From: Sialis fuliginosa
Taxonomy: Eukaryota > Arthropoda > Insecta > Megaloptera > Sialidae
Assembly: GCA_961205875.1 (NCBI GenBank)
Contig: OY540820.1
Location: forward strand, 3,348,001-3,412,000
Reading direction: 5' to 3'
Length of the DNA: 64,000 bases
Shown here: positions 1 to 64,000 of the stretch, in pieces
How the letters are laid out: every line of letters begins with the position of its first letter
How positions within the stretch are numbered: position 1 is the stretch's first letter
The notes under the pieces: generated by a model
Databases searched by the model: none
Told to the model about the DNA's origin: nothing
The model's input: only the letters and a program-made list of their open reading frames with translations
Translations under genes and position numbers: made by a program

Positions 1-962
1 GTGTCATAAAAGTTTGTACATATGTAGTGCTTATATTACATTACATATGTGCAAAAGTCCTCATAAATTGGGGATATGGAAAAAAAGTTATAGCTGTTTT
101 AATTTTTATATGATAAATTACTTTGTATCATATTTTCACTTATTATTAACCGTTTTTAACCTGAACATTAACATATTGTGTATCTTTCTATAGCATGCAC
201 ATTATGAAGAGTTGAATTATGATTATTTTGATAGAAAATTTTGCTTTTTAAATCAAACGGTTCTTAAGATATAAATTTATTTGTTTAATTCGATTTTATA
301 AAAATATATCATGTTATGTATTTTATACCCATACACAAATATGCTTATAACTTTTCTTTCGGGCTATCAATTAATGGGTATTTTTAAACAGGTGTAGTAG
401 ATAGATTGGTGAGTGCATCCGAAAAAGTCCCCAAACATTGAAGTTATAGGGCAAAAGTTACAGTTGTTTTATAATTACGGTGTGGTATAGATTAAACAGC
501 TGTAACTTTTGTTCTATAGCTTCAATGTATAGGGACTTTTTCGGATGTACTCACTAATCTATCTACTACACCTGTTTAAAAATACCCATTAATTGATAGC
601 CCGAAAGAAAAGTTATAAGCATATTTGTGTACGGGTATAAAATACATAACATGATATATTTTTATAAAATCGAATTAAACAAATAAATTTATATCTTAAG
701 AACCGTTTGATTTAAAAAGCAAAATTTTCTATCAAAATAATCATAATTCAACTCTTCATAATGTGCATGCTATAGAAAGATACACAATATGTTAATGTTC
801 AGGTTAAAAACGGTTAATAATAAGTGAAAATATGATACAAAGTAATTTATCATATAAAAATTAAAACAGCTATAACTTTTTTTCCATATCCCCAATTTAT
901 GAGGACTTTTGCACATATGTAATGTAATATAAGCACTACATATGTACAAATTTTTATGACAC
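1..962. repeat. 962 bp near-perfect palindrome (foldback element), cut by the window edge
   Basis: Arms 1-469 and 494-962 are reverse complements with only scattered mismatches, leaving a loop of about 24 bp. The right arm ends in ttttatgacac at 952-962, and the window starts with gtgtcataaaa, so the left arm probably continues outside. No open frame is visible. A target duplication cannot be tested without the upstream flank. Confidence 0.93.
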
Positions 963-1589
963 TCTGATTTTGTTCTTATCTAATATCCGTATTTTGAAGA
1001 TAAAATAAAATATCTTGAAGATTTATATTTAAACTATTAAAACATACAATAATATTCAATCTAGGGGCTACAAATTACACCTCAGTACATTATAATCATA
1101 ATATGTTAATAAAAGTCTTATTTGAAGTATGGGAATTATTATTTACCTTTATTTTCAATAATTTTCTAAACCAATATGTTATTTTCTTATGTAATGCTAA
1201 TTTTCATAGCATGCTATTTATACGATTTTCTTAATTAAAATTTGTTTTTTTGACTATTTAAAAAAGAAATATTTTACGAAAATTAACATTTTGAATGTTG
1301 CACCTTACATAAAAAGTTGTAAAATTTTATTCCCTACAACTTTTATACAGGACATTTGTCTCGATTATCAGTTTTAAGAGCTCAAAAATCAATTTAAACA
1401 TATTTTTTTGAATAAACGCACTTATTTTTCGGATTCACGGCGACTTTTCAGCAATTTATGTAGACACGTTGGATGAAATTTTGAAATAAAGTTGTAAAGC
1501 AAATGTTTTTGAAAATTTTAATGTAAGGCACGTCTCGGTATCTTTATTTGTCTTGAAGTTATTCAATAAAAACTAAATTAAATTTCAAA

Positions 1590-1712
1590 CGGCTGTAACT
1601 TTTTTTCCACAAGGTCTATGAATGGGGACTTTTGTGTATAGACGTACTATTATAGATACTATATGGGTCCCAAATTTCATCACACTCCGAATTTGTTCTA
1701 TTTAAATCCCTT
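1590..1712 (+). repeat. Diverged relative of the end of the 1-962 palindrome arm
   Basis: This stretch parallels 866-985 in the same order: a (g)gctgtaactttttttcca block, a ggggacttttg block, a short variable spacer, then a cacactc(c)ga-ttttgttct block. The family terminus therefore extends about 20 bp past the palindrome end at 962. The AT-rich DNA between (963-1589) shows weak similar phrases such as ggacatttgtctcga, but no clear second palindrome. Confidence 0.6.
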
Positions 1713-2485
1713 CGTTGCCTGTACTATAAGTATATATTATAAATATAAAAGTTTTTTTTTAAATTTTTTCAATGCACATATGATATAAATTTAGTTTTAT
1801 TTGGCCAAATAACCCAACGAATTATTAAAAATTACGAGTATGTTGAAAAATAGTGTATATTTTAACTCATATGTCAAATGTACCTAATATTGTACTATAC
1901 TTAATAAAAAAAATGTATATAGAATATACATACTTATATACTTGTGCCACGTACTTCACTGTACATTACATATATGTTACACTATATATATATGTTTGTT
2001 AAAGATGTATGCATTGGAAATTAAACAGACATCTTCTTCAGAAGCAGTAAATCATTTATTAATAGTTCGAAAACGTTACAGAGATTTTCAGATATAGTTT
2101 GTAATTTAAGTACGTAAATATTTGAGATTACAGCAATCGATTAATTGATGCGTGTGTAGCGGAATATTTTCAGGCTAATGAAAATTATTATGGTTTCCCT
2201 ATCTAAATATGTACTTTACGTTGAATTATTGTGATTAACAAACACATTAATGAAATTATAATAACATGATTTTGTTGATATGAGATTTGACTTATTTTTA
2301 ATGGAATACTTTTTATGTTTGTGTTTATATTTTTAGGTACATATAATTTATTTTTATCGTTAATTATAAGAGTAAGGACTATCTTAAAAATTATTGTAAA
2401 TAAAAATATAGGTAGTAAAAATATTAATTAATTTATATTTATTTTTTTTATTTATATTAATTAAAATTTAGTAATATGTATGTAT
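1713..2485. other. AT-rich spacer, nothing recognised
   Basis: Low-complexity A/T sequence with short atatatgtat runs. No open frame, terminal repeat or RNA-like structure stands out. Confidence 0.5.
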
Positions 2486-2749
2486 TTAAGGATTTATATA
2501 GTTAAAGAAGTCATAAGTGATAATTTTTAGAATTTCAGAGATATTTTCTTCAAATGGGTTTCGTGACTGTTTCCTGCCCTGATTACCCCAGGGCACTTCC
2601 CGATCCCCCCAGTCATCCATGTCTGGTCGTGGCATAGTGACGTTAATAACTGGCTGTATATGAAAATAAATGCCAAAAAAAAGTATTTTCTTCCTGAAAC
2701 TCTTGGTACCTACTTCGTTAATATTTTTATCTATGCCAATTGCAAACAA
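2486..2749 (-). CDS. Unrecognised open frame, possible exon or retrocopy fragment
   Basis: An 87-codon minus-strand frame opens just after a stop and begins with TTG rather than ATG; the first ATG gives MPRPDMDDWGDREVPWGN. The central third is much richer in G+C than its surroundings and rich in charged residues and W/P, unlike the random A/T-driven frames elsewhere. An AG (tttcag) acceptor-like site lies just upstream of the KKILFF segment on this strand, so it could be a terminal exon ending at the stop near 2486. No family is recognised. It could be a decayed host-gene copy or part of an unidentified repeat. Confidence 0.25.
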   Translation of the reverse strand: MFAIGIDKNINEVGTKSFRKKILFFGIYFHIQPVINVTMPRPDMDDWGDREVPWGNQGRKQSRNPFEENISEILKIITYDFFNYINP

Positions 2750-2932
2750 TTTTTTTTATTAGTTACGGTGTTGTGAAAATTAAGATTTTATTAAAACCTA
2801 TCTCTGTTTTGGTTTTAGGGGAGGAGCGGTCCGTTGAACCTTACGAACTCTTACATTGTAGGAAGAAGGGGAGGGTTTAACGAAAGTTTTTTTCTAAATA
2901 ATTATTTCAAAATATGTTAACTCAGTGCTTCC

Positions 2933-3040
2933 CAAACTCTTTAGCACCACAACCCAAATATATTTTATGTATATTTTTAGTTTAAGTGACTAAAAAACCA
3001 GTTCCCCCGTTTGTCAGTAGTGTCACGACCCACTTAATTT
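2933..3040 (+). mobile_element. hAT-type terminus fragment (cagtgcttcccaaact)
   Basis: The sequence cagtgcttcccaaactcttt followed by a cacgaccca block is typical of one end of hAT non-autonomous elements. A matching opposite end is not seen nearby, so this is a truncated or nested copy. A short phrase (gtttaagtgactaa-aaacca) recurs at 26798-26820. Confidence 0.45.
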
Positions 3041-3139
3041 TTTTAAAGAGGAAATTTTTGTTAAATCAATTAAAAATACTTCAGTAGGATGCCCATATGT
3101 TTTACATATATTATACGTATTAAAACTATAATTAAAAAG

Positions 3140-3990
3140 CTTTTCGTTAGGAAGGGCGATGGGGGAGGGGCCATACAATACTTATCAATCTTTACAAGGA
3201 TGAGTGAAGAATTTGAAAATTTCAGACATCAATATAATATAATTCGGGCAAGACATACACGAGTGTATGCCATAAAGGTTCCGAAGTACGTACTACGTGA
3301 AATATTTGGAATCACTTACAGGTGCATTTTTAAGTTAAAGTTAAAATATAAAAAAGTGTCAAGTTCTACTAATTGAGATCTATATTTTTATATACCACAT
3401 GCCTAGATATCAAAATAAAAAATTCTATGACGCCCCTCCCTATAATTCCAAAATTTAAAATTATATTGTTGGCTTTAAATTTTTTCAGATTTTTTGAGTT
3501 GGTAGTTACAGAGTTACAGGGAGGGGGCAGAATAAAATACTGCTTTTAGCCCCCTACAGGCACCATTTTTGAGTTAGAAAAAAATATGGTCAAATTCTAC
3601 TAATTGAGATGTACATTTTGACATGCCACACGTCTTGGTATACAATTTTTTTGTTATTTTTTTATTTGCTTTAAAGCCCCCTACAAGCACCATTTTTTAT
3701 TTAGAAAAAAATAGAAAAAGGGTCAAATTCCGCTTGTTTGGTTATACATTTTAACGTGCCACATGCCTTGGTATAAAAAAAATATTTTTTTTACCTAGCT
3801 TTAGCTCCTTATTGCCCCCCCTGAAAAATTATTTATTCAATAAATTTGTACATATTTTACTAGAGGGTGCCATTTTACATGTTCAGTAAAAATTTCAAGT
3901 TTCTAGCTTATATAGCTTACGAGCTATTTGGCTTTGAGTGAAAAGAACGGACGAACGGACGACAAAGTGAGATTAATAGGGTTTCTTCGG
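3140..3990 (+). repeat. Dispersed repeat with three ~120 bp internal tandem units
   Basis: Units beginning near 3315, 3548 and 3667 each contain a caggcaccatttttgagtta-like block, a gtcaaattctactaattgag block and a gccacacgtcttggtat block. The same blocks occur in reverse orientation in 40025-40300, so this is an interspersed family. The 3' end carries acggacgaacggacgac and ends in a gggtttcttcggaaccct hairpin. The frame at 3089-3376 lies across this repeat and is not taken as a gene. Confidence 0.75.
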
Positions 3991-3999
3991 AACCCTAAT

Positions 4000-4545
4000 A
4001 ATACAACCAATTTTTATGATTAGTCTTATAGATTCTCAATTTATCAACGGAAAATACTAAAAATGTAATTTAGATAAAATTTTGATGTATTATTTATCAG
4101 AATTTATTATACATACATAAAAGTTATTTTTGTTAATTCAATAATACACAATTGTATTGTATATTTGTATATTATATATGTATATTGTCTATATTATCTT
4201 CTATTAACAGCGTTAATATTTGAATGTATGTATGTAAATACGCATAAATTCAAACTTCAAAACAAAAAATCATCCAGTATAGTTATTTATCTCTGTTTTC
4301 ATTGTGAACAATGACAACCATACAAAGGTTGTGATATTATATAAACAGTTGTGTGTACATGTATGTTAAAAGCGTCCTAAATAAATTTAACTTGAAGTTT
4401 CCGTATAAACTGACATTGGTACTTGTGTATAATTCAAAGTTAAGTATTTTGTGTTTAATAATTAATACAATAAAGTTGATTTAACATTTTTTTAATTATT
4501 TAAAATTCAGGATTTTAACTTTTGTATTAAATGATTAGTATTTTA
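4000..4545. other. AT-rich spacer, nothing recognised
   Basis: Only A/T-rich DNA with tatgtatgta runs. No gene or element boundary is evident. Confidence 0.5.
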
Positions 4546-4546
4546 A

Positions 4547-4830
4547 GGGGGCACACCACTGTGGAGGATTGAAAAACTGCTAATTTATGTAGGGGAGTTG
4601 CTCCAACATTGGGAAAGGTTTTGTTTTATGGCCATAAATTTTATAAATGATAAGATAATTTTTAATGCTTGTACGCCGTTCGAAAGATATATGTATATAT
4701 ATCAATATCTAAATTTTGACGGACAAAGATATGCCGTATCTTGCGGAAAAAAAGTTATCATCAATTTTCTGAGGAGCTTGAAATTGGCATTTTTTTTTTG
4801 GTCCAATAGTAGTCTACGGCTTAAAACTTA
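4547..4830 (+). repeat. MITE-like sequence starting TTAA-GGGGGCACACCACTG
   Basis: A TTAA at 4543-4546 directly precedes ggggg cacaccactgtgg, resembling the TTAA-flanked end of the element at 31351. The body has moderate complexity and an accidental 77-codon frame. No matching right end is found, so this is a truncated copy or a different class. Confidence 0.35.
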
Positions 4831-5045
4831 ATAAAAACTGTTATAAAAGCGGAAAAATGAAGAAAACACATTGAGTTATGAAAAAGTATTCAATATTATT
4901 GGTTTATTCAACACTTTCATCTGATTTTACATCTAAATCAGAGTCACAATGAACGCAAGTGTAGAAACTATTACGCATAGAAAACACAGAATTTAACTAA
5001 AAAAACATTCAAAATCATTTAAATCTATTACAATGGTAATTTTAA

Positions 5046-5165
5046 TTGTCCGTCGTTTTCAGTCAAACCAAAATATCTCGTAAATTATATAAGATAGAAA
5101 CTTGAAATTTTACTGAACCTGTAAAATGATGCCCCTAGTAAAAGATGTACAAATTTGTAGCTGCT
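5046..5165 (-). repeat. Reverse-orientation fragment of the 3140-3990 family end
   Basis: The stretch from tgtccgtcgttttcagt to acaaatttgtagctgc is the reverse complement of about 3845-3960, including the tactagagggtgccatttta and cgagctatttgg blocks, with moderate divergence. Confidence 0.6.
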
Positions 5166-5529
5166 TAATTTATTTTAAAAATATTTGTTCTAAAATTACA
5201 TGTTAAAAATTAATAAATAAATGATAAAAACATCATAGTTATGGGTTTTTTCTATAAAAATAATAGTATGTATGTATTTTTTTTAACTTTATGTAGGTAT
5301 ATAGGTAATTAAGTATTTTTTCTTAATACATTTTGATGTTATTGATTTATTATCAAGAAAAAGAAAAATGTTGAAAAAACAGCAAATTTTTGATAATGTT
5401 AAAATAATATATATTTCTTAAAACAATATGTACACAATGACAGTTAAGATATATTTTTACGTTATTTTAAGCATTAGCTTAAATAAAAATACCACAAAAT
5501 AGCAACTCATATTTGAATGCCGTCAGGTT

Positions 5530-5810
5530 CCGTGTTTTTACACGATTCTCTTTAAGAGACAATGAGAGAGAGAGAAAGATGGCTCTTTGTCTTACACCAG
5601 ACGTGCCGCTATAAATATAAATGACGAGAACATAAAATATGGTAGCGTGTTGAAGTTATCCATCTGCGAACCACCGCACTTCTGAATATTTCCACCAGAT
5701 GGCAGCACGGGTAACCATTTGCCGCTAACTTCACTCTGCATAAACCTACTGATCGCGATCGTAAACCATCCGACGCACTGAGGATGGATTCGAAAAACAA
5801 ACATTAAAAT
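5530..5810. promoter_or_regulatory. GC-richer patch with GA tract and CTCF-like motif
   Basis: This ~280 bp patch is visibly richer in G+C than the 5 kb on either side. It holds a GA-repeat tract at 5564-5579 and a CTCF-like site at 5692-5705. Two overlapping minus-strand frames (5592-5804 and 5609-5800) look incidental: neither resembles a known protein. It could be a boundary element, a CpG-containing relic of a host exon or an old repeat. Confidence 0.3.
5692..5705 (+). promoter_or_regulatory. Candidate CTCF-binding motif
   Basis: CCACCAGATGGCAG matches the canonical 14-base CTCF core CCASYAGRKGGCRS at every position. A motif match alone does not show binding; CTCF is present in many insects. 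Confidence 0.35.
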
Positions 5811-6416
5811 ACGTGTAGGTGAATTATATTGTTATTAACTAATGCTCTCGTGGTAAAATCTCCATTCCTCATTAATTAAATCAAGTCTTCCCCCTGTAGA
5901 CTGTTATAGCTTTACAACCTATAGGGGATGACTGAAAATTTTGATTTGGGTAGAGCGCAATATTTTCTTAAAGAAAATATGGGTTTCGAGGAGAGGTATA
6001 ATTTTATTCTTAGGGCACCTAAGGCGTGCATCTACTCTCCTTATGTCAAAACGGATCACCGCTGAATACTAGAGATCAGATCGGAGCTTAAAAAAGTAGC
6101 CCAATTCGGTCCGAAACTTTTTTTTTCGGCCAGGTCCAGTCCGGTCCAATTTATACAATCTATACTAAGGTCAGGACCCAGCCCGGTTTGGTTTATAGGT
6201 CTGATCCGACCCGGTCCAAACATTACAAACAAAAATGAAGCACGATCCGATATTCGGATCGGGTTGGTCCGGCCCGAACTGATTTAAGAAAATTGTATTG
6301 TCTTACAATATAATTTTCTTTTGATAGTTCATATAATAAATTATAGATATAAAAAAGGAAGTATATAATATCAAAATACGGAATAAATGAATTGTTATTA
6401 ATTTAACAACTATTAA

Positions 6417-7405
6417 CCTTCCTATACCCGCGTATTGGTCTGCCAGACCGACAGATTACATTTTCGTTTTTTTATCAATAATTGAGAACGCTAAAACAAT
6501 GTGCTTACTGGTAGCTGCATGATTCGTTGCGATCTTCAATTTAGTGTGGCGCGAACGTTCTTGCGAACAGGACTTGTGCCAGTAAACGACACCAATTGGT
6601 CTGCGAGACCGACGCGGGTATAGGTGTTACAATTTTGAGTAAGTAATATTTTTTTATTTTTGTTATAATATGCGTTTATTTTTATAATTGTTGTATTTAT
6701 GTCATATTATGTAATTGTTTGTTACTTTTAGTTATATTTTTACTTCGAAATGGATGAAGAACAAATTAGATTAATGTTGGAGGAAGATGATTCGGATTCC
6801 AATTACGAAGACGAACACGACAGTGAGGTGGAAGATTGTGTTGAGGTGTTTGCCAAGAATGATAAGACAAAGACTTGCTGAAATATGTAAATTAGATGGT
6901 CCAGAGTCTTCATTATCGGCTAATAACAACAAAATAGGTCGTTGTTATTATTGTTGCTCAAAAAAAAACCGTAAGACGCGTTACAACTGTATTACTTGTA
7001 AGAATTTTTTTTGCTTGGAACATGCAATTATGGTATGCTCCGACTGATACAGTGGTGATACGTCGGTGAAGAAGTAGTTAGTTTTATCAGTTATTATCAG
7101 TTAGATTTTAGAGTTATTTTTAGTTTGATTTAAGAAAAATTATATTTTTGTTTAAGTTTTTGTAGCTCGTAAGAAAAAGTACCTTTATTTCAGAGGCTGT
7201 AATAAAAGACTGTTACTTACTAATTAAAGCAAATATTTTCTATAACTTTGGTTTATTTATTTCAACACATCCTTTACTACCAATAAACATTAATTTTACT
7301 AAGGCTGTCATAAATAAAAAAAAAAAAAACAGGCTCTAGAACTTTCGGTCCCAGACACCGTGCGCGGGTATATGTGTTATTCTATTTGGCGCGGGTATAG
7401 GAAGG
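6417..7405 (+). mobile_element. piggyBac element, 989 bp, internally deleted
   Basis: The terminal inverted repeat CCTTCCTATACCCGCG (6417-6432) is matched perfectly at 7390-7405. The element is flanked by TTAA at 6413-6416 and 7406-7409, the piggyBac hallmark. Shorter copies of the same terminal motif recur inside at about 6608-6625 and 7358-7375, and palindromic ggtctg-agaccgac motifs occur at about 6438-6452 and 6598-6613. The coding region keeps only both ends of a transposase. It cannot move itself, though its ends look usable by a related enzyme. Confidence 0.93.
6750..7047 (+). pseudogene. piggyBac transposase remnant: acidic N-terminus and Cys-rich C-terminus, catalytic core deleted
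   Basis: An ATG at 6750 gives 43 codons rich in D/E, starting MDEEQIRLMLEEDD, as at the N-terminus of piggyBac transposases, then a stop at 6879-6881. In another frame, from the ATG at 6859 to 7047, comes the C-terminal tail with a CYYC...C-x2-C...C-x3-H zinc-binding pattern. The whole DDD catalytic domain (normally several hundred residues) is missing. The deletion junction falls near 6835-6858, where the frames change. The protein would be inactive as a transposase. An expressed short form could in theory interfere with an active relative, but there is no evidence for that. Confidence 0.88.
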
Positions 7406-7639
7406 TTAAAAGTAAAAGTTTTGTTTTGAGAAAATAATATTTTTATTTATTAGTAAGATCCGACCCAGCCCGGTACAATGTATACCAAGATCTGGACCGG
7501 TCCAAACTGACCCGGTCCAAACGTTAGAAACAAGAACTAAGCCCGATCCGGTCCGATCTGAAATTCAGGTCGGGCTAAATTCGGACCAGATCGGGCTGGC
7601 TCGGCTCGAACTGATCTCATACAGAGATTAAATACATAC

Positions 7640-8570
7640 ATATATTGAAATTGTATATTCTGATTGTTCTAAAACCTTTAAAAGCATAAGAATAGTGATC
7701 ATACATGTATTTATATATATTATAGTTAATAAAAAAAAAATTGCTTCGAATTTTTGAATAAAAAATCTGATCTTTAATTTGGCATCAGATATTATAAAAG
7801 TAATAGTATATTACTGATATAATGTACCTACTATATAAAACGGTCTATTAAAAATAAATTATTTTCTTGTTTTTGTTGTTCGTAAATAATCGAATCACAG
7901 AACATACATGTAGATTAATTCTGATTCCTGATCACTTGATCAATGAATCTTAATTTTCTTGAGAGTAATTCATTTTCACTCCCTAATTAATTATATTATG
8001 ATATAATATTTATATAATTTATGTCAATAATTAAAAAAATGTCCCTTCTTGGGTTTTTATGAGACAACTTGGCAAAGCCTGGATTAAAAAAACTTTGTAT
8101 GTAACAAGTTTTAAAACTTAAATTGAACATACTTATAATATTAATGTCTAGAAGTAAGTACATATATTTAAAAAGTACATTATTCAAAATACTCAAGTAA
8201 TGGGTTTAAAGTCAGCACAAAAGAAAGAATAACAAATCCTCTTATATAAAACTTATTGTGAAAGCATGAGGTTAAAGCGTTATTTAATTCATACTATACA
8301 ATTCTCTACTTTACCGACATTAACGGTGGGTTTTTAAAGAGACGCCTTTTTTTATCGCTCAACCCTTTGATGTACTTAATAATTTTTTTATACTTCACAC
8401 AGTAACTCGTACGCATGTAAAGACAGAGGTGTATTAACTCGGGCATGCACTGGGGCTATATTATTGTAAAAAAATATCAATAATTGATATTATATTGATA
8501 ACTGTACATTTGATTAGTTTTATTGTTAATTAATCAATGAGTAATGTAAAATATGTGTTTTATTTATTAA
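7640..8570. other. AT-rich spacer, nothing recognised
   Basis: No element ends or convincing coding sequence. The minus-strand frame at 7996-8196 has the composition of random A/T DNA. Confidence 0.5.
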
Positions 8571-8579
8571 TAATTTTTC

Positions 8580-8945
8580 ATTAGTAAGTTATTGTAAACG
8601 GTCCGAAAATCAAAATAAAAAATTTCAGTATGTTTCAAGGTCACTATAGTATATTTACACTATTTTCAGAAAAATGTATGTGTGGCTCTGTGTGTGTATG
8701 TATGTACGTATGTGCGTGTCATTTTTTACGTGCACGAAATCTCGCAAATAAAAAATTATATTGACTTCGTTGGAGTGACAATCGAAGCGTCCTGACGTGA
8801 ATATGATCTGAAAGAAAAGATTTTCGAAATTCAACCCCTATGGAGAAAAAAGGGATGTACAGCTTTTTTTTGGTCGGATTTACTTGAATCTTACCATAAC
8901 TATTCTACAATACAAATAATGAAACAAGTATTTCAGTATTTTGTT
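8580..8945 (+). repeat. Dispersed repeat, copy A (pairs with 51563-51912)
   Basis: It shares most of its length with the reverse complement of 51563-51912: a gttattgtaa-ggtccgaaaa block, a caaggtcactatagtata block, a tgtatgtacgtatgtgcgtg simple-repeat core and a ctattctacaatacaaata end. Copy B happens to keep an open frame through this repeat; copy A does not, so the frame is not taken as a gene. Confidence 0.8.
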
Positions 8946-9717
8946 ATACGTGCCTAAACAGCCATTGAAGGGGTGAAATCACCTTCAAAATTTGAATTGT
9001 GTTTGTTGCCTTGGAAACAAACGCCATTAAATTCAAATTTTCAGAGTACTTATTCTAAAAATGTGTATTATATTATTGACATTAGGATATTAGAAAACTA
9101 ATATTCATAATACAACGGTGACAAATTCTGACAAATTCCATTAAAATTGTTTATGTAGATACATATTAAAAAAATATTCACATAAACTATATAGAAATAA
9201 TAAATAATATAATCAGTGTTCAATCATTTATAGTCATACCTTGTTGGGAAATTGATTGTGTAAAGGGTCTCATCCCAACTCACGGCTTGTTTATATATAT
9301 TTTTGAACATTAGTTTTGCTATAAACATTTGATTGTTGGGTTTATACAATTGAATAACCGCGAAAGTCTACGTTCAAAAATTAGTTTTGCTTTTTATTAT
9401 TATTATAAGCAAACTACTATACCTAATAGATGTCTACAGATATCCATACTTTATAATTAATATTATAATTTATTAATATTTACATATTAAAAAAAAATCT
9501 TAAGACAAAGGTAAAAGTTATAATGTTAATATTAAATTATCATTTTTATACGAGTAGTTCTAAAGAAACTTTGATTATAAGTCAACAGAAACTTTTAGAA
9601 CATAAAACTTTAATTAAACTAGACAATAGAATAATAATAACAAAATATAACTAGTAAACAATACAACAAAATGAGATATTAGAAATATGTATGAGTACTC
9701 CAAGTTACTTTGTATAA
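8946..9717. other. AT-rich spacer, nothing recognised
   Basis: A/T-rich sequence with no terminal repeats or coding signal noted. Confidence 0.5.
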
Positions 9718-9725
9718 TTTTAAAT

Positions 9726-10301
9726 CAGGGATTTGAACCGGAATTTATTTATGGTTGAGGTTCGGTTTTGGGTTTGGATTCAATTATTTGAGTTCAAAAA
9801 CCGCTATTTTTTTAGGGTTTAGGTTCGTGTTCGGGTTTGTAATTGAAAGAAAATTAATTTAAATTTTTTGAAGAAGAAAACATTGCTAGAAAAAACGGCA
9901 AAAAATAAAATTATATTTTAAAGATTGAAATTTCTATTTTTCAGATTTTTTTTACAAATTAAAATATAATTCAGTTATAGAATTAAAAGAGAAGGTGAAA
10001 AATATATAAATTTCAGTAGTTACTTGATAAGTCACATCATACCATAAAATTCAAACAGATTTCCAGTATTGGTACATTTTATAATCTCTTTTGAAAATTA
10101 TTGGAGGAAAATATTAAAATATTGAAAATATTAAAAATATATGGTTACCGGTTATCCATGAAAAAGTTTGGGTTCAGATTCAGGTTCGTTGACTTTGAGA
10201 TATTAATATATATTATATATATTATAATATAATATAATATATTTTAATGAAAAATATGGGTTTTTTCGGGTTTATGTTTCGGGTTCAGGTTCAAGTCTCT
10301 G
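9726..10301 (+). mobile_element. hAT-type MITE, 576 bp, exact 8 bp target duplication
   Basis: Ends cagggatttgaacc and ggttcaagtctctg form an imperfect terminal inverted repeat. TTTTAAAT flanks both sides exactly (9718-9725 and 10302-10309). The subterminal regions are strings of ggttcggg/gggtttggg motifs. There is no coding capacity. A related copy in reverse orientation lies at about 13740-14425. Confidence 0.9.
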
Positions 10302-10445
10302 TTTTAAATATTTGTATTGCACATTGTCGTTGCACGTATAAAACCTGCTATGTAATATTTTTCAATGGAATACTATAGCTTTGTGGTGCTAAACGTTTGA
10401 AAAAAAGCTTTGCAATAGTAATATAATAACTGTAATGTGCTAATG

Positions 10446-10739
10446 CAGGGGTCACCAAACTTTTCGAGAAACGGGCCGGATCGAATTTTTTATAAACATG
10501 AGGGGCCGGATGAAAAATATTCTTGTCGAAATCCAATTAGAACATTTATTTACCTGTGCATTTTTAGACAAATAGAGTTTATATCGGAATTTATAATGAA
10601 ACTATTTATTAAAATGTACATTATATGTGTACATAAAATCATTAAATTGTACAAAATTAGTATTTCTTATATATAAAATATTTATACAAAAAAATCGGGG
10701 GCCGGATTCGGCCCGCGGGCTGTAGTTTGGTAACCGCTG
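10446..10739 (+). mobile_element. hAT-type MITE, 294 bp, exact 8 bp target duplication
   Basis: It starts caggggtcaccaaact and ends agtttggtaaccgctg, with ggggccgg-rich subterminal DNA at both ends. TGCTAATG is duplicated exactly at 10438-10445 and 10740-10747. The open frames at 10348-10536 and 10437-10676 merely overlap it. Confidence 0.93.
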
Positions 10740-10799
10740 TGCTAATGCATACTAAATACTATTGACAGTATACTTGTAATATTAATATTAATATCGTTA

Positions 10800-11265
10800 A
10801 ATTGCTTCCTCGCAATATCGAAGATACGAGAAGCTTTGTGATCGTTTTAGATTGAGACAGAAAAAATGTTCTCCGATTTTTTAAAATTGATCTTTCCGTT
10901 TTTTTTATCTCAATTTATTTAAAAAAATAGTGTTTTGTTTTTCTAAATTGATATTTGTTCGGACATATTAAATGTCATTTTGACGTTTTAAATGTCTTTT
11001 TGGCGTTTTAAATGTCATTTTGACGTTTGCATAAATTTAGATTTAGATTGAAATTGTCAAAAATAAAAATATACGAAAAAAAAATCAGGTGCGTCTTATG
11101 AAAAATTTCGAACTAATATTTTTTTAGTAATATTGTATAAAAATTAAATGGTTAATCAATTCCAGGCAATTTATCTAAGCAATATCGGTTTTGATTTAAA
11201 TTTATTTATTTATTATGAATTTAGTACGAGGAAGCACTGTGCATTTACTTGGCAGATGTTTTTAT
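10800..11265 (+). repeat. Dispersed repeat with gcttcctcg / cgaggaagc inverted motif
   Basis: The left end attgcttcctcgcaatatcg and the near-right motif cgaggaagca (about 11228) are inverted. The left ~90 bp recurs in reverse at 19570-19655, and the right ~180 bp recurs at 16371-16550 with the same ctgtgcatttacttggcaga end. Class unknown. Confidence 0.7.
10985..11030 (+). repeat. Short tandem repeat of a gacgttttaaatgtc unit
   Basis: Two to three copies of a ~19 bp unit (gacgttttaaatgtctttttg type) lie inside the preceding repeat. Confidence 0.6.
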
Positions 11266-11269
11266 ACTG

Positions 11270-11899
11270 TCTCTTGAAAAATTATACGTCTTTAAAATAG
11301 CATACTTTTTAGATTTTTTTAAAATATAATGAGTTCATGTCTGAATGAATTTGATTATTTAACATGTTTTATAAAAATAATAAATTTTGATTCACTGAAA
11401 AATAATTTAACATAATATTTATAAACGAAAATAGATAGTACAGTACTGAGGTTCACTTCAAATTATGAGCCTTTGATGAAATTTCAGCTCCATTTAAAAC
11501 ATTTACATAATAGTAACGCACAAAACTTTGACCAGTTTTTTTTGTTAAACAATAAAAAAATCAAAAAATGTTCGGAACTGAAATATGCAAATGTATATTT
11601 TATTATAATTCGATATAAGTAAGGATTTAAAAAAATATTAAACTCAGCTTTATGCGTGCTATAAAATATAATTACTAACATTTATAAAAATTCAGAGTGT
11701 ACAGTAAAACATCGTTAATCCTAACAAATATACAATTCACAATTCGTTTATGGGTAATTAAACTTTTGGATAATAAGAAATAATAATAATATTAAAAAAG
11801 TTGTAAAATAATATAAATATTGTATGTATTATAATAATAAGGTATCGAGAAACGTATTTAATTGTTAATTTTAATAAAAATATATTTGTGTTGTTATTT
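11270..11899. other. AT-rich spacer, nothing recognised
   Basis: No element boundary found. The minus-strand frame at 11484-11681 has random-like composition. Confidence 0.45.
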
Positions 11900-12784
11900 T
11901 CTATATATTTTATAGGTATAAAGCTCAACGTGTCCGTCCGTCCGTTAGTGCGCTTATCACTCGAGAACCACTTATCCGATTTACGGGGTTTCTTTTTTTA
12001 ATTCATAGGTACGTTCTCTGGCCAGGTTATAGGCTATATTTTGTGAAGTTAGATAACATAACAACTAAACAGTGATGATAATAGTAAATCAAGTCGGAAA
12101 AAAGTTTGCCGCCAGCGCGCTCTTTTGCAGTACGCTGTTTAAACCGTTCAATATTGTACAAAATAATGTATTAAATAATTATGTAGAATCAAAAGATCTA
12201 CAATAAAGTCCGCGACACCATATATCTAACGTTTATATTAAGCCACAATGACTGCTTTTATGTTACAAATAAAATGTAAAATATTTGTGTTCTGGTTACG
12301 TGGACTTATGACCTGCAAAACATCAATCCTTATCGAAATAAATGATTTCATCGTCATAAGTACTTAATGTAGATATAATTAGCCCTTTACAGCATCCAAT
12401 TTGGTCGTATTATATAGTTTAGAAGATATCTTGAAATATACATACGGGAATATACTATTCGTGCGATGGTGACCCGTGTAACGGCGTGCGGTAAGGAGGG
12501 AGCGTGCCGAGTAGCCGCGGAGCAGAGGGAATGATCACAGGCTGGTATTCTTTTGATTGTCAATTGTTTATTTTGTTTTCAATAATTAACTATTAAATTT
12601 AAACAGAACAAAAATTATTTTTACTTTTTGGTCTGAGTGGTTTTTGTTAGGTAGGTAATTTAATTGTTTGGTTTTTATTACAATAATAACTAATCGTGTT
12701 TGTGATTAATTCAACTATATTTTTCAAAAATCCTAAACAATAATTCCGTAGTCCACGCGAGTGAAACCGCGCGGGCCTTGCTAG
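11900..12784 (+). mobile_element. Non-autonomous Helitron, about 885 bp
   Basis: It probably begins at TC (11900-11901), followed by the gtccgtccgtccg tract common near insect Helitron 5' ends. It ends in CTAG at 12781-12784, followed by T. A short GC hairpin, cgcg-agtgaaac-cgcg, sits about 10 bp before CTAG as expected. No Rep/helicase coding sequence is present. An internal segment recurs at 41680-41935, and the terminal 75 bp recurs at 47762-47835. The 5' boundary is less certain than the 3' end. Confidence 0.75.
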
Positions 12785-12833
12785 TTATAGGATAAATTGC
12801 AATTGATAGAATTTTTATATATGTTTATAAGGT

Positions 12834-13255
12834 ACTGGCGATAAGAGCAAGATTTACTGTTTTTGTGATTGACGAGCTTCTTTTTTGCAATTCTCATGAA
12901 CTCATGTTACTAATATAATAAAACAAGTAACTCTTTATTTAATCAATTTAGTTACCAAAGTCGGCAAATATAGTTTGTTTTTTAAATTATTATAGCCTTT
13001 TATTGTTTTATGTTTTTTCTCCAGTAATGGATAAAGTAAAACCAGTAATGAATACGCAGTGATGGACACTTGCTTATGATTACAAAATGATAAGTACTAC
13101 GACACAAAAGATACAAAAGAAAGACACCTATTGTCATCAAATCACTTTGTAAGACAGTTAAATGTATATAGATTAATATTCAGAAATTATAGTAATTAAC
13201 TATTAACAAATATTTCTAATTCAGTACATTTAATTAAAAAATAGCCATTATGTCC
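12834..13255 (+). mobile_element. GGCACCAGT-family MITE, right end eroded
   Basis: One of six copies in the window. It shares cttcttttttgcaattctcatgaa-type and aaaatgataagtactacgac-type blocks with the copies at 38951, 49812, 60513, 37396 and 26911. The left end follows ggTA. The right end stops in aaaaaatagccatta without the usual terminal repeat. Confidence 0.8.
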
Positions 13256-13739
13256 CTTTTCAACAATACAAATAACCAACAATAATCTTTCTACAAACCA
13301 TACATATGTTAATTAATATTAAGAAAATAATTGTCGGAAGTACCTACCAATTACAGCGTTGTCATGGTCGAATATTTTCCTCAATTACCGTATATATATT
13401 TTATGATGGAGTTAAAAATAAGGGTTTTAATGAAAAACAAATAGAGGACATATTATCTACATCACTAAGGTCGGGTGTTTTGTAAATATTAAGAGTTGAA
13501 ATGGGTATATATCATTACAATATAATGATAACCTCACTTAGAAAGTGATTAACACATTTAATTTGTGGGATCAAAATTATTATGTCAACACAAAATGTTA
13601 TCTGAAATATTTACAGGATGCATGAAAGGTAAGGAACATTGATTCTACAATCTTAATTGGCTGGGTTATTAAATAAAAAAAAAAATGCATATTTTTCAGT
13701 ATGATTTGTCTCGAAATTGTTGCTACTTACTTAGCTAAA

Positions 13740-14425
13740 ATCGAACCTAAACTTGACACTCGAAAAAAACCGTATTTTTCATTAACCTGAACCCGATATA
13801 TTTTTAAAAGGTTCAATAAATTATTTTTAATATTTTTCTACATTGATTTTTAAAAGAGGTTATAAAATGTACTATGGTAGTCTGTTTATATTTTAACCAA
13901 TATGATGTGAGTTATCAAGTCCACTATTAAAATTTACGTATTTTTTAGATTTTTTTTAAAGCCTTGGCACTTTACAGAAACGGTCTCTGTTACCGTTTCG
14001 ACCTTGCAAATCTATTGCAAACAGCGCTGCGAACATGCGACTTGTATTGAATCACATATAATAGATTTGCAAGGTTAAAGCGGTGACGGAGACCGTTTCT
14101 GTGAAGTGCCAAGGCTTAATTCTATAACTGAATTACATTTTAATTTGCAAAAAAATCTGAAAAGTAGAGATTTCAATCTTTTAAATATAATTTAGTTTTG
14201 CCCTTTTTTCTAGCGATTCTTTTAAAGGTTATTAATGTTTTTCTTCTTCTCAAAATGTTTTATTTGTTAGTTATAATTTTTTTTAGAACAAAATTAATTT
14301 TCTTTCAATTACAAACTTGAATCAGAACCTGAACCCTGAAAAAATAACGGTTTTTGAACCCAAATAGTTTGCACCATGCTAAACCCAAACCCAAACCAAA
14401 GTTTATATTTATTATTTTATCCCTG
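13740..14425 (-). mobile_element. Second copy of the 9726 hAT-type MITE, interrupted
   Basis: In reverse orientation it has gaaccctgaaaaaat, gaacccaaat and a ccctg end at 14425. The left end is eroded and no clean 8 bp duplication is left. A Harbinger-like MITE (13961-14115) sits inside, which makes this copy the older of the two insertions. Confidence 0.75.
13961..14115. mobile_element. PIF/Harbinger-like MITE, 155 bp
   Basis: Long terminal inverted repeats gccttggcac...gtgccaaggc continue inward through agaaacggtctc / gagaccgtttct. The flanks allow a 3 bp TAA duplication, the PIF/Harbinger pattern, though the A/T context makes this weak. A second copy lies at 57225-57408. No coding capacity. 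Confidence 0.75.
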
Positions 14426-14429
14426 ATAA

Positions 14430-15232
14430 AAGTACTGGATGCTATTAAAAAAACAAATTGTATAATCTTAATTAAAAAATTTTAACAGCCGAAAAATTTT
14501 TCTAGAAAATTTTTTTTTCATTTTGTAGACTATTTGTAGATGACCGAAAATTTTATTTGATCAAATACCAAAATTCTGTTATTTTATAAACATTTAATAA
14601 TAATAATAATGCGCTATAAATAGCTATCGACAAATCGCTTACTATTCTAGTGTTATCATTTGCCTATTTCCTCTGACCTATAAAAGCAGATCAATATCAT
14701 TATATAATCAATTATTTACATAATTACGGACCCTACTGTCTATAAATCTGCCTTTACGTCTAGCCGCATGCCAAGTATTCTTAGTGTTCGATTTGTAGGA
14801 TATATTTAAAACTCTAAGATCAGCAAGATTTTTTTGCGTTAAAATATGTTATAAATAAATATTTCCAAAACACAACAACAAACAGTAATTTATTTATGTA
14901 CGAAATCATACGATTCGAAATCTTTTATGTAAATTTCTATGTCGTAAATTCTTTTCAGATGCTGTTTTCAGTGTACGTCGAATGTATATAATTTACATAC
15001 ATGGAACAGAACACTATTTGGTATTTTCTTTTTCAAATATTCTTACTTTTATGACATGAAAGCGAGATTGGCATAAATAATAAAAGAGAAACATAGATTT
15101 ACATATTTTTGTTTTGATTAGCGCATATTTAAAGGGCAATAACAATTCTGTGAGGATTTTAGTTTTTTTTTATTATTATTTATGATTTTTTTTATTATAG
15201 CTTGAATTATGTTGTTTTTATAAATACATACG
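14430..15232. other. AT-rich spacer, nothing recognised
   Basis: A/T-rich with a (taa)n stretch near 14597. No gene or element ends seen. Confidence 0.45.
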
Positions 15233-15550
15233 TTTTCTTCAGAAATTTAATATAAACTGTATGTTATATAGAGGTCTACCGGAATTCCAGACGGAATTCA
15301 CGTCTAACGTCACTACTACTATATTTTAAATATAAATACATAGATTATTATCATAAGTTAATGTAACATTGTTCTATATGGTATTTCTTTAAGAAAATAT
15401 ATTAAATTATAAAAATTATGTTTTCTTCAGAAATTTAATAACGTCACTACTATTATATTTTAAATATAAATACATAATTATCTTAAATTAATGTAACATT
15501 GTTCTAGATGGTATTTCTTTAAGAAAATACATTTAACTATAAAAATTGTG
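15233..15550 (+). repeat. Imperfect tandem duplication, first unit carrying an insert
   Basis: Unit 2 (from about 15420) repeats unit 1 (from about 15233): a ttttcttcagaaatttaat block, a cgtcactact block, then a gtaacattgttcta-atggtatttctttaag block. Unit 1 has about 55 extra bases that include the ggtctaccggaattcc motif. Confidence 0.75.
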
Positions 15551-15772
15551 TTTTCTACATATTCTGCAATTTTCAGCTTCGTAAAACTATTTTATAGCTA
15601 TAATTTCGTTAAATTATTTGTATAGCAGACGCTCTTTTCGATCGAATGTAATTACATTTATAGTCTCAATAATAATATAATATAAAAATAATAATAATAT
15701 AATAGTAATGACGTTGAAATATTCACTTAAATCTACATCGTGAGTTCCGGCCGGAATTCCGGTACATCTCTA
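15269..15772. mobile_element. MITE-like element with accggaattcc terminal repeats
   Basis: tagaggtctaccggaattcc at 15269-15288 is inverted relative to ggaattccggtacatctcta at 15753-15772. No clear 8 bp duplication remains. A related ccggccggaatt-ccggtac block occurs at 28040-28105. The tandem duplication above overlaps the left end, so the exact structure is uncertain. Confidence 0.5.
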
Positions 15773-15774
15773 AT

Positions 15775-16370
15775 TATTTGTTATATATTAATTTTATATA
15801 GAGTAAAGTGAGGTCAATGCATTACGTGTGAATTTAATTTCTATTACCACTAATGCACTTGAATATAATTCACAAATAAATATTACTGCACTGCATTTAT
15901 TTGTTTAACTTTTGTTCTATGTTTCATTTTATGTACCATAATTGGTTGATGAGCAAATAATTTATAGTTATAATAATTATTATATTATTACATTAGCTCC
16001 GAATCGTTGCAACTTTATATTCATTTGTGGTTAAAATATTTAGAAGCTTTAATTTAAAAATAAATGTGTACCTATTACGATTAATAATAATAAGATTATT
16101 AATAATTACAGCAAAAGCGAATACTATAAAGTAGTATCATGTACGAACACTGGTCATCAAATTCAGTCTACAAGAGTTTCCGGGATGCACCCCCTACCCC
16201 TCTAAAAAAATCATTTCAAAATATCAGAAAAAAGCTTTTAATAACATTTAAAATTTAATTTATATTTAATGTTGCAACAATATTTGCAGTTAAAGAAATT
16301 TAAAAAATATATTATTTTTACTATACTCTATTTCATTTTAGAATGCAGTGGTTGCCGGGGTTTTGACGGT
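15775..16370. other. AT-rich spacer, nothing recognised
   Basis: Only A/T-rich DNA with a short caccccctacccc patch near 16185. Confidence 0.45.
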
Positions 16371-16550
16371 CAGGTGCGTCTTAAGAAAAATTTCGAACTA
16401 ATATTTTTAAGTAAAATTGAATAAAAATTAAATGGTTAACCAGTGCTCTGAACACTTTATCGGATATTATTTAAATTATTCATTGATTGACTACCATTGG
16501 CGAATTTAACACGTGGAAGCACTGTGCATTTACTTGGCAGATGTTTTTTT
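16371..16550 (+). repeat. Right-end copy of the 10800 repeat family
   Basis: It shares the aaaatttcgaactaatattt block and the gcactgtgcatttacttggc end with 11090-11263, with a diverged middle. Confidence 0.75.
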
Positions 16551-16599
16551 AATTTCCATAATAATATTATCATTTTAATAAAATGATAAACTCTATGTT

Positions 16600-16655
16600 T
16601 TGGTTCGCGGGCCGCATTCCAGGCTATAACAAGCTACATTTTTGACACCACTAAT
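16600..16655 (+). mobile_element. hAT-type fragment (gcgggccgcattccaggct)
   Basis: A short GC-rich piece resembling hAT subterminal DNA, with no second end. The adjacent sequence to 17096 shows nothing else. Confidence 0.3.
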
Positions 16656-17096
16656 GTAGTAAAAAATAGTAAGATATAGAATGTAACACTAAATATTAAA
16701 TAATACAAAAAAACTAGTTTTACATTAAAAATAAAATATAGTTTACATTTTACTTTAGAAAATCACTAAATATCAGTTGATGGACTATCGAACCAACCTT
16801 GAACAGTTTACTTACAAAAATATTAAAAAAACAAAAGTTTTTATGAACTTGTGTCCGAAAATTTTTAGTGAGGGAGCTATAGGCCACACGAAATATATTT
16901 TTAATAGTGTGGATGTGGTTTCTATCATACAAAATCCGTTTGATTAATCCGTTTAGGAGTTGTATGGTTTATAGTTTCATTTTGCATCTTTACATAACTA
17001 TACGTAACTCATTAAACTTGGTAATCTCTGTAAAATACAACGTATTAACTCGTTACTATGGCTTTCTCTATTTTATGTATATAACATATACATAAT

Positions 17097-18389
17097 ATAC
17101 CGGGTGTTCCAGACCACCCGTCCACTGTTTTACGCCCAAACTATTGAAGATAGAGTTTTATGATAAAAAATTTACTATATACAATAAATATATACATATA
17201 TCAATAAAGAATTTCAGGAAAATATTTTCAACCCCCTAAAACTCCCCCTTAGGTTTGAGAGGTACAGTCGCCTGCAGAACTCGTCTGGCACCCTAAAGGC
17301 TAAAATCGCTTACAACAGATTCCAAATTTAAAGACAAACATCATCGGTTATCTTTTTCTACCAAGTTTAATATATTTAAATACTAAAATTCGGAATATCA
17401 AATATTTATTGCCACAAAATTTACGTATACAATTTTCAATAGATTACATAATAATTTAATTGCACAAATATATATGAGTACTATAAACGAAGAGTAGTTC
17501 TTTATCTAGCAAATGAATTTCAAAATATCTGTCTTTGTTTGATACATGGAGAAATGATTTAAATATTATAATAATCAAATGGGAGGACCCTAATAAGTTT
17601 GTGATAAACGAAAATGAATACAAACTGCAAGACCATTAATGCAGGTGACTGTACATGCCCGTTTCCCAGCAAAATCAAATGGAGATAATTTTAAGATCAT
17701 AAAAAAGTAAGAAATTTTTGTAAAAAAAATTTTTTCATACATTCAATTGTTTAGAAAATTAGGCGACTTGTTTCCAAATTTTCGGGTTTTACTTAAAGTG
17801 CTCTAGTTTCGTTAAATGTTAATGACATTTTATTTTTAAATTTTTATTTGAAAGTAGAAATAATGAACTTTCTAATGATGTATGATTATTTGAGATTTGG
17901 ATCATTTAAAGTGTTATTATAAAATTATAATTTTTTTTATTTTTTTTAATAAAATTTTTAATTTTCTTAAAAAAGTTGTTAATTTGAATATATTTTTTAA
18001 GATAAAGTACTAATTGATATATCATTCCATTTAAAAATTTTGAATTATCCCCAATTGAAATTTTGTATTTTTGATGTGTCGCGTATGACACTTTAATTTA
18101 TCCAAATCTCAAATAATCATACATCATTAGAAAGTTCATTATTTCAACTTTCAAATAAAAATTTCATTAACATTTAACGAAACTAGAGCACTTTCGTTCC
18201 ATTTGATTTTGCTGAGAAACGGGCATGTACCTCTCAAACTACTCCCCAAGGGGGAGTTTTAGGGGGTTGAAAATATTTTCCTGAAATTCTTTAGGGTGGA
18301 TATATATAGTAAATTTTTTATCATGAAACTCTATCTTCAATAGTTTGGGTGTAAAACATAGTGGACGGGTGGTCTGAAACACCCGGTAT
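17097..18389. repeat. Foldback element, copy 1 (interrupted)
   Basis: Ends ataccgggtgttccagacca and its reverse complement at 18370-18389 open long arms that match the element at 20248-21270 throughout. The left arm is split by a MITE at 17265-17651. No clear target duplication is visible. The frames at 17906-18091 and 18239-18430 are incidental. Confidence 0.9.
17265..17651. mobile_element. TA-inserted MITE, 387 bp, nested in foldback copy 1
   Basis: Terminal repeats CAGTCGCCTGCA and TGCAGGTGACTG (11 of 12 match) are flanked by TA at 17263-17264 and 17652-17653. The related foldback at 20248 has the unoccupied site ggggtacatgcc at about 20408, showing precise insertion with TA duplication, the Tc1/mariner pattern. 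No transposase sequence. Confidence 0.9.
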
Positions 18390-18565
18390 GTACTACAATG
18401 TACAATTACATTGCAGATATTTTTGATCAAATGACAAACGAGTACATTAGTACATATGAACCATTTTGAAACTCAAAGGATTAACAGTAGCTAATCAAAT
18501 GTTTTACTATACTGTAAAAAAAAACATTTCTATTTATTCTGTTTGTCAATAATTTATTTATAAAG

Positions 18566-19499
18566 CAGGGCTGGCCAACTCGCGGCCCGCGGCCAGATAT
18601 GAACAAATTATGTTTTCATAATGTTAATTTTAATTATCAGGTGTTTCAGAATGACTGAGGTTGGTTTTAATTTCCTGTTGTTTTCTTTAAAATATTGTTC
18701 TATTTGTATGACTTAACTAATCATTTTAATTGATAATTTTGTTTTACAATACACATATAACATATACAAAATTAGAATTTGAAGTATTTTTGTGAATAAA
18801 TAAATCCATTATTTATTGTTATTTTAAATACTTAAAACCATACTGGTATATTTTGTTGTTGGTTAAATATATATTTTTTAAATTTACTATGATTGAACAT
18901 TTAATTGTTTCCCCCTCGAATCGAATGAGACAAATTACAACCTTGTATCTGTGACGGGGCAAAATATTGAAATTTTTTACGCTTTTTATTTATTATACAA
19001 AAACGTAAATATCCAGTTGCTATGCGAAGTAGATAGTGGGTAATTTTTTTTCCTAAAATTCCTTCACTTATGTAGGATTTTTCTCGATGAATAAGATCAA
19101 TTACAACCCTTCATCTGCGACATGGGGCGAAATATTGAAGGTCGACTATATGTATAAAATCTTGTGAAAATAAGCTTTACATTTTTATGCTAATACATTT
19201 AAGAGTTTAGGGTTGGGAGGGGGGGGGGTTAAAGTTATTATATTATAACATAGATTATATAAGCTATCTATTGACTTTTTATTTATTGCTCTATGATTAT
19301 TAGTTCTGGTGATATAAGCTTTTAAAGTGTGACATATTTTTGTAATGTTCATGTTTCCGAGGTTATTCCCGGGGAAGACGCAGTTCTACTGAAAAAAAGA
19401 AAATAAATTGATTAGAAAAAAATTTAAAATCGAAAAATCCAATTAAAAAAAAATCTTATTTATGTGCGACCCTCGGAAAATTTGGGTCGGCCAGGCCTG
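18566..19499 (+). mobile_element. hAT-type element, 934 bp, non-coding
   Basis: It starts cagggctggccaactcgcgg and ends ggtcggccaggcctg. Flanks ttataaag and ttgtaaag are a 7 of 8 target duplication. It contains two direct copies of a ~55 bp block (18920-18972 and 19085-19140, with attacaacc and ggggc-aaatattga). No transposase-like frame. Confidence 0.85.
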
Positions 19500-19569
19500 T
19501 TGTAAAGGGTAATTTAAAATTACCGGAATGATAAAATGAATGAATAAAAAAATGCGTTGAAATTTAAAA

Positions 19570-19655
19570 TTTTGAAATCGGAGAACATTTTTTTTGTCTC
19601 AATCTAAAACGATCACATAGCTTCTCGTATCTTCGATATTGCGAGGAAGCAATAC
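19570..19655 (-). repeat. Reverse copy of the left end of the 10800 repeat family
   Basis: From atcggagaacattt to gcgaggaagcaat it matches the reverse complement of about 10800-10885 almost fully. Confidence 0.8.
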
Positions 19656-19659
19656 GATA

Positions 19660-20239
19660 GCTTTCAAAAAATCAGTTCATATTAGTACGAAATGAGTAAT
19701 AGACATAATATTTTTATTATGTACACAAACACATACTTATTTTATTGTATAACTAGAGAAAATATATTTCACACAATAATTCAAAGTACGTAGGTATTAT
19801 AAAACAACATAAAAATATAAATATAGGTAGAAACGATGTAAAAACAGGAAATCAAAATAGATACTGGAAAAACATGCTATAAGCATTTGTGCTTGAAATA
19901 AAATAATAACTAATTTAATATTTTATAATATGAAAGTAAAACCATGTTTTGTATTTGTCTATTTAAATTTTAATATTGTTTTGTTTGGAATGGAAATTTA
20001 AAAAAAATAAAACCGTAAAAGTTTTATCACGTATCTAATAAAAAAGGTGACAAAAAGGTAGGATGCCCTAGCTCTAGTGGAGACGGGCGGGGTAAAATAT
20101 AAATAAAATAAAACAATAATAGATTTTTTGTTCTTTTTGGGCGCCACGTGATTCCAAACTACTTCATCACAATAACTCAATAATAAAATCACGAAATTAT
20201 AAAAAGGGGCGGTTGTACTAAGAGCCATTCATAACTGAA
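19660..20239. other. AT-rich spacer, nothing recognised
   Basis: The minus-strand frame at 19998-20228 has a slightly GC-richer middle (gagacgggcggggtaaa) but no recognisable protein. Confidence 0.4.
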
Positions 20240-20247
20240 TTAAACAT

Positions 20248-21270
20248 ATACCGGATGTTCCAGACCACCCGTCCACTATGTTTTACGCCTAAACTATTGA
20301 AGATAGAGTTTTATGATAAAAAATTTACTATATATACATATATCGACCCAAAAGAATTTCAGGAAAATATTTTCAACCTCCTAAAACTCCCCCTAGTGGG
20401 GTAGTTTGAGGGGTACATGCCCGTTTCTCATCAAAATTAAATGGAGCGGTATATTCAAAAGTAGATAATTTTAAAGATCATAAAAAAGTAAGAAACTTTT
20501 GTAAAAAAAATTTTTTCTTACATTTAATTGTTTAGAAAATATGGCGAATTGTTCCAAAATTTTAGGGTTTTACTAAAATTGCTCTAATTTCGTTAAATAT
20601 TAATGAAATTTTATTTTTAAATTTCTATTTTTAAGTAGAAATAACGAAATTTTTAATGATGTATGATTATTATTAAAAATATGTAATACAAATTTTTTTT
20701 AAAATAAAATTTAAAATTTTCTTAACAAAAGTTGTTAATTTAAATATATTTTTTAAGATAAAGTACTAATTAATATATCATTCCATTTAAAATTTTTGAA
20801 TTATCCCCATTTGAAGTTTTGAATTTTTGATATGTCGCGTATGACACTTTAAATGACCCAAATCTCAAATAATCATACATCATTAAAAAGATCGTTATTT
20901 CTACTTTCAAATAAAAATTTGTTAATATTTAACGAAACTAGAGTGATTTTAGTAAAACCCTAAAATTTGGGAACAATTAGCCATATTTTCTAAACAATTG
21001 AATGTAAGAGCAAATTTTTTTACAAAAGTTTCTTACTTTTTTATGATCTTTAAAATTATCTACTTTTGGATATACCGTTCCGTTTGATTTTGATGAGAAA
21101 CTGGCATGTACCCCTCAAACTACCCCACAAGGGGGAGTTTTAGAGGGTTGAAAATATTTTCCTGAAATTCTTTAGGGTCGATATATATAGCAAATTTTTT
21201 ATCATAAAACTATATCTTCAATAGTTTAGGCGTAAAACATAGTGGACGGGTGGTCTGGAACACCCGGTAT
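20248..21270. repeat. Foldback element, copy 2, 1023 bp, exact 8 bp target duplication
   Basis: Ends ataccggatgttccagacca and ggtctggaacacccggtat open arms of roughly 430 bp on each side. TTAAACAT is duplicated exactly at 20240-20247 and 21271-21278. The 8 bp duplication points to a hAT, P or Merlin-type enzyme; no coding sequence is present to decide. Confidence 0.93.
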
Positions 21271-21499
21271 TTAAACATTAATTATACAATGAAAATAAAA
21301 ATAAAATAATAATGGAGTATACAAAAATCAAAAAAATATTCTAAATATCAATAATAATCCTTGTACTAAACCTTAACTCTAATAATAGTCATACCAGTGT
21401 ACACTTTTTAAAATGACACAGTGAAAAGCGTACATAGGCAGTTCTTCAAATAACATAATAAATTAATTTAAAACTCAACAAAATATCTATTTTAACCTT

Positions 21500-22378
21500 A
21501 CTTGAATCCATTCTGACTATTTTCGCCATGAAGTGTGTGTCTGTCTGTCTGTAGACGCTGTAATTCAAATACGATAAATCGTAGAAGGGTGAAATTTTAT
21601 ATTTAAGATTACTTTTTGTCTGAGAAGGAAACCTATTTTTGAAAACGATATTTCAACCGGATACGGATCTTTACCAATGCCGATTTTTGAATTCTTCGAA
21701 TTATTTTGAAAATGCGAATTAGAGAAAAATGGCCAAGTTAAAAATTATAGGTGATATTATTATTTATAATTTATGTTCCTATTTATTTAAAAAAACAATA
21801 AATTTTTGAAAAAACTTTTAATTATATTTGGTTAATTAATAATGGTTCATAACAGAGAAAAAATATCTGCCATGAGTGTCACGGAACTTTCTTATACGTA
21901 TTACAGAGATTGTACATTATACGTGTTTACCATAGGTACCATTGGACTTTCTTATACCTAATACTGAGAGTGAACAGTGTGGGTGATTCTAATTAATTAC
22001 TTTAAAAAAAATTCTGGTTAAATCATAAATGTTGAAAAAAAATGTGTGAGACATAAATTTTAGATAATTACATACTCGACAATTTTTATCTAAAACATTT
22101 TTTTATTATTTCAAAAATAATTCGAAAATTTAGAAATTCACGAAAGTAAACATCCATTTACGGCTTAAAAAAAATAATTTGATACATGTTGTAAAGAATA
22201 TTATTATTTATAATTTATGTCCCATTAATTTTATTCTATCTTTTATTAACTTGTCAGAAATGTGTTATATTAAAATAAGAATCACTGTCAGGATTACTTA
22301 TAAAAAAGTCCGGTGGCAAATATTTGGTATGATTTTGGCTAAATTTGACGAATCTGATGTGCCTAAAGAAGTATAACT
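21500..22378 (+). repeat. Dispersed repeat with gtctgtctgtctg tract, copy A
   Basis: It matches 53285-53830 in order: ctgaatccattctgactatt, the gtctgtctg tract, a cgataaatcgtagaaggg block, a caaccggatacggat block, and a late cactgtca-gattac-tataa-aaagtcc block. 48170-48600 is a more distant relative. Class unknown; this resembles untranslated tails of insect retroelements. Confidence 0.7.
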
Positions 22379-22681
22379 TCATACATATTTTATTTTTATA
22401 AGTAACATTTTTGATAACGATGTTATTATATTTAAATAGTATTAATCACATAATGTGACCCTTTTGTGATTTGACTATAATAACTGTCAGCAACATAAAT
22501 GTCGTTTCCGAAAATGATGACCGCTTCTATAGAAATCACTGCAAAAGAGTTAATGTGTTTTATTTTAGGTATAATGGCCGTACAAAATAGACATATCGCA
22601 AAAATAATGTTGTCCATTTAATATATTAGAACAATATGCGGGTTTGATGCGCTCACGTACGATAGAACGAAGCGTTTGTCT

Positions 22682-22682
<1 letters not shown>

Positions 22683-22723
<41 letters not shown>
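22683..22723 (+). repeat. (CA)n microsatellite
   Basis: About twenty uninterrupted CA dinucleotides, then a degenerate continuation to about 22742. Confidence 0.97.
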
Positions 22724-22725
<2 letters not shown>

Positions 22726-22870
22726 ACACACTCACATACACGTACTTATATCAACCAGTGACGCCCCACATGTGTTACTGTATAATGAATAGTCACATTA
22801 ATGTTCGTTAACATAAATAATTTGCTCCCAAGAAAAAGCAAACTAAAATCTTTTTGCATATAGTATCGAA

Positions 22871-24448
22871 TTAGTCCAGGCTGGCTAGGCTAAAAAGTAC
22901 CTAAAATAGGAATTTTTGCCTACAGTTTTAATACTCACAGGATTTGTTACAAATGTGGTGTAGAATAATATCCTAATTTTGCTCCGATTTTGGTTGTCTT
23001 CGACAGGAGTTAACCATGGTTCAATTGCAAAATTCTTAAGATTTTCTGATTTTTACTAAATAGCGGTCTTAATAAGTAGGTATTATATAAAAAAAGTTTC
23101 AAATAAAAGCTATTCGCTATAAAATTCCCTAGTACCTTTATTTTGAAAAAAATAAAAACATTCATTTGTTTATCCGCTACGCTGATTAAAATGGCTGAAA
23201 ACACACCTTTTTTTTAAGCTGTAATAACTAATAAAGTTTAACGTTTTTTAAGTTGATACCCCTGGAAAATAAACAATCTGTAGTAAAGAACATTCACTGA
23301 AAATTAGGACCTGATATCTTTAATTGTTTTTGTTTTATTAAATTTTTAACAATGGAATAATGCTTGTCTTTGATTAACAATAAAAGATTTTGTAAAACCT
23401 TAATTTTTGTAAAACTGTTTGTATGTGTTCTCAAAGAATATAATCGATTCCCATCATAAAAAAGTAAAATTTTTCAATTCTTTGACAAATGGTAGCATTA
23501 AAATCTTATTGTTGAGTTTTTTTTTATTTTTAAGCCAATTCAATTGTTTTATAGAAACAGAAATATTAAAAAAATAGCCAAGAACCTGCTCTGAATAATT
23601 ATTTATCTATTGGTGAAAACCGCATTAAAATCGGTTTAGTAGTTTTTGAGATAAGCGGCAAAAGATATTGTATAAACAATCAATTTTCCTAAAAATTGTG
23701 TAGTGTGTAATATACATTAAATAACTCAAAAACTACTGAACTGATTTTAATGCGGTTTTCACCAATAGATTATTATTATTCAGAGCAGGTTCTTGGCTAT
23801 TATTTTTTCAATATTTCTGGTTCTATGAAACAATTGAATTGGTTTAAAATTAAAAAAAACTTAACAATAAGATTTTAGTGCTACCATTTGCCAAAGAATT
23901 AAAAATTTTCAATTTTTTATGGTGGGAATCGATTATATAAGTCTTGGATAACACATACAAACAGTTGTACAAAAATAAAGGGTTTACAAAAACTTTTATT
24001 GTTACTCAAAGACAAGCATGATTCCATTATTAACAATTTAATAAAACAAAAACAGTTGATGATATCAGGTTCTAATTTTCAGTGAATGTTCTGTTCTACA
24101 GTATGTTTATTTTCCAGAGGTATCAACTTAAAACCCGTTAAACTTTATTAGTTATTACAGCTTAAAAAAGTGTGTTTTTAGTGTTTTTAATCAGCGTAGC
24201 GGATAAACAAATTAATGTTTTATTTTTTTTCAAAATGGAGGTTGTAGGGAATTTTGTAGCGAATAACTTTTATCTAAAACTTTTTTTTGTATAATACTTA
24301 TTTAGACTACTATTTAGCAAAAATCAGAAAATCTGTCACGGACAACCAAAATCGGAGCAAACTTAGGGTATTATTCTATACCACTTTTGTAACATATCCT
24401 GTAAGTATTAAAACTGTACGCAAAAATAATCTCCACTGCCTGGACTAA
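22871..24448. repeat. 1.58 kb foldback element with long arms
   Basis: ttagtccaggc (22871) and gcctggactaa (to 24448) open arms of about 780 bp running to a short centre near 23650-23700. Arm identity is high but not perfect, with small indels. The flanks allow an AAT repeat but no convincing longer duplication. The minus frame at 23010-23204 lies in the left arm and is incidental. Confidence 0.92.
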
Positions 24449-24449
24449 A

Positions 24450-24850
24450 TTGTACTATGTTGTTTATGAACTTATTGTTAGTCTGTGTGTAGAAACTATG
24501 TAAATTGTTAAAATACATTAACAAGAATAGAAAAGATGGTTTGCTTTTGCTCGCAAGTAAATTATTTATACGAGTAATAGCGGATATATTTATAAGGGAG
24601 GAGCAAGGGGGTGGGGTAAGTGTGACGAGCCATAACATTTTTTTATCGTCGCTAAAAAAAATTCTTATAATTAGATTTCTAAGCGGGGAAGGCCTGCAAT
24701 AGCATGTGGTAGCTATTAATTACAGTTTCTCCATTTTTTAATATATGAATAACTTCTATATTATTAAACTGATGTACTTGGGAAGACAAATTTTATAATA
24801 ATATAAATTATGTATATTTGAGAAAGCAGCTTACCAACGTTCTGAAAAAA
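24450..24850. other. Spacer with two overlapping incidental frames
   Basis: Frames at 24408-24638 (minus) and 24505-24702 (plus) overlap on opposite strands around a gaggagcaagggggtggggt patch. Neither resembles a known protein. Confidence 0.35.
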
Positions 24851-24975
24851 TCCATACTAATATTATAAATACTAAATTAAGTCTATCTGTTTGTTACCTT
24901 TACTTTGTATTCCGAAAAATCGATCAGATAAAAAAATATTAATTTCACGCGGATGAAGTCGCGGGTAACAGCTAT
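24851..24975 (+). mobile_element. Minimal non-autonomous Helitron, about 125 bp
   Basis: It starts A|TCCATACTAATATTATAAAT, the common insect Helitron 5' end, followed by gtctatctgtttgtta. It ends with the cgcggatgaagtcgcg hairpin and aacagctat, where CTAG has become CTAT. The two ends sit almost back to back. Confidence 0.8.
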
Positions 24976-25413
24976 TATGATATATATTTTATTTAGATGT
25001 ATGTTCCTAAGAGAAATAATAATATAAAATTGAATAAGAAAAAATAACCTCATTTAGTGTACGTACATATCCTTTCTTTTTTTAGAAATTCTTAATATGG
25101 TACATATGTCCATAAATCATACATGTGGTTAATTCAGTAGAGTAAAGGAACCTAATATGATCCTTGTAAAATAGACTAAATACTACGCATTTAACTAAAG
25201 TATGAATCAGAACGTACTTATTGTTAGGTCATGTCGACAACACTGTATTGATGGATTTTACAGTTCTAATTGAGCCCTTTTGTGTATTGTATGTATTTTT
25301 ATGTTTTATTATTTTTAAAGTTTTTATTAAAGTGTAGTGATTGGAGTATTTCGTAAGAAAGGTAAGTCTAACAGTACATTATTATAGTGCATGTTATAGA
25401 AAGATGTTAAAAG

Positions 25414-25784
25414 CAGGGCCGTTATTTTTTTCGTCTCGGTTTTCGTTCCGGTTCGAGCAAAAAAATATATTTCGGTTCGGTTCCGGTTTTCGTTACGTAA
25501 AAAATAACGGTTTTCCGGTTTTCGGTTCAGCTCCGAGTGATTAATTAAAAAAAAATTATTTGTATTAAAAAATAATGTTCTACCATAATTTAGAATATTT
25601 TATGGTACTTATATGATAGTCCGAACGACAATTGAAGTGGGAAATAAGATCATGTTAACGTGCATATTTTAATATGTACTGAACCGTAAAAACCGATTTT
25701 TTTTTTCGGATCTGTTCTGGTTTTCGTTCCGGTAAAAAATAATGGTTTTTCCGGTTTTCGGTTCAGTTCCGGTTCGAAGCCCTG
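25414..25784 (+). mobile_element. hAT-type MITE, 371 bp, nested in the pogo-like element
   Basis: Short ends cagggc and gccctg are followed by strings of tcggtt/ttccggtt motifs on both sides. Flanks gttaaaag and gttaaaaa are a 7 of 8 target duplication. The frame at 25341-25544 crosses its left end and is not a gene. Confidence 0.82.
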
Positions 25785-25958
25785 GTTAAAAATATTTATG
25801 ATATTAAAACAATAATATCTTCATAGTTTTTTGTAGATGTCTTCTCTAAAAAAATATTTAAACTTTTTCGGAAGTTCCTAATATGAGACACTTTGAGTGC
25901 CTTAATATGGAGATAGGGTCTTATATTAAGGCAATTATCTTTATATCTCCTATTTTGT

Positions 25959-26110
25959 GGTTGCTACTATTCGAATGACAAGCATGGCGAGCAATGGATC
26001 CAGTGCACCAAGTGTTATCGCTAGGCCCATAAAGATTGCGGATTAGATAAAGCAAATTTCATTTTCCCATCGTACAAAAAACGATGCAATCAAGATAGTA
26101 GTATAGGTCT
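25959..26110 (+). pseudogene. Transposase C-terminal zinc-finger relic (pogo/Tigger-like)
   Basis: One frame reads GEQWIQCTKCYR, a TAG stop at 26022, then AHKDCGLDKANF: a C-x2-C...H-x2-C pattern typical of the C-terminal PHD-like finger of many insect pogo-type transposases. The stop sits where the family usually has W (TGG). Further upstream the frame is broken, and the DDE domain is absent. Family placement rests on the motif and the element ends. Confidence 0.55.
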
Positions 26111-26490
26111 CATATTAGGCAACCTTTTTTTAAAAAAGGGTGATTTTGCCGTTTTTATTTGTTTTTTTTTTAATAATTCGAAATTTTAAGCAAATATGTG
26201 TTCTTTTTGTTAATATCTTTGTTCAATAAATATAAAATCTTAAATTCAGTCATGTTTTATTTACTTTTATTTTATGTTTTCTATTTTTTTTTTCAAAATA
26301 GATTTCATATTAAGCTCCTCTACTCTATACTAATTTTTATTTCATAGTAGTCTAGCACGTGAGAAAAAGGTTTATTACAGATCTTATTGGGCAGTAAAAG
26401 TGTTATTAATAGATTTGACAAAAGTTTTTCAGACATGTACGCGCCACTGGAATTTCACACAAACATACATACACACAGATGCACGTACAT

Positions 26491-26510
26491 ACACACACAC
26501 ACACACACAC
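26491..26510 (+). repeat. Short (CA)n microsatellite
   Basis: About ten CA units within a longer catacatacacaca tract (about 26460-26520). Confidence 0.95.
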
Positions 26511-26910
26511 ATAGACATATACAAACGTTGATGACATACTTTGCTTGCGATGACGTGTGAAACATGATTTTCAGCTCCGGATCTCAGCAACCTTTGTGTA
26601 TTTTATTTTTGAGGATTTATTTTAGCCCCCTGTTTCTGCGATGCGTTTCTCTTTTTGTGGTCTAGTTTCCTCTGCGGATGATGCTTGTGTGATTGAATTT
26701 GGGGTGAAATAAGCATTGGAAATGTATATGATCAAAAAATATCATAGGGTTTTACTTTTTGATGTTTGAATTTTTACTTATTGTTAAAATAAGTTGGTTT
26801 AAGTGACTAAGAAACCACAGTTTCTCCGGTTTTCCAGTAGTTTGAATTTTTAATCAAAATTAATAAATGTCTTGAGTGAACAGTGTTGTGTAATTGTATC
26901 ACATAAGGTA

Positions 26911-27026
26911 AAGGCACCAGTTATGGCCGTTATAAGGGCAAGTTTTCGGTTTTTTGATTAATGGGCTTGTTTTTTGTAATTCTCATGACTCATGTTACTA
27001 ATAAAACAAGTAACTCTTTATTTACC
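26911..27026 (+). mobile_element. GGCACCAGT-family MITE, left-end fragment
   Basis: It starts after ggTA with aaggcaccagttatggcc and runs to aagtaactctttattta, then stops where the tandem duplication begins. Confidence 0.75.
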
Positions 27027-27345
27027 CATAAATGGGGAACAACTATTATTTTTCCAAAAAAGATCAATAATTAAATATCATTTTTATTACATATCTTGTA
27101 TTACTAAATATTTATTTTATGATTTATGGTTAATTAATGTAATCGTTACAATTAAATATATCTAAAATGTTACCCAAAATGGAGAACAACTATTATTTTT
27201 TCACCATAATATTCCAAAATTTAAGATGAATAATTAAATGTTATTTTTATTATATATTTTTATATATCACTAAAACTTTATTTTTTGATGGTTAATTAAT
27301 GTTATCAGTTTAATTAAATATATCTAAAATACCTATAAAGTAAAA
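27023..27345 (+). repeat. Tandem duplication, period about 148-160 bp
   Basis: Two units each contain atgg-gaacaactattatttt, ataattaaat-t-atttttatta, ggttaattaatgt-atc and attaaatatatctaaaat. Divergence is moderate. Confidence 0.85.
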
Positions 27346-27439
27346 AAATTGTTTTTGTGTAATGAAGTTTTTATTTTCATGAAAATAAAATATAAAATTA
27401 TATTAAAGTTTTTTTTTTTACAAAAATACTGTTATTTGA

Positions 27440-27995
27440 GAATCTCTTATGCCCGGTCACACCGCTCAAACTTATTTCTGTTCCTTATCTAAGTGTTCCT
27501 TATTCTTAAGTTGAACCTAAATTTTACATCGATCTCACACATAGTTAGCCAAGTGTCACTTAAATAACAAAATTCTAGGGAATTTTGATTTTTAGTGTAC
27601 GTTGCTATGATGCAAGTTTATAATTGAAATTTCAAAGTATTATAATTTTTGTTCTTTTTTATATTAGTTTAAAAAAATACTACTAACACGTCATATAAAT
27701 ATTCGAGTCTATTTTTCAAACGAGTTATCAAAGCATACACTGGAGGCTTTGTTAAACGAAACAGTTTTAGAAACGTTAATTTTGATTTGAAAATGGTTAT
27801 ATCTATAATAAACTTGGCTTGAAATGCCATAAACTATTATACCTATGATATCTGTATCATTGCCATCAATAATTTTATCAAAAATGTTTACAATATTCAT
27901 TTTTGTGTACAGTTTTCAGGTTAAGTGGAACTAAAGTATCACTTTGACTAGGACTTAAATTTAGGTAATATTTAACGACTTAAGGAACACATTAG
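27440..27995. other. Possible MITE with ccggtcacaccg start; unresolved
   Basis: The left side has tgcccggtcacaccgctcaaa, then cttatctaagtgttccttattcttaag. The right side has gactaggacttaaatttaggtaat and cttaaggaacac, loosely inverted to the left. The terminal ends are not matched. The minus frame at 27709-27900 is not recognised. Confidence 0.3.
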
Positions 27996-28021
27996 TAGAA
28001 TGTAGAAATAAAATTAAAAAT

Positions 28022-28111
28022 TCTGGCGGGGTCCGGACGGAATTTTCTAGTTCCGGCCGGAACCGGAATAAAATCGCAAATTCCGGCCGGAATTACGGTA
28101 CAACTGTATTA
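28022..28111 (+). mobile_element. Fragment of the accggaattcc family
   Basis: ggcggggtccggacgg, a central ccggccggaaccgg and an ending attccggccggaatt-acggtaca relate it to the right end of 15269-15772. There is a single end only. Confidence 0.5.
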
Positions 28112-28119
28112 AATATTGA

Positions 28120-28545
28120 CTATTAATCTACGACACTAATTAGTTTATGTTTGATAATCGTTACTAACACATCAATGTGATAATATCAAAGATAAACATT
28201 ATCGTTAGAAAGGCGTAATAAAAAATTAAATTTCAAAACGGTAGTGCAATTATCAGAGCTGATTAAATACTAATTACAAGAGAGTGAAACAAAGTAATAA
28301 ACATTTCGTATTATGCGCAACAATTAGTTTTATTTATGTGACCATATCACTGAGTATTTGTAATTTTGACTATAGGGAGCTATAGCACAGTATGACCATT
28401 GTATATATTATATATATACAACTTAATTAAATACGTTTGTGTGGTTAAATATAACAAATTGGAATATTTATTGTTATTCAAAAAGTATATGATGTTCGTT
28501 AATAAATAAACATAGGTTTTAACAATATAATTTTAAACAAAGTAA
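28120..28545. other. AT-rich spacer, nothing recognised
   Basis: No element ends or coding signal. Confidence 0.45.
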
Positions 28546-28550
28546 AGATC

Positions 28551-28975
28551 AGCGTCCGTGAGCGGGTCTGGAGGCGATGTCTGAGGGCGGACCTGGAGAT
28601 AACGTCCGAGGGCGGCGGTGCGGGCGTCGGCGTCGTAGGAGACGGCAAGAGCTGACCTGGCGGTGACTTCCGCGAGCGGCGTAGCCTGGTGTCGGAAACC
28701 CACCAGGAAGTTTTATGGATATGACTGTCGATCGAGACCTCCCGAGGGAGTTCTGCTTTTTCTTCGTTTTACGTCCAGTTTTTATATCAATTTCACTGGG
28801 TGACTCAGGAAAGCACGGGGTGCGGGCGGTAGTGTTGCATCAGCCAGAGTGAACGTATTCCCACGTTTTGGCGCAATTTCTGGATATTGTCACCAATGGA
28901 ATTTTGTATCGTTTCTTCGAACTGACAGCCTACAGACCACCAGCACACAGCGACTGACGTCAGAGCGCTATGTGT
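28551..28975. other. Isolated GC-rich island of unknown origin
   Basis: About 425 bp of strikingly GC-rich DNA. It includes direct near-repeats of a gggcggacctggag-type 25 bp unit (28565-28615). On the minus strand, attggtgacaatatcc and gcgccaaaacgtggg resemble LTR-retrotransposon leader/primer-binding phrases; on that reading the LTR would lie at higher coordinates. No frame matches a known protein. A retroelement leader or gag relic is the first guess; a host CpG-rich exon is the alternative. Confidence 0.3.
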
Positions 28976-28979
28976 AGAA

Positions 28980-29455
28980 TTCAGTACCTGCTTAGGGTCG
29001 TGTATACGTAAAAATTGTACACAAAATGCATTTTAAAGATACTTTTACGACTGTGTATTATGAGTGTCGTATCAAACAAGTTAGTTAAGTAGCATAATTT
29101 AAACTCTGTACGAGAACATTGTTAATGGTCACTTAATATATTCAATAAACATATGTATTTTAAACTCGATACTTAACATTTTTTATGATTAAATATGATA
29201 ATAGTCATGATTGGCTGATAACGTGTACCGATGGTTCATAACTATTTTTACTAAAAACATTAGATTCGTATGATAGGTGGTAAGCATGTCAACGATTTAA
29301 ACATTTTGAGGTTGAATAAATGTCTGACAGAATGGGAGTTTGCATATGTGCCAATCATCGCAGGTTTATAGGTATTGGGGGCCTGATACATGGGATTTGA
29401 GGGTTAGGGTCACTTTGGTATATGGATGAAATAGTTATTTTTTTTATTACATTAA
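28980..29455. other. Spacer, nothing recognised
   Basis: Mixed A/T-rich sequence with no duplicated ends or coding signal. Confidence 0.4.
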
Positions 29456-29460
29456 TAGTT

Positions 29461-29765
29461 TTAAATTGCAGTTTTTGTTTTGTTTGTGCCAGGTGATGTT
29501 TTTTCTTGTAGGTTTTGTTTTAGTTTTTTCTGTTTTTGTTGTATAATGGACATTGAATTATCAGGTGCTCTGCAGTAAGGAGTTGTCGCTATCCCTATTT
29601 GGTGTCGAAATTGTGGTGAGTTTGTGTGATTGAAGCGAAGTCTCATTATGGTGGTTATATAATGTCGAGGTTTAAGTTGATCTGTATACCACGTTTTGAT
29701 TGGTACAGTAGGTTGGATTCTGCCGTAGAATTTTCCTTTGATGGCTGACGTAATATTTTAGAAGA
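29461..29765 (-). pseudogene. Non-LTR retrotransposon ORF2 C-terminal relic
   Basis: The minus frame reads through NITSAIKGKFYGRI, WYTDQLKPRHYITTI, MRLRFNHTNSPQFRHQIGI and TPYCRAP. The R-L-R-x-x-H-T...P...H-x-x-x-I-G-I...C arrangement is typical of the region after the RNase H part of jockey/I-type ORF2 proteins, before the final cysteine knuckle. There is a stop just upstream (about 29769). The expected second cysteines and LxH-FF-CP segment are lost, and the tail runs into a K/Q/T-rich A-biased stretch. This is a short dead fragment. Confidence 0.6.
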
Positions 29766-29769
29766 TATT

Positions 29770-30300
29770 TTGTCTAACTACTAAAAAATAACTACAAAAT
29801 ACACGAAAACCTGATGTAATGGACAAAAATAGTAGAAGATGAAGAAGGATGATTAAGCTGACTAATTTTTAATAAATAATATAATAAAATAAATTCTACA
29901 ATGTTTTGGTATATTACATAAATGTAAATAATTCTAATTTCTGAAAAGTACCTATTTTTATGCCAATGAACTATTTAAATAGTAATGAGTGTATTAGTTA
30001 GTAAAAATTAAAAATGTACACTTCAAAGAACATAATTTGATGTTTTTATACAATTTTATTTGTTCCATTTATTCACCCCATATAAAAAACTCCGGCCACG
30101 TTCTCGGTGTGTGTATGTAATAACTAATAGCAAGCAATATGATAGTTTTTATAGAGCAATTAAGGCCGTTGTAACAACGTGACATCAAACGGCCAAAGCG
30201 CGTATAATTACTTTATCATTCGCAGTGAGATCGCATGTTTTACGTTTCAGTACTTTTGTTTCGGACAACAGTACCGTATTAGCTTACAGACATTTATAAA
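29770..30300. other. AT-rich spacer, nothing recognised
   Basis: A moderately GC-richer patch at 30165-30260 holds the start of an incidental frame. No element end precedes 30309. Confidence 0.4.
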
Positions 30301-30308
30301 GAAAGAAC

Positions 30309-30657
30309 CAGTAACGTTGCTAAGGGGGGTGACACCCGGGCCGGAAATCGAAAGTGTCACCCTTCCCCCCCACACCGCCGCCAAAAAAGTCAAAAAGTTT
30401 TACTTTTTACACATGAGGCGGGTGTCCCCCTGTGATTTCTTAACGACAGAAAAAATATCAATTTTTAAAAAATAAATTGAATGGTTATCACACCCCTTAT
30501 AGACTTTCAATGACCAAAAAATATTGTGTTTCCAAATTTTACTCCCTGGAAGCTTAAAATAACCAAAAATAAGGTAAATAAGCTTTATTTTTTAACATAT
30601 TACACGGGTGTCACCCCATTGAGGGTGACACCCCCCGCCCCTTTAGCTACGCCTCTG
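30309..30657 (+). mobile_element. hAT-like MITE with gtgacaccc-rich ends, 349 bp
   Basis: The left end cagtaacgttgctaaggg and the reverse complement of the right end (cagaggcgtagctaaaggg) are a clear terminal inverted repeat, continuing into gggtgacaccc on both sides. An 8 bp duplication is not evident. Frames at 30179-30475 and 30526-30930 overlap it and are not genes. Confidence 0.75.
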
Positions 30658-30659
30658 AC

Positions 30660-31278
30660 TAGACACAAAAAGTTGTTTGGAAAGTTATTCCGATTGAATC
30701 TTTTGTTTTTATCTTATTATGGAGGTTGGCCCGATTATAAAAGTGCAAGGTACTTATTGGTCGGATATTGTTTAAACTACGAAAAGACTTTACAAAAGGC
30801 AAAAAAATGTTTTTTTTTTGAAATCAAACATTATTTTGTATCATCTTTAAATACTGGTATTTTAATCAATTCGAATTTTTTATATAATTTTCAAGATTAC
30901 AAATTGCAACCTCAGTTAATATGGATATGATACGAGAATAAATAACAAAAAAATAAAGAATTAGACCTCAAGAATAATCGGAACCTTAAATACAACGGAT
31001 ATATTAAAAGATTTTATTAATCAAGTAATCTAATATAAAAGATCAAAGCTATTTGTTTTTCTTTCTGATTAAATATACATATACAAACATTTTAAAAATG
31101 TTTCAAATATTTATATCTAATGTAAAATAAAAACATAATGTACAAGTAGGAAAATATGAAACATTTATAAATAACTGTTCTTTTCTGTATTCTCAGCACC
31201 TCCACCAGAAGTGTAAACATACATACCTTGAATGAAAACCGTGGAGCGTTGGTTAGAAGTCAGGTGTAGGCGAATGTA
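30660..31278. other. AT-rich spacer, nothing recognised
   Basis: No terminal repeats or coding signal beyond the tail of an incidental frame. Confidence 0.4.
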
Positions 31279-31350
31279 ATACAGGCTGTTTGATTCGGCG
31301 ATGCGGATATTTTGAAGGAAAGTAGAATGAGTCATTTAGAAGTGATTTAA

Positions 31351-32220
31351 GGGGTTAGGCCACTCTAGGATTTTCAAAAAATCGATTTTTTTTCATTGTT
31401 TTAAATGGTCTCTTAGGACCTCAAAAATGTTATCCGAAAAGATTATGCCCGGGAAATATCTCTAAGTACTTGTTTTTCAATGTATAGTACAAAACCGCCA
31501 GGGTTGTTTTTTTATCGATAATTGTGCTAACTTTTGTTTTGTTTTGTTAGTGTTATTGATTCGTTTTTATAATGAGTGACAAAGTGTATTGTGGTCAAAA
31601 AGGTGCAAAAAAGACACATACATACAGCAAGAGACCGAAAATATCTGGAAGAAGACCGCTGGCATCGTGGATTAAAGCTATTGCAAAATTATTCATGATT
31701 TTCTACTACTCAAAACTGCATTTTTTAAGTTGGCCGGAAACATAACTCAGATAATTTTCAACTGATTTACTTGAAATATTGAATATATCTTGAAAAATAC
31801 ATTATCTATGGAAGTACGTAGGATCTTTATTTTATATTGCATAGTTCATTTGTTATTAACAATTATCTGCTGATTTTTTAGGCAAATTTTTCACTTTCCA
31901 CTTTGGAAGTGCGCCATTTGACCAAAAATTAATATATCGAAAAAAACCTACGTACTATATCAGTTATTAGGTATATAAAAAAAATTGGCTTATTATAATT
32001 AAAAAATTACAGGAGCTGTTTGTCCGGCCGTGGACTCTGAAAAAACGGAGACGTCATCGGAAAAACGATGCACAGCCGCCATTTTGAAATTAATTTTAGT
32101 ATACAGTCACTGATATGTATAATAAATACTCTTTATTGGAATCTCGATTTATTTTGTAGTATTTCTGAAAAAAAATCCTAAAAAAACCTATTTTTTCGGC
32201 TTCTAGAGTGGCCTAACCCC
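31351..32220 (+). mobile_element. piggyBac-type MITE, 870 bp, TTAA target duplication
   Basis: The perfect 18 bp terminal repeat GGGGTTAGGCCACTCTAG is flanked by TTAA at 31347-31350 and 32221-32224. The other arm of the outer foldback has the unoccupied site: agtgatttaagaaaatatac when read in this direction (about 36578-36597). This is direct proof of insertion at TTAA. One small frame is retained inside. Confidence 0.92.
31572..31745 (+). CDS. 57-codon open frame inside the TTAA MITE, unrecognised
   Basis: It starts at an ATG and reads MSDKVYCGQKGAKKTHTYSK then a basic R-P-K-I-S-G-R-R-P segment. The frame ends at TAA 31743-31745. The first 35 residues look more protein-like (mixed codons, basic) than the A/T-driven tail, so they may be the start of a lost element-encoded protein cut by an internal deletion. 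No family recognised. Confidence 0.3.
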   Translation: MSDKVYCGQKGAKKTHTYSKRPKISGRRPLASWIKAIAKLFMIFYYSKLHFLSWPET

Positions 32221-32754
32221 TTAAGCAAATATACAAAGTGCAACAGTATTTTTATATGGGCCATTTTAGTAAATATTTGAAAAAACAGATTTTATACATG
32301 TTTATGGCAAAACTTCAAAAGTTAGAGCTTATATTTTTCAAAAATGATTTTTGTATTACTTAAATGTCTATGCTACACGATCAGATTAAAATAAAATTTA
32401 TGAAAAAAAAAAAATGGCTCAGTTTAACATTTGAAAACTTATAAAACTGATAAAATTATTTCTTTAAAGAATTATTTTATAAAATCTAGAACATTTATAG
32501 ATGTTCAAATGGTTTTAAAAATTGCTCTATTTCATACCCTTTCGAAAAACCTTCTATAATATCTACATGAACTGGATATTTTTGTTAAAAAAAACATACA
32601 TTTATTCCGGAATAAGTAAGAGTTTTCCATTTTTCCAGTGAGTCGATCCTAGTATGCTATTCTTAATAAGTCATTAAATACGTGATGCGATACTTTTCAA
32701 ACATTTTGCTATACTCATTGAACAGTGTAACTTCTATGCAAAGGCTTGAAAAAG

Positions 32755-32860
32755 ATGATTGTGTCAGACGAATGACGATTTTTTGTCGGTTTTTGGTAAA
32801 TGAAAATATCGAAGACGGCAATTTGATGAAGTGGAAGATCATTTAAAGGTAGATCTACCG
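32755..32860 (+). pseudogene. Oppositely oriented scrap of the same Tc1-like sequence
   Basis: The phrases gtcagacgaatg, gattttttgtcggttt and tggtaaatgaa match the minus-strand start of the 33006-33750 remnant. Here they run on the plus strand, so two fragments of related Tc1 sequence face each other about 0.9 kb apart. Confidence 0.55.
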
Positions 32861-33005
32861 GTAACAATGGTAGCTCTTGAAGAATTCTAGGTAATTCTCA
32901 GAATTCAATAGTGCAAACTACTGCGGACCAATCAGTTTATTGCCAATCACACTACCCCAGAGTGTGTTGTGATGGAACAATGTATATTTTTTCAAGTGCG
33001 GATTA

Positions 33006-33750
33006 CAGTCCCTGGCCAAATTATTAGACGCACTATAAGATTTTATGTAAAATGTTAATTATCAGGTGATACTATACAGCTTTATTGTTTTTACTAGATA
33101 CATACATGTGTATTTTTTTATTATCCACTTAATTATCTATTTTTTAACACAAATAAAACATCATTATTATAAAAAAAATATGTATTTATTAACTCTTGAA
33201 AAAAAATTGAAATTAATGTAATTAAATGTTAATATTTTGTTGTGCCACCTTTAGCAACTATGACAGCTTCAATTTTGCGCGGTATGCTATGAATGCAAGA
33301 GTGGATGTTGAATTCACACATGAATGATCTTTTCTAAGAGTTACGTTTTGTTTGTGTTTACATCTTTAGCCACTTCTCTTTTCATCAGCTCCCACACGTT
33401 TTTAATCGGATTCATATCGGGGCTATTACCCGGCCAATCCAACAGAGGGATATTTTGCTCTTCCAAAAAAGCTTTAACACACCGTGCTGTGTAACAGGGA
33501 GCTCCATCTTGCATAAAAATGAATGGTTCCCCATTTGGAAACCATTCTCTGAGCTGCGGAATCAACCGATTTTGTAAGACTAATAATATGGCCAGGGACT
33601 GTATATCTTTTATCATTCCAGTAATGGATGTTATGAAAATTGTTCGTCCTTTCTCTGGAGAATATGAATTCATCGATCTATAAAATACTTCGAGGAAATT
33701 ACTGTCTTCATTTACCATAAACCGACAAAAAATCTCCATTCATCTGACAG
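33006..33750 (-). pseudogene. Tc1-like transposase remnant with 3' terminal repeat
   Basis: On the minus strand, frame 33739-33341 contains FMQDGAPCYTA (second catalytic Asp), then DWPGNSPDMNPIKNVWELMK. The third catalytic residue, normally E in NPIENVW, is K here. After frame changes the usual C-terminus IPRKIEAVIVAKGGTTKY is readable at about 33232-33285. The element end CAGTCCCTGGCCAAATTAT lies at 33006, next to TA (33004-33005). A SDE-type first catalytic motif is visible only in a different frame near 33738-33746. The N-terminal DNA-binding domain is missing, cut at 33750 by the inner foldback. Family lengths are about 340 residues; under half remains, so it is inactive. Confidence 0.9.
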
Positions 33751-35776
33751 GATCGAGTCATTCCATGTCAAATCAACACAATTTTAATGAAAAATTTACC
33801 TCACCATCTCAGATTTTCATGAAATTTGGCACAATTGTACTATTCATTTAGACTTAGAAAAATATCAAATTTTATTGAGATATGTCTACTGGTTTTGAAA
33901 TTACAGCTATGTAAAGTTTTCAAAAATTGATCAAAAAACCGTGATGGAAAATTTTTGAAATGCTCTGGAAGCTGATCTAGTTGACTTAGAGAACTGGGCG
34001 GGGTGTCATTTTACAGCATATTTCACACCAATTCTAATGATATACAACACAATATGGGTTAAGAAAAAAAATGTTTTCAAAATCAAAGTCAAAATTTTGA
34101 TTTTTAATTTCACAACAAGTACGGTTTCAAAAATTTTCAAATTAATACCAAACATAGTCATTATAGTTGTGAATCACCTGGCAAAATATAAATGTGGGAT
34201 GACAATGGATTCTATGTTAAAATAATTTAAGACTGAAGCTCGAATTTAAAAATCGCTCTGTATTTAGACTATGAAAAATTCAACAATGCTAAAATGTATA
34301 CTTGCATGAACATGAACACTAATATGAAGTAACAATACATTACTAAATTCAAAATGGGCTATTTTTTGCCACAGAAGCATGGCCCTCGCATTACCACGGG
34401 CCCCCCAACTGGAATTGTTGCGAGCCCCTTAAGAAATTTTTTTTCGACCATACAGGTTTATTTGAACGACCTTTTTATGGTCTTTAAATAGAAAAAATAA
34501 ATAATATCAAAGTTTATTTTTTAGACCTTTCATTTAAAAATTTTAATTCATAAATTTATAATTCATTTTCAAGAAAAACATGAATTCTCCCAGTCGGGGT
34601 CACAGGATTTACTTTTGTATATATTTTTAATTATAACTGAAGATTTTTTGTAGTATTGTTGATTTATTTGCAACAAGCTTACTTACTTCAAAAATGATGA
34701 AAGCTAATAGTTTTATTTATTTATTTTTAATTCAAACTAAAGTCGATCCCATAAGGTTACCACATACAGCTTACATGTCATTGTATGCGTGAATAGTTTG
34801 ACATTAGTCATTAACAAATTGAAACTTTGAAACATGGATTACTGGTACTTAAAATATAACAATACAGCTTTTTATTACATTGAACTAGCTACTATGTCAT
34901 GTGTAAAATTTACCAATTTAGGCCTAACATTTTTTTAATAGCATAAATATTTCCTGTATACACAGTGATTTTTAAATTCGAGCTTCAGTCTTAAATTATT
35001 TTATCATTGAACCCATTATCATCCCACATTTATATTTTGCCAGGTGATTCACAACTATAATGACTATTCTTGGTATTAATTTGAAAAGTTTTGAAAACGT
35101 AAAAAAATTTTTTCGTAACAATTCCAGTTGGGGGGCCCGTGGTAATGCGAGGGCCATGCTTCTGTGGCAAAAAATAGCCCATTTTGAATTTAGTAATGTA
35201 TTGTTACTTCATATTAGTGTTCATGTTCATGCAAGTATACATTTTAGCATTGTTGAATTTTTCATAGTCTAAATACAGAGCGATTTTTAAATTCGAGCTT
35301 CAGTCTTAAATTATTTTAACATAGAATCCATTGTCATCCCACATTTATATTTTGCCAGGTGATTCACAACTATAATGACTATGTTTGGTATTAATTTGAA
35401 AATTTTTGAAACCGTACTTGTTGTGAAATTAAAAATCAAAATTTTGACTTTGATTTTGAAAACATTTTTTTTCTTAACCCATATTGTGTTGTATATCATT
35501 AGAATTGGTGTGAAATATGCTGTAAAATGACACCCCGCCCAGTTCTCTAAGTCAACTAGATCAGCTTCCAGAGCATTTCAAAAATTTTCCATCACGGTTT
35601 TTTGATCAATTTTTGAAAACTTTACATAGCTGTAATTTCAAAACCAGTAGACATATCTCAATAAAATTTGATATTTTTCTAAGTCTAAATGAATAGTACA
35701 ATTGTGCCAAATTTCATGAAAATCTGAGATGGTGAGGTCTATACCCTGTGTTGATTTGACATGGAATGACTCGATC
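33751..35776. repeat. Inner foldback, 2.0 kb, nearly identical arms
   Basis: gatcgagtcattccatgtca at 33751 is inverted at 35757-35776. The arms extend to about 34430 and 35105 and are so similar that both encode the same incidental 62-codon frame (34037-34225 plus, 35311-35499 minus). A GC-rich block, ggccctcgcattaccacggg, sits at the inner arm ends. A third copy of a ~120 bp arm block lies at 34975-35095. A 4 bp GATC duplication is possible but ambiguous. A ~20 bp difference just inside the left end (an A/T insert) is the largest arm mismatch. Confidence 0.93.
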
Positions 35777-36659
35777 ATATTATTCAAGCCTTTGCACAGA
35801 AGTAGGTGTTACACTGTCCAATAAGTATAACAAAATGAAAAGTATCGCATCACGTATTTAATGACTTATTAAGAATAGCATACTAGGATCGACTCACTGG
35901 AAAAATGAAAAACTCTTACTTATTCTGGGATAAAGGCTGTAGCCGGGTAAGCATGCAAAACATGCCTTTACATGGATTTGGCTGATTATTTTTTTGGAAG
36001 TCACATTCTATTAAACATTCAACCTGACCAAATATTAGCTCCCAAAAATTTATAGTTTTCGAAAAAAAATTTTTTTTTGATTTTCAAAAAAATATTTTTT
36101 TTTGATAATCTGTCAATCGAATTTGATGGTGCTTGAAATATATTATAGAGGTACTTATGACTCATCAGAGGTAATTTTATTATGATCCTCTGTACATAAT
36201 AAACCAGAAAAAAAATTTATAAAATTTAAAAAATCAAAAAAGACCATGTTGTCTTCGGAAGGCAATCACAATTTTTTAATATATTATACCTTGTATGTAC
36301 CCAAACAACATATCAAAATCCCAAATTGATACAAAGGGTATAACATACTCGTATAAATTCGCATGCGGTCGTATCGGAGTGGCGCGAGCGTGGCGCGGGC
36401 GAGTGCAAGTGTCTTAATACTTTTAAAATATCTCTAATTTAAATCATCTAATAAAAATCATGTTTGAAAAATATGGGCTCTGTAACTTTTGAACTTTTGC
36501 CATTAACATGTATGAATCTGAGTTTACTTCAAAAATTTACAAAAATGGCTGATATAAAAAAACTGTTACACTTTGTATATAGGTATATTTTCTTAAATCA
36601 CTTCCAAATTACTTCAAAATATTCGTATCGCCGAACCAAATAGCTTGTATAATACATAC

Positions 36660-37395
36660 CTATTATTAATATTTTAGGAATTTCTGTAGAATATAAACAA
36701 AACAAAAATTCAATAAAATAATCAGAATATATTTTTCAGATGAAGAAATATTAAAAAAAAATGTAAAACATATACATTACTTATGCACCTTAAAATTTTA
36801 AAATAAACATATTCATTTTACGATTTTTGAGTAAAAAATCATTACACTTGAATTTATTTTTAAATCTCGTATATTATTGGTTTATTTAAATTAAGATAAA
36901 TTTTAAAATCTTGCGTCACAATGTAGCAAACATTAAAAAAGCATGCACTATAAAATACATGTACATCGGCTATTGTAAACGTAGTTGCTGCAAAGCTTGC
37001 AGAAGATATATTTCACAATTAAGAGAGATTTACGACAGCCCATTTTTATACGGCTATCTGAATTTTATACTTTACTTACCTGTCAATACGTCAGAGCGTC
37101 ACTTATTTGTTATATTGTATTTTTTTTCTTTCTAAGTTTCGTTCTTATTATTCCTATAAAGATTACTGTTAAAATATACGGCCTTCACTCGATATGGACG
37201 TTATTTATTGCTTGATATTTAGAAATTGCGCATAGATTTTTTACCCTCCTTTTTAATTTATTTCTTGTGATATATTAGATTTCTTTTACCCAATAAGTTT
37301 ATACTAGATTGAGGTAATTTGTAACTCATATATTTTAGTCATTATGCTAGGGATGATTATAAATTTTCTGTAATTAATTAGTTACATATAATTAG
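36660..37395. other. AT-rich spacer, nothing recognised
   Basis: Overlapping plus-strand frames at 36911-37215 show no protein similarity and are judged incidental. Confidence 0.4.
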
Positions 37396-37777
37396 TAGGC
37401 AGTGACACCAGTCTTGACAAGGATCCCAGTAATGGCAAATTTTTAATAGAATGTATTGAATTAGAAATATGTGTTGATATTTGATTACTATCATTTCTGA
37501 AAATTAATTAATTTTACGTACATTTAACTGTCTTACAGCGTGATTTGATGACAATCGGCCAATAGGTGTCAAAATGGTGGACAGTTAAACTAATTATTAG
37601 TATAATTTATATATTAATTAAAAAAACAAACTATATTTGTGGAATTTGGTAATTGAATTGATTAAATAAAGAGTTATACTTGTTTTATTAGTAACATGAG
37701 TTCATGAGAAAAATACACCCATTAATAAAAAAAAAACGTAAACTTACTCTAATAGCGACCATAACTGGTGCCTTTAC
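37396..37777 (-). mobile_element. GGCACCAGT-family MITE, reverse orientation
   Basis: It begins gtgacaccagtcttgac and ends ccataactggtgccttta. Internal blocks match the 60513 copy (gtaatggcaaatttttaat, cgtgatttgatgacaatc). Shorter than full-length copies, with part of the middle absent. Confidence 0.8.
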
Positions 37778-38048
37778 CTTATTTACATTTAAGAATGTTC
37801 AGAAAATTCGTAGAGATTTTAAGGGTGTATTATATTATTTATTTTTGAAGAAATAAGATAAAACCAAAGCTGATTTAATATAAAGGAATATTTTGTTTAC
37901 TGAAGGTTGAAACAAAATTCTATTACTTTATTTAGTACCTACATCTTTTAAGAGTAAGAAGATAATTATAACCGAAAAGGGTATAAGTGGTTGCATCATA
38001 TTATAAATATAGAACACACTCTATATTGTGTCTTTTTTCTGTGTAAAT

Positions 38049-38443
38049 CAGTGATTGTCAACCTGTGGGGCACTCTAAAACTAAAATAGGGGTGCGAGCA
38101 TATCGAGAAAAAATATTATTAAAAAATTTATTTAATTTACTAAAAGAAAAATAATAAAATACATTCTAACCTAATAAAAAATAATATGTTTACATTTACA
38201 CTAATATAATAAACTTGTAAATAGGATTGTATCAGTACTGAACAATGTATTTAATAATTAACTTATCAATATTAAATTAAAAACAAGATTAATAATTATT
38301 AGTGACTCCCTTGGACCTGTATTTTTCGAAAGAAAGTTTTAATATTAGATATTCATTTCAGTGAAAATTATTGTGGAAGGGGGGGGGGGATGAGATTGTG
38401 ATTGAAAAATGGGTCGCAAATACTAACAGGTTGAGAAACGCTG
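38049..38443 (+). mobile_element. hAT-type MITE, 395 bp
   Basis: It starts cagtgattgtcaacctgtgg and ends aacaggttgagaaacgctg. Flanks gtgtaaat and gtgtaaag are a 7 of 8 target duplication. It contains a run of G (about 38379-38389). Non-coding. Confidence 0.87.
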
Positions 38444-38563
38444 GTGTAAAGTTATCTTGTGGGTAGAAAGATTTCCATCGTGTTGGTTTCTACATAATTG
38501 TGTTCATATTATATAAAAATATTTACGTACATACATAATGAAGTGTCTCACACCAGAGGCATT

Positions 38564-38821
38564 TTACTGAAATATCAAATCCGTTACTGAGTGGTTGAAT
38601 GAATAGGCGTGCGGAAGGGTGATAGAAAAGGGTTGCGCTTTACCCCCTGGGGACTCGCGCACAGATTCAAACTCTTGCCCATCCGCTTTGTTCCATTTTC
38701 TCTGTGCGCCGTACCATTTGGATAAGATATATCCTGCTGATGTGTTCTTATCTACACGTTTAGCATTATAATAGAGATCGGTGAACGCTAATAGACAATG
38801 CAGTTGACGGCCATGCCCCAA
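38564..38821 (-). CDS. Unrecognised GC-richer open frame
   Basis: An 85-codon minus frame reads MGHGRQLHCLLAF... and later WNKADGQEFESVRESPGGKA. Composition is clearly richer in G+C than its surroundings, which is unusual for this window and hints at former coding sequence or an RNA-derived repeat. No family is recognised. It lies between a hAT MITE and a GGCACCAGT MITE, so it may equally be part of another unidentified repeat. Confidence 0.2.
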   Translation of the reverse strand: MGHGRQLHCLLAFTDLYYNAKRVDKNTSAGYILSKWYGAQRKWNKADGQEFESVRESPGGKAQPFSITLPHAYSFNHSVTDLIFQ

Positions 38822-38950
38822 CCTCGGATTGTTAACAGGTGGTTTTTGAGTAGTTTAAGTTTTGACTTTCCTTGTAGTGTAAATGAGTGTTTTAAAAAAC
38901 GAAGAATTAATACCATAAACTAATTGAATAATTAATAAATAAATAATGTA

Positions 38951-39491
38951 TTGGCACCAGTTATGGCCGCTTTAAGAACAAGGTTTATTGTTTTTGTGAT
39001 TGACGGGGTTCTTTTTTGTGATTCTCATGAACTCATGTTACTAATAAAACAAGTTACTCTTTATTTAATCGATTTAATTACCAAAGTCCGCAAATATAGT
39101 TTGTTTATTAAATTATAGCCTTTTATTTTGTTTATGTTTTTTCTCCAGTAATAGATAAAGTAAAACCAGTAATGAGCACGCAGTGATGGACACTTGCTAA
39201 TGATCACAAAATGATAAGTACTACGACATAAAAGACATAAAAGAAAGAATAGTCAAATTTGAAACAATGTAAAGCAGTTACGATGATAATATTATAATTA
39301 ATAAATAAATTATACTAATGATTAGTTTAACTGTCCACCATTTTGACACTTATTGGCTGATTGTCATAAAATCACGCTGTAAGTCAGTTAAATGTATATA
39401 TAGATTAATATAATATCAACCAATGTTTCTAATTCAGTACTTTTAATTAAAAAATAGCCAATACTGGGGTCATATCCAAGACCATTGCCAG
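38951..39491 (+). mobile_element. GGCACCAGT-family MITE, most complete copy, 541 bp
   Basis: It starts ttggcaccagttatggcc after gTA (38949-38950) and ends accattgccag before TA (39492-39493). TA duplication and the inverted ends suggest a Tc1/mariner-type enzyme. This copy defines the family length in the window. Confidence 0.85.
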
Positions 39492-39624
39492 TACCTTCTT
39501 ATGACTAGAAGCATTGTAATAAATTTTCGAAATAGAGTGTCAACCGAAAATATATATAATCGTACTTATGTCTTAAAATTAGAAAATTACGTTTTTTTTT
39601 ATTATTTATGTTTCCTTTATACCA

Positions 39625-39700
39625 GACGGTCCCAAACTTTTTCAACTTGTGACACCTTTTTTTAAACTAAAGTTTTCTTATGGTGCCCTTTCTATGTCAA
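39625..39700 (+). mobile_element. hAT-type terminus fragment
   Basis: cagacggtcccaaacttttt followed by gtgacacc resembles the 2933 end. No partner end is found. Confidence 0.4.
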
Positions 39701-39897
39701 AACATGCCTAACTTGTAATGAATAAGTAAAAAACTGCAGTATTGAAAAAAATTCATTCATTTGTTATTTATATTCATTAACATTATAATGTAATGTAAAG
39801 TGTGGTGCTTTATACAATAAAACATTCATCCCCAGGACTATTGGAATACTTAAAATAATTATAATTATAATAAATCAATTTGCGTTATACGTATAGA

Positions 39898-40592
39898 GCG
39901 AGAATTGGCTGCAAAAAACTAGCCTATCGAGTAACAGGGTAAAATGTTTTTTTAAATGTTAGTACCCATAGCGACCATGAGAAAAATCATTTTATGTCTG
40001 GGCGGAACTTGTTAATTTTTCAGGGGGGGGGGGCACCAAGGAGCTAACGCTAGATAAAAAAATATTTTTTTTATACCAATGCATGTGGCATGTTAAAAGG
40101 TATAACCAAAGCAGCGGAATTGAACCCTCTTTTTTATTTTTTTCTAAATCAAAAATAGCGCCTGCAGGAAGCTTTAAAGCAAATAAAAAAATACCAAGGC
40201 GTGTGGGATGTCGAAATGTAGATCTCAATTAGCAGAATATATAGCAGGGGTCTTCAAACAGTATTTTATTTTACTCTGTAACTACTGGCTCAAAAATCTG
40301 AAAAAAATTTGGTAACGAGGTTTTGGTGGGACTATCAACGACAAATACTTAAGTCAACAATATTTTTTTTAATTTCTGAATAATAGAGAGGGGCGTCATA
40401 TAATTTTTTATTTTTATTTAATATTATTAAAAAAAATAAGAAAGAGGGCTCCTTAGCGCCCCCCCCTCTGAAAAAATAACAAGTTCCGGCCAGGTATAAA
40501 ATGATTTTTCTCATTACTAACATTTAAAAAACATTATTTTACCCTGTTACTAAATTAGCTTTTTTTTGCAGCCAGTTCTTGGTCTATACGTA
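39898..40592. repeat. 0.7 kb foldback carrying reverse copies of the 3140 repeat units
   Basis: tacgtatagagcgagaattg and the reverse complement of the right end (40573-40592) are inverted. Both arms include cagggtaaaat, a gagaaaaatcatttta block and a poly-C tract. The interior (about 40050-40300) is the reverse of the 3480-3840 tandem units. The 3140-3990 repeat is therefore probably a relative without the palindrome. Confidence 0.85.
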
Positions 40593-40599
40593 GATTGTA

Positions 40600-41395
40600 A
40601 GAGTAGCACCTATTTACGAGTAATATATTCAAAATCTTCATTTTTGGCAAAACTGTAGATTAAAATATTTCGAGAACCTGAGCTAATTGAGCAATTTGGG
40701 AAACAAAACAAACGTTTTTATTTGTTCCCATATATATAATTGATATACATACAAATAATAATTTATTGTTTTCAAATGAAGCATTATTCATAATAATAGA
40801 TACAATTATATGAGTTTATATCTGTATATGTTTACATAAACATTATTAAAAGTTCATAACATTAAAGCTGCAATACTCTATTATTGCATTATTCAGACAA
40901 ATAACATTTTAAATCGGATGAGTATATCGTTCACTAAAATTTAAATAAAATATGTATCCAATACATGAAATTATTAGGTACTTTCAAATAAATATCAAAT
41001 GTGCTGTCTAAATGATAAAACGGATAAAAAAATTTTATAATTGAATGGAATTGCTTTTTTAATACTCTGCAAATGTTTATAGTGACAGCTGAATACATGA
41101 TATTATATTCATACAACGATTTCGTAAATTATAAAGCAATCGTCAATATAAATTCGAATTGCGATAGTTTTATATTTATATTAAAAATACAGATATTTAA
41201 TAGATATCGTTCTATCATTGTTTTTGTTTGCTTTTTAATATATATTTAATTTGTTATATGATGCATTGATGAAAACTATTCATGTATTTTACAAAATATA
41301 TCGTTTTAGTTTATGACGTAAGTGTGGGTTTGACCAGTAGTGGGGGTATGAAAATATTGACTTCATAGTACTCAATATTTATTAACATTACTCGT
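40600..41395. other. AT-rich spacer, nothing recognised
   Basis: A/T-rich. The minus frame at 40934-41116 is random-like. Confidence 0.45.
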
Positions 41396-41399
41396 ACAC

Positions 41400-41515
41400 A
41401 GGCCGACATCATTTTTGGTGTCTTTACTTAAATAGGTGATTTCGGAGGCTTTTGGCGTGCTGAAACCAAATCCGTTACTCAAATTGCTTCATCACGTCAC
41501 GATTTTAGTAATATT
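41400..41515. other. Moderately GC-rich conserved-looking block
   Basis: On the minus strand a frame reads SNGFGFSTPKASEITYLSKD after two stops. It looks like part of an unidentified dispersed repeat or decayed coding sequence. Not assigned. Confidence 0.2.
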
Positions 41516-41679
41516 TAAGAATTTATTACCAAGTAGGTAAAGTTTTCGTTTATGGTAAGAAGTAGTACTATCTTAAATTTTTTTGAAACCCCTTTGCATA
41601 GACTGAAAAGTATATTCAAAAATAATTTTCACTTAATCCATTGTAGGATTTCTTTAGATAGGTCTCCTAAAATTCAATC

Positions 41680-41935
41680 AAAAGTTCTACAATAAAGTCT
41701 GCAACACCATATGTCTAACTTTTATATTTAAGCTACAATAACTGCTTTTATGTTACAAAGAAAACATAAAATATTTGGGTTCTGTTTGCATAGACTCATG
41801 ACCTGCAAAACATTAATCCTTATCGAAATAAATGATTTCATCGTCATAAGTACTTAATGTAGATATAATTTGCCCTTTACAGCATCCAATTTGGTCGTAT
41901 AGTTTAGGAAATATCTTAAAATAAATTTATATAAG
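41680..41935 (+). mobile_element. Internal fragment of the 11900 Helitron family
   Basis: It matches 12185-12430 closely: tctacaataaagtc, tgacctgcaaaaca, atgatttcatcgtcataagt and catccaatttggtcgta. It lacks both ends. Confidence 0.85.
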
Positions 41936-42020
41936 GTAACATATAAATGTATGGAGTCGTGCTATATCGAAGCGAGGTATCTGTCTGAGGCTGATCGTCT
42001 GAGTTTATTTTGTTTAAGTA

Positions 42021-42649
42021 CAGTAAAAGCTCCTTATTCGCGCTTCCTTCATTCGCGTTTTCACTATTCGCGGATTAAAAAAATGCGACCCAATTCCTAT
42101 ATTCGCGGCTAAAGATTTCTTTATTCGCGGATCTAATCAGTACATACATAATAATAAAAAATATTCCAATAGGTATCCAACCCAATATCCTTTGTAAACG
42201 CCGTCAAATGGACTAATAAAAAAGTAAAATAGACCTTATTACAACTTTGCCTAAAGTACTATGTATGTTGTTAAGGATGTATGGGATGTATTTCAAAATG
42301 CTACCAAATATATGAAAATTGGTTGGAATGTTCCCAATAGCATTCTTATGCAATAGACAAAATATTAAATTGATTCACTAAGCCCTTTAGGAAAAAAAAC
42401 TGCCAAGCAAGAAAAAATTACAAAATTCTTTAAACCATTGCCTAAGCCTGAAGATAATAATTAATCAATATGGTCAAAAACTTCAATTAAATTGTTTTTT
42501 TTTATATTGTATTAAAATTTGTTTATTTATTTTGTCACCTAAGAACGTATCCCCTATAATCCCATATAAATTACCATTCCGTATTCACGGTTTCTGTATT
42601 CGCGGTATATTTATGGAACATATACCCCGCGAATAAAGAGCTTTTACTG
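42021..42649 (+). mobile_element. pogo/Tigger MITE, 629 bp, TA target duplication
   Basis: Terminal repeats CAGTAAAAGCTC...GAGCTTTTACTG, with repeated attcgcgg motifs inside both ends, are flanked by TA (42019-42020, 42650-42651). It retains parts of a transposase C-terminus. Related to 52373-52906, which is in reverse orientation. Confidence 0.93.
42270..42464 (+). pseudogene. pogo/Tigger transposase C-terminal relic
   Basis: Frame one reads VKDVWDVFQNATKYMKIGWN to a TAG near 42353. A different frame ends TAKQEKITKFFKPLPKPEDNN at the TAA 42462-42464, identical to the C-terminus of the frame at 52551-52781. The N-terminal CENP-B-like and DDE domains are absent. Confidence 0.8.
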
Positions 42650-42654
42650 TACAT

Positions 42655-43590
42655 AAAATATAGTATCAATATAGTGTTAATTCTATAATAATATTATAGA
42701 AGTCATAAAATATTTTTTAATCGTCATATCAGAAAAAATGAATATGACGATTGGTTGCCCCGGTCTGTATAAAGCTTTATCCCTTTATTATGATTAAGCG
42801 GAAATATCTACTGCTATTTTTTCAATCTTTCGTTCTAAATAACATAAAACTATCCATTATTTGACTTCGTGCCTATGAAACTTCTGAGCAGGACTATATG
42901 TTCTATATATAATTACAATTAAAGTCGAATAGACTGGAATTTATTTTCCATATGATTTTTGGAATTACTTCAATTGATATGTTTTATAGGGCATATGTAT
43001 TACAATTTCAAAGAAACAGATTGTTTGAACAATTGTGATAATTTACCAATAATTTGGTACCAGTACAGAATGACACTCCACCTCAAACAGGCGCAAGTGA
43101 CACAAATTTTAAACACTACGCTCTCAAACAGGACTATAGCCAATAATGGAACCATTTATACCAAATATAATAATAAATAGGCAAGTACTATATTATAAAA
43201 GATAGCTAATTAATGTAAAATTAATCTGTTACTTAAACATTTATGGTTGTATCGAAACCACCCCGATGCTGACAATCTGCGATACGAGATGTATGTTTAT
43301 GTTTTAAATTTGTATATGTGTGTGACAATATTGTTAATTAAATTTTTGGACTTTATACATTATTTCATTGCCATCTATTAAAATATCAAAATAATCTTTG
43401 TCTCTTTCATACATGCACATATTACATAAATGAAACAAACAGTTGCGGGAATTTCCCAAAAATTTTATATATTTATTATTATTTATGTAGATATTTTTGG
43501 GAACCCGCAACCATTTGTTACGTATAGAAAATGCGAATTTCACATCAAGGAAAACGTCAAAAGCAAAAATATGTATATTATATTGTATTT
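42655..43590. other. AT-rich spacer, nothing recognised
   Basis: Small frames at 42959-43180, 43334-43543 and 43430-43648 overlap or lack similarity to known proteins. Confidence 0.4.
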
Positions 43591-43663
43591 GTTAACTTAC
43601 GACTTATTCTACTTACGATCGATGTCTAGGAACCTATCTCGGTTGTAAGTCGAGGAATACCTG
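43591..43663 (-). mobile_element. Tigger-like terminus fragment
   Basis: Reading the minus strand from 43663, caggtattcctcgacttaca follows TA, resembling a Tigger/pogo end. No opposite end is seen, so this is a truncated copy. Confidence 0.45.
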
Positions 43664-43664
43664 T

Positions 43665-44300
43665 ACTACGATATATAAAGTAGTATGTCTTATCAGTTTA
43701 AACGTAAAAAATATCCAAATTAATATTCAATGGTTTTAAATGCTGCGAGAAGTTCAAACATGCTTGCCTGATTTAAATTTACTTTTTTCATTATTTTATA
43801 TATTACTTACAAAATAATCAAAATGTTCCGTTAAAATTTCAAGATTTGTGAAGTGTTCTGTCGTAGGAAAAGTTTAGGAAGTACTGTTCTACATCAAACT
43901 TCAATATCAACCAAATTGAGTTATTGAGGGTAAAAAATATATTGAAAAAACATTATAGAGAAACCATATTTAATTTGTGTAATAGAAATTTTAACAGGTA
44001 TGATTTTTCTAAAATATCTTAAAATTTAATCCACACATTAATAAAATTAAAGAATAAAATTAAGTTGATATTTGATTTAAAAATACACAAGTTCACTTTT
44101 TCAATACTGAAATAGTTAAATAATTGTTCATACTTTTAAGAAGTCATATTGATAAAAGCTCAGCTCTAATGAATAAATAATAAAGCACTCCGTCACAGCT
44201 CTATATTATTCCGTCGCGGGAAAGTACCTACCATATAAGCCAGCTTTTATACGAAAAAAACCTAGTGTCCATAGAAAAAGAAAAACCCCTCCTTCCCCTA
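43665..44300. other. AT-rich spacer, nothing recognised
   Basis: No structure noted. Confidence 0.4.
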
Positions 44301-44304
44301 TTCG

Positions 44305-44329
44305 ATACAGGGCTAGCTACGCCACTGGT
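44305..44329 (-). mobile_element. Solo cagtggcgtagc hAT-type end
   Basis: gctagctacgccactg is the inverted form of the end seen at 62812. No partner end is found upstream. Confidence 0.45.
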
Positions 44330-45748
44330 TACGATACAATATTATTGTTGGTTACGATATTTCATAAAACAGATATCGGTGCTTACAATACATTGTCTGG
44401 CGGTTATTATTCTTTAAAAAGGAATGTCGGATACGATTATACGATAGTAAAAGTTTTAACAGATTTTTTAGCCGGAAAGAGAATCTTTTCGCTTGTCACA
44501 ATTAGTGGGACACTTTTTCAGTGTAACACAGTTTTGGTAAAAATTGTCATATTAATATGAAAATTCATAAAAATCATTAGTGTGATGTTGTTTCAAAGTC
44601 CAAAGAGTGAAAACATTGTGCGTTCATCGATAGCGGGTGTACAACCCTTGGAGGGGTGAAAAATGGAAAGTGGAAATTTCAAGTATTGAAAAAAAAGTTT
44701 AAAAACTGTTTATTCCAAGATAATGATAAAATTCACATTAATTTTTATACGTAGAACTTATTTGAACCCTAAAGGTATAAATTATTTTTTTAAATCAATA
44801 TTTAATTTTATTTACCACCTGTTATCATCCCCTAAATTTAGGTTATTAGAAATATAGGAAAATATGAAAGAAATTTTAAAAATCTTCAAGGGTTGTTAGA
44901 AATAATCACAATAAATATCAATTTACAAGTTCAATAAAATCCAGTAATTTTCAACCACTTTTCTACCCTTTAATATTCAACCCCCTGTGTATTACAATTA
45001 ATTCGAACAACGTAGGTAAAGAAAATTTTTTGAAATTTACAAAATAGGTAGTAAAGTGTATATACAACGGTATGTATGTTAAAAAACACAAATAAATTAT
45101 AAGGGTAGGCATCAACCCTTAAATACTAAACCGCCCCAAATAGTAGGGTAGAATATTAAATTTAAGTGTGATTTTATAAGAAATCAATTAATGCTCTTAT
45201 TTGAAGATTTTTGTGAAAATTTTGTGCACCACAATTCACCCCTACAGATGTAACTACCCTAAATTTAAAAAAATTACACTTTTTTTAAAACATCGTATCT
45301 AAAAATTCAGTGGAATTTTTTGTCATCCTTTCATAATATAAAAGGCCGACATTTGATCTTTCTACACCGGTAAAATTAAAACAATACACTATCAGGAACT
45401 ACCCTTAAATTCTTATTTCTTAAAAATAAAATAAATTTTATTTCAATTAATATTGAAAATATAGGTATCTATGGAAATTAATGAACAATTTACGAGTTTT
45501 TCGTATGTTTGGCTCAAATTAATTCAATCGTTTTGAGACGTTTCTAATAATGTATTGGTTTAGTTTTACCGGTAACGAAAGAACAAATGTCGGCCTTTTA
45601 TATTACGAAAGGATGAAAAAAAAAATACCACGGACTGTCTAGATATCATATTTAAAAAAATGTTTATATTTTTTTAAATTGAGGGTACCTATATCCGGAG
45701 GGGTGAATTGTGGTGCACAAAATTTTCAAAAAAATTGTTAAATAACAG

Positions 45749-46377
45749 TGTTGGCGCCACTATATTTATAGTGACGCGTTGTATATTTTCGTTTGAACAT
45801 GTTAGGGTGGTTCTTTGACTCTACATGTTTCAAATGCATTCATTCACGTTCTATAACACGAAGTGAATAGATTTCTATCTACCTTTGTGTTTTTGAATCC
45901 GGCTTATTAAGCGTTATTTTTAACCTTAAGTTAAAATAGGCCGTAATAATATATGTAAGTATATTTGTGTTATACATATTTGAGACAGAGTGATTTCATG
46001 TATTATTAGTGGTTATACATTTTGCTGTGCTATAGTGCATATTTTGAGTGTGTGCGTTCATAGTTATTGTGAGGTTCGGTGTGCGAGGAAATCTGGAGGA
46101 AATTAGGACCTGCTCCACAGATTGGCGATTGCCCTTTCCACGGCAAAGGTATCCTTTGAAACCTTCTCCTAAAACCTACACGCTGTTGGAGAGAACGCTG
46201 CAATCGGGATCTAAAGGTAAGGACTGGTTTTCTCTTAGGTATAGATCGATCGATCCAAGCGATCCGGGATTACAGTGTCACACCCATTTTGGGCGTATAT
46301 ACGTAAAAATAAATATTTGGGAAATGCTAACGGGTTTCAAAAATTGTGAACCAGAGTAAATCGCGGAAGCCCGTACA
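45749..46377 (+). mobile_element. Candidate BEL/Pao-type LTR, 629 bp
   Basis: It begins TGTTGGCGCC with a short palindrome (cactatatttatagtg at about 45758-45773) and ends CCCGTACA, giving TG...CA. An AATAAA signal lies at about 46309. It is followed within 8 bp by the primer-binding-like tggtccttcgaaccgg. It is GC-richer than the flanking palindrome. The frame at 46048-46359 lies inside it and is not a gene. No second LTR or gag-pol is in the window. Confidence 0.6.
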
Positions 46378-46384
46378 TTTTTTA

Positions 46385-46402
46385 TGGTCCTTCGAACCGG
46401 AC
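46385..46402 (+). promoter_or_regulatory. LTR-retrotransposon primer-binding site (BEL/Pao-like)
   Basis: tggtccttcgaaccgga follows the candidate 5' LTR. The TTTGGTCCTTCGAGCCGG phrase is characteristic of BEL/Pao leaders. Only about 30 bp of the internal region remains before foldback sequence resumes. Confidence 0.55.
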
Positions 46403-46977
46403 TCTACCTATAAAAGGACCATATTTTTCATAAAATCGCAATTGAATTCAATTTACAACCCTTTTATCGGGGGTGATTTAGTTTTTAAGGGTTGATGACT
46501 ACCCTTATAACTTATTTATGTTTTTTAACATACAATTCTGTTGTATACACAGTTTACTACACATTTAGTAAATTTCAACGTCTCAGAATGATTGAATTAA
46601 TTTTAGCGAAACTTACGAAAAACTCGTAACTTGTCCATTAATTTCCATAGATACCTATATTTCAATATTAATTGAAATAAAATTTATTTTATTTTTAAGA
46701 AATAAGAATTTTAGGGTAGTTCCTGATAGTGTATTGTTTTAATTTTACCGGTGTAGAAAGATCAAATGTCGGCCTTTTATATTATGAAAGGATGACAAAA
46801 AAATTCCTTTTCCATTTTTCACCCCTCCAAGGGTTGTACACCCGCTATCGATGAACGCACAATGTTTTCACTCTTTGGACTTTGAAACAACATCACACTA
46901 ATGATTTTTATGAATTTTCATATTAATATGACAATTTTTACCAAAACTGAAAAAGTGTCCCACTAATTGTGACAAGC

Positions 46978-47320
46978 AGTGTATAAGAGATTTTTAGAAT
47001 CGTAACCACAATAACTCAATTTTGCAAAAAATGTCTCTTACGATACTTTGCCCGGTAGGGGACGATATAAAAATAATTTAATTACGTCTTTTTCGTATAT
47101 TTTGTCGAACAATTCAATGATTTTTGACACATGTTAACAATTAAATATTTTGAAATACCTATATTGATTGAAAATTGAAACATAAAGAAACATTTCACTT
47201 CCATGAAAGATAAAATATCAAAATTAATTATTATGACTGTTGCTAATCTATTTATTTTGTTATTATTTTTTCATATAAATTCTAAGACGGTTGGATATGG
47301 ACGAATGGCTCTGCTACGGT
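46978..47320. other. AT-rich spacer, nothing recognised
   Basis: Contains part of an incidental frame (47203-47421). Confidence 0.4.
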
Positions 47321-47760
47321 ATTTTATGAATTTGATTTCTGGGCTATTATGCACGACATGGTATTTAAAAACATTAATTGTCATTAATTTTACAGATTAT
47401 ACGAGTACATACACCGGATGAAACAGATAATTTAAGCTGATGATACATACAAACACAAAAACATAACAAAAAAAAAGAAACTATTTAATTCATGTAAGGA
47501 TTCCATCATATTCATAAAGTTAGAAAATGAGTACATATCATAAATAACCCTTAATGATCTCTGCTGCGGGGACATTTCTTATAGAAAATCGGGAAGATTT
47601 TGTATGAACTTGATTTCTGGACTTCCACGACATGATATTTAAAAATTTGGAAATTACTTGATTCCAATATAGAAATAATTTAATTGAAAAAAATATCAAA
47701 TAAATTCTACTTTACAGATTAAATGTATAAACCCGGGTAACACCGGGTCCAACGCGCTAG
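47320..47760 (+). mobile_element. Helitron 3' portion with internal direct repeat
   Basis: It ends with the hairpin cccgg-gtaaca-ccggg, then tccaacgcgCTAG (47757-47760), followed by T: a standard insect Helitron 3' end. Two direct copies of a gatttctgg...acgacatg-tatttaaaaa block lie at about 47333-47375 and 47611-47648. The 5' end is not identified. Confidence 0.7.
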
Positions 47761-47761
47761 T

Positions 47762-47835
47762 TAAACTATATTTTTCAAAAATCCTAAACAATAATTCCGT
47801 AGTCTACGCGAGCGAAGCCGCGCGGGCCCAGCTAG
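47762..47835 (+). mobile_element. Second Helitron 3' end, 11900 family
   Basis: From aaactatatttttcaaaaat to gcccagCTAG (47832-47835) it matches 12712-12784, with the same cgcgagcgaagccgcg hairpin. It lies immediately after the other Helitron end, so one Helitron inserted into or next to the other. Confidence 0.8.
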
Positions 47836-48169
47836 GTATTACATAAATGTAAAGTATGTTTATATGTCTGTCGATTTTTTTGTTTCTTTGTTTGTTGATT
47901 GGTCGTTGTAGCTTCTGAACAACTTATAATATAATGTCTCAAACCGAAGGTATGCATTTCAGATAATAACGATACCAAGTACGAAATTATAAATAGATAT
48001 CAGACGATTAAATTAACATTAAATATTTCCAAAATCACGAAAGATATATGGTATTCGTTGGTAATTAAAATTATAAAATATAATTAACTGGTGTTTTTAC
48101 TTTTTTATACATACATACATGAAATGTACTGTATTATAAAGTATAGTGATCATGAAAAATTCGAGCTCG

Positions 48170-48600
48170 AGATTTTAACGGAATTACACGTTTTGAGTGT
48201 CCCTGAATCACGTACGACGTACGTGTGTGTGTGTGTGTCTATGAACGCTCTACAGCCAAAAGGGTGAGACTTACTGACATGAAATTTTAAACTTAAGGTT
48301 CTTGTATACTCTAGATGTGTACCTCCTATTTTTTGAAACCATCACTAAACCGGAAACGAATGTTTACTGATCTCAATTTTTCGAATTATTTTTGAAACGG
48401 TACGCAGTAGAAAAAAAATGTTTTAGATTAAAGTTATAGAAAATGCTCTTATCTAATTTTTTGTTAGGAAAAAATCGATTTTCTTTAATTTTTTTATTTT
48501 TCGAATTATTTTTTAAACGGTACTTATTAGAAAAAAAATATTTTAGATACAAGTTATAGAGAATATTATTATCTATAATTGTTTTTGTAATCATATTTCA
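48170..48600 (+). repeat. Distant relative of the 21500/53240 repeat
   Basis: It shares the fgt-like order: gtgtccctgaatca, a gtgtgtgtgtgt tract, then tttcgaattattttgaaac-type and agttatagaaaat blocks, the latter pair repeated twice (48378-48450 and 48497-48570). The minus frame at 48373-48594 reflects this duplication and is not a gene. Confidence 0.55.
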
Positions 48601-48604
48601 AAGA

Positions 48605-49805
48605 AAAAAATTGTGCAAAAAAATAATAATAAAAAAAAAAAATATTTTAACATATGTAGGTATGTATGTAAATTTATCTGTATCTTGATGTCGACCAGGG
48701 CAGTTAATTTGTATTATTAAGAATAGGTATTAAAATTAAACGAATACATAATATGTACTATAGAGTAAGGGTATAAGAAATATTTATACAGGAAAACTAA
48801 TACAATTAATATTAACTAATCCAGCTAGTTGAGTTGTATATGTATGTTCTTATATATATGTACATATATAACCTTTATATATATTGACCATGTTCATTTC
48901 TAATTGTAAGTCTCTTGATACTTGGTCTGTGCCGCCACCATACGGAAAGTTCAGAAAGTTTTAAAAGTGACATGAATTAAACCAGTACATTATTATTCCC
49001 TTGAGTATAATCGAAATCGATATTGATATGTGACCTGTAGGATGGTTGATAAGTATCTGTAATTAAATTACGTCAGTATGAGTATATAAACTCTCACAAG
49101 ATGAAGATTATGATATATTTGGTACTTGATTTAATTAAATATATTTGCTGTAATCTGTAATCAATAAATAAATCTCTATAATATAAATATTTTGACTTCA
49201 TGTAAGTACGTCATTTTTTGGGCAATATAATCATTTTCTGTTTATTTGTTTTTACTATTGCACCAATTTTGATGGGGCTTTCACTGTAAGAAAGTTTTGG
49301 ACCTAAATTGAATTAAATATATGTTAATAGATTTATGCAGGACTGTATTAATGAAATTTTCTAATAAAAATATGTTATAAAAATGAAAAAAAATAATTGA
49401 AGGTAGGTTTGTACGGTAATGAAATGTGGTGTCTATATTTTAGATTAGTCAATCGCACAGATAATCCCCGACAGCGGGAATATTCTAGTTATAAATAAAA
49501 TAATGGATATCTATTGATACTAAAGAAAACTTACTGAAGAATGAATGTTTAAAAATTAAAAACATAATTAAACATTTAAAAATAGAGTAATTGATTTAAT
49601 TATTTCAAAACTACAATGAATAATTCTGTTAATGACGTTAAGTTCAATTAAACATAGTTTAAATTTCTAATCATCTCTAAATTTGTTTAAAAATATCAAT
49701 AATTCTTCTTCACTAGAATAATTATAATATCAAAAATTTTCTTCGCTCGAATAATTATTATAAAAAAAATTCATTGTGAGGTTAAACATTTTTAAAAAGA
49801 TAAAT
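48605..49805. other. AT-rich spacer, nothing recognised
   Basis: Poly-A stretches and tatatgtacatata runs. ataatccccgacagcgggaatattctag near 49462 has the look of an eroded Helitron 3' hairpin (cccg-acag-cggg) but lacks CTAG at the right place. Confidence 0.35.
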
Positions 49806-49811
49806 TACGTA

Positions 49812-50224
49812 CTGGCACCATTCTTGGCAGCTTTAAGAATAAGGTTTACTCTTTTTTACGATTGATGGGCTTATTTTTGTAATTCTCATGAACTCATGTT
49901 CTAATGATACAACTTTCTCTTTATTAAATTAATTTAATTATCAAAATCCGCAAATATAGTTTGCATCTTAAATGAGTACCCAGTTATGGATAGTTTCTAA
50001 TGATTACAAAATGATAAGTACTACAACACAAATATTATAAAATAAAGAATCGTACAATATTAATTAATTAAATGTCCACCATATTGACATTCATTGGCTG
50101 ATTTATATGTCTATAGATTATGATTTAGTAATGGCAGTAATCAAATATCAAAAAATATTTCTAATTTAATACATTAAATTAAACAAGAATCCAACACTGG
50201 AGTATGATCCAAGACTAGTGCCGA
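49812..50224 (+). mobile_element. GGCACCAGT-family MITE
   Basis: ctggcaccattcttggc follows TA (49810-49811). The right end is agactagtgccga before TA. Internal blocks match 38951-39491, with a deletion in the middle. Confidence 0.82.
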
Positions 50225-50229
50225 TAGCT

Positions 50230-51325
50230 TACTTATTAAGTATTGTAATACCTGAGGATTTAACTAATTTGGTTTCTGAAAATTTAATTGTTTTTTTAGG
50301 TACGTAATAAAAAAAAACAAGCCGTGGGTTCGACCCTTGAGGACCACATAACCAACTTCCCAACTATAAATAATTGAATATTGAATTATTTATTGTTTCC
50401 ATATTGTTTTTGTGATTAATTTTGAAAAAGAATAGCTTTCAGAAATAAAACTCACCTTTGTATTATGAATATAATTTTTCTATATCCTAATGTCAATAAT
50501 CTAATACACATTTTTAGAATAACTAATTTGACAGTTTAAATTAAATTGCATTTGTTTTTATAATAACTAATCTGGCAATTTTTGTTTTGTTTATAGTTAC
50601 ATAATTAGATTTAAAACTGTGTAAATTACCACAAACAATAAAATTATGTAATTATAATCAAAAACATGTATGACTGTTTCATTTAATAGGGTAGATAGTA
50701 GATAGCAAAATAGTCACTTTGAGAATTTTTTAGATACATTTATAACTGGAAAACTGTAAGACCCAGATACAAACTTTGAAGAGTGAATTTGAAGGTAACA
50801 TTATGACACACCAAAATAATGATAAAAAATATTATATGTACTTTTGGGGAAAAATGTCATTTTCATAAAAATTTTCAAAAAACTAAACATATTTTTTGAC
50901 TTTGATAAGTAACATCTCGGAACTGGAAACACGGCTAGCAATAATGCTAATACTGGAAAATACGTTAGTTAATTACCTATGAAACAGACTCATTGTGGTT
51001 GCTCTAGTTACGTTACTTTGGAAGTTATACGATAATCTTTGTTTATAAGTACTACTCTGAAAGAAGTTTTTAAACATTCTGTAGCTCAGAGGGTGTTGAA
51101 GATAGACCCATTTTTTCATTAAAATTTTTTACTTACAATGATCCAAGGAATCAGCTCCTAAAATATCTGTATCCCACCCCGGATCACTCTGTATATTAAT
51201 GTATTGTAAATAAATTAGAAATAAATGTTTGAAGTAAATAATATGTTTTTATAAAATGGCAACAATCAAACCGCCCGATTGGAAAATTTAGTGTTGTAGT
51301 ATTTCGATGTGTTAACAGAAATTCA
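50230..51325. other. AT-rich spacer, nothing recognised
   Basis: No gene. A cccaccccggatcactctgt phrase near 51173-51192 could be one end of an unidentified element. Confidence 0.35.
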
Positions 51326-51327
51326 TA

Positions 51328-51346
51328 AACCTAACCTAACCTAATT
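51328..51346 (+). repeat. Short CCTAA (TTAGG-type) run
   Basis: aacctaacctaacctaatt holds about three CCTAA units, the insect telomere unit, followed by degenerate ctaacc. Too short to be a telomeric array. Confidence 0.7.
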
Positions 51347-51562
51347 GAAACTAACCAACCTCACCTGGACTACTCTAACTTAAACTAAATTGTATATTTG
51401 TATCATGGCTAAACGTGGCCAGTCGCTTTATTAAATGCGTATGATTTATAAAATTTATAAAAGTTGATCTAGTCACGCATGCGCGTCAATTCTATTCTGA
51501 ATAACTGACTATAAACGTGATTTTTCACAAATCTGACTCTCCGTATAGCGGAAAAAAATACT

Positions 51563-51912
51563 AAAATACGTGTTTCATTATTTGTATTGTAGAATATTTA
51601 TGCTGTTTCAAGTAAATCTGACCTAAAAAAACTTTTACACACCTTTTTAGCCCCGTAGAGGTTGAATTTCGAAAAATTCTTTCTTTCAGATCATATTCAC
51701 GCCAAGATGCTTCAATTGACACCCCAACAAAGTCAATAACATTTTTTATTTGTGAGATTTCGTGCACGTAAAAAATGACACGCACATACGTACGTACACA
51801 CACACAGCCACACATACATCTTTCTGAAAATAGTGTAAATATACTATAGTGACCTTGAAACATACAAATATGTTGAAATTTTTGATTTTGATTTTCGGAC
51901 CAATTACAATAA
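51563..51912 (-). repeat. Dispersed repeat, copy B (pairs with 8580-8945)
   Basis: Reverse-orientation copy of 8580-8945. It carries a 134-codon minus frame (51561-51965) through a gtgtgtgtgtacgtacgtatg core (…CGCVCVRTYVRV…). Simple-repeat translation and the frameless sister copy argue against a gene. Confidence 0.8.
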
Positions 51913-51959
51913 CTTCCTGTTGGAATGTTTATAAGCATTAGGTATTTAAGGTTAAATAA

Positions 51960-52370
51960 AAACAATACACTATAATATTAAACAATTCTTTATTACAAGC
52001 AATAAAATATATATGTATGTATTTATATACATGTAGAATATAAACATTTATCATTTGGTACGATTATTCTAAAAACAGTTTAATCATAGTAACTGACTCC
52101 GACGATTTTTTATTGGAGTCAGATATATTATGTGTATTAGGGCTGTCATTTGCAGACAGTACTTACAAATCGCACAGTGCGCTGTGAGGGTGAGGCATGG
52201 AAGGGATGAAAAAATATAGAGGTAACTTGAAAAACACCACATTTATCGGTTATAATATAAGTAATTAGAAAAACAAACTTTTCAGAAGCCAAAGTTACTA
52301 GCATCCCTTTATGTATATTTTTGTAATTATCTCATTTTTTTTTTAAATTTCAGTATTTATTTTTTGATAT
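51960..52370. other. Spacer with a small GC-richer patch
   Basis: A patch at 52150-52200 (cacagtgcgctgtgagggtg) has no recognised identity. Confidence 0.35.
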
Positions 52371-52372
52371 TA

Positions 52373-52906
52373 CAGTAAAAGCTCTTTATTCGCGGGGTAT
52401 ATGTTCCATAAATATGCCGCGAATACAGAAACCGTGAATACGGAATGGTCATTTATATGGGATTATAGGGGATACGTTCCTAGGTGACAAAATAAATAAA
52501 CAAATACAATATAAAAAAATCAATTTAATTGAAGTTTTTGACCATATTGATTAATTATTATCTTCAGGCTTAGGCAATGGTTTAAAGAATTTTGTAATTT
52601 TTTCTTGCTTGGCAGTTTTTAAAAGCTCCTTCAATTCAGATTGATATTCTGCAGTGGCATTAGCAATTTGCCTCTTAAAAATAAGACTTCGTTCCATAGA
52701 CGGATCAATTTTCATAAAGAAATCACAAAGCTCATTTGCCATTCTTAAACCTTCACTAAGATTTTTCAAATTAAATGTCACGTTTCCTGATTAGATCCGC
52801 GAATAAAGAAATCTTTAGCCGCGAATATAGGAATTGGGCCGCATTTTTTTAATCCGCGAATAGTGAAAACGCGAATGAAGGAAGCGCGAATAAGGAGCTT
52901 TTACTG
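52373..52906 (-). mobile_element. pogo/Tigger MITE, 534 bp, TA target duplication
   Basis: The same ends as 42021-42649 in reverse orientation, flanked by TA at 52371-52372 and 52907-52908. It retains a different part of the transposase C-terminal region. Confidence 0.93.
52551..52781 (-). pseudogene. pogo/Tigger transposase C-terminal open frame
   Basis: 76 codons: MTFNLKNLSEGLRMANELCD, then FFMKIDPSMERS, and the end TAKQEKITKFFKPLPKPEDNN. This is the charged tail found after the DDE domain in Tigger/jerky-like transposases. It opens directly from the 5' terminal region with no catalytic domain, showing an internal deletion of most of the gene. A short tail protein could be made, but it would have no catalytic activity. 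Confidence 0.8.
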
Positions 52907-53284
52907 TATTATAATTATTTAATATTAATGAGTTAGTTTCCGTGACATCTGAATGGCTTGAATTGTAAAAAGTGAGGATTAAGAAATGAATTGTTGAAAT
53001 TATAATTTTTATGCGATAAACAAAATTTAAATAATCTATATTTTTCAATATAATAATATTATAAGCACTGATTATTGTGATTTTGAACATACATTTTAAA
53101 AATAAAGAATAGATAATAATTTACATTTTATATAAGACTAAATGATATTTCAAATCTAAGTATTCTATAATATAATAAGCATAATTTTTTACTTTCTTAT
53201 ACCATGTATATGAAATATACAATAGTATAAGTAAGGTATAGTGAAACCGATTTTTTTCGAAATCCGGATTTTGATAGAATTATC

Positions 53285-53830
53285 CATTTTGACCTTCCCT
53301 GAATCCATTCTGACTATTTTCGCCATGATATCTGTGTGTCCGTCTGTCTGTCGGTCGGTCTGTAAGCGCTGTAGCTCAAATACGACAAATCGTAGAAGGG
53401 TTAAATTTTATATTTTAGATTAATTTTTGTCTGGGAAGAAAACGTCCTATTTTTGAAAACGATTTTTCAACCGGATACGGATATTTACCTACGTCGATTT
53501 TTGAATTTTTCGAATTACTTTGAAACAGTGAAAAATAGAGAAAAATGGGCAAGTTAAAAATTGTAGATAATATTAATATTATATAATTTATGTTCTATTC
53601 ATTTTTTCGAAAAAAAATTTAATTTTAATTTAGTTAAAAATTGTAGTTTTCGATTAAGATATTCAAAAAATTTATTTGATACATAATGTAGAGAATAATA
53701 TTATCTATAGTTTATGTCATTTTACTTTGTCATTTATTAGTTTGTCAGAAATGTTTTAATAAATTAAGAATCACGTACACTGTTCACTGTCAAGATTACG
53801 TATAAGAAAGTCCCGTGGCTCCTATCACAG
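53285..53830 (+). repeat. Dispersed repeat with gtctgtctg tract, copy B
   Basis: Matches 21500-22320 in the same order, including gtagaaggg-aaattttata and caaccggatacggat. The tail cactgtcaagattacgtata matches 22285-22305. The frame at 53241-53423 is incidental. Confidence 0.75.
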
Positions 53831-53834
53831 ATAT

Positions 53835-54540
53835 TTATTTTTGGAATTGCAATTTTTTTCATAATTAGTAGTAAAAAGCAAAAATAAAAAAAATATCAAT
53901 AATTTTGTCAATCTACAATAACCAGTGTTTCATAGACATTTACCAATAATAATATTGTATTATATTTGATATTTTACAAAAATTATTAATGACTTTTTAA
54001 ACACACTCTATATTTTTATTTATTAAAGCGATTGATACATATATTATCTGATTAAAAAAACTATTTATTTTGATAAACTTTATTCTAGAGAAGATGGGGT
54101 GACGCAATTTCTAATTTCCTTCATCCAAAAACGATTATCTCTCGGAGTTAATTAAAGTTTTTAATTAATTCATGGTACATAGATTTAACCTCTTCTTGCA
54201 CAAAGTATTAAATGTTTATTTACATAAATTAATAATAATAGCAATCTATAAAATTTTTTTTTCATTATTAATCATTTATATGTAGACTGGACATTTATTT
54301 CAGTTTTGCAATAAAAAATGAAAATTTTGTTCTTGAATATTTAAAAAAAATTAAAAATTTAATTTAAAAAATTTCATTTTCAACAAATTCTATAATTTTA
54401 ATAGGTAATCAAAATATGTATGTATTTATTAGTTACTATGTAGTATGTTTGTGTAGAATATAAGATTTATTTTGATAAGTCATAATGGCGATTTTAACAA
54501 AGGTAACTTTTATAAAAAATTTATAAAGAAATTAATATAT
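53835..54540. other. AT-rich spacer, nothing recognised
   Basis: No structure noted. Confidence 0.45.
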
Positions 54541-54546
54541 GTATTA

Positions 54547-55662
54547 GGGTGCTTTTTTTTGCGACTATTTTTTTTTTCACTCCCACCTCAAAATTTTCTT
54601 GGAAATACCTCAAAAAAAATTCCCTGAAAATTGGAGCCCTTAATATTAATATTAAGTACTCGCTTTCAGCGTTTAAAGATTTCCCATTGAAAATACACGT
54701 AAACTTGAACTTTTTTTTTTACTTTTTATAGCTCAGAGGCATTTTATCCTATTTGAACGTTTGAAAAACCAAATTACGCAGAATTAAATGTTCTATAAAA
54801 GTATTTATTGCAACGAAACTGTAACTTACAAGGGTGAGACAGTACAGGTGATTAAAGTCAAATTTTTCATGAATTTCTTGTTTTTTCATTGTTATTTCAT
54901 AAATGGCTGAAAATACAGAAAAAGTTTAAATAAAAAAGTTGTAGCAAATTCAATTTTCTTCAAAAAAGATCCTGAGCATCAAATCTCTATTATTGATATT
55001 TTTCAAGATAATAAGCTTTTTGTTTTTTATGATTTACGATTTTCATGAATTCGCGACTCTAATTATTAAAAACAATTTTTTTTAAAAGTTATTATCTACT
55101 TTTTCAAAGTCAAGAAGAAAAGAAGAGGTAAATAACCTCAAATAGATGTTCTTTATGTTCATGAAAATCGTAAATCATAAAAAACAAAAAGCTTATTATC
55201 TTGAAAAATATCAATAATAGAGATTTGATGCTCAGTATCTTTTTTGAAGAAAATTGAATTTGCTACAACTTTTTTATTTAAACTTTTTCTGTATTTTCAG
55301 CCATTTATGAAATAACAATGAAAAAACAAGAAATTCATGAAAAATTTGACTTTAATCACCTGTACTGTCTCACCCTTGTAAGTTACAGTTTCGTTGCAAT
55401 AAATACTTTTATAGAACATTTAATTCTGCGTAATTTGGTTTTTCAAACGTTCAAATAGGATAAAATGCCTCTGAGCTATAAAAAGTAAAAAAAAAAAAGT
55501 TCAAGTTTACGTGTATTTTCAATGGGAAATCTTTAAACGCTGAAAGCGAGTACTTAATATTAATATTAAGGGCTCCAATTTTCAGGGAATTTTTTTTGAG
55601 GTATTTCCAAGAAAATTTTGAAGTGGGAGTGAAAAAAAAAATAGTCGCAAAAAAAAGCACCC
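54547..55662. repeat. 1.1 kb near-perfect palindrome, TA target duplication
   Basis: gggtgcttttttttgcgact at 54547 is inverted at 55643-55662, with TA on both sides (54545-54546, 55663-55664). The arms are about 540 bp and almost identical: the incidental frames 54549-54731 (plus) and 55451-55660 (minus) read the same 58 residues. The loop is near 55085-55130. Confidence 0.95.
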
Positions 55663-55692
55663 TAAATTATGTATATTATGTAAAATATATAC

Positions 55693-55895
55693 CTAAAAAC
55701 AACTTGTTTGTCAATAAAGAAATATAAATATAAAGAAAAGTAATAAATGCAAGCTTTTATATATTGTTGAGATAACGACATCGTTCTCACATTTTATTCC
55801 TTCTTAATAACCTGACGATGATTATTTGAATCGAAAGCTTGCGTTTATTACTTTTTTTAATATATTTTCTGACGTTTAGACAAACAAGTTGTTTT
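55693..55895. repeat. Small inverted-repeat element, 203 bp
   Basis: aaaaacaacttgtttgtc and gacaaacaagttgttttt form the outer stem. taataaatgcaagcttt and aaagcttgcgtttatta form an inner stem. Between them is a gttgagataacgacatcg block. Confidence 0.8.
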
Positions 55896-55899
55896 TATT

Positions 55900-57220
55900 T
55901 TATATATTTAACGTCACTATTAGTACATTATTATTAAAATAAATACATATTATATTACAATCATGACAATGTTTACAAAAAAGAAAACATTATTGTCTTA
56001 GTTATAAGTTGTTAATTTATGAAAGAAATAGTAAATAGTATTAAAAAAATCAATACTGAAATTGTAAATTGTATCTACCGAATCTCCCCATAACTGTAAT
56101 TTGATTAGATAAAAAAATATTCCGATTATGATTTTCTATTAAATAAACTAACTTTATTTTGGTGTTAGAAGAGGTTGTCAAATATTTAAAGTTCATTGTA
56201 AAATTGTTATGTGAACTATTTTTAAGAAAAGATGTTAAAAGTGTGTATGCATGTGTTATATTTTTTATATATATATTATAACTTACATAACTATTTTTAC
56301 ATGTTATTTGGCACATTTTTCTTATTAAAATTAATTTAACATGAACATTTTTTATAAATAAAATTATTTCATTTTTGTATATCTATCTAAGTAGATTCTT
56401 AAAATTTAATTCTATTAAATTATTTGATCATTTATACATTTTTTATTTTTTTTCTCATAAATAATTTACAACATATAATAATTTTTTACATTAAAGTTTG
56501 GTAAAATATGATAATACATAAAATAATAAACTTATCAGTTACATAAGAAAATATATATTAAAAACATTGAGGATAACAATAAAAGTGAAAATGACGAACT
56601 CCGGCTTGATGACTCTGTAAAAAAATAATAACGTCAGAAGAGAAAGATGAAGAAATAGAAATACATATTTGTTTTATAACATCTACTTGTGTGATTTTTG
56701 ATATCAGAAAAAATATGTATATGAAAATAGTAAAAAGTTTTTTGACTATGCTTTTTATATATTTAAAATATTTACATATCTGCAGTGGCGTAACAAATAT
56801 GTTATTTTTAATCAGTGAGTTTTACTAGTACATACATACACCAATTTGAGTTTCGTCTTTAGGGTAATTTTATATCATCATATTTAGTGATTTTTGTAAT
56901 TATTAAAATGCTAAATATTTTGTAAAAAGTATGTAGTTTAAAATTATGATAAGATAGTAATGATACTTCTCTGAGTCATCTTGAATAAAGAATTTCACAT
57001 ATGCATACCATCGCTTCCTGAAACAAATAGAAAAAATAGTATTTAGTAAAATTACAATTAAATCGAAAGATACCTAATAATTATTGCTTTTAAATAGTAA
57101 GAAAAACATTTAATATTTTTTGGAGAGATATAATTATTTTTATATCATCTATTTTTCAAATTAGGATAACAAAATACCTAACTAGGATATAAAAAACCTT
57201 ATGGGGTTATAGTTATACAT
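55900..57220. other. AT-rich spacer with one solo hAT-type end
   Basis: cagtggcgtaacaaa at 56784-56798 resembles the 62812 element end but has no partner. The minus frame at 56050-56316 has random A/T-like composition. Confidence 0.4.
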
Positions 57221-57224
57221 AGAT

Positions 57225-57408
57225 CACACTTTTCAGAAACGGTCTCCGTTACAGCTTCGACCTTGCAAATCTATTACATATTAGCTGCGTCAAAACGCAA
57301 CTCTGTTTCAACGCAGCTAACATGCCACTTGTATTGAATCAAATATAATAGATTTGCAAGTTCGAAGCGGTGATGGAGACCGTTTCTGTAAAGTGCCAAT
57401 GCTTTAGT
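57225..57408. mobile_element. PIF/Harbinger-like MITE, second copy
   Basis: It shares agaaacggtctc...gagaccgtttct, ccttgcaaatctatt and aatagatttgcaag with 13961-14115. It is longer, with an added inner hairpin (ttagctgcgt...acgcagctaa, about 57280-57330). The left terminus is eroded. Confidence 0.8.
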
Positions 57409-57689
57409 GTCAGAATATCATATATACACTCTTACGACGAACAAAGCTAAAAACAAATTAATAATTATATTTAGTATATTAAATACTTCTTTATTTTTAT
57501 AACATATAGGTATATTGTATTTATATGTTACAGAGATGTTATATGAAAAAATGAAACTACACAAAATTTCTGTTTCGCATTAGCGCCATAAATTCGGTAA
57601 TATCATTCATTACATTCCCTCGACTATGTCACAACACAAATGCAATAAAAGCCAATATGCGGAGAAAGCAATAATAACAACTTGATACC

Positions 57690-57720
57690 ACACGCACACA
57701 CACGCACACACACGCATATA
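57690..57720 (+). repeat. Interrupted (CA)n / (CACG) microsatellite
   Basis: cacgcacacacacgcacaca, degenerate over about 30 bp. The minus frame at 57629-57835 translates this tract. Confidence 0.9.
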
Positions 57721-57840
57721 TACATACACCTATATACAAACAGGCGTGCGAATCAGCAACCAATCGTAATGAAATAAACTCTCCTCGACCTGATATATTA
57801 TTCCGTGAACGTGTGTAACCCATAGAGAGATACACACACG

Positions 57841-57905
57841 CAGGACCGGTTTAAGCTCAGGGTGTGGGGCGGGGAGGGGGGGGGGTACAGGGTTGTTGTC
57901 TAAGG
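57841..57905 (+). mobile_element. hAT-type terminus fragment (caggaccggttt)
   Basis: caggaccggtttaagctcag followed by a G-rich tract resembles a hAT end of the caggGCCGG type. No partner end is seen before the next element. Confidence 0.4.
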
Positions 57906-58100
57906 CCTAAAATCCACACGTTATAAAAACATCGATTATTTAATAAATAATTTATGGTAAAATAAGTAAAAATTTTTTTCACATTTTTTCAGATCCGAAA
58001 GGTTAGTATTTGTAATAATATTTTATTGTAATTTTATAAACAAATCTTGAAAATCCACAGAGATATAGCTGTTTTAGCGCAGCAGGTATGCGTACTTATT

Positions 58101-58544
58101 AGAGATGGGAAAAATGAGTCTTTTTAGTGACTCGACTCATTTGAATCAATTCTGTAATAAGAATCGTTCTTACTGATTCGTTCACTTATAGAATATGCAA
58201 AAAAAACATTGAAGACCTTTTTTTAGCTTACAAACTGTACTTTATTAAATTCCTGCTAGAACTTATTTAAAAAAAGAAGTCGAAATCATATAATTAAAAA
58301 TTGATAACCTTTTTTTGCTCCTAAGTTATAAAAATTTTAATACTTTTTTTGCTCATATAAAAAAAATGTTTATATATTGTTTTATTGTACAATGTTATAC
58401 GAATCTTTTCTTTTATATTTTACAATATAATAAAAAAAAAATAAAAAAATAACGATTCTTTTTAAAAATACTGACTCGAGTCGATTCGTTCACCGAAAAT
58501 AATCGTTCCAAAAGAACGAACCGTTCATGAATTACACATCTCTA
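58101..58544 (+). mobile_element. hAT-type MITE (TAGAGATG ends), 444 bp
   Basis: Ends tagagatgggaaaa and acacatctcta. Flanks gtacttat and gtacgtat are a 7 of 8 target duplication. Subterminal DNA is rich in gaatcgttc / gaacgatt-type motifs on both sides. Confidence 0.87.
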
Positions 58545-58555
58545 GTACGTATGTA

Positions 58556-58995
58556 CTAACAAGGGGACCACTAGACCCTTATCGCACCAATTTGTTTAAA
58601 AAAAATAGGATTGTAATAGTGGCAAACCGTTTGATGGAAAACTTATAAACAAACGAGAAAAAAATTATGAAATTCCTTAGTAAATTTGCTTAAACATATG
58701 TAACTACTTAACAAAAAAAATCGATCGCAACGAGGATGAAACCCGGTCATTCACGCTTGTCAGCCCGTAGCGCTAACGACCGAGCCACCGCTATTGTTTT
58801 GTTTGACTTCAACTGAATAGGTTTTTTATACATATCTTTAAGCGAATTTACAGAGGAATTTCTTAATTTATTTTCTAGTTTGTTTATGAGTTTTCCGTCA
58901 AATGGCTTGGTGTGTAGGTTTGTCTATGCCATTACTACAAGTCTAATTTTTAAAAGCAAATTCGTGCGACAAGGATCTGGTGGTCCCCTTGTTAG
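58556..58995. repeat. Foldback element with a tRNA-like loop, 440 bp
   Basis: ctaacaaggggaccac at 58556 is inverted at 58980-58995. Stems continue through gttt-atggaaaac-tataaacaaac and aaattcct-tgtaaatt-gctt. The remaining central sequence contains the tRNA-like segment 58724-58792. Confidence 0.85.
58724..58792 (-). ncRNA. tRNA-like (SINE-type) sequence in the foldback loop
   Basis: The minus strand reads gcggtggctcggtcgttagc, then gctacgggctgacaagcg, then gaccgggtttcatcctcg. TGGCTCGGTCG fits the pol III A box and GGGTTTCATCC is a one-to-two-mismatch B box, spaced as in tRNA genes. The anticodon stem is poor, so this is a tRNA pseudogene or SINE head, not a working tRNA. Confidence 0.55.
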
Positions 58996-59154
58996 AATAA
59001 AACTACATTTTTTGGTCTTGCAGCATCGATTTATTACGCTTTATTTATCCAATTAATCTGAAATTTTCATGAAAAATTTACAACAACTATATATCTTTCA
59101 TTACACGCATGAGATTATTTTTTCAATTACTTTTTAACAAAAAATAAATTAAAT

Positions 59155-59533
59155 ATCCCGGGAAAAAATTCAGATCTGAAGTGATCAAATCAGATCCCGA
59201 TAGATCTGCATTTTGAGACATCATATTTTTTCACTGGTTTTTGATCTATGGAGACCTGCAAAGATCTACAAATATCTACAAAGATCTACAACGATCTACA
59301 AAGTTCTCTGAAGATCGTTGAAATTTTCTTGAATTGTCAACGTTTCAGTCTCTATCACGATCTTCAACGACTTTAGAGATCTTTGTAGATCGTTGTAGAT
59401 TTTTGTAGGTCGTTGTAGATCTTTGCAGGTTTCCACAGATCAAAAACCAGTGAAAAAATATGATGTTGTCTCAAAATGCAGATCTATCGGGATTTGATTT
59501 GATCACTTCAAATCTAAAATTTTTTCCCGGGAT
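59155..59533. repeat. 379 bp hairpin with agatctacaa internal repeats
   Basis: atcccgggaaaaaatt and its inverse at the right end open a stem nearly through the whole element. Each arm holds several agatctacaa / ttgtagatct repeats near the loop (59255-59420). Confidence 0.93.
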
Positions 59534-59796
59534 GTTTTTTTTGATGGAAAAATGAAATTTTCATTTTCATTGACAACCATTTTGTAAAAAAATAAAAATA
59601 GAGAAAAGGGTTGTAAATGTACATTTATTAATTGCCTGGTCAACAAATCGACGACACGTGTGTAGTGTGTGTTGAGCCAGGCCTGCACAAGCAAACACAC
59701 TCGCAGATGCATGTATAGAGTTTCAGATGGTCTATTACCGATCTGGTTTTAAATTCAAGACACGCTTGTGATATTTACTCCCGTGTTTTTCTTTGA

Positions 59797-60012
59797 TTGG
59801 AAATCAATGGAAATCTAACGCCCGATGATGATGAGCCTAACGGAAACACACAAAAACGAGAAAATAAAATTTATTACATTTCATTTCAGCCTAATGATGG
59901 AATTCGCACCACCGCACAGTTTAGAATCGAACATGTGATATACATTGCTGCCGGCTTTATGGGTTATATCTTTTCTGTATCTATGACTTTTTCGTTCCAC
60001 GAATATTTCTGA
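59797..60012 (+). CDS. Unrecognised open frame, possible decayed exon
   Basis: 71 codons open after a stop and start with TTG (no early ATG). They read EINGNLTPDDDEPNGNTQKR, later GIRTTAQFRIEHVIYIAAGF then a hydrophobic segment MGYIFSVSMTF. Codon use is less A/T-driven than nearby frames, and an acceptor-like tttcatttcag lies at about 59878-59888. The C-terminal ~20 residues could be a membrane segment. No family is recognised. Confidence 0.25.
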   Translation: MEINGNLTPDDDEPNGNTQKRENKIYYISFQPNDGIRTTAQFRIEHVIYIAAGFMGYIFSVSMTFSFHEYF

Positions 60013-60014
60013 TA

Positions 60015-60290
60015 TCATTACTTGCAAATGAAGCTGTATATTGTATTAAAATTATTTCTATAAAGTGCTGCTATCTTTTTTATACCATTTCAGAAGTTGT
60101 TTTCAGTAAAAATTTATCTGTGTCTAATGAAGTTTGAGAATTTATTGTTAATTATGTTTACCTTAATCAACATCACTTACTGTATTATATAAATGTTTAA
60201 AAAAAATAATATTAAGCTAGTATAATCAACAAGTAATTTTGGGGAACATTCAAAAGGGTCACGTAGATTTGGATCTTCAATTGATTTGCT
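60015..60290. other. AT-rich spacer, nothing recognised
   Basis: No structure noted. Confidence 0.4.
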
Positions 60291-60291
60291 A

Positions 60292-61408
60292 ACACGGAAA
60301 GGTCCCCAGGCGCCACTCTCCGAATTTAATGAAACTTGGTAAAAATGTTAATTAGGTAAAAATTAAGGACACCTTTTGTACGTATACGTTTGTAAGTTTA
60401 GGGGGTGAAATAGATCCTTGAAAATGAGGGTAAAATTTTAAATTTGTAAATAGCTTGTAAACCGCTTGGAATAGTGGATTGTGTGTATTACAAAAGTTTG
60501 GTATATAAGGTAGTGGCACCAGTCTTGGCAAGGACCCCAGTAATGGCAAATTTTTAATTAAATGTACTGAATTAGAAATATGTGTTATTTGATTACTACT
60601 ATTTCTGAATATATTAATCTATATACATTTAACTGTCTTACAACGTGATTTGATGACAATCGGCCAATATGTGTCAAAATGGCGGACATTTAAACTAATT
60701 TATTAGTATAATTTATTTATTAATTATTATATTATCATAGCAACTGCGTTACATTGTTTCAAATTTGACGATTCTTTCTTTTATATATTTTGTGTCGTAC
60801 TACTTATCATTTTGTAATCATTAGCAAGTGTCCATCACTGTGTACTCATTACTGGATTCATTTTATCCATTAGTGAAGAAAAAACATAAACAAAATAAAA
60901 TGCTATATTTAAAATTGATTAAATAAAAAGTTACTACTTGTTTTATTAGTAACATGAATTGCTATTAGTAACACGAGTTCATAAGAATTACAAAAAACAA
61001 GCCCATTAATAAAAAAAACGCCTTTATCTTATATGTATATTGAAATTTTCATTGTATTCACAATACTACACTCTATTGATTTACGAAAGAAAAAATGGTA
61101 ATTTTTGAAAAAAATTGAGGAGTATAAATTATTTCATCCAAATAAAAATTGTAGAGAGTACCACATTCATACTATTTTATAGCTTTTGTAATACCAAACA
61201 AACGTACTATACACATATGCCACTATTCCAAGCGGTTTACGAGCTATTTACAAATTTAAAGTTTTACCCTCATTTTCAAAGATCGATTTCACCCCCTAAA
61301 CTTAAAAACGGGCACTGATAAAAATAGGCGACCTTAATTTTTATCTGATTAACATTTTTACCAAGTTCATTAAAATCGGAGAGTGGCGCCTGGGGATTTC
61401 TCCTTGTG
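60292..61408. repeat. Foldback element interrupted by a GGCACCAGT MITE
   Basis: ccccaggcgccactctccga on the left is inverted at about 61377-61396. Arms continue through agggggtgaaat, aatttgtaaatagct and aaccgcttggaatagtgg. The MITE 60513-61025 sits at the centre of the left arm's inner end. The incidental frames 60352-60549 and 61115-61318 read the same arm in opposite directions. Confidence 0.88.
60513..61025 (-). mobile_element. GGCACCAGT-family MITE nested in the foldback
   Basis: gtggcaccagtcttggca follows TA (60511-60512). The body is the reverse of 38951-39491, and a small part of the right end is deleted (ending acgcctttatctta). Confidence 0.83.
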
Positions 61409-61433
61409 AGATTTCGACTTTGGCGACTGTTTA

Positions 61434-61975
61434 CAGAGCCGGCCTTTGCGATTCTGGCGCCCCAGGTGAGATTTTTTTTGACCCCCCCCCCGTCCCCCTT
61501 TAGTGACGATCATTAAAAATTATCCGCACAAAAAAAAAAACGTGTGAGAAAAATATCGAAATGAATAAAATGTATAGAAAAATGAAAAATACCATCAAAT
61601 ACACTTTTTATTAATTCATTACTGTAATATAATAATATAATATAACTAAAATTGTATAAAAGATTTCTTCCTGGCTTTCATGTCTGCCAAATTTTCGATT
61701 GTTGTCTCAAAATAGGTTTGCTACAACTTTATTTTCAATTGAAAGAATAGCCAAATTATTCAACCTATCTTCTATCATAGCCGATCGCAAATAAGTTTTT
61801 ATCAATTTTAATTTAAAAATCAAAACTATTATTCAAAAAATATATATAGCTTAAATTTGGCGCCCTAGAACAGAACATAGAAAATAAGTTTAAAACAATT
61901 GGCGCCATCACGAAATTGGCGCCCCAGGCTGTCGCCTGGGTCGCCTGGCCGTTCGGCCGGCCCTAACTGTTTACT
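61434..61975 (+). mobile_element. hAT-type MITE, 542 bp, exact 8 bp target duplication
   Basis: It starts cagagccggcc and ends ggccggcccta. ACTGTTTA flanks both sides exactly (61426-61433, 61976-61983). The GC-rich ends contain ctggcgccccagg / cgccccaggctg. The interior is A/T-rich and non-coding. Confidence 0.92.
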
Positions 61976-61984
61976 TGCACCACT

Positions 61985-62800
61985 TTAGTGGCAAAGGGCC
62001 ATTAAAAATAGATTTTATCTCATTTCTAGTTAGTCTTATGACCAAAATAGTTGTTCACAATATTAAAGAAAAGATAATTTTCAATAACTTTTGTCTAAAA
62101 CATTGTATTCTATGTTCATGTGTTAGGTCTTCTTAATATAATACTACATATTACATTTATTTATCAATTTTAAAGAAACTTTTGATATTTAAAACTCAAA
62201 CTTTTCAGTTAAAAATAAAGAAATCATTTCTATAAACAAGTTAGTAAAATCAATCAATATTTATTCTCCAAGTATTAAATAAATTATGAAAGAAAACGAA
62301 GTAAATAAAACTATAGGAACATTTTTCATAACTTCAAGTTTTTAACTTCATGACAATAGAAAATAATATTTTATCGTTATTTGAAACACTTATCTTGTAC
62401 AGAGTTTCAGATTGTATTTGAGATTGGATTCTTTTAAAATAAACATATAAATAGACTAAGAAAATATTGAAGTGGTCACATACATTTCCATGATAATCTC
62501 ATATCTAGTTATTGCAGTTGCTACAAACTTTCAAATTTGAAAATACAAACTTTATTTAAACTTTCCAGTAGCGTTTTCAGATATCACTGAATCGTAAACA
62601 AGGATTTTGTGAACAAAATGACAATTCTCTTGACCGATGTTAGTCTTTTGTATTGCTTGGTACATTATTTGCCGGAATGTTAACTTAAGGTGTGTTTTTT
62701 ATATATAAAATTTTACATACTAGTATCATTATAATTGAAGAAAAGAAATGGAAAAGCTAATCGCAAAAATGTTTTTTTTCAATAAAAAGAAACTTCTGAC
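61985..62800. other. AT-rich spacer, nothing recognised
   Basis: No element ends or coding signal. Confidence 0.45.
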
Positions 62801-62811
62801 ACAGTGGCGTA

Positions 62812-63109
62812 GGAACGGGGGGGGGGGGTTTTGGGGTCGAACCCCCCCCCGAAATATTCAATGTTCTTAAAATATGCGAAATAATAATTTTGAATTGAAT
62901 TACTTTTTTTTTTTTTTTGATCATATGTTAACTGTAGTTAGTTATATGACAAAAAAAAAAAAAATGGTCTTCAATAACTACTTTTTATTAATTAATTTTC
63001 AATTGTGTGACCTTTTTTTTTTTTTAGTTATAAGATTAGAAATTATAAATATAAAATTTTAGATCATTCGATTAGAAATTATAATAAAATTTTTCTTACT
63101 ACGCCACTG
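62812..63109 (+). mobile_element. hAT-type MITE (CAGTGGCGTAG ends), 298 bp, exact 8 bp target duplication
   Basis: Ends cagtggcgtag and ctacgccactg. TTCTGACA is duplicated exactly (62804-62811, 63110-63117). It carries long G, C, T and A homopolymers. The frame 62874-63062 lies inside and is not a gene. Solo ends of the same type occur at 44329 and 56784. Confidence 0.93.
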
Positions 63110-63399
63110 TTCTGACATTCATATTTCATTAAAATATGTTATTAATTTTTTGTAAATTGTTAAACGTATTTATAAATATGCTTGAAAGAGATATAAAAGC
63201 AGTTTATTTATTGTGGCAGATTACATAAGCAAAATTTTGACGACATAGTAAAATTGTATATTGTTTATATGGAAAGAATAGTGCGTAGTATAAAATGTTA
63301 TAAAATATTATTTATAAAACTTATATAGACACGACATAAAATTTTCTTTTTCTTTTATATCAACCTTATTAAGTGGACCATCTATGAAATTTTGAAATA

Positions 63400-63425
63400 T
63401 ATAGCGGGCCGGATTAAAGTGATAT
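63400..63425 (+). mobile_element. hAT-type scrap (gcgggccggatt)
   Basis: A short GC-rich subterminal-like piece without ends. Confidence 0.25.
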
Positions 63426-63552
63426 TTTGAAAAAAAAATTCCATTATACATATAAACGTATATTCTTTTGTAAATCTGTTTGATTTGATATTTGATAATT
63501 GATAAATACAGTAATATTAGTATAAAATTCTGAATTTTTTAATAAATAAATC

Positions 63553-63715
63553 TGCCAAGTGCGTGTTGGGCACGCACATGATAGGTTTCCGTAGTCATTA
63601 CGATTTATAAACAAGAGTTATTAAAAAATTTTTTATAAACTATTCCATTGAAAGTATTAACTAAAAGCTACATTCTATAAGGTTTTCTAGTTTTCTACGG
63701 AAACCTAAAACAAGG
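63553..63715 (+). repeat. Repeat with ggtttccgtag / ctacggaaacc inverted motif
   Basis: ctgccaagtgcgtgttgggc, then cacgcacatgataggtttcc, form a conserved-looking GC block. ggtttccgtag (63587) is inverted as ctacggaaacc (63697-63707). The rest, to the window end, is A/T-rich with nothing recognised. Confidence 0.45.
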
Positions 63716-64000
63716 ATTTTTATACTTTTAAACCTTGCAGCAATAATTCAATATTTTGAACAATGTTCAATACAGAATTTATAATTAAGATTCTTTGTAT
63801 ACTATCAGCATTCTTGTATTATTTCAGAGATATTTAATTGCTATTTAATTTCTATTCGAGATTACTTAAAGCCCTTGAGATCATATAACAATATAATTAA
63901 AAAACCTAACTATTTATTATTCAATAAAAAAAACGTTTTTTTTTCTTTCACTAATTTGTGCCCTAAAATTATAAAAATTTTATACAATTAGACCAGCAAA

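Follow-up and report, generated by a model that had tools for sequence, protein, structure and literature searches.

Probable separate insertions into an old palindromic transposon of Sialis fuliginosa and signs of arm-to-arm conversion in a foldback family

Introduction

Galileo, a member of the P superfamily in Drosophila, has long arms that are 98–100% alike within a copy, and lengthening of an arm has been explained by repair from the other arm (PMC3573991). Its target duplications are 7 bp in length, and other elements were found to be inserted into an arm (PMC4168063). For insertion sequences, a conversion of the terminal inverted repeats (TIR) was described in which recombination between the two repeats replaces one with the sequence of the other (PMC3004938). 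Target duplications of 4 bp are reported for Sola2 DNA transposons (PMC3627910) and for Ginger2 DNA transposons, the Ginger termini being given as TGTNR (PMC2836005).

As with LTR dating, it is tempting to date an insertion by how alike its inverted arms are, and an original prediction had proposed such a clock for a nested inverted repeat in Sialis fuliginosa. Here, this locus was analyzed within a stretch of 64,000 nucleotides (the window). The best explanation as a whole, to which we assign a probability of about 0.87, is that an old, non-autonomous palindromic DNA transposon was struck separately by a MITE, a Tc1 derivative and a foldback, and that the foldback arms were overwritten by arm-to-arm conversion.

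Results

Outer palindromic element

The predicted outer inverted repeat of 5.4 kb (31279-36652) was recovered. When the entire 64-kb window was searched, the four stretches of this repeat had E-values of 4e-56, 1e-31, 2e-9 and 4e-6, and 360 of the 401 alignable positions of its arms are identical. None of five dinucleotide shuffles of the window gave an inverted repeat in a scan with arms at most 3 kb apart, a limit that the outer pair itself exceeds.

The element (31282..36647) belongs to an abundant group of palindromic elements, of which it is a long copy, and TA borders it at both outer edges (31280-31281 and 36648-36649). This putative target was read in the window copy, and the edges of two further copies (L022 and L050) agree. 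The left arm comprises the tip up to the MITE (31282..31346, forward strand), which also matches L022, L050 and L051, and an inner part (32225..32804, forward strand) with matches in other copies of the family. The right arm, on the reverse strand, is divided into a first piece (33707..33750) matching left-arm positions 32762-32804 (39 of 43 identical for 33707-33749), a second piece (35777..35934) that was aligned to the left arm and compared with other outer copies, and the tip (36453..36647), which matches the left arm and other outer copies. A block of 518 nt (35935..36452) does not align to the left arm and occupies the family place of 32353-32600, which is outer-family sequence present in the left arm and absent from the right.

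The family comprises 559 candidate copies, of which 40 were scored. With the 580-nt inner part of the left arm as query, 39 other places matched by hand count, each as a single stretch, and the matches span from query positions 1-12 to 462-580; C3:35853916 and C4:32143937 are the copies whose match extends past position 541. When nine pieces of the element were compared by BLAST with 200 kb around the window, the sole match was that of the outer tip to L022; copies of the MITE, the Tc1 element and the inner foldback were not found in these 200 kb. The locus is an ordinary nested cluster, and the surrounding stretch of the genome is dense in palindromic elements. Scanning the window for Rfam families and tRNAs gave no hits, IMG/VR scans for four element ends gave a single hit, the contig L001, whose one match is due to chance, and literature searches for the end motifs revealed nothing related, as judged by title and abstract.

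Insertions in the outer element

As predicted, the MITE (31347..32224) is confined to one arm, namely the left. It carries TTAA at both edges (31347-31350 and 32221-32224), and its site is empty in the outer right arm, in L022, in one arm of L050 and in both arms of L051. For its family, 554 candidates were found and 40 were scored; among eight loci including the window copy, TTAA was present at both ends in four and at one end in the other four. A TTAA target duplication is a trait of piggyBac-like MITEs, and other superfamilies use TTAA as their target, too.

The centre of the outer element is occupied by an internally deleted Tc1-like element (33006..33601, reverse strand). It has retained both terminal repeats (33004-33027 and 33580-33603; 23 of 24 positions matching), TA is found at each edge, and the remaining coding piece is a C-terminal DDE_3 domain (E = 1.8e-10) with a match to Sleeping Beauty (E = 2.6e-11), so that the predicted broken transposase was retrieved. 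The TA duplication, matching terminal repeats and DDE domain are those of Tc1/mariner elements.

The third insertion is a foldback of 2,018 bp in the outer right arm (33755..35772), flanked by the target duplication GATC (33751-33754 and 35773-35776). Arm alignment gave a left arm of 669 nt (33755..34423, forward strand) and a right arm of 660 nt (35113..35772, reverse strand), which are alike but for a block close to the tip and a single base at a distance of 4 nt from the inner edge. The inner arms are identical in 658 of 664 columns and are far more alike than the outer arms with 360 of 401 (Fisher P = 9e-13). Alignability of the outer ends over more than 100 bp and a lower divergence of the inner arms were the two points on which the original prediction had been set to stand or fall, and both were found. 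The loop contains an older partial arm copy (34958..35101, reverse strand) that is like either arm in 134 of 144 positions; its reading as a local scar was rejected, since other family copies carry the same piece. The longest stop-to-stop frame of the foldback is at most 88 aa, and a transposase of the inner or the outer family did not turn up in the sequences covered.

Inner foldback family

From 165 candidates, 40 copies including that of the window were scored, and all 40 are at least 95% identical. Twenty were read, consisting of the 12 best-scoring copies and 8 of the other 28, selected partly for an undisturbed second arm. All 20 have perfect 4-bp target duplications and the same 10-bp ends, begin with GAGTC and carry the ends GAGTCATTCC; their arm lengths range between 655 and 669 nt. 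Long inverted arms that reach the ends, together with a duplication of constant length, characterize a foldback-type element.

By this high identity, the family is young. Most of the loop has no partner to copy from, and it is therefore a better proxy of age than the arms. Since 2 of 689 loop columns are private to the window copy (a gap counted as a difference), its insertion at this site still looks recent.

Signs of arm-to-arm conversion

In the window copy (L030), a base that is private among the 20 copies read occurs in both arms, at 34271 and 35265. This points to copying between the arms, and the event may have occurred in a source copy outside the sample instead of at the window site. 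Private substitutions shared by both arms were found in 4 of the 20 copies (L030, L031, L035 and L036), whereas about 0.02 coincidences are expected from the 23 left-only and 25 right-only private substitutions in the same set. The mean left-right distance within a copy is 11.35 compared to 13.8 between copies, and none of 20,000 re-pairings was as low.

At columns 75, 101, 175, 269, 512 and 602, the left arms of six copies (L030-L035) show the bases of the right type. In L036, both arms are of the left type at 75, 101 and 175 and of the right type at 269, 512 and 602, which makes them a left/right mosaic. The arms of the 13 copies L037-L049 differ at 10-24 columns, those of the six copies of one branch at 1-7; short shared tracts occur among the 13 as well (L037 at 101-196, L038 at 402 and 512). 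Over the whole set, the distance between right arms from separate copies (mean 8.7) is lower than the left-right distance within a copy. Conversion therefore is episodic and not general, because 13 of 20 copies keep their arm differences and right arms are closer between copies.

Discussion

According to the preferred explanation, a non-autonomous palindromic DNA transposon would have been in place first. Three further non-autonomous DNA transposons, namely the TTAA MITE, the deleted Tc1 and the 2-kb foldback, would have landed in it separately. The inner family, which numbers at least 40 full-length and near-identical copies, presumably spread by cut and paste, as the target duplications suggest, with a transposase from elsewhere presumably acting in trans. 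Its long arms would overwrite each other by gene conversion in tracts, in both directions and in some copies and branches, either through repair of a broken arm with its partner as template or through template switching at a hairpin. Such conversion could render arms identical at any age.

The original prediction had instead assumed four layers that followed one another, a sequence that records the order outer element, Tc1, inner foldback, and arms whose likeness serves as a clock. The much higher likeness of the inner arms and the youth of the inner copy by its loop would suit this reading, but it is very improbable. The Tc1 element has both ends and is not cut by the foldback at 33750, as had been claimed, the sequence at 33707-33749 being outer-arm DNA. 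Instead of four nested layers, a single host element contains three inserts next to each other, and the nesting is two deep. The outer element came first, as proposed, but the Tc1 element and the foldback occupy different places in it and neither interrupts the other, so their order is not readable, and the same applies to all three inserts. The near-identical inner arms are unusable as a clock because they convert each other.

That the inner arms are alike through the youth of the family alone, without conversion, is very unlikely. The identity of at least 95% among all scored copies and the lower distance between right arms of different copies (8.7 versus 11.35) are consistent with it, whereas the contrast between the 13 copies with divergent arms and the six copies of one branch is not, and youth alone cannot duplicate a new base in both arms, as seen four times against 0.02 expected. 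Near-perfect inverted matches are a known risk for assemblies, and the 625 of 626 inverted matches between 33798-34423 and 35113-35738 are of this type. An artefact in which a foldback or a collapsed palindrome made the arms identical is nevertheless very improbable: a 9-nt block distinguishes the two arms in 12 of 12 copies, with fitting arm lengths in another 8, a single base close to the inner edge differs between the arms in all 20 copies, which lie at 20 separate places, and the target duplications are perfect.

Separate insertions combined with arm conversion in the inner family thus remain the preferred reading. A wider version, in which foldback arms in this genome are overwritten copy by copy during or after insertion, often enough to decouple identity from age across families, is possible but rather doubtful. 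It would proceed via hairpin or break repair, and an identical run of 77 columns in the outer arms against a background of 90% (permutation P = 0.004) is a hint in this direction. On the other side, the arms of two other outer copies read are no more than 82-83% alike, and the two arms have remained distinct in 13 of 20 inner copies. If it were true, the inner family would be a natural assay of the length and direction of conversion tracts. Single diagnostic bases in this family show why an arm clock can fail for foldback elements, and its at least 40 dispersed, near-identical copies make conversion tracts readable.

Comparison with known systems

The element at 33006-33601 resembles Tc1/mariner elements and their deletion derivatives in its TA edges, terminal repeats and C-terminal DDE_3 piece, and the internal deletion is the sole difference to Tc1/mariner. 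The ends of animal Sola2 elements resemble GRG. The inner family shares the 4-bp target duplication with Sola2, but the Sola2 elements described there have ends of 12 to 21 bp and code for a transposase or derive from coding ones (PMC3627910); for the inner family, no coding link to Sola2 emerged. It agrees with Ginger2 in the 4-bp duplications as well, while its GAGTC start and GAGTCATTCC ends in 20 of 20 copies differ from the TGTNR termini given for Ginger.

The TIR conversion of insertion sequences is bacterial and, as described, was found together with inversion of the interior; the overwriting of one repeat is the shared feature. The hosts of these insertion sequences belong to the genus Wolbachia, according to strain names and a reference title. 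Galileo, in the published descriptions, is like the present elements in its long, near-identical arms, the repair of one arm from the other and the insertions into an arm. Its 7-bp duplication differs from the 4 bp in 20 of 20 inner copies, which sets the inner family apart from Galileo and the P superfamily. By this comparison, the conversion in the inner family appears to be of the kind invoked for Galileo and would be a new, well-resolved example of a known phenomenon.

Structure and Conservation of the Inner Foldback Family

The locus is an ordinary nested cluster, and its inner foldback belongs to a family in which episodic conversion between the two arms is clearly seen. The window copy of this foldback (33755-35772, 2,018 bp) consists of a left arm (33755-34423, +), a loop and a right arm (35113-35772, −). 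A search of the 392-Mb assembly (20 contigs), as for all genome searches here, with the first 1,362 nt as query resulted in 165 candidates, 40 of which were scored. Identity is 95% or more across a minimum of 1,301 nt in every one of these 40, the window copy among them. Twenty were read, namely the 12 best-scoring and 8 from the remaining 28. Each is 2,000-2,018 bp in length, carries GAGTCATTCC at both start and end and is flanked by 4-bp target duplications without mismatch, which in the window read GATC.

The inner arms of the window copy are identical in 658 of 664 columns, compared to 360 of 401 for the arms of the surrounding outer element (Fisher P 9e-13), which confirms the predicted difference in likeness. 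Five of the six mismatches and a 9-nt gap are located in one block near the tip, whereas the sixth is found 4 nt from the inner edge. The 9-nt block distinguishes the arms in all 12 copies aligned, and arm lengths fit in the other 8; the mismatch close to the inner edge occurs in 20 of 20. A partial arm copy in the loop also recurs across the scored copies, and these three features are therefore ancestral. A few bases (CG-AAC) at the junction between partial copy and full arm are also found at the left arm's inner edge, which is weakly compatible with template switching.

Arm-to-Arm Conversion

For the analysis of conversion, the 40 arms of the 20 copies were aligned. Four substitutions occurred in both arms of a single copy and in no other copy, where about 0.02 such coincidences were expected; private substitutions restricted to one arm numbered 23 (left) and 25 (right). 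One of the four belongs to the window copy (column 516, window positions 34271 and 35265). Right-type bases were found within the left arm of six copies (L030-L035, L030 being that of the window). L036 is a mosaic in which both arms are left-type through column 175 and right-type from column 269. The arms of L037-L049 are more distinct (10-24 mismatches), with short shared tracts in some. The mean left-right distance was 11.35 within copies versus 13.8 between copies; re-pairing the arms 20,000 times never gave a value as low as that observed. Across copies, the mean distance was 8.7 for right arms and 12.1 for left arms. Right arms of different copies are thus closer to each other than the two arms of one copy, which counts against a general effect. 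In the FastTree phylogeny, a copy's own two arms were neighbors in L030, L031 and L035.

The original prediction had treated arm likeness as an insertion clock, a use that the data do not permit; for the age of the window copy, its loop is the better guide. Only 2 columns of this 689-nt loop are private, and it differs from L033 at 1 column and from L032 at 2, so that the insertion looks recent on the basis of loop sequence, not of arm identity.

The Outer Element and Its Family

The predicted inverted repeat was borne out, at 31279-36652. Its arms align in four stretches (57/63, 113/131, 146/156 and 44/51 identical columns) with E-values of 4e-56 to 4e-6 in a search across the whole window, and no inverted repeat with arms at most 3 kb apart was found in five dinucleotide shuffles of the window. 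The longest identical run in these arms is 77 columns (P 0.004 by column permutation, tested post hoc once the run had been seen) and could be due to conversion or constraint.

The element is a member of a large palindromic family (559 candidates in the genome search, 40 scored). An adjacent match on the opposite strand, often short, was counted by hand at 32 of the 39 other scored places, and only 2 of the 39 matched past position 541 of the 580-position query; the window copy retains a longer arm and a centre. Two other copies are palindromic over 43-1221 (L050, 83%) and 82-1187 (L051, 82%). Since their arms are just 82-83% alike, general homogenization is not evident in the outer family. 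A lone outer-element end is located at 6870-7059 of locus L022. The edges in the window, L022 and L050 read TA-CAGG, which suggests TA as the target.

In the left arm, 32353-32600 is family sequence, and therefore 35935-36452 of the right arm occupies its place. This replacement is 518 nt long and has a GC-rich patch near 36380.

Inserts in the Outer Element and Their Order

The MITE in the left arm (31347-32224) has TTAA at either end. When 31279-31600 was the query in the genome search, the 39 scored matches elsewhere started at query positions 56-101, 32 of them at 66-69, the MITE edge. TTAA adjoins every MITE end found (8 loci including the window's own). Empty versions of the site are found in the outer right arm, in L022, in one of the L050 arms and in both L051 arms. 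At L052 (C7:5350780-5351060), the same MITE family lies in the opposite orientation and, by eye, abuts another outer-family copy within a rearranged arm, at what seems to be the same TTAA as in the window. This may be a hot spot common to, or a coincidence between, two abundant families.

The Tc1 remnant has terminal repeats at 33004-33027 and 33580-33603 that agree in 23 of 24 bases, with TA at both edges. The longest stop-to-stop frame in 31200-36700 (132 aa) contains the transposase remnant and matches DDE_3 (E 1.8e-10) and the Sleeping Beauty transposase (E 2.6e-11). The Tc1 end is calculated to fall at residue 46, and the DDE_3 match starts at residue 58; the residues ahead of 46 are taken as flanking DNA that is open by chance. 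The Sleeping Beauty alignment has a weak start at residue 39, a few residues beyond the Tc1 edge. Given both terminal repeats and the TA edges, the Tc1 is an internal-deletion derivative retaining both ends. It had been described as cut by the inner foldback, which in fact starts 150 bp beyond it and leaves it uncut.

The segment 33707-33749 matches the outer left arm (32762-32804) at 39 of 43 positions. The foldback is therefore located in the right arm of the outer element, and the Tc1 in its centre. The outer element is the earliest, and MITE, Tc1 and inner foldback each postdate it; the replacement at 35935-36452 is perhaps younger as well. Because no insert interrupts another, the mutual order of the three is unreadable from the sequence. 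Of the proposed order outer element, Tc1, inner foldback, the first place stands, but the sequence does not show that Tc1 preceded the foldback.

Surrounding Region

Foldbacks are commonplace in this region. Counts of inverted repeats whose arms span 100 columns or more were 38 (left 100 kb), 27 (window) and 23 (right 100 kb), and those of nested pairs 23, 18 and 7, respectively. Further long palindromes with a small or absent loop and arms 82-96% alike are located at 1-962, 20248-21270, 22912-24427, 54533-55678 and 59151-59537. The palindrome at 20248-21270 has ATACCGG ends and is part of a cluster (17097-21270) in which related copies lie in both direct and inverted orientation. A second nested inverted repeat (44491-46977) has outer arms (44491-44679 and 46800-46977) of 93% and inner pairs of 83-96% identity. 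Two short frames presumably resemble a piggyBac cysteine-rich tail (6775-7047, +) and a pogo/Tigger tail (52551-52790, −); neither gave a Pfam match above the cut-off.

Comparison With Known Systems

The inner family was not found in the open-licence literature searched by motif and topic. In Galileo, the two arms of a copy show 98-100% likeness, and arm lengthening was proposed to occur by repair in which one arm serves as template for the other (PMC3573991); other elements inserted into one Galileo arm can spread to both (PMC4168063). In bacterial insertion sequences, terminal repeats are converted during recombination (PMC3004938). The 4-bp duplication of the inner family would fit either Sola2 (PMC3627910) or Ginger2 (PMC2836005), but the family lacks the TGTNR ends described for Ginger (PMC2836005).
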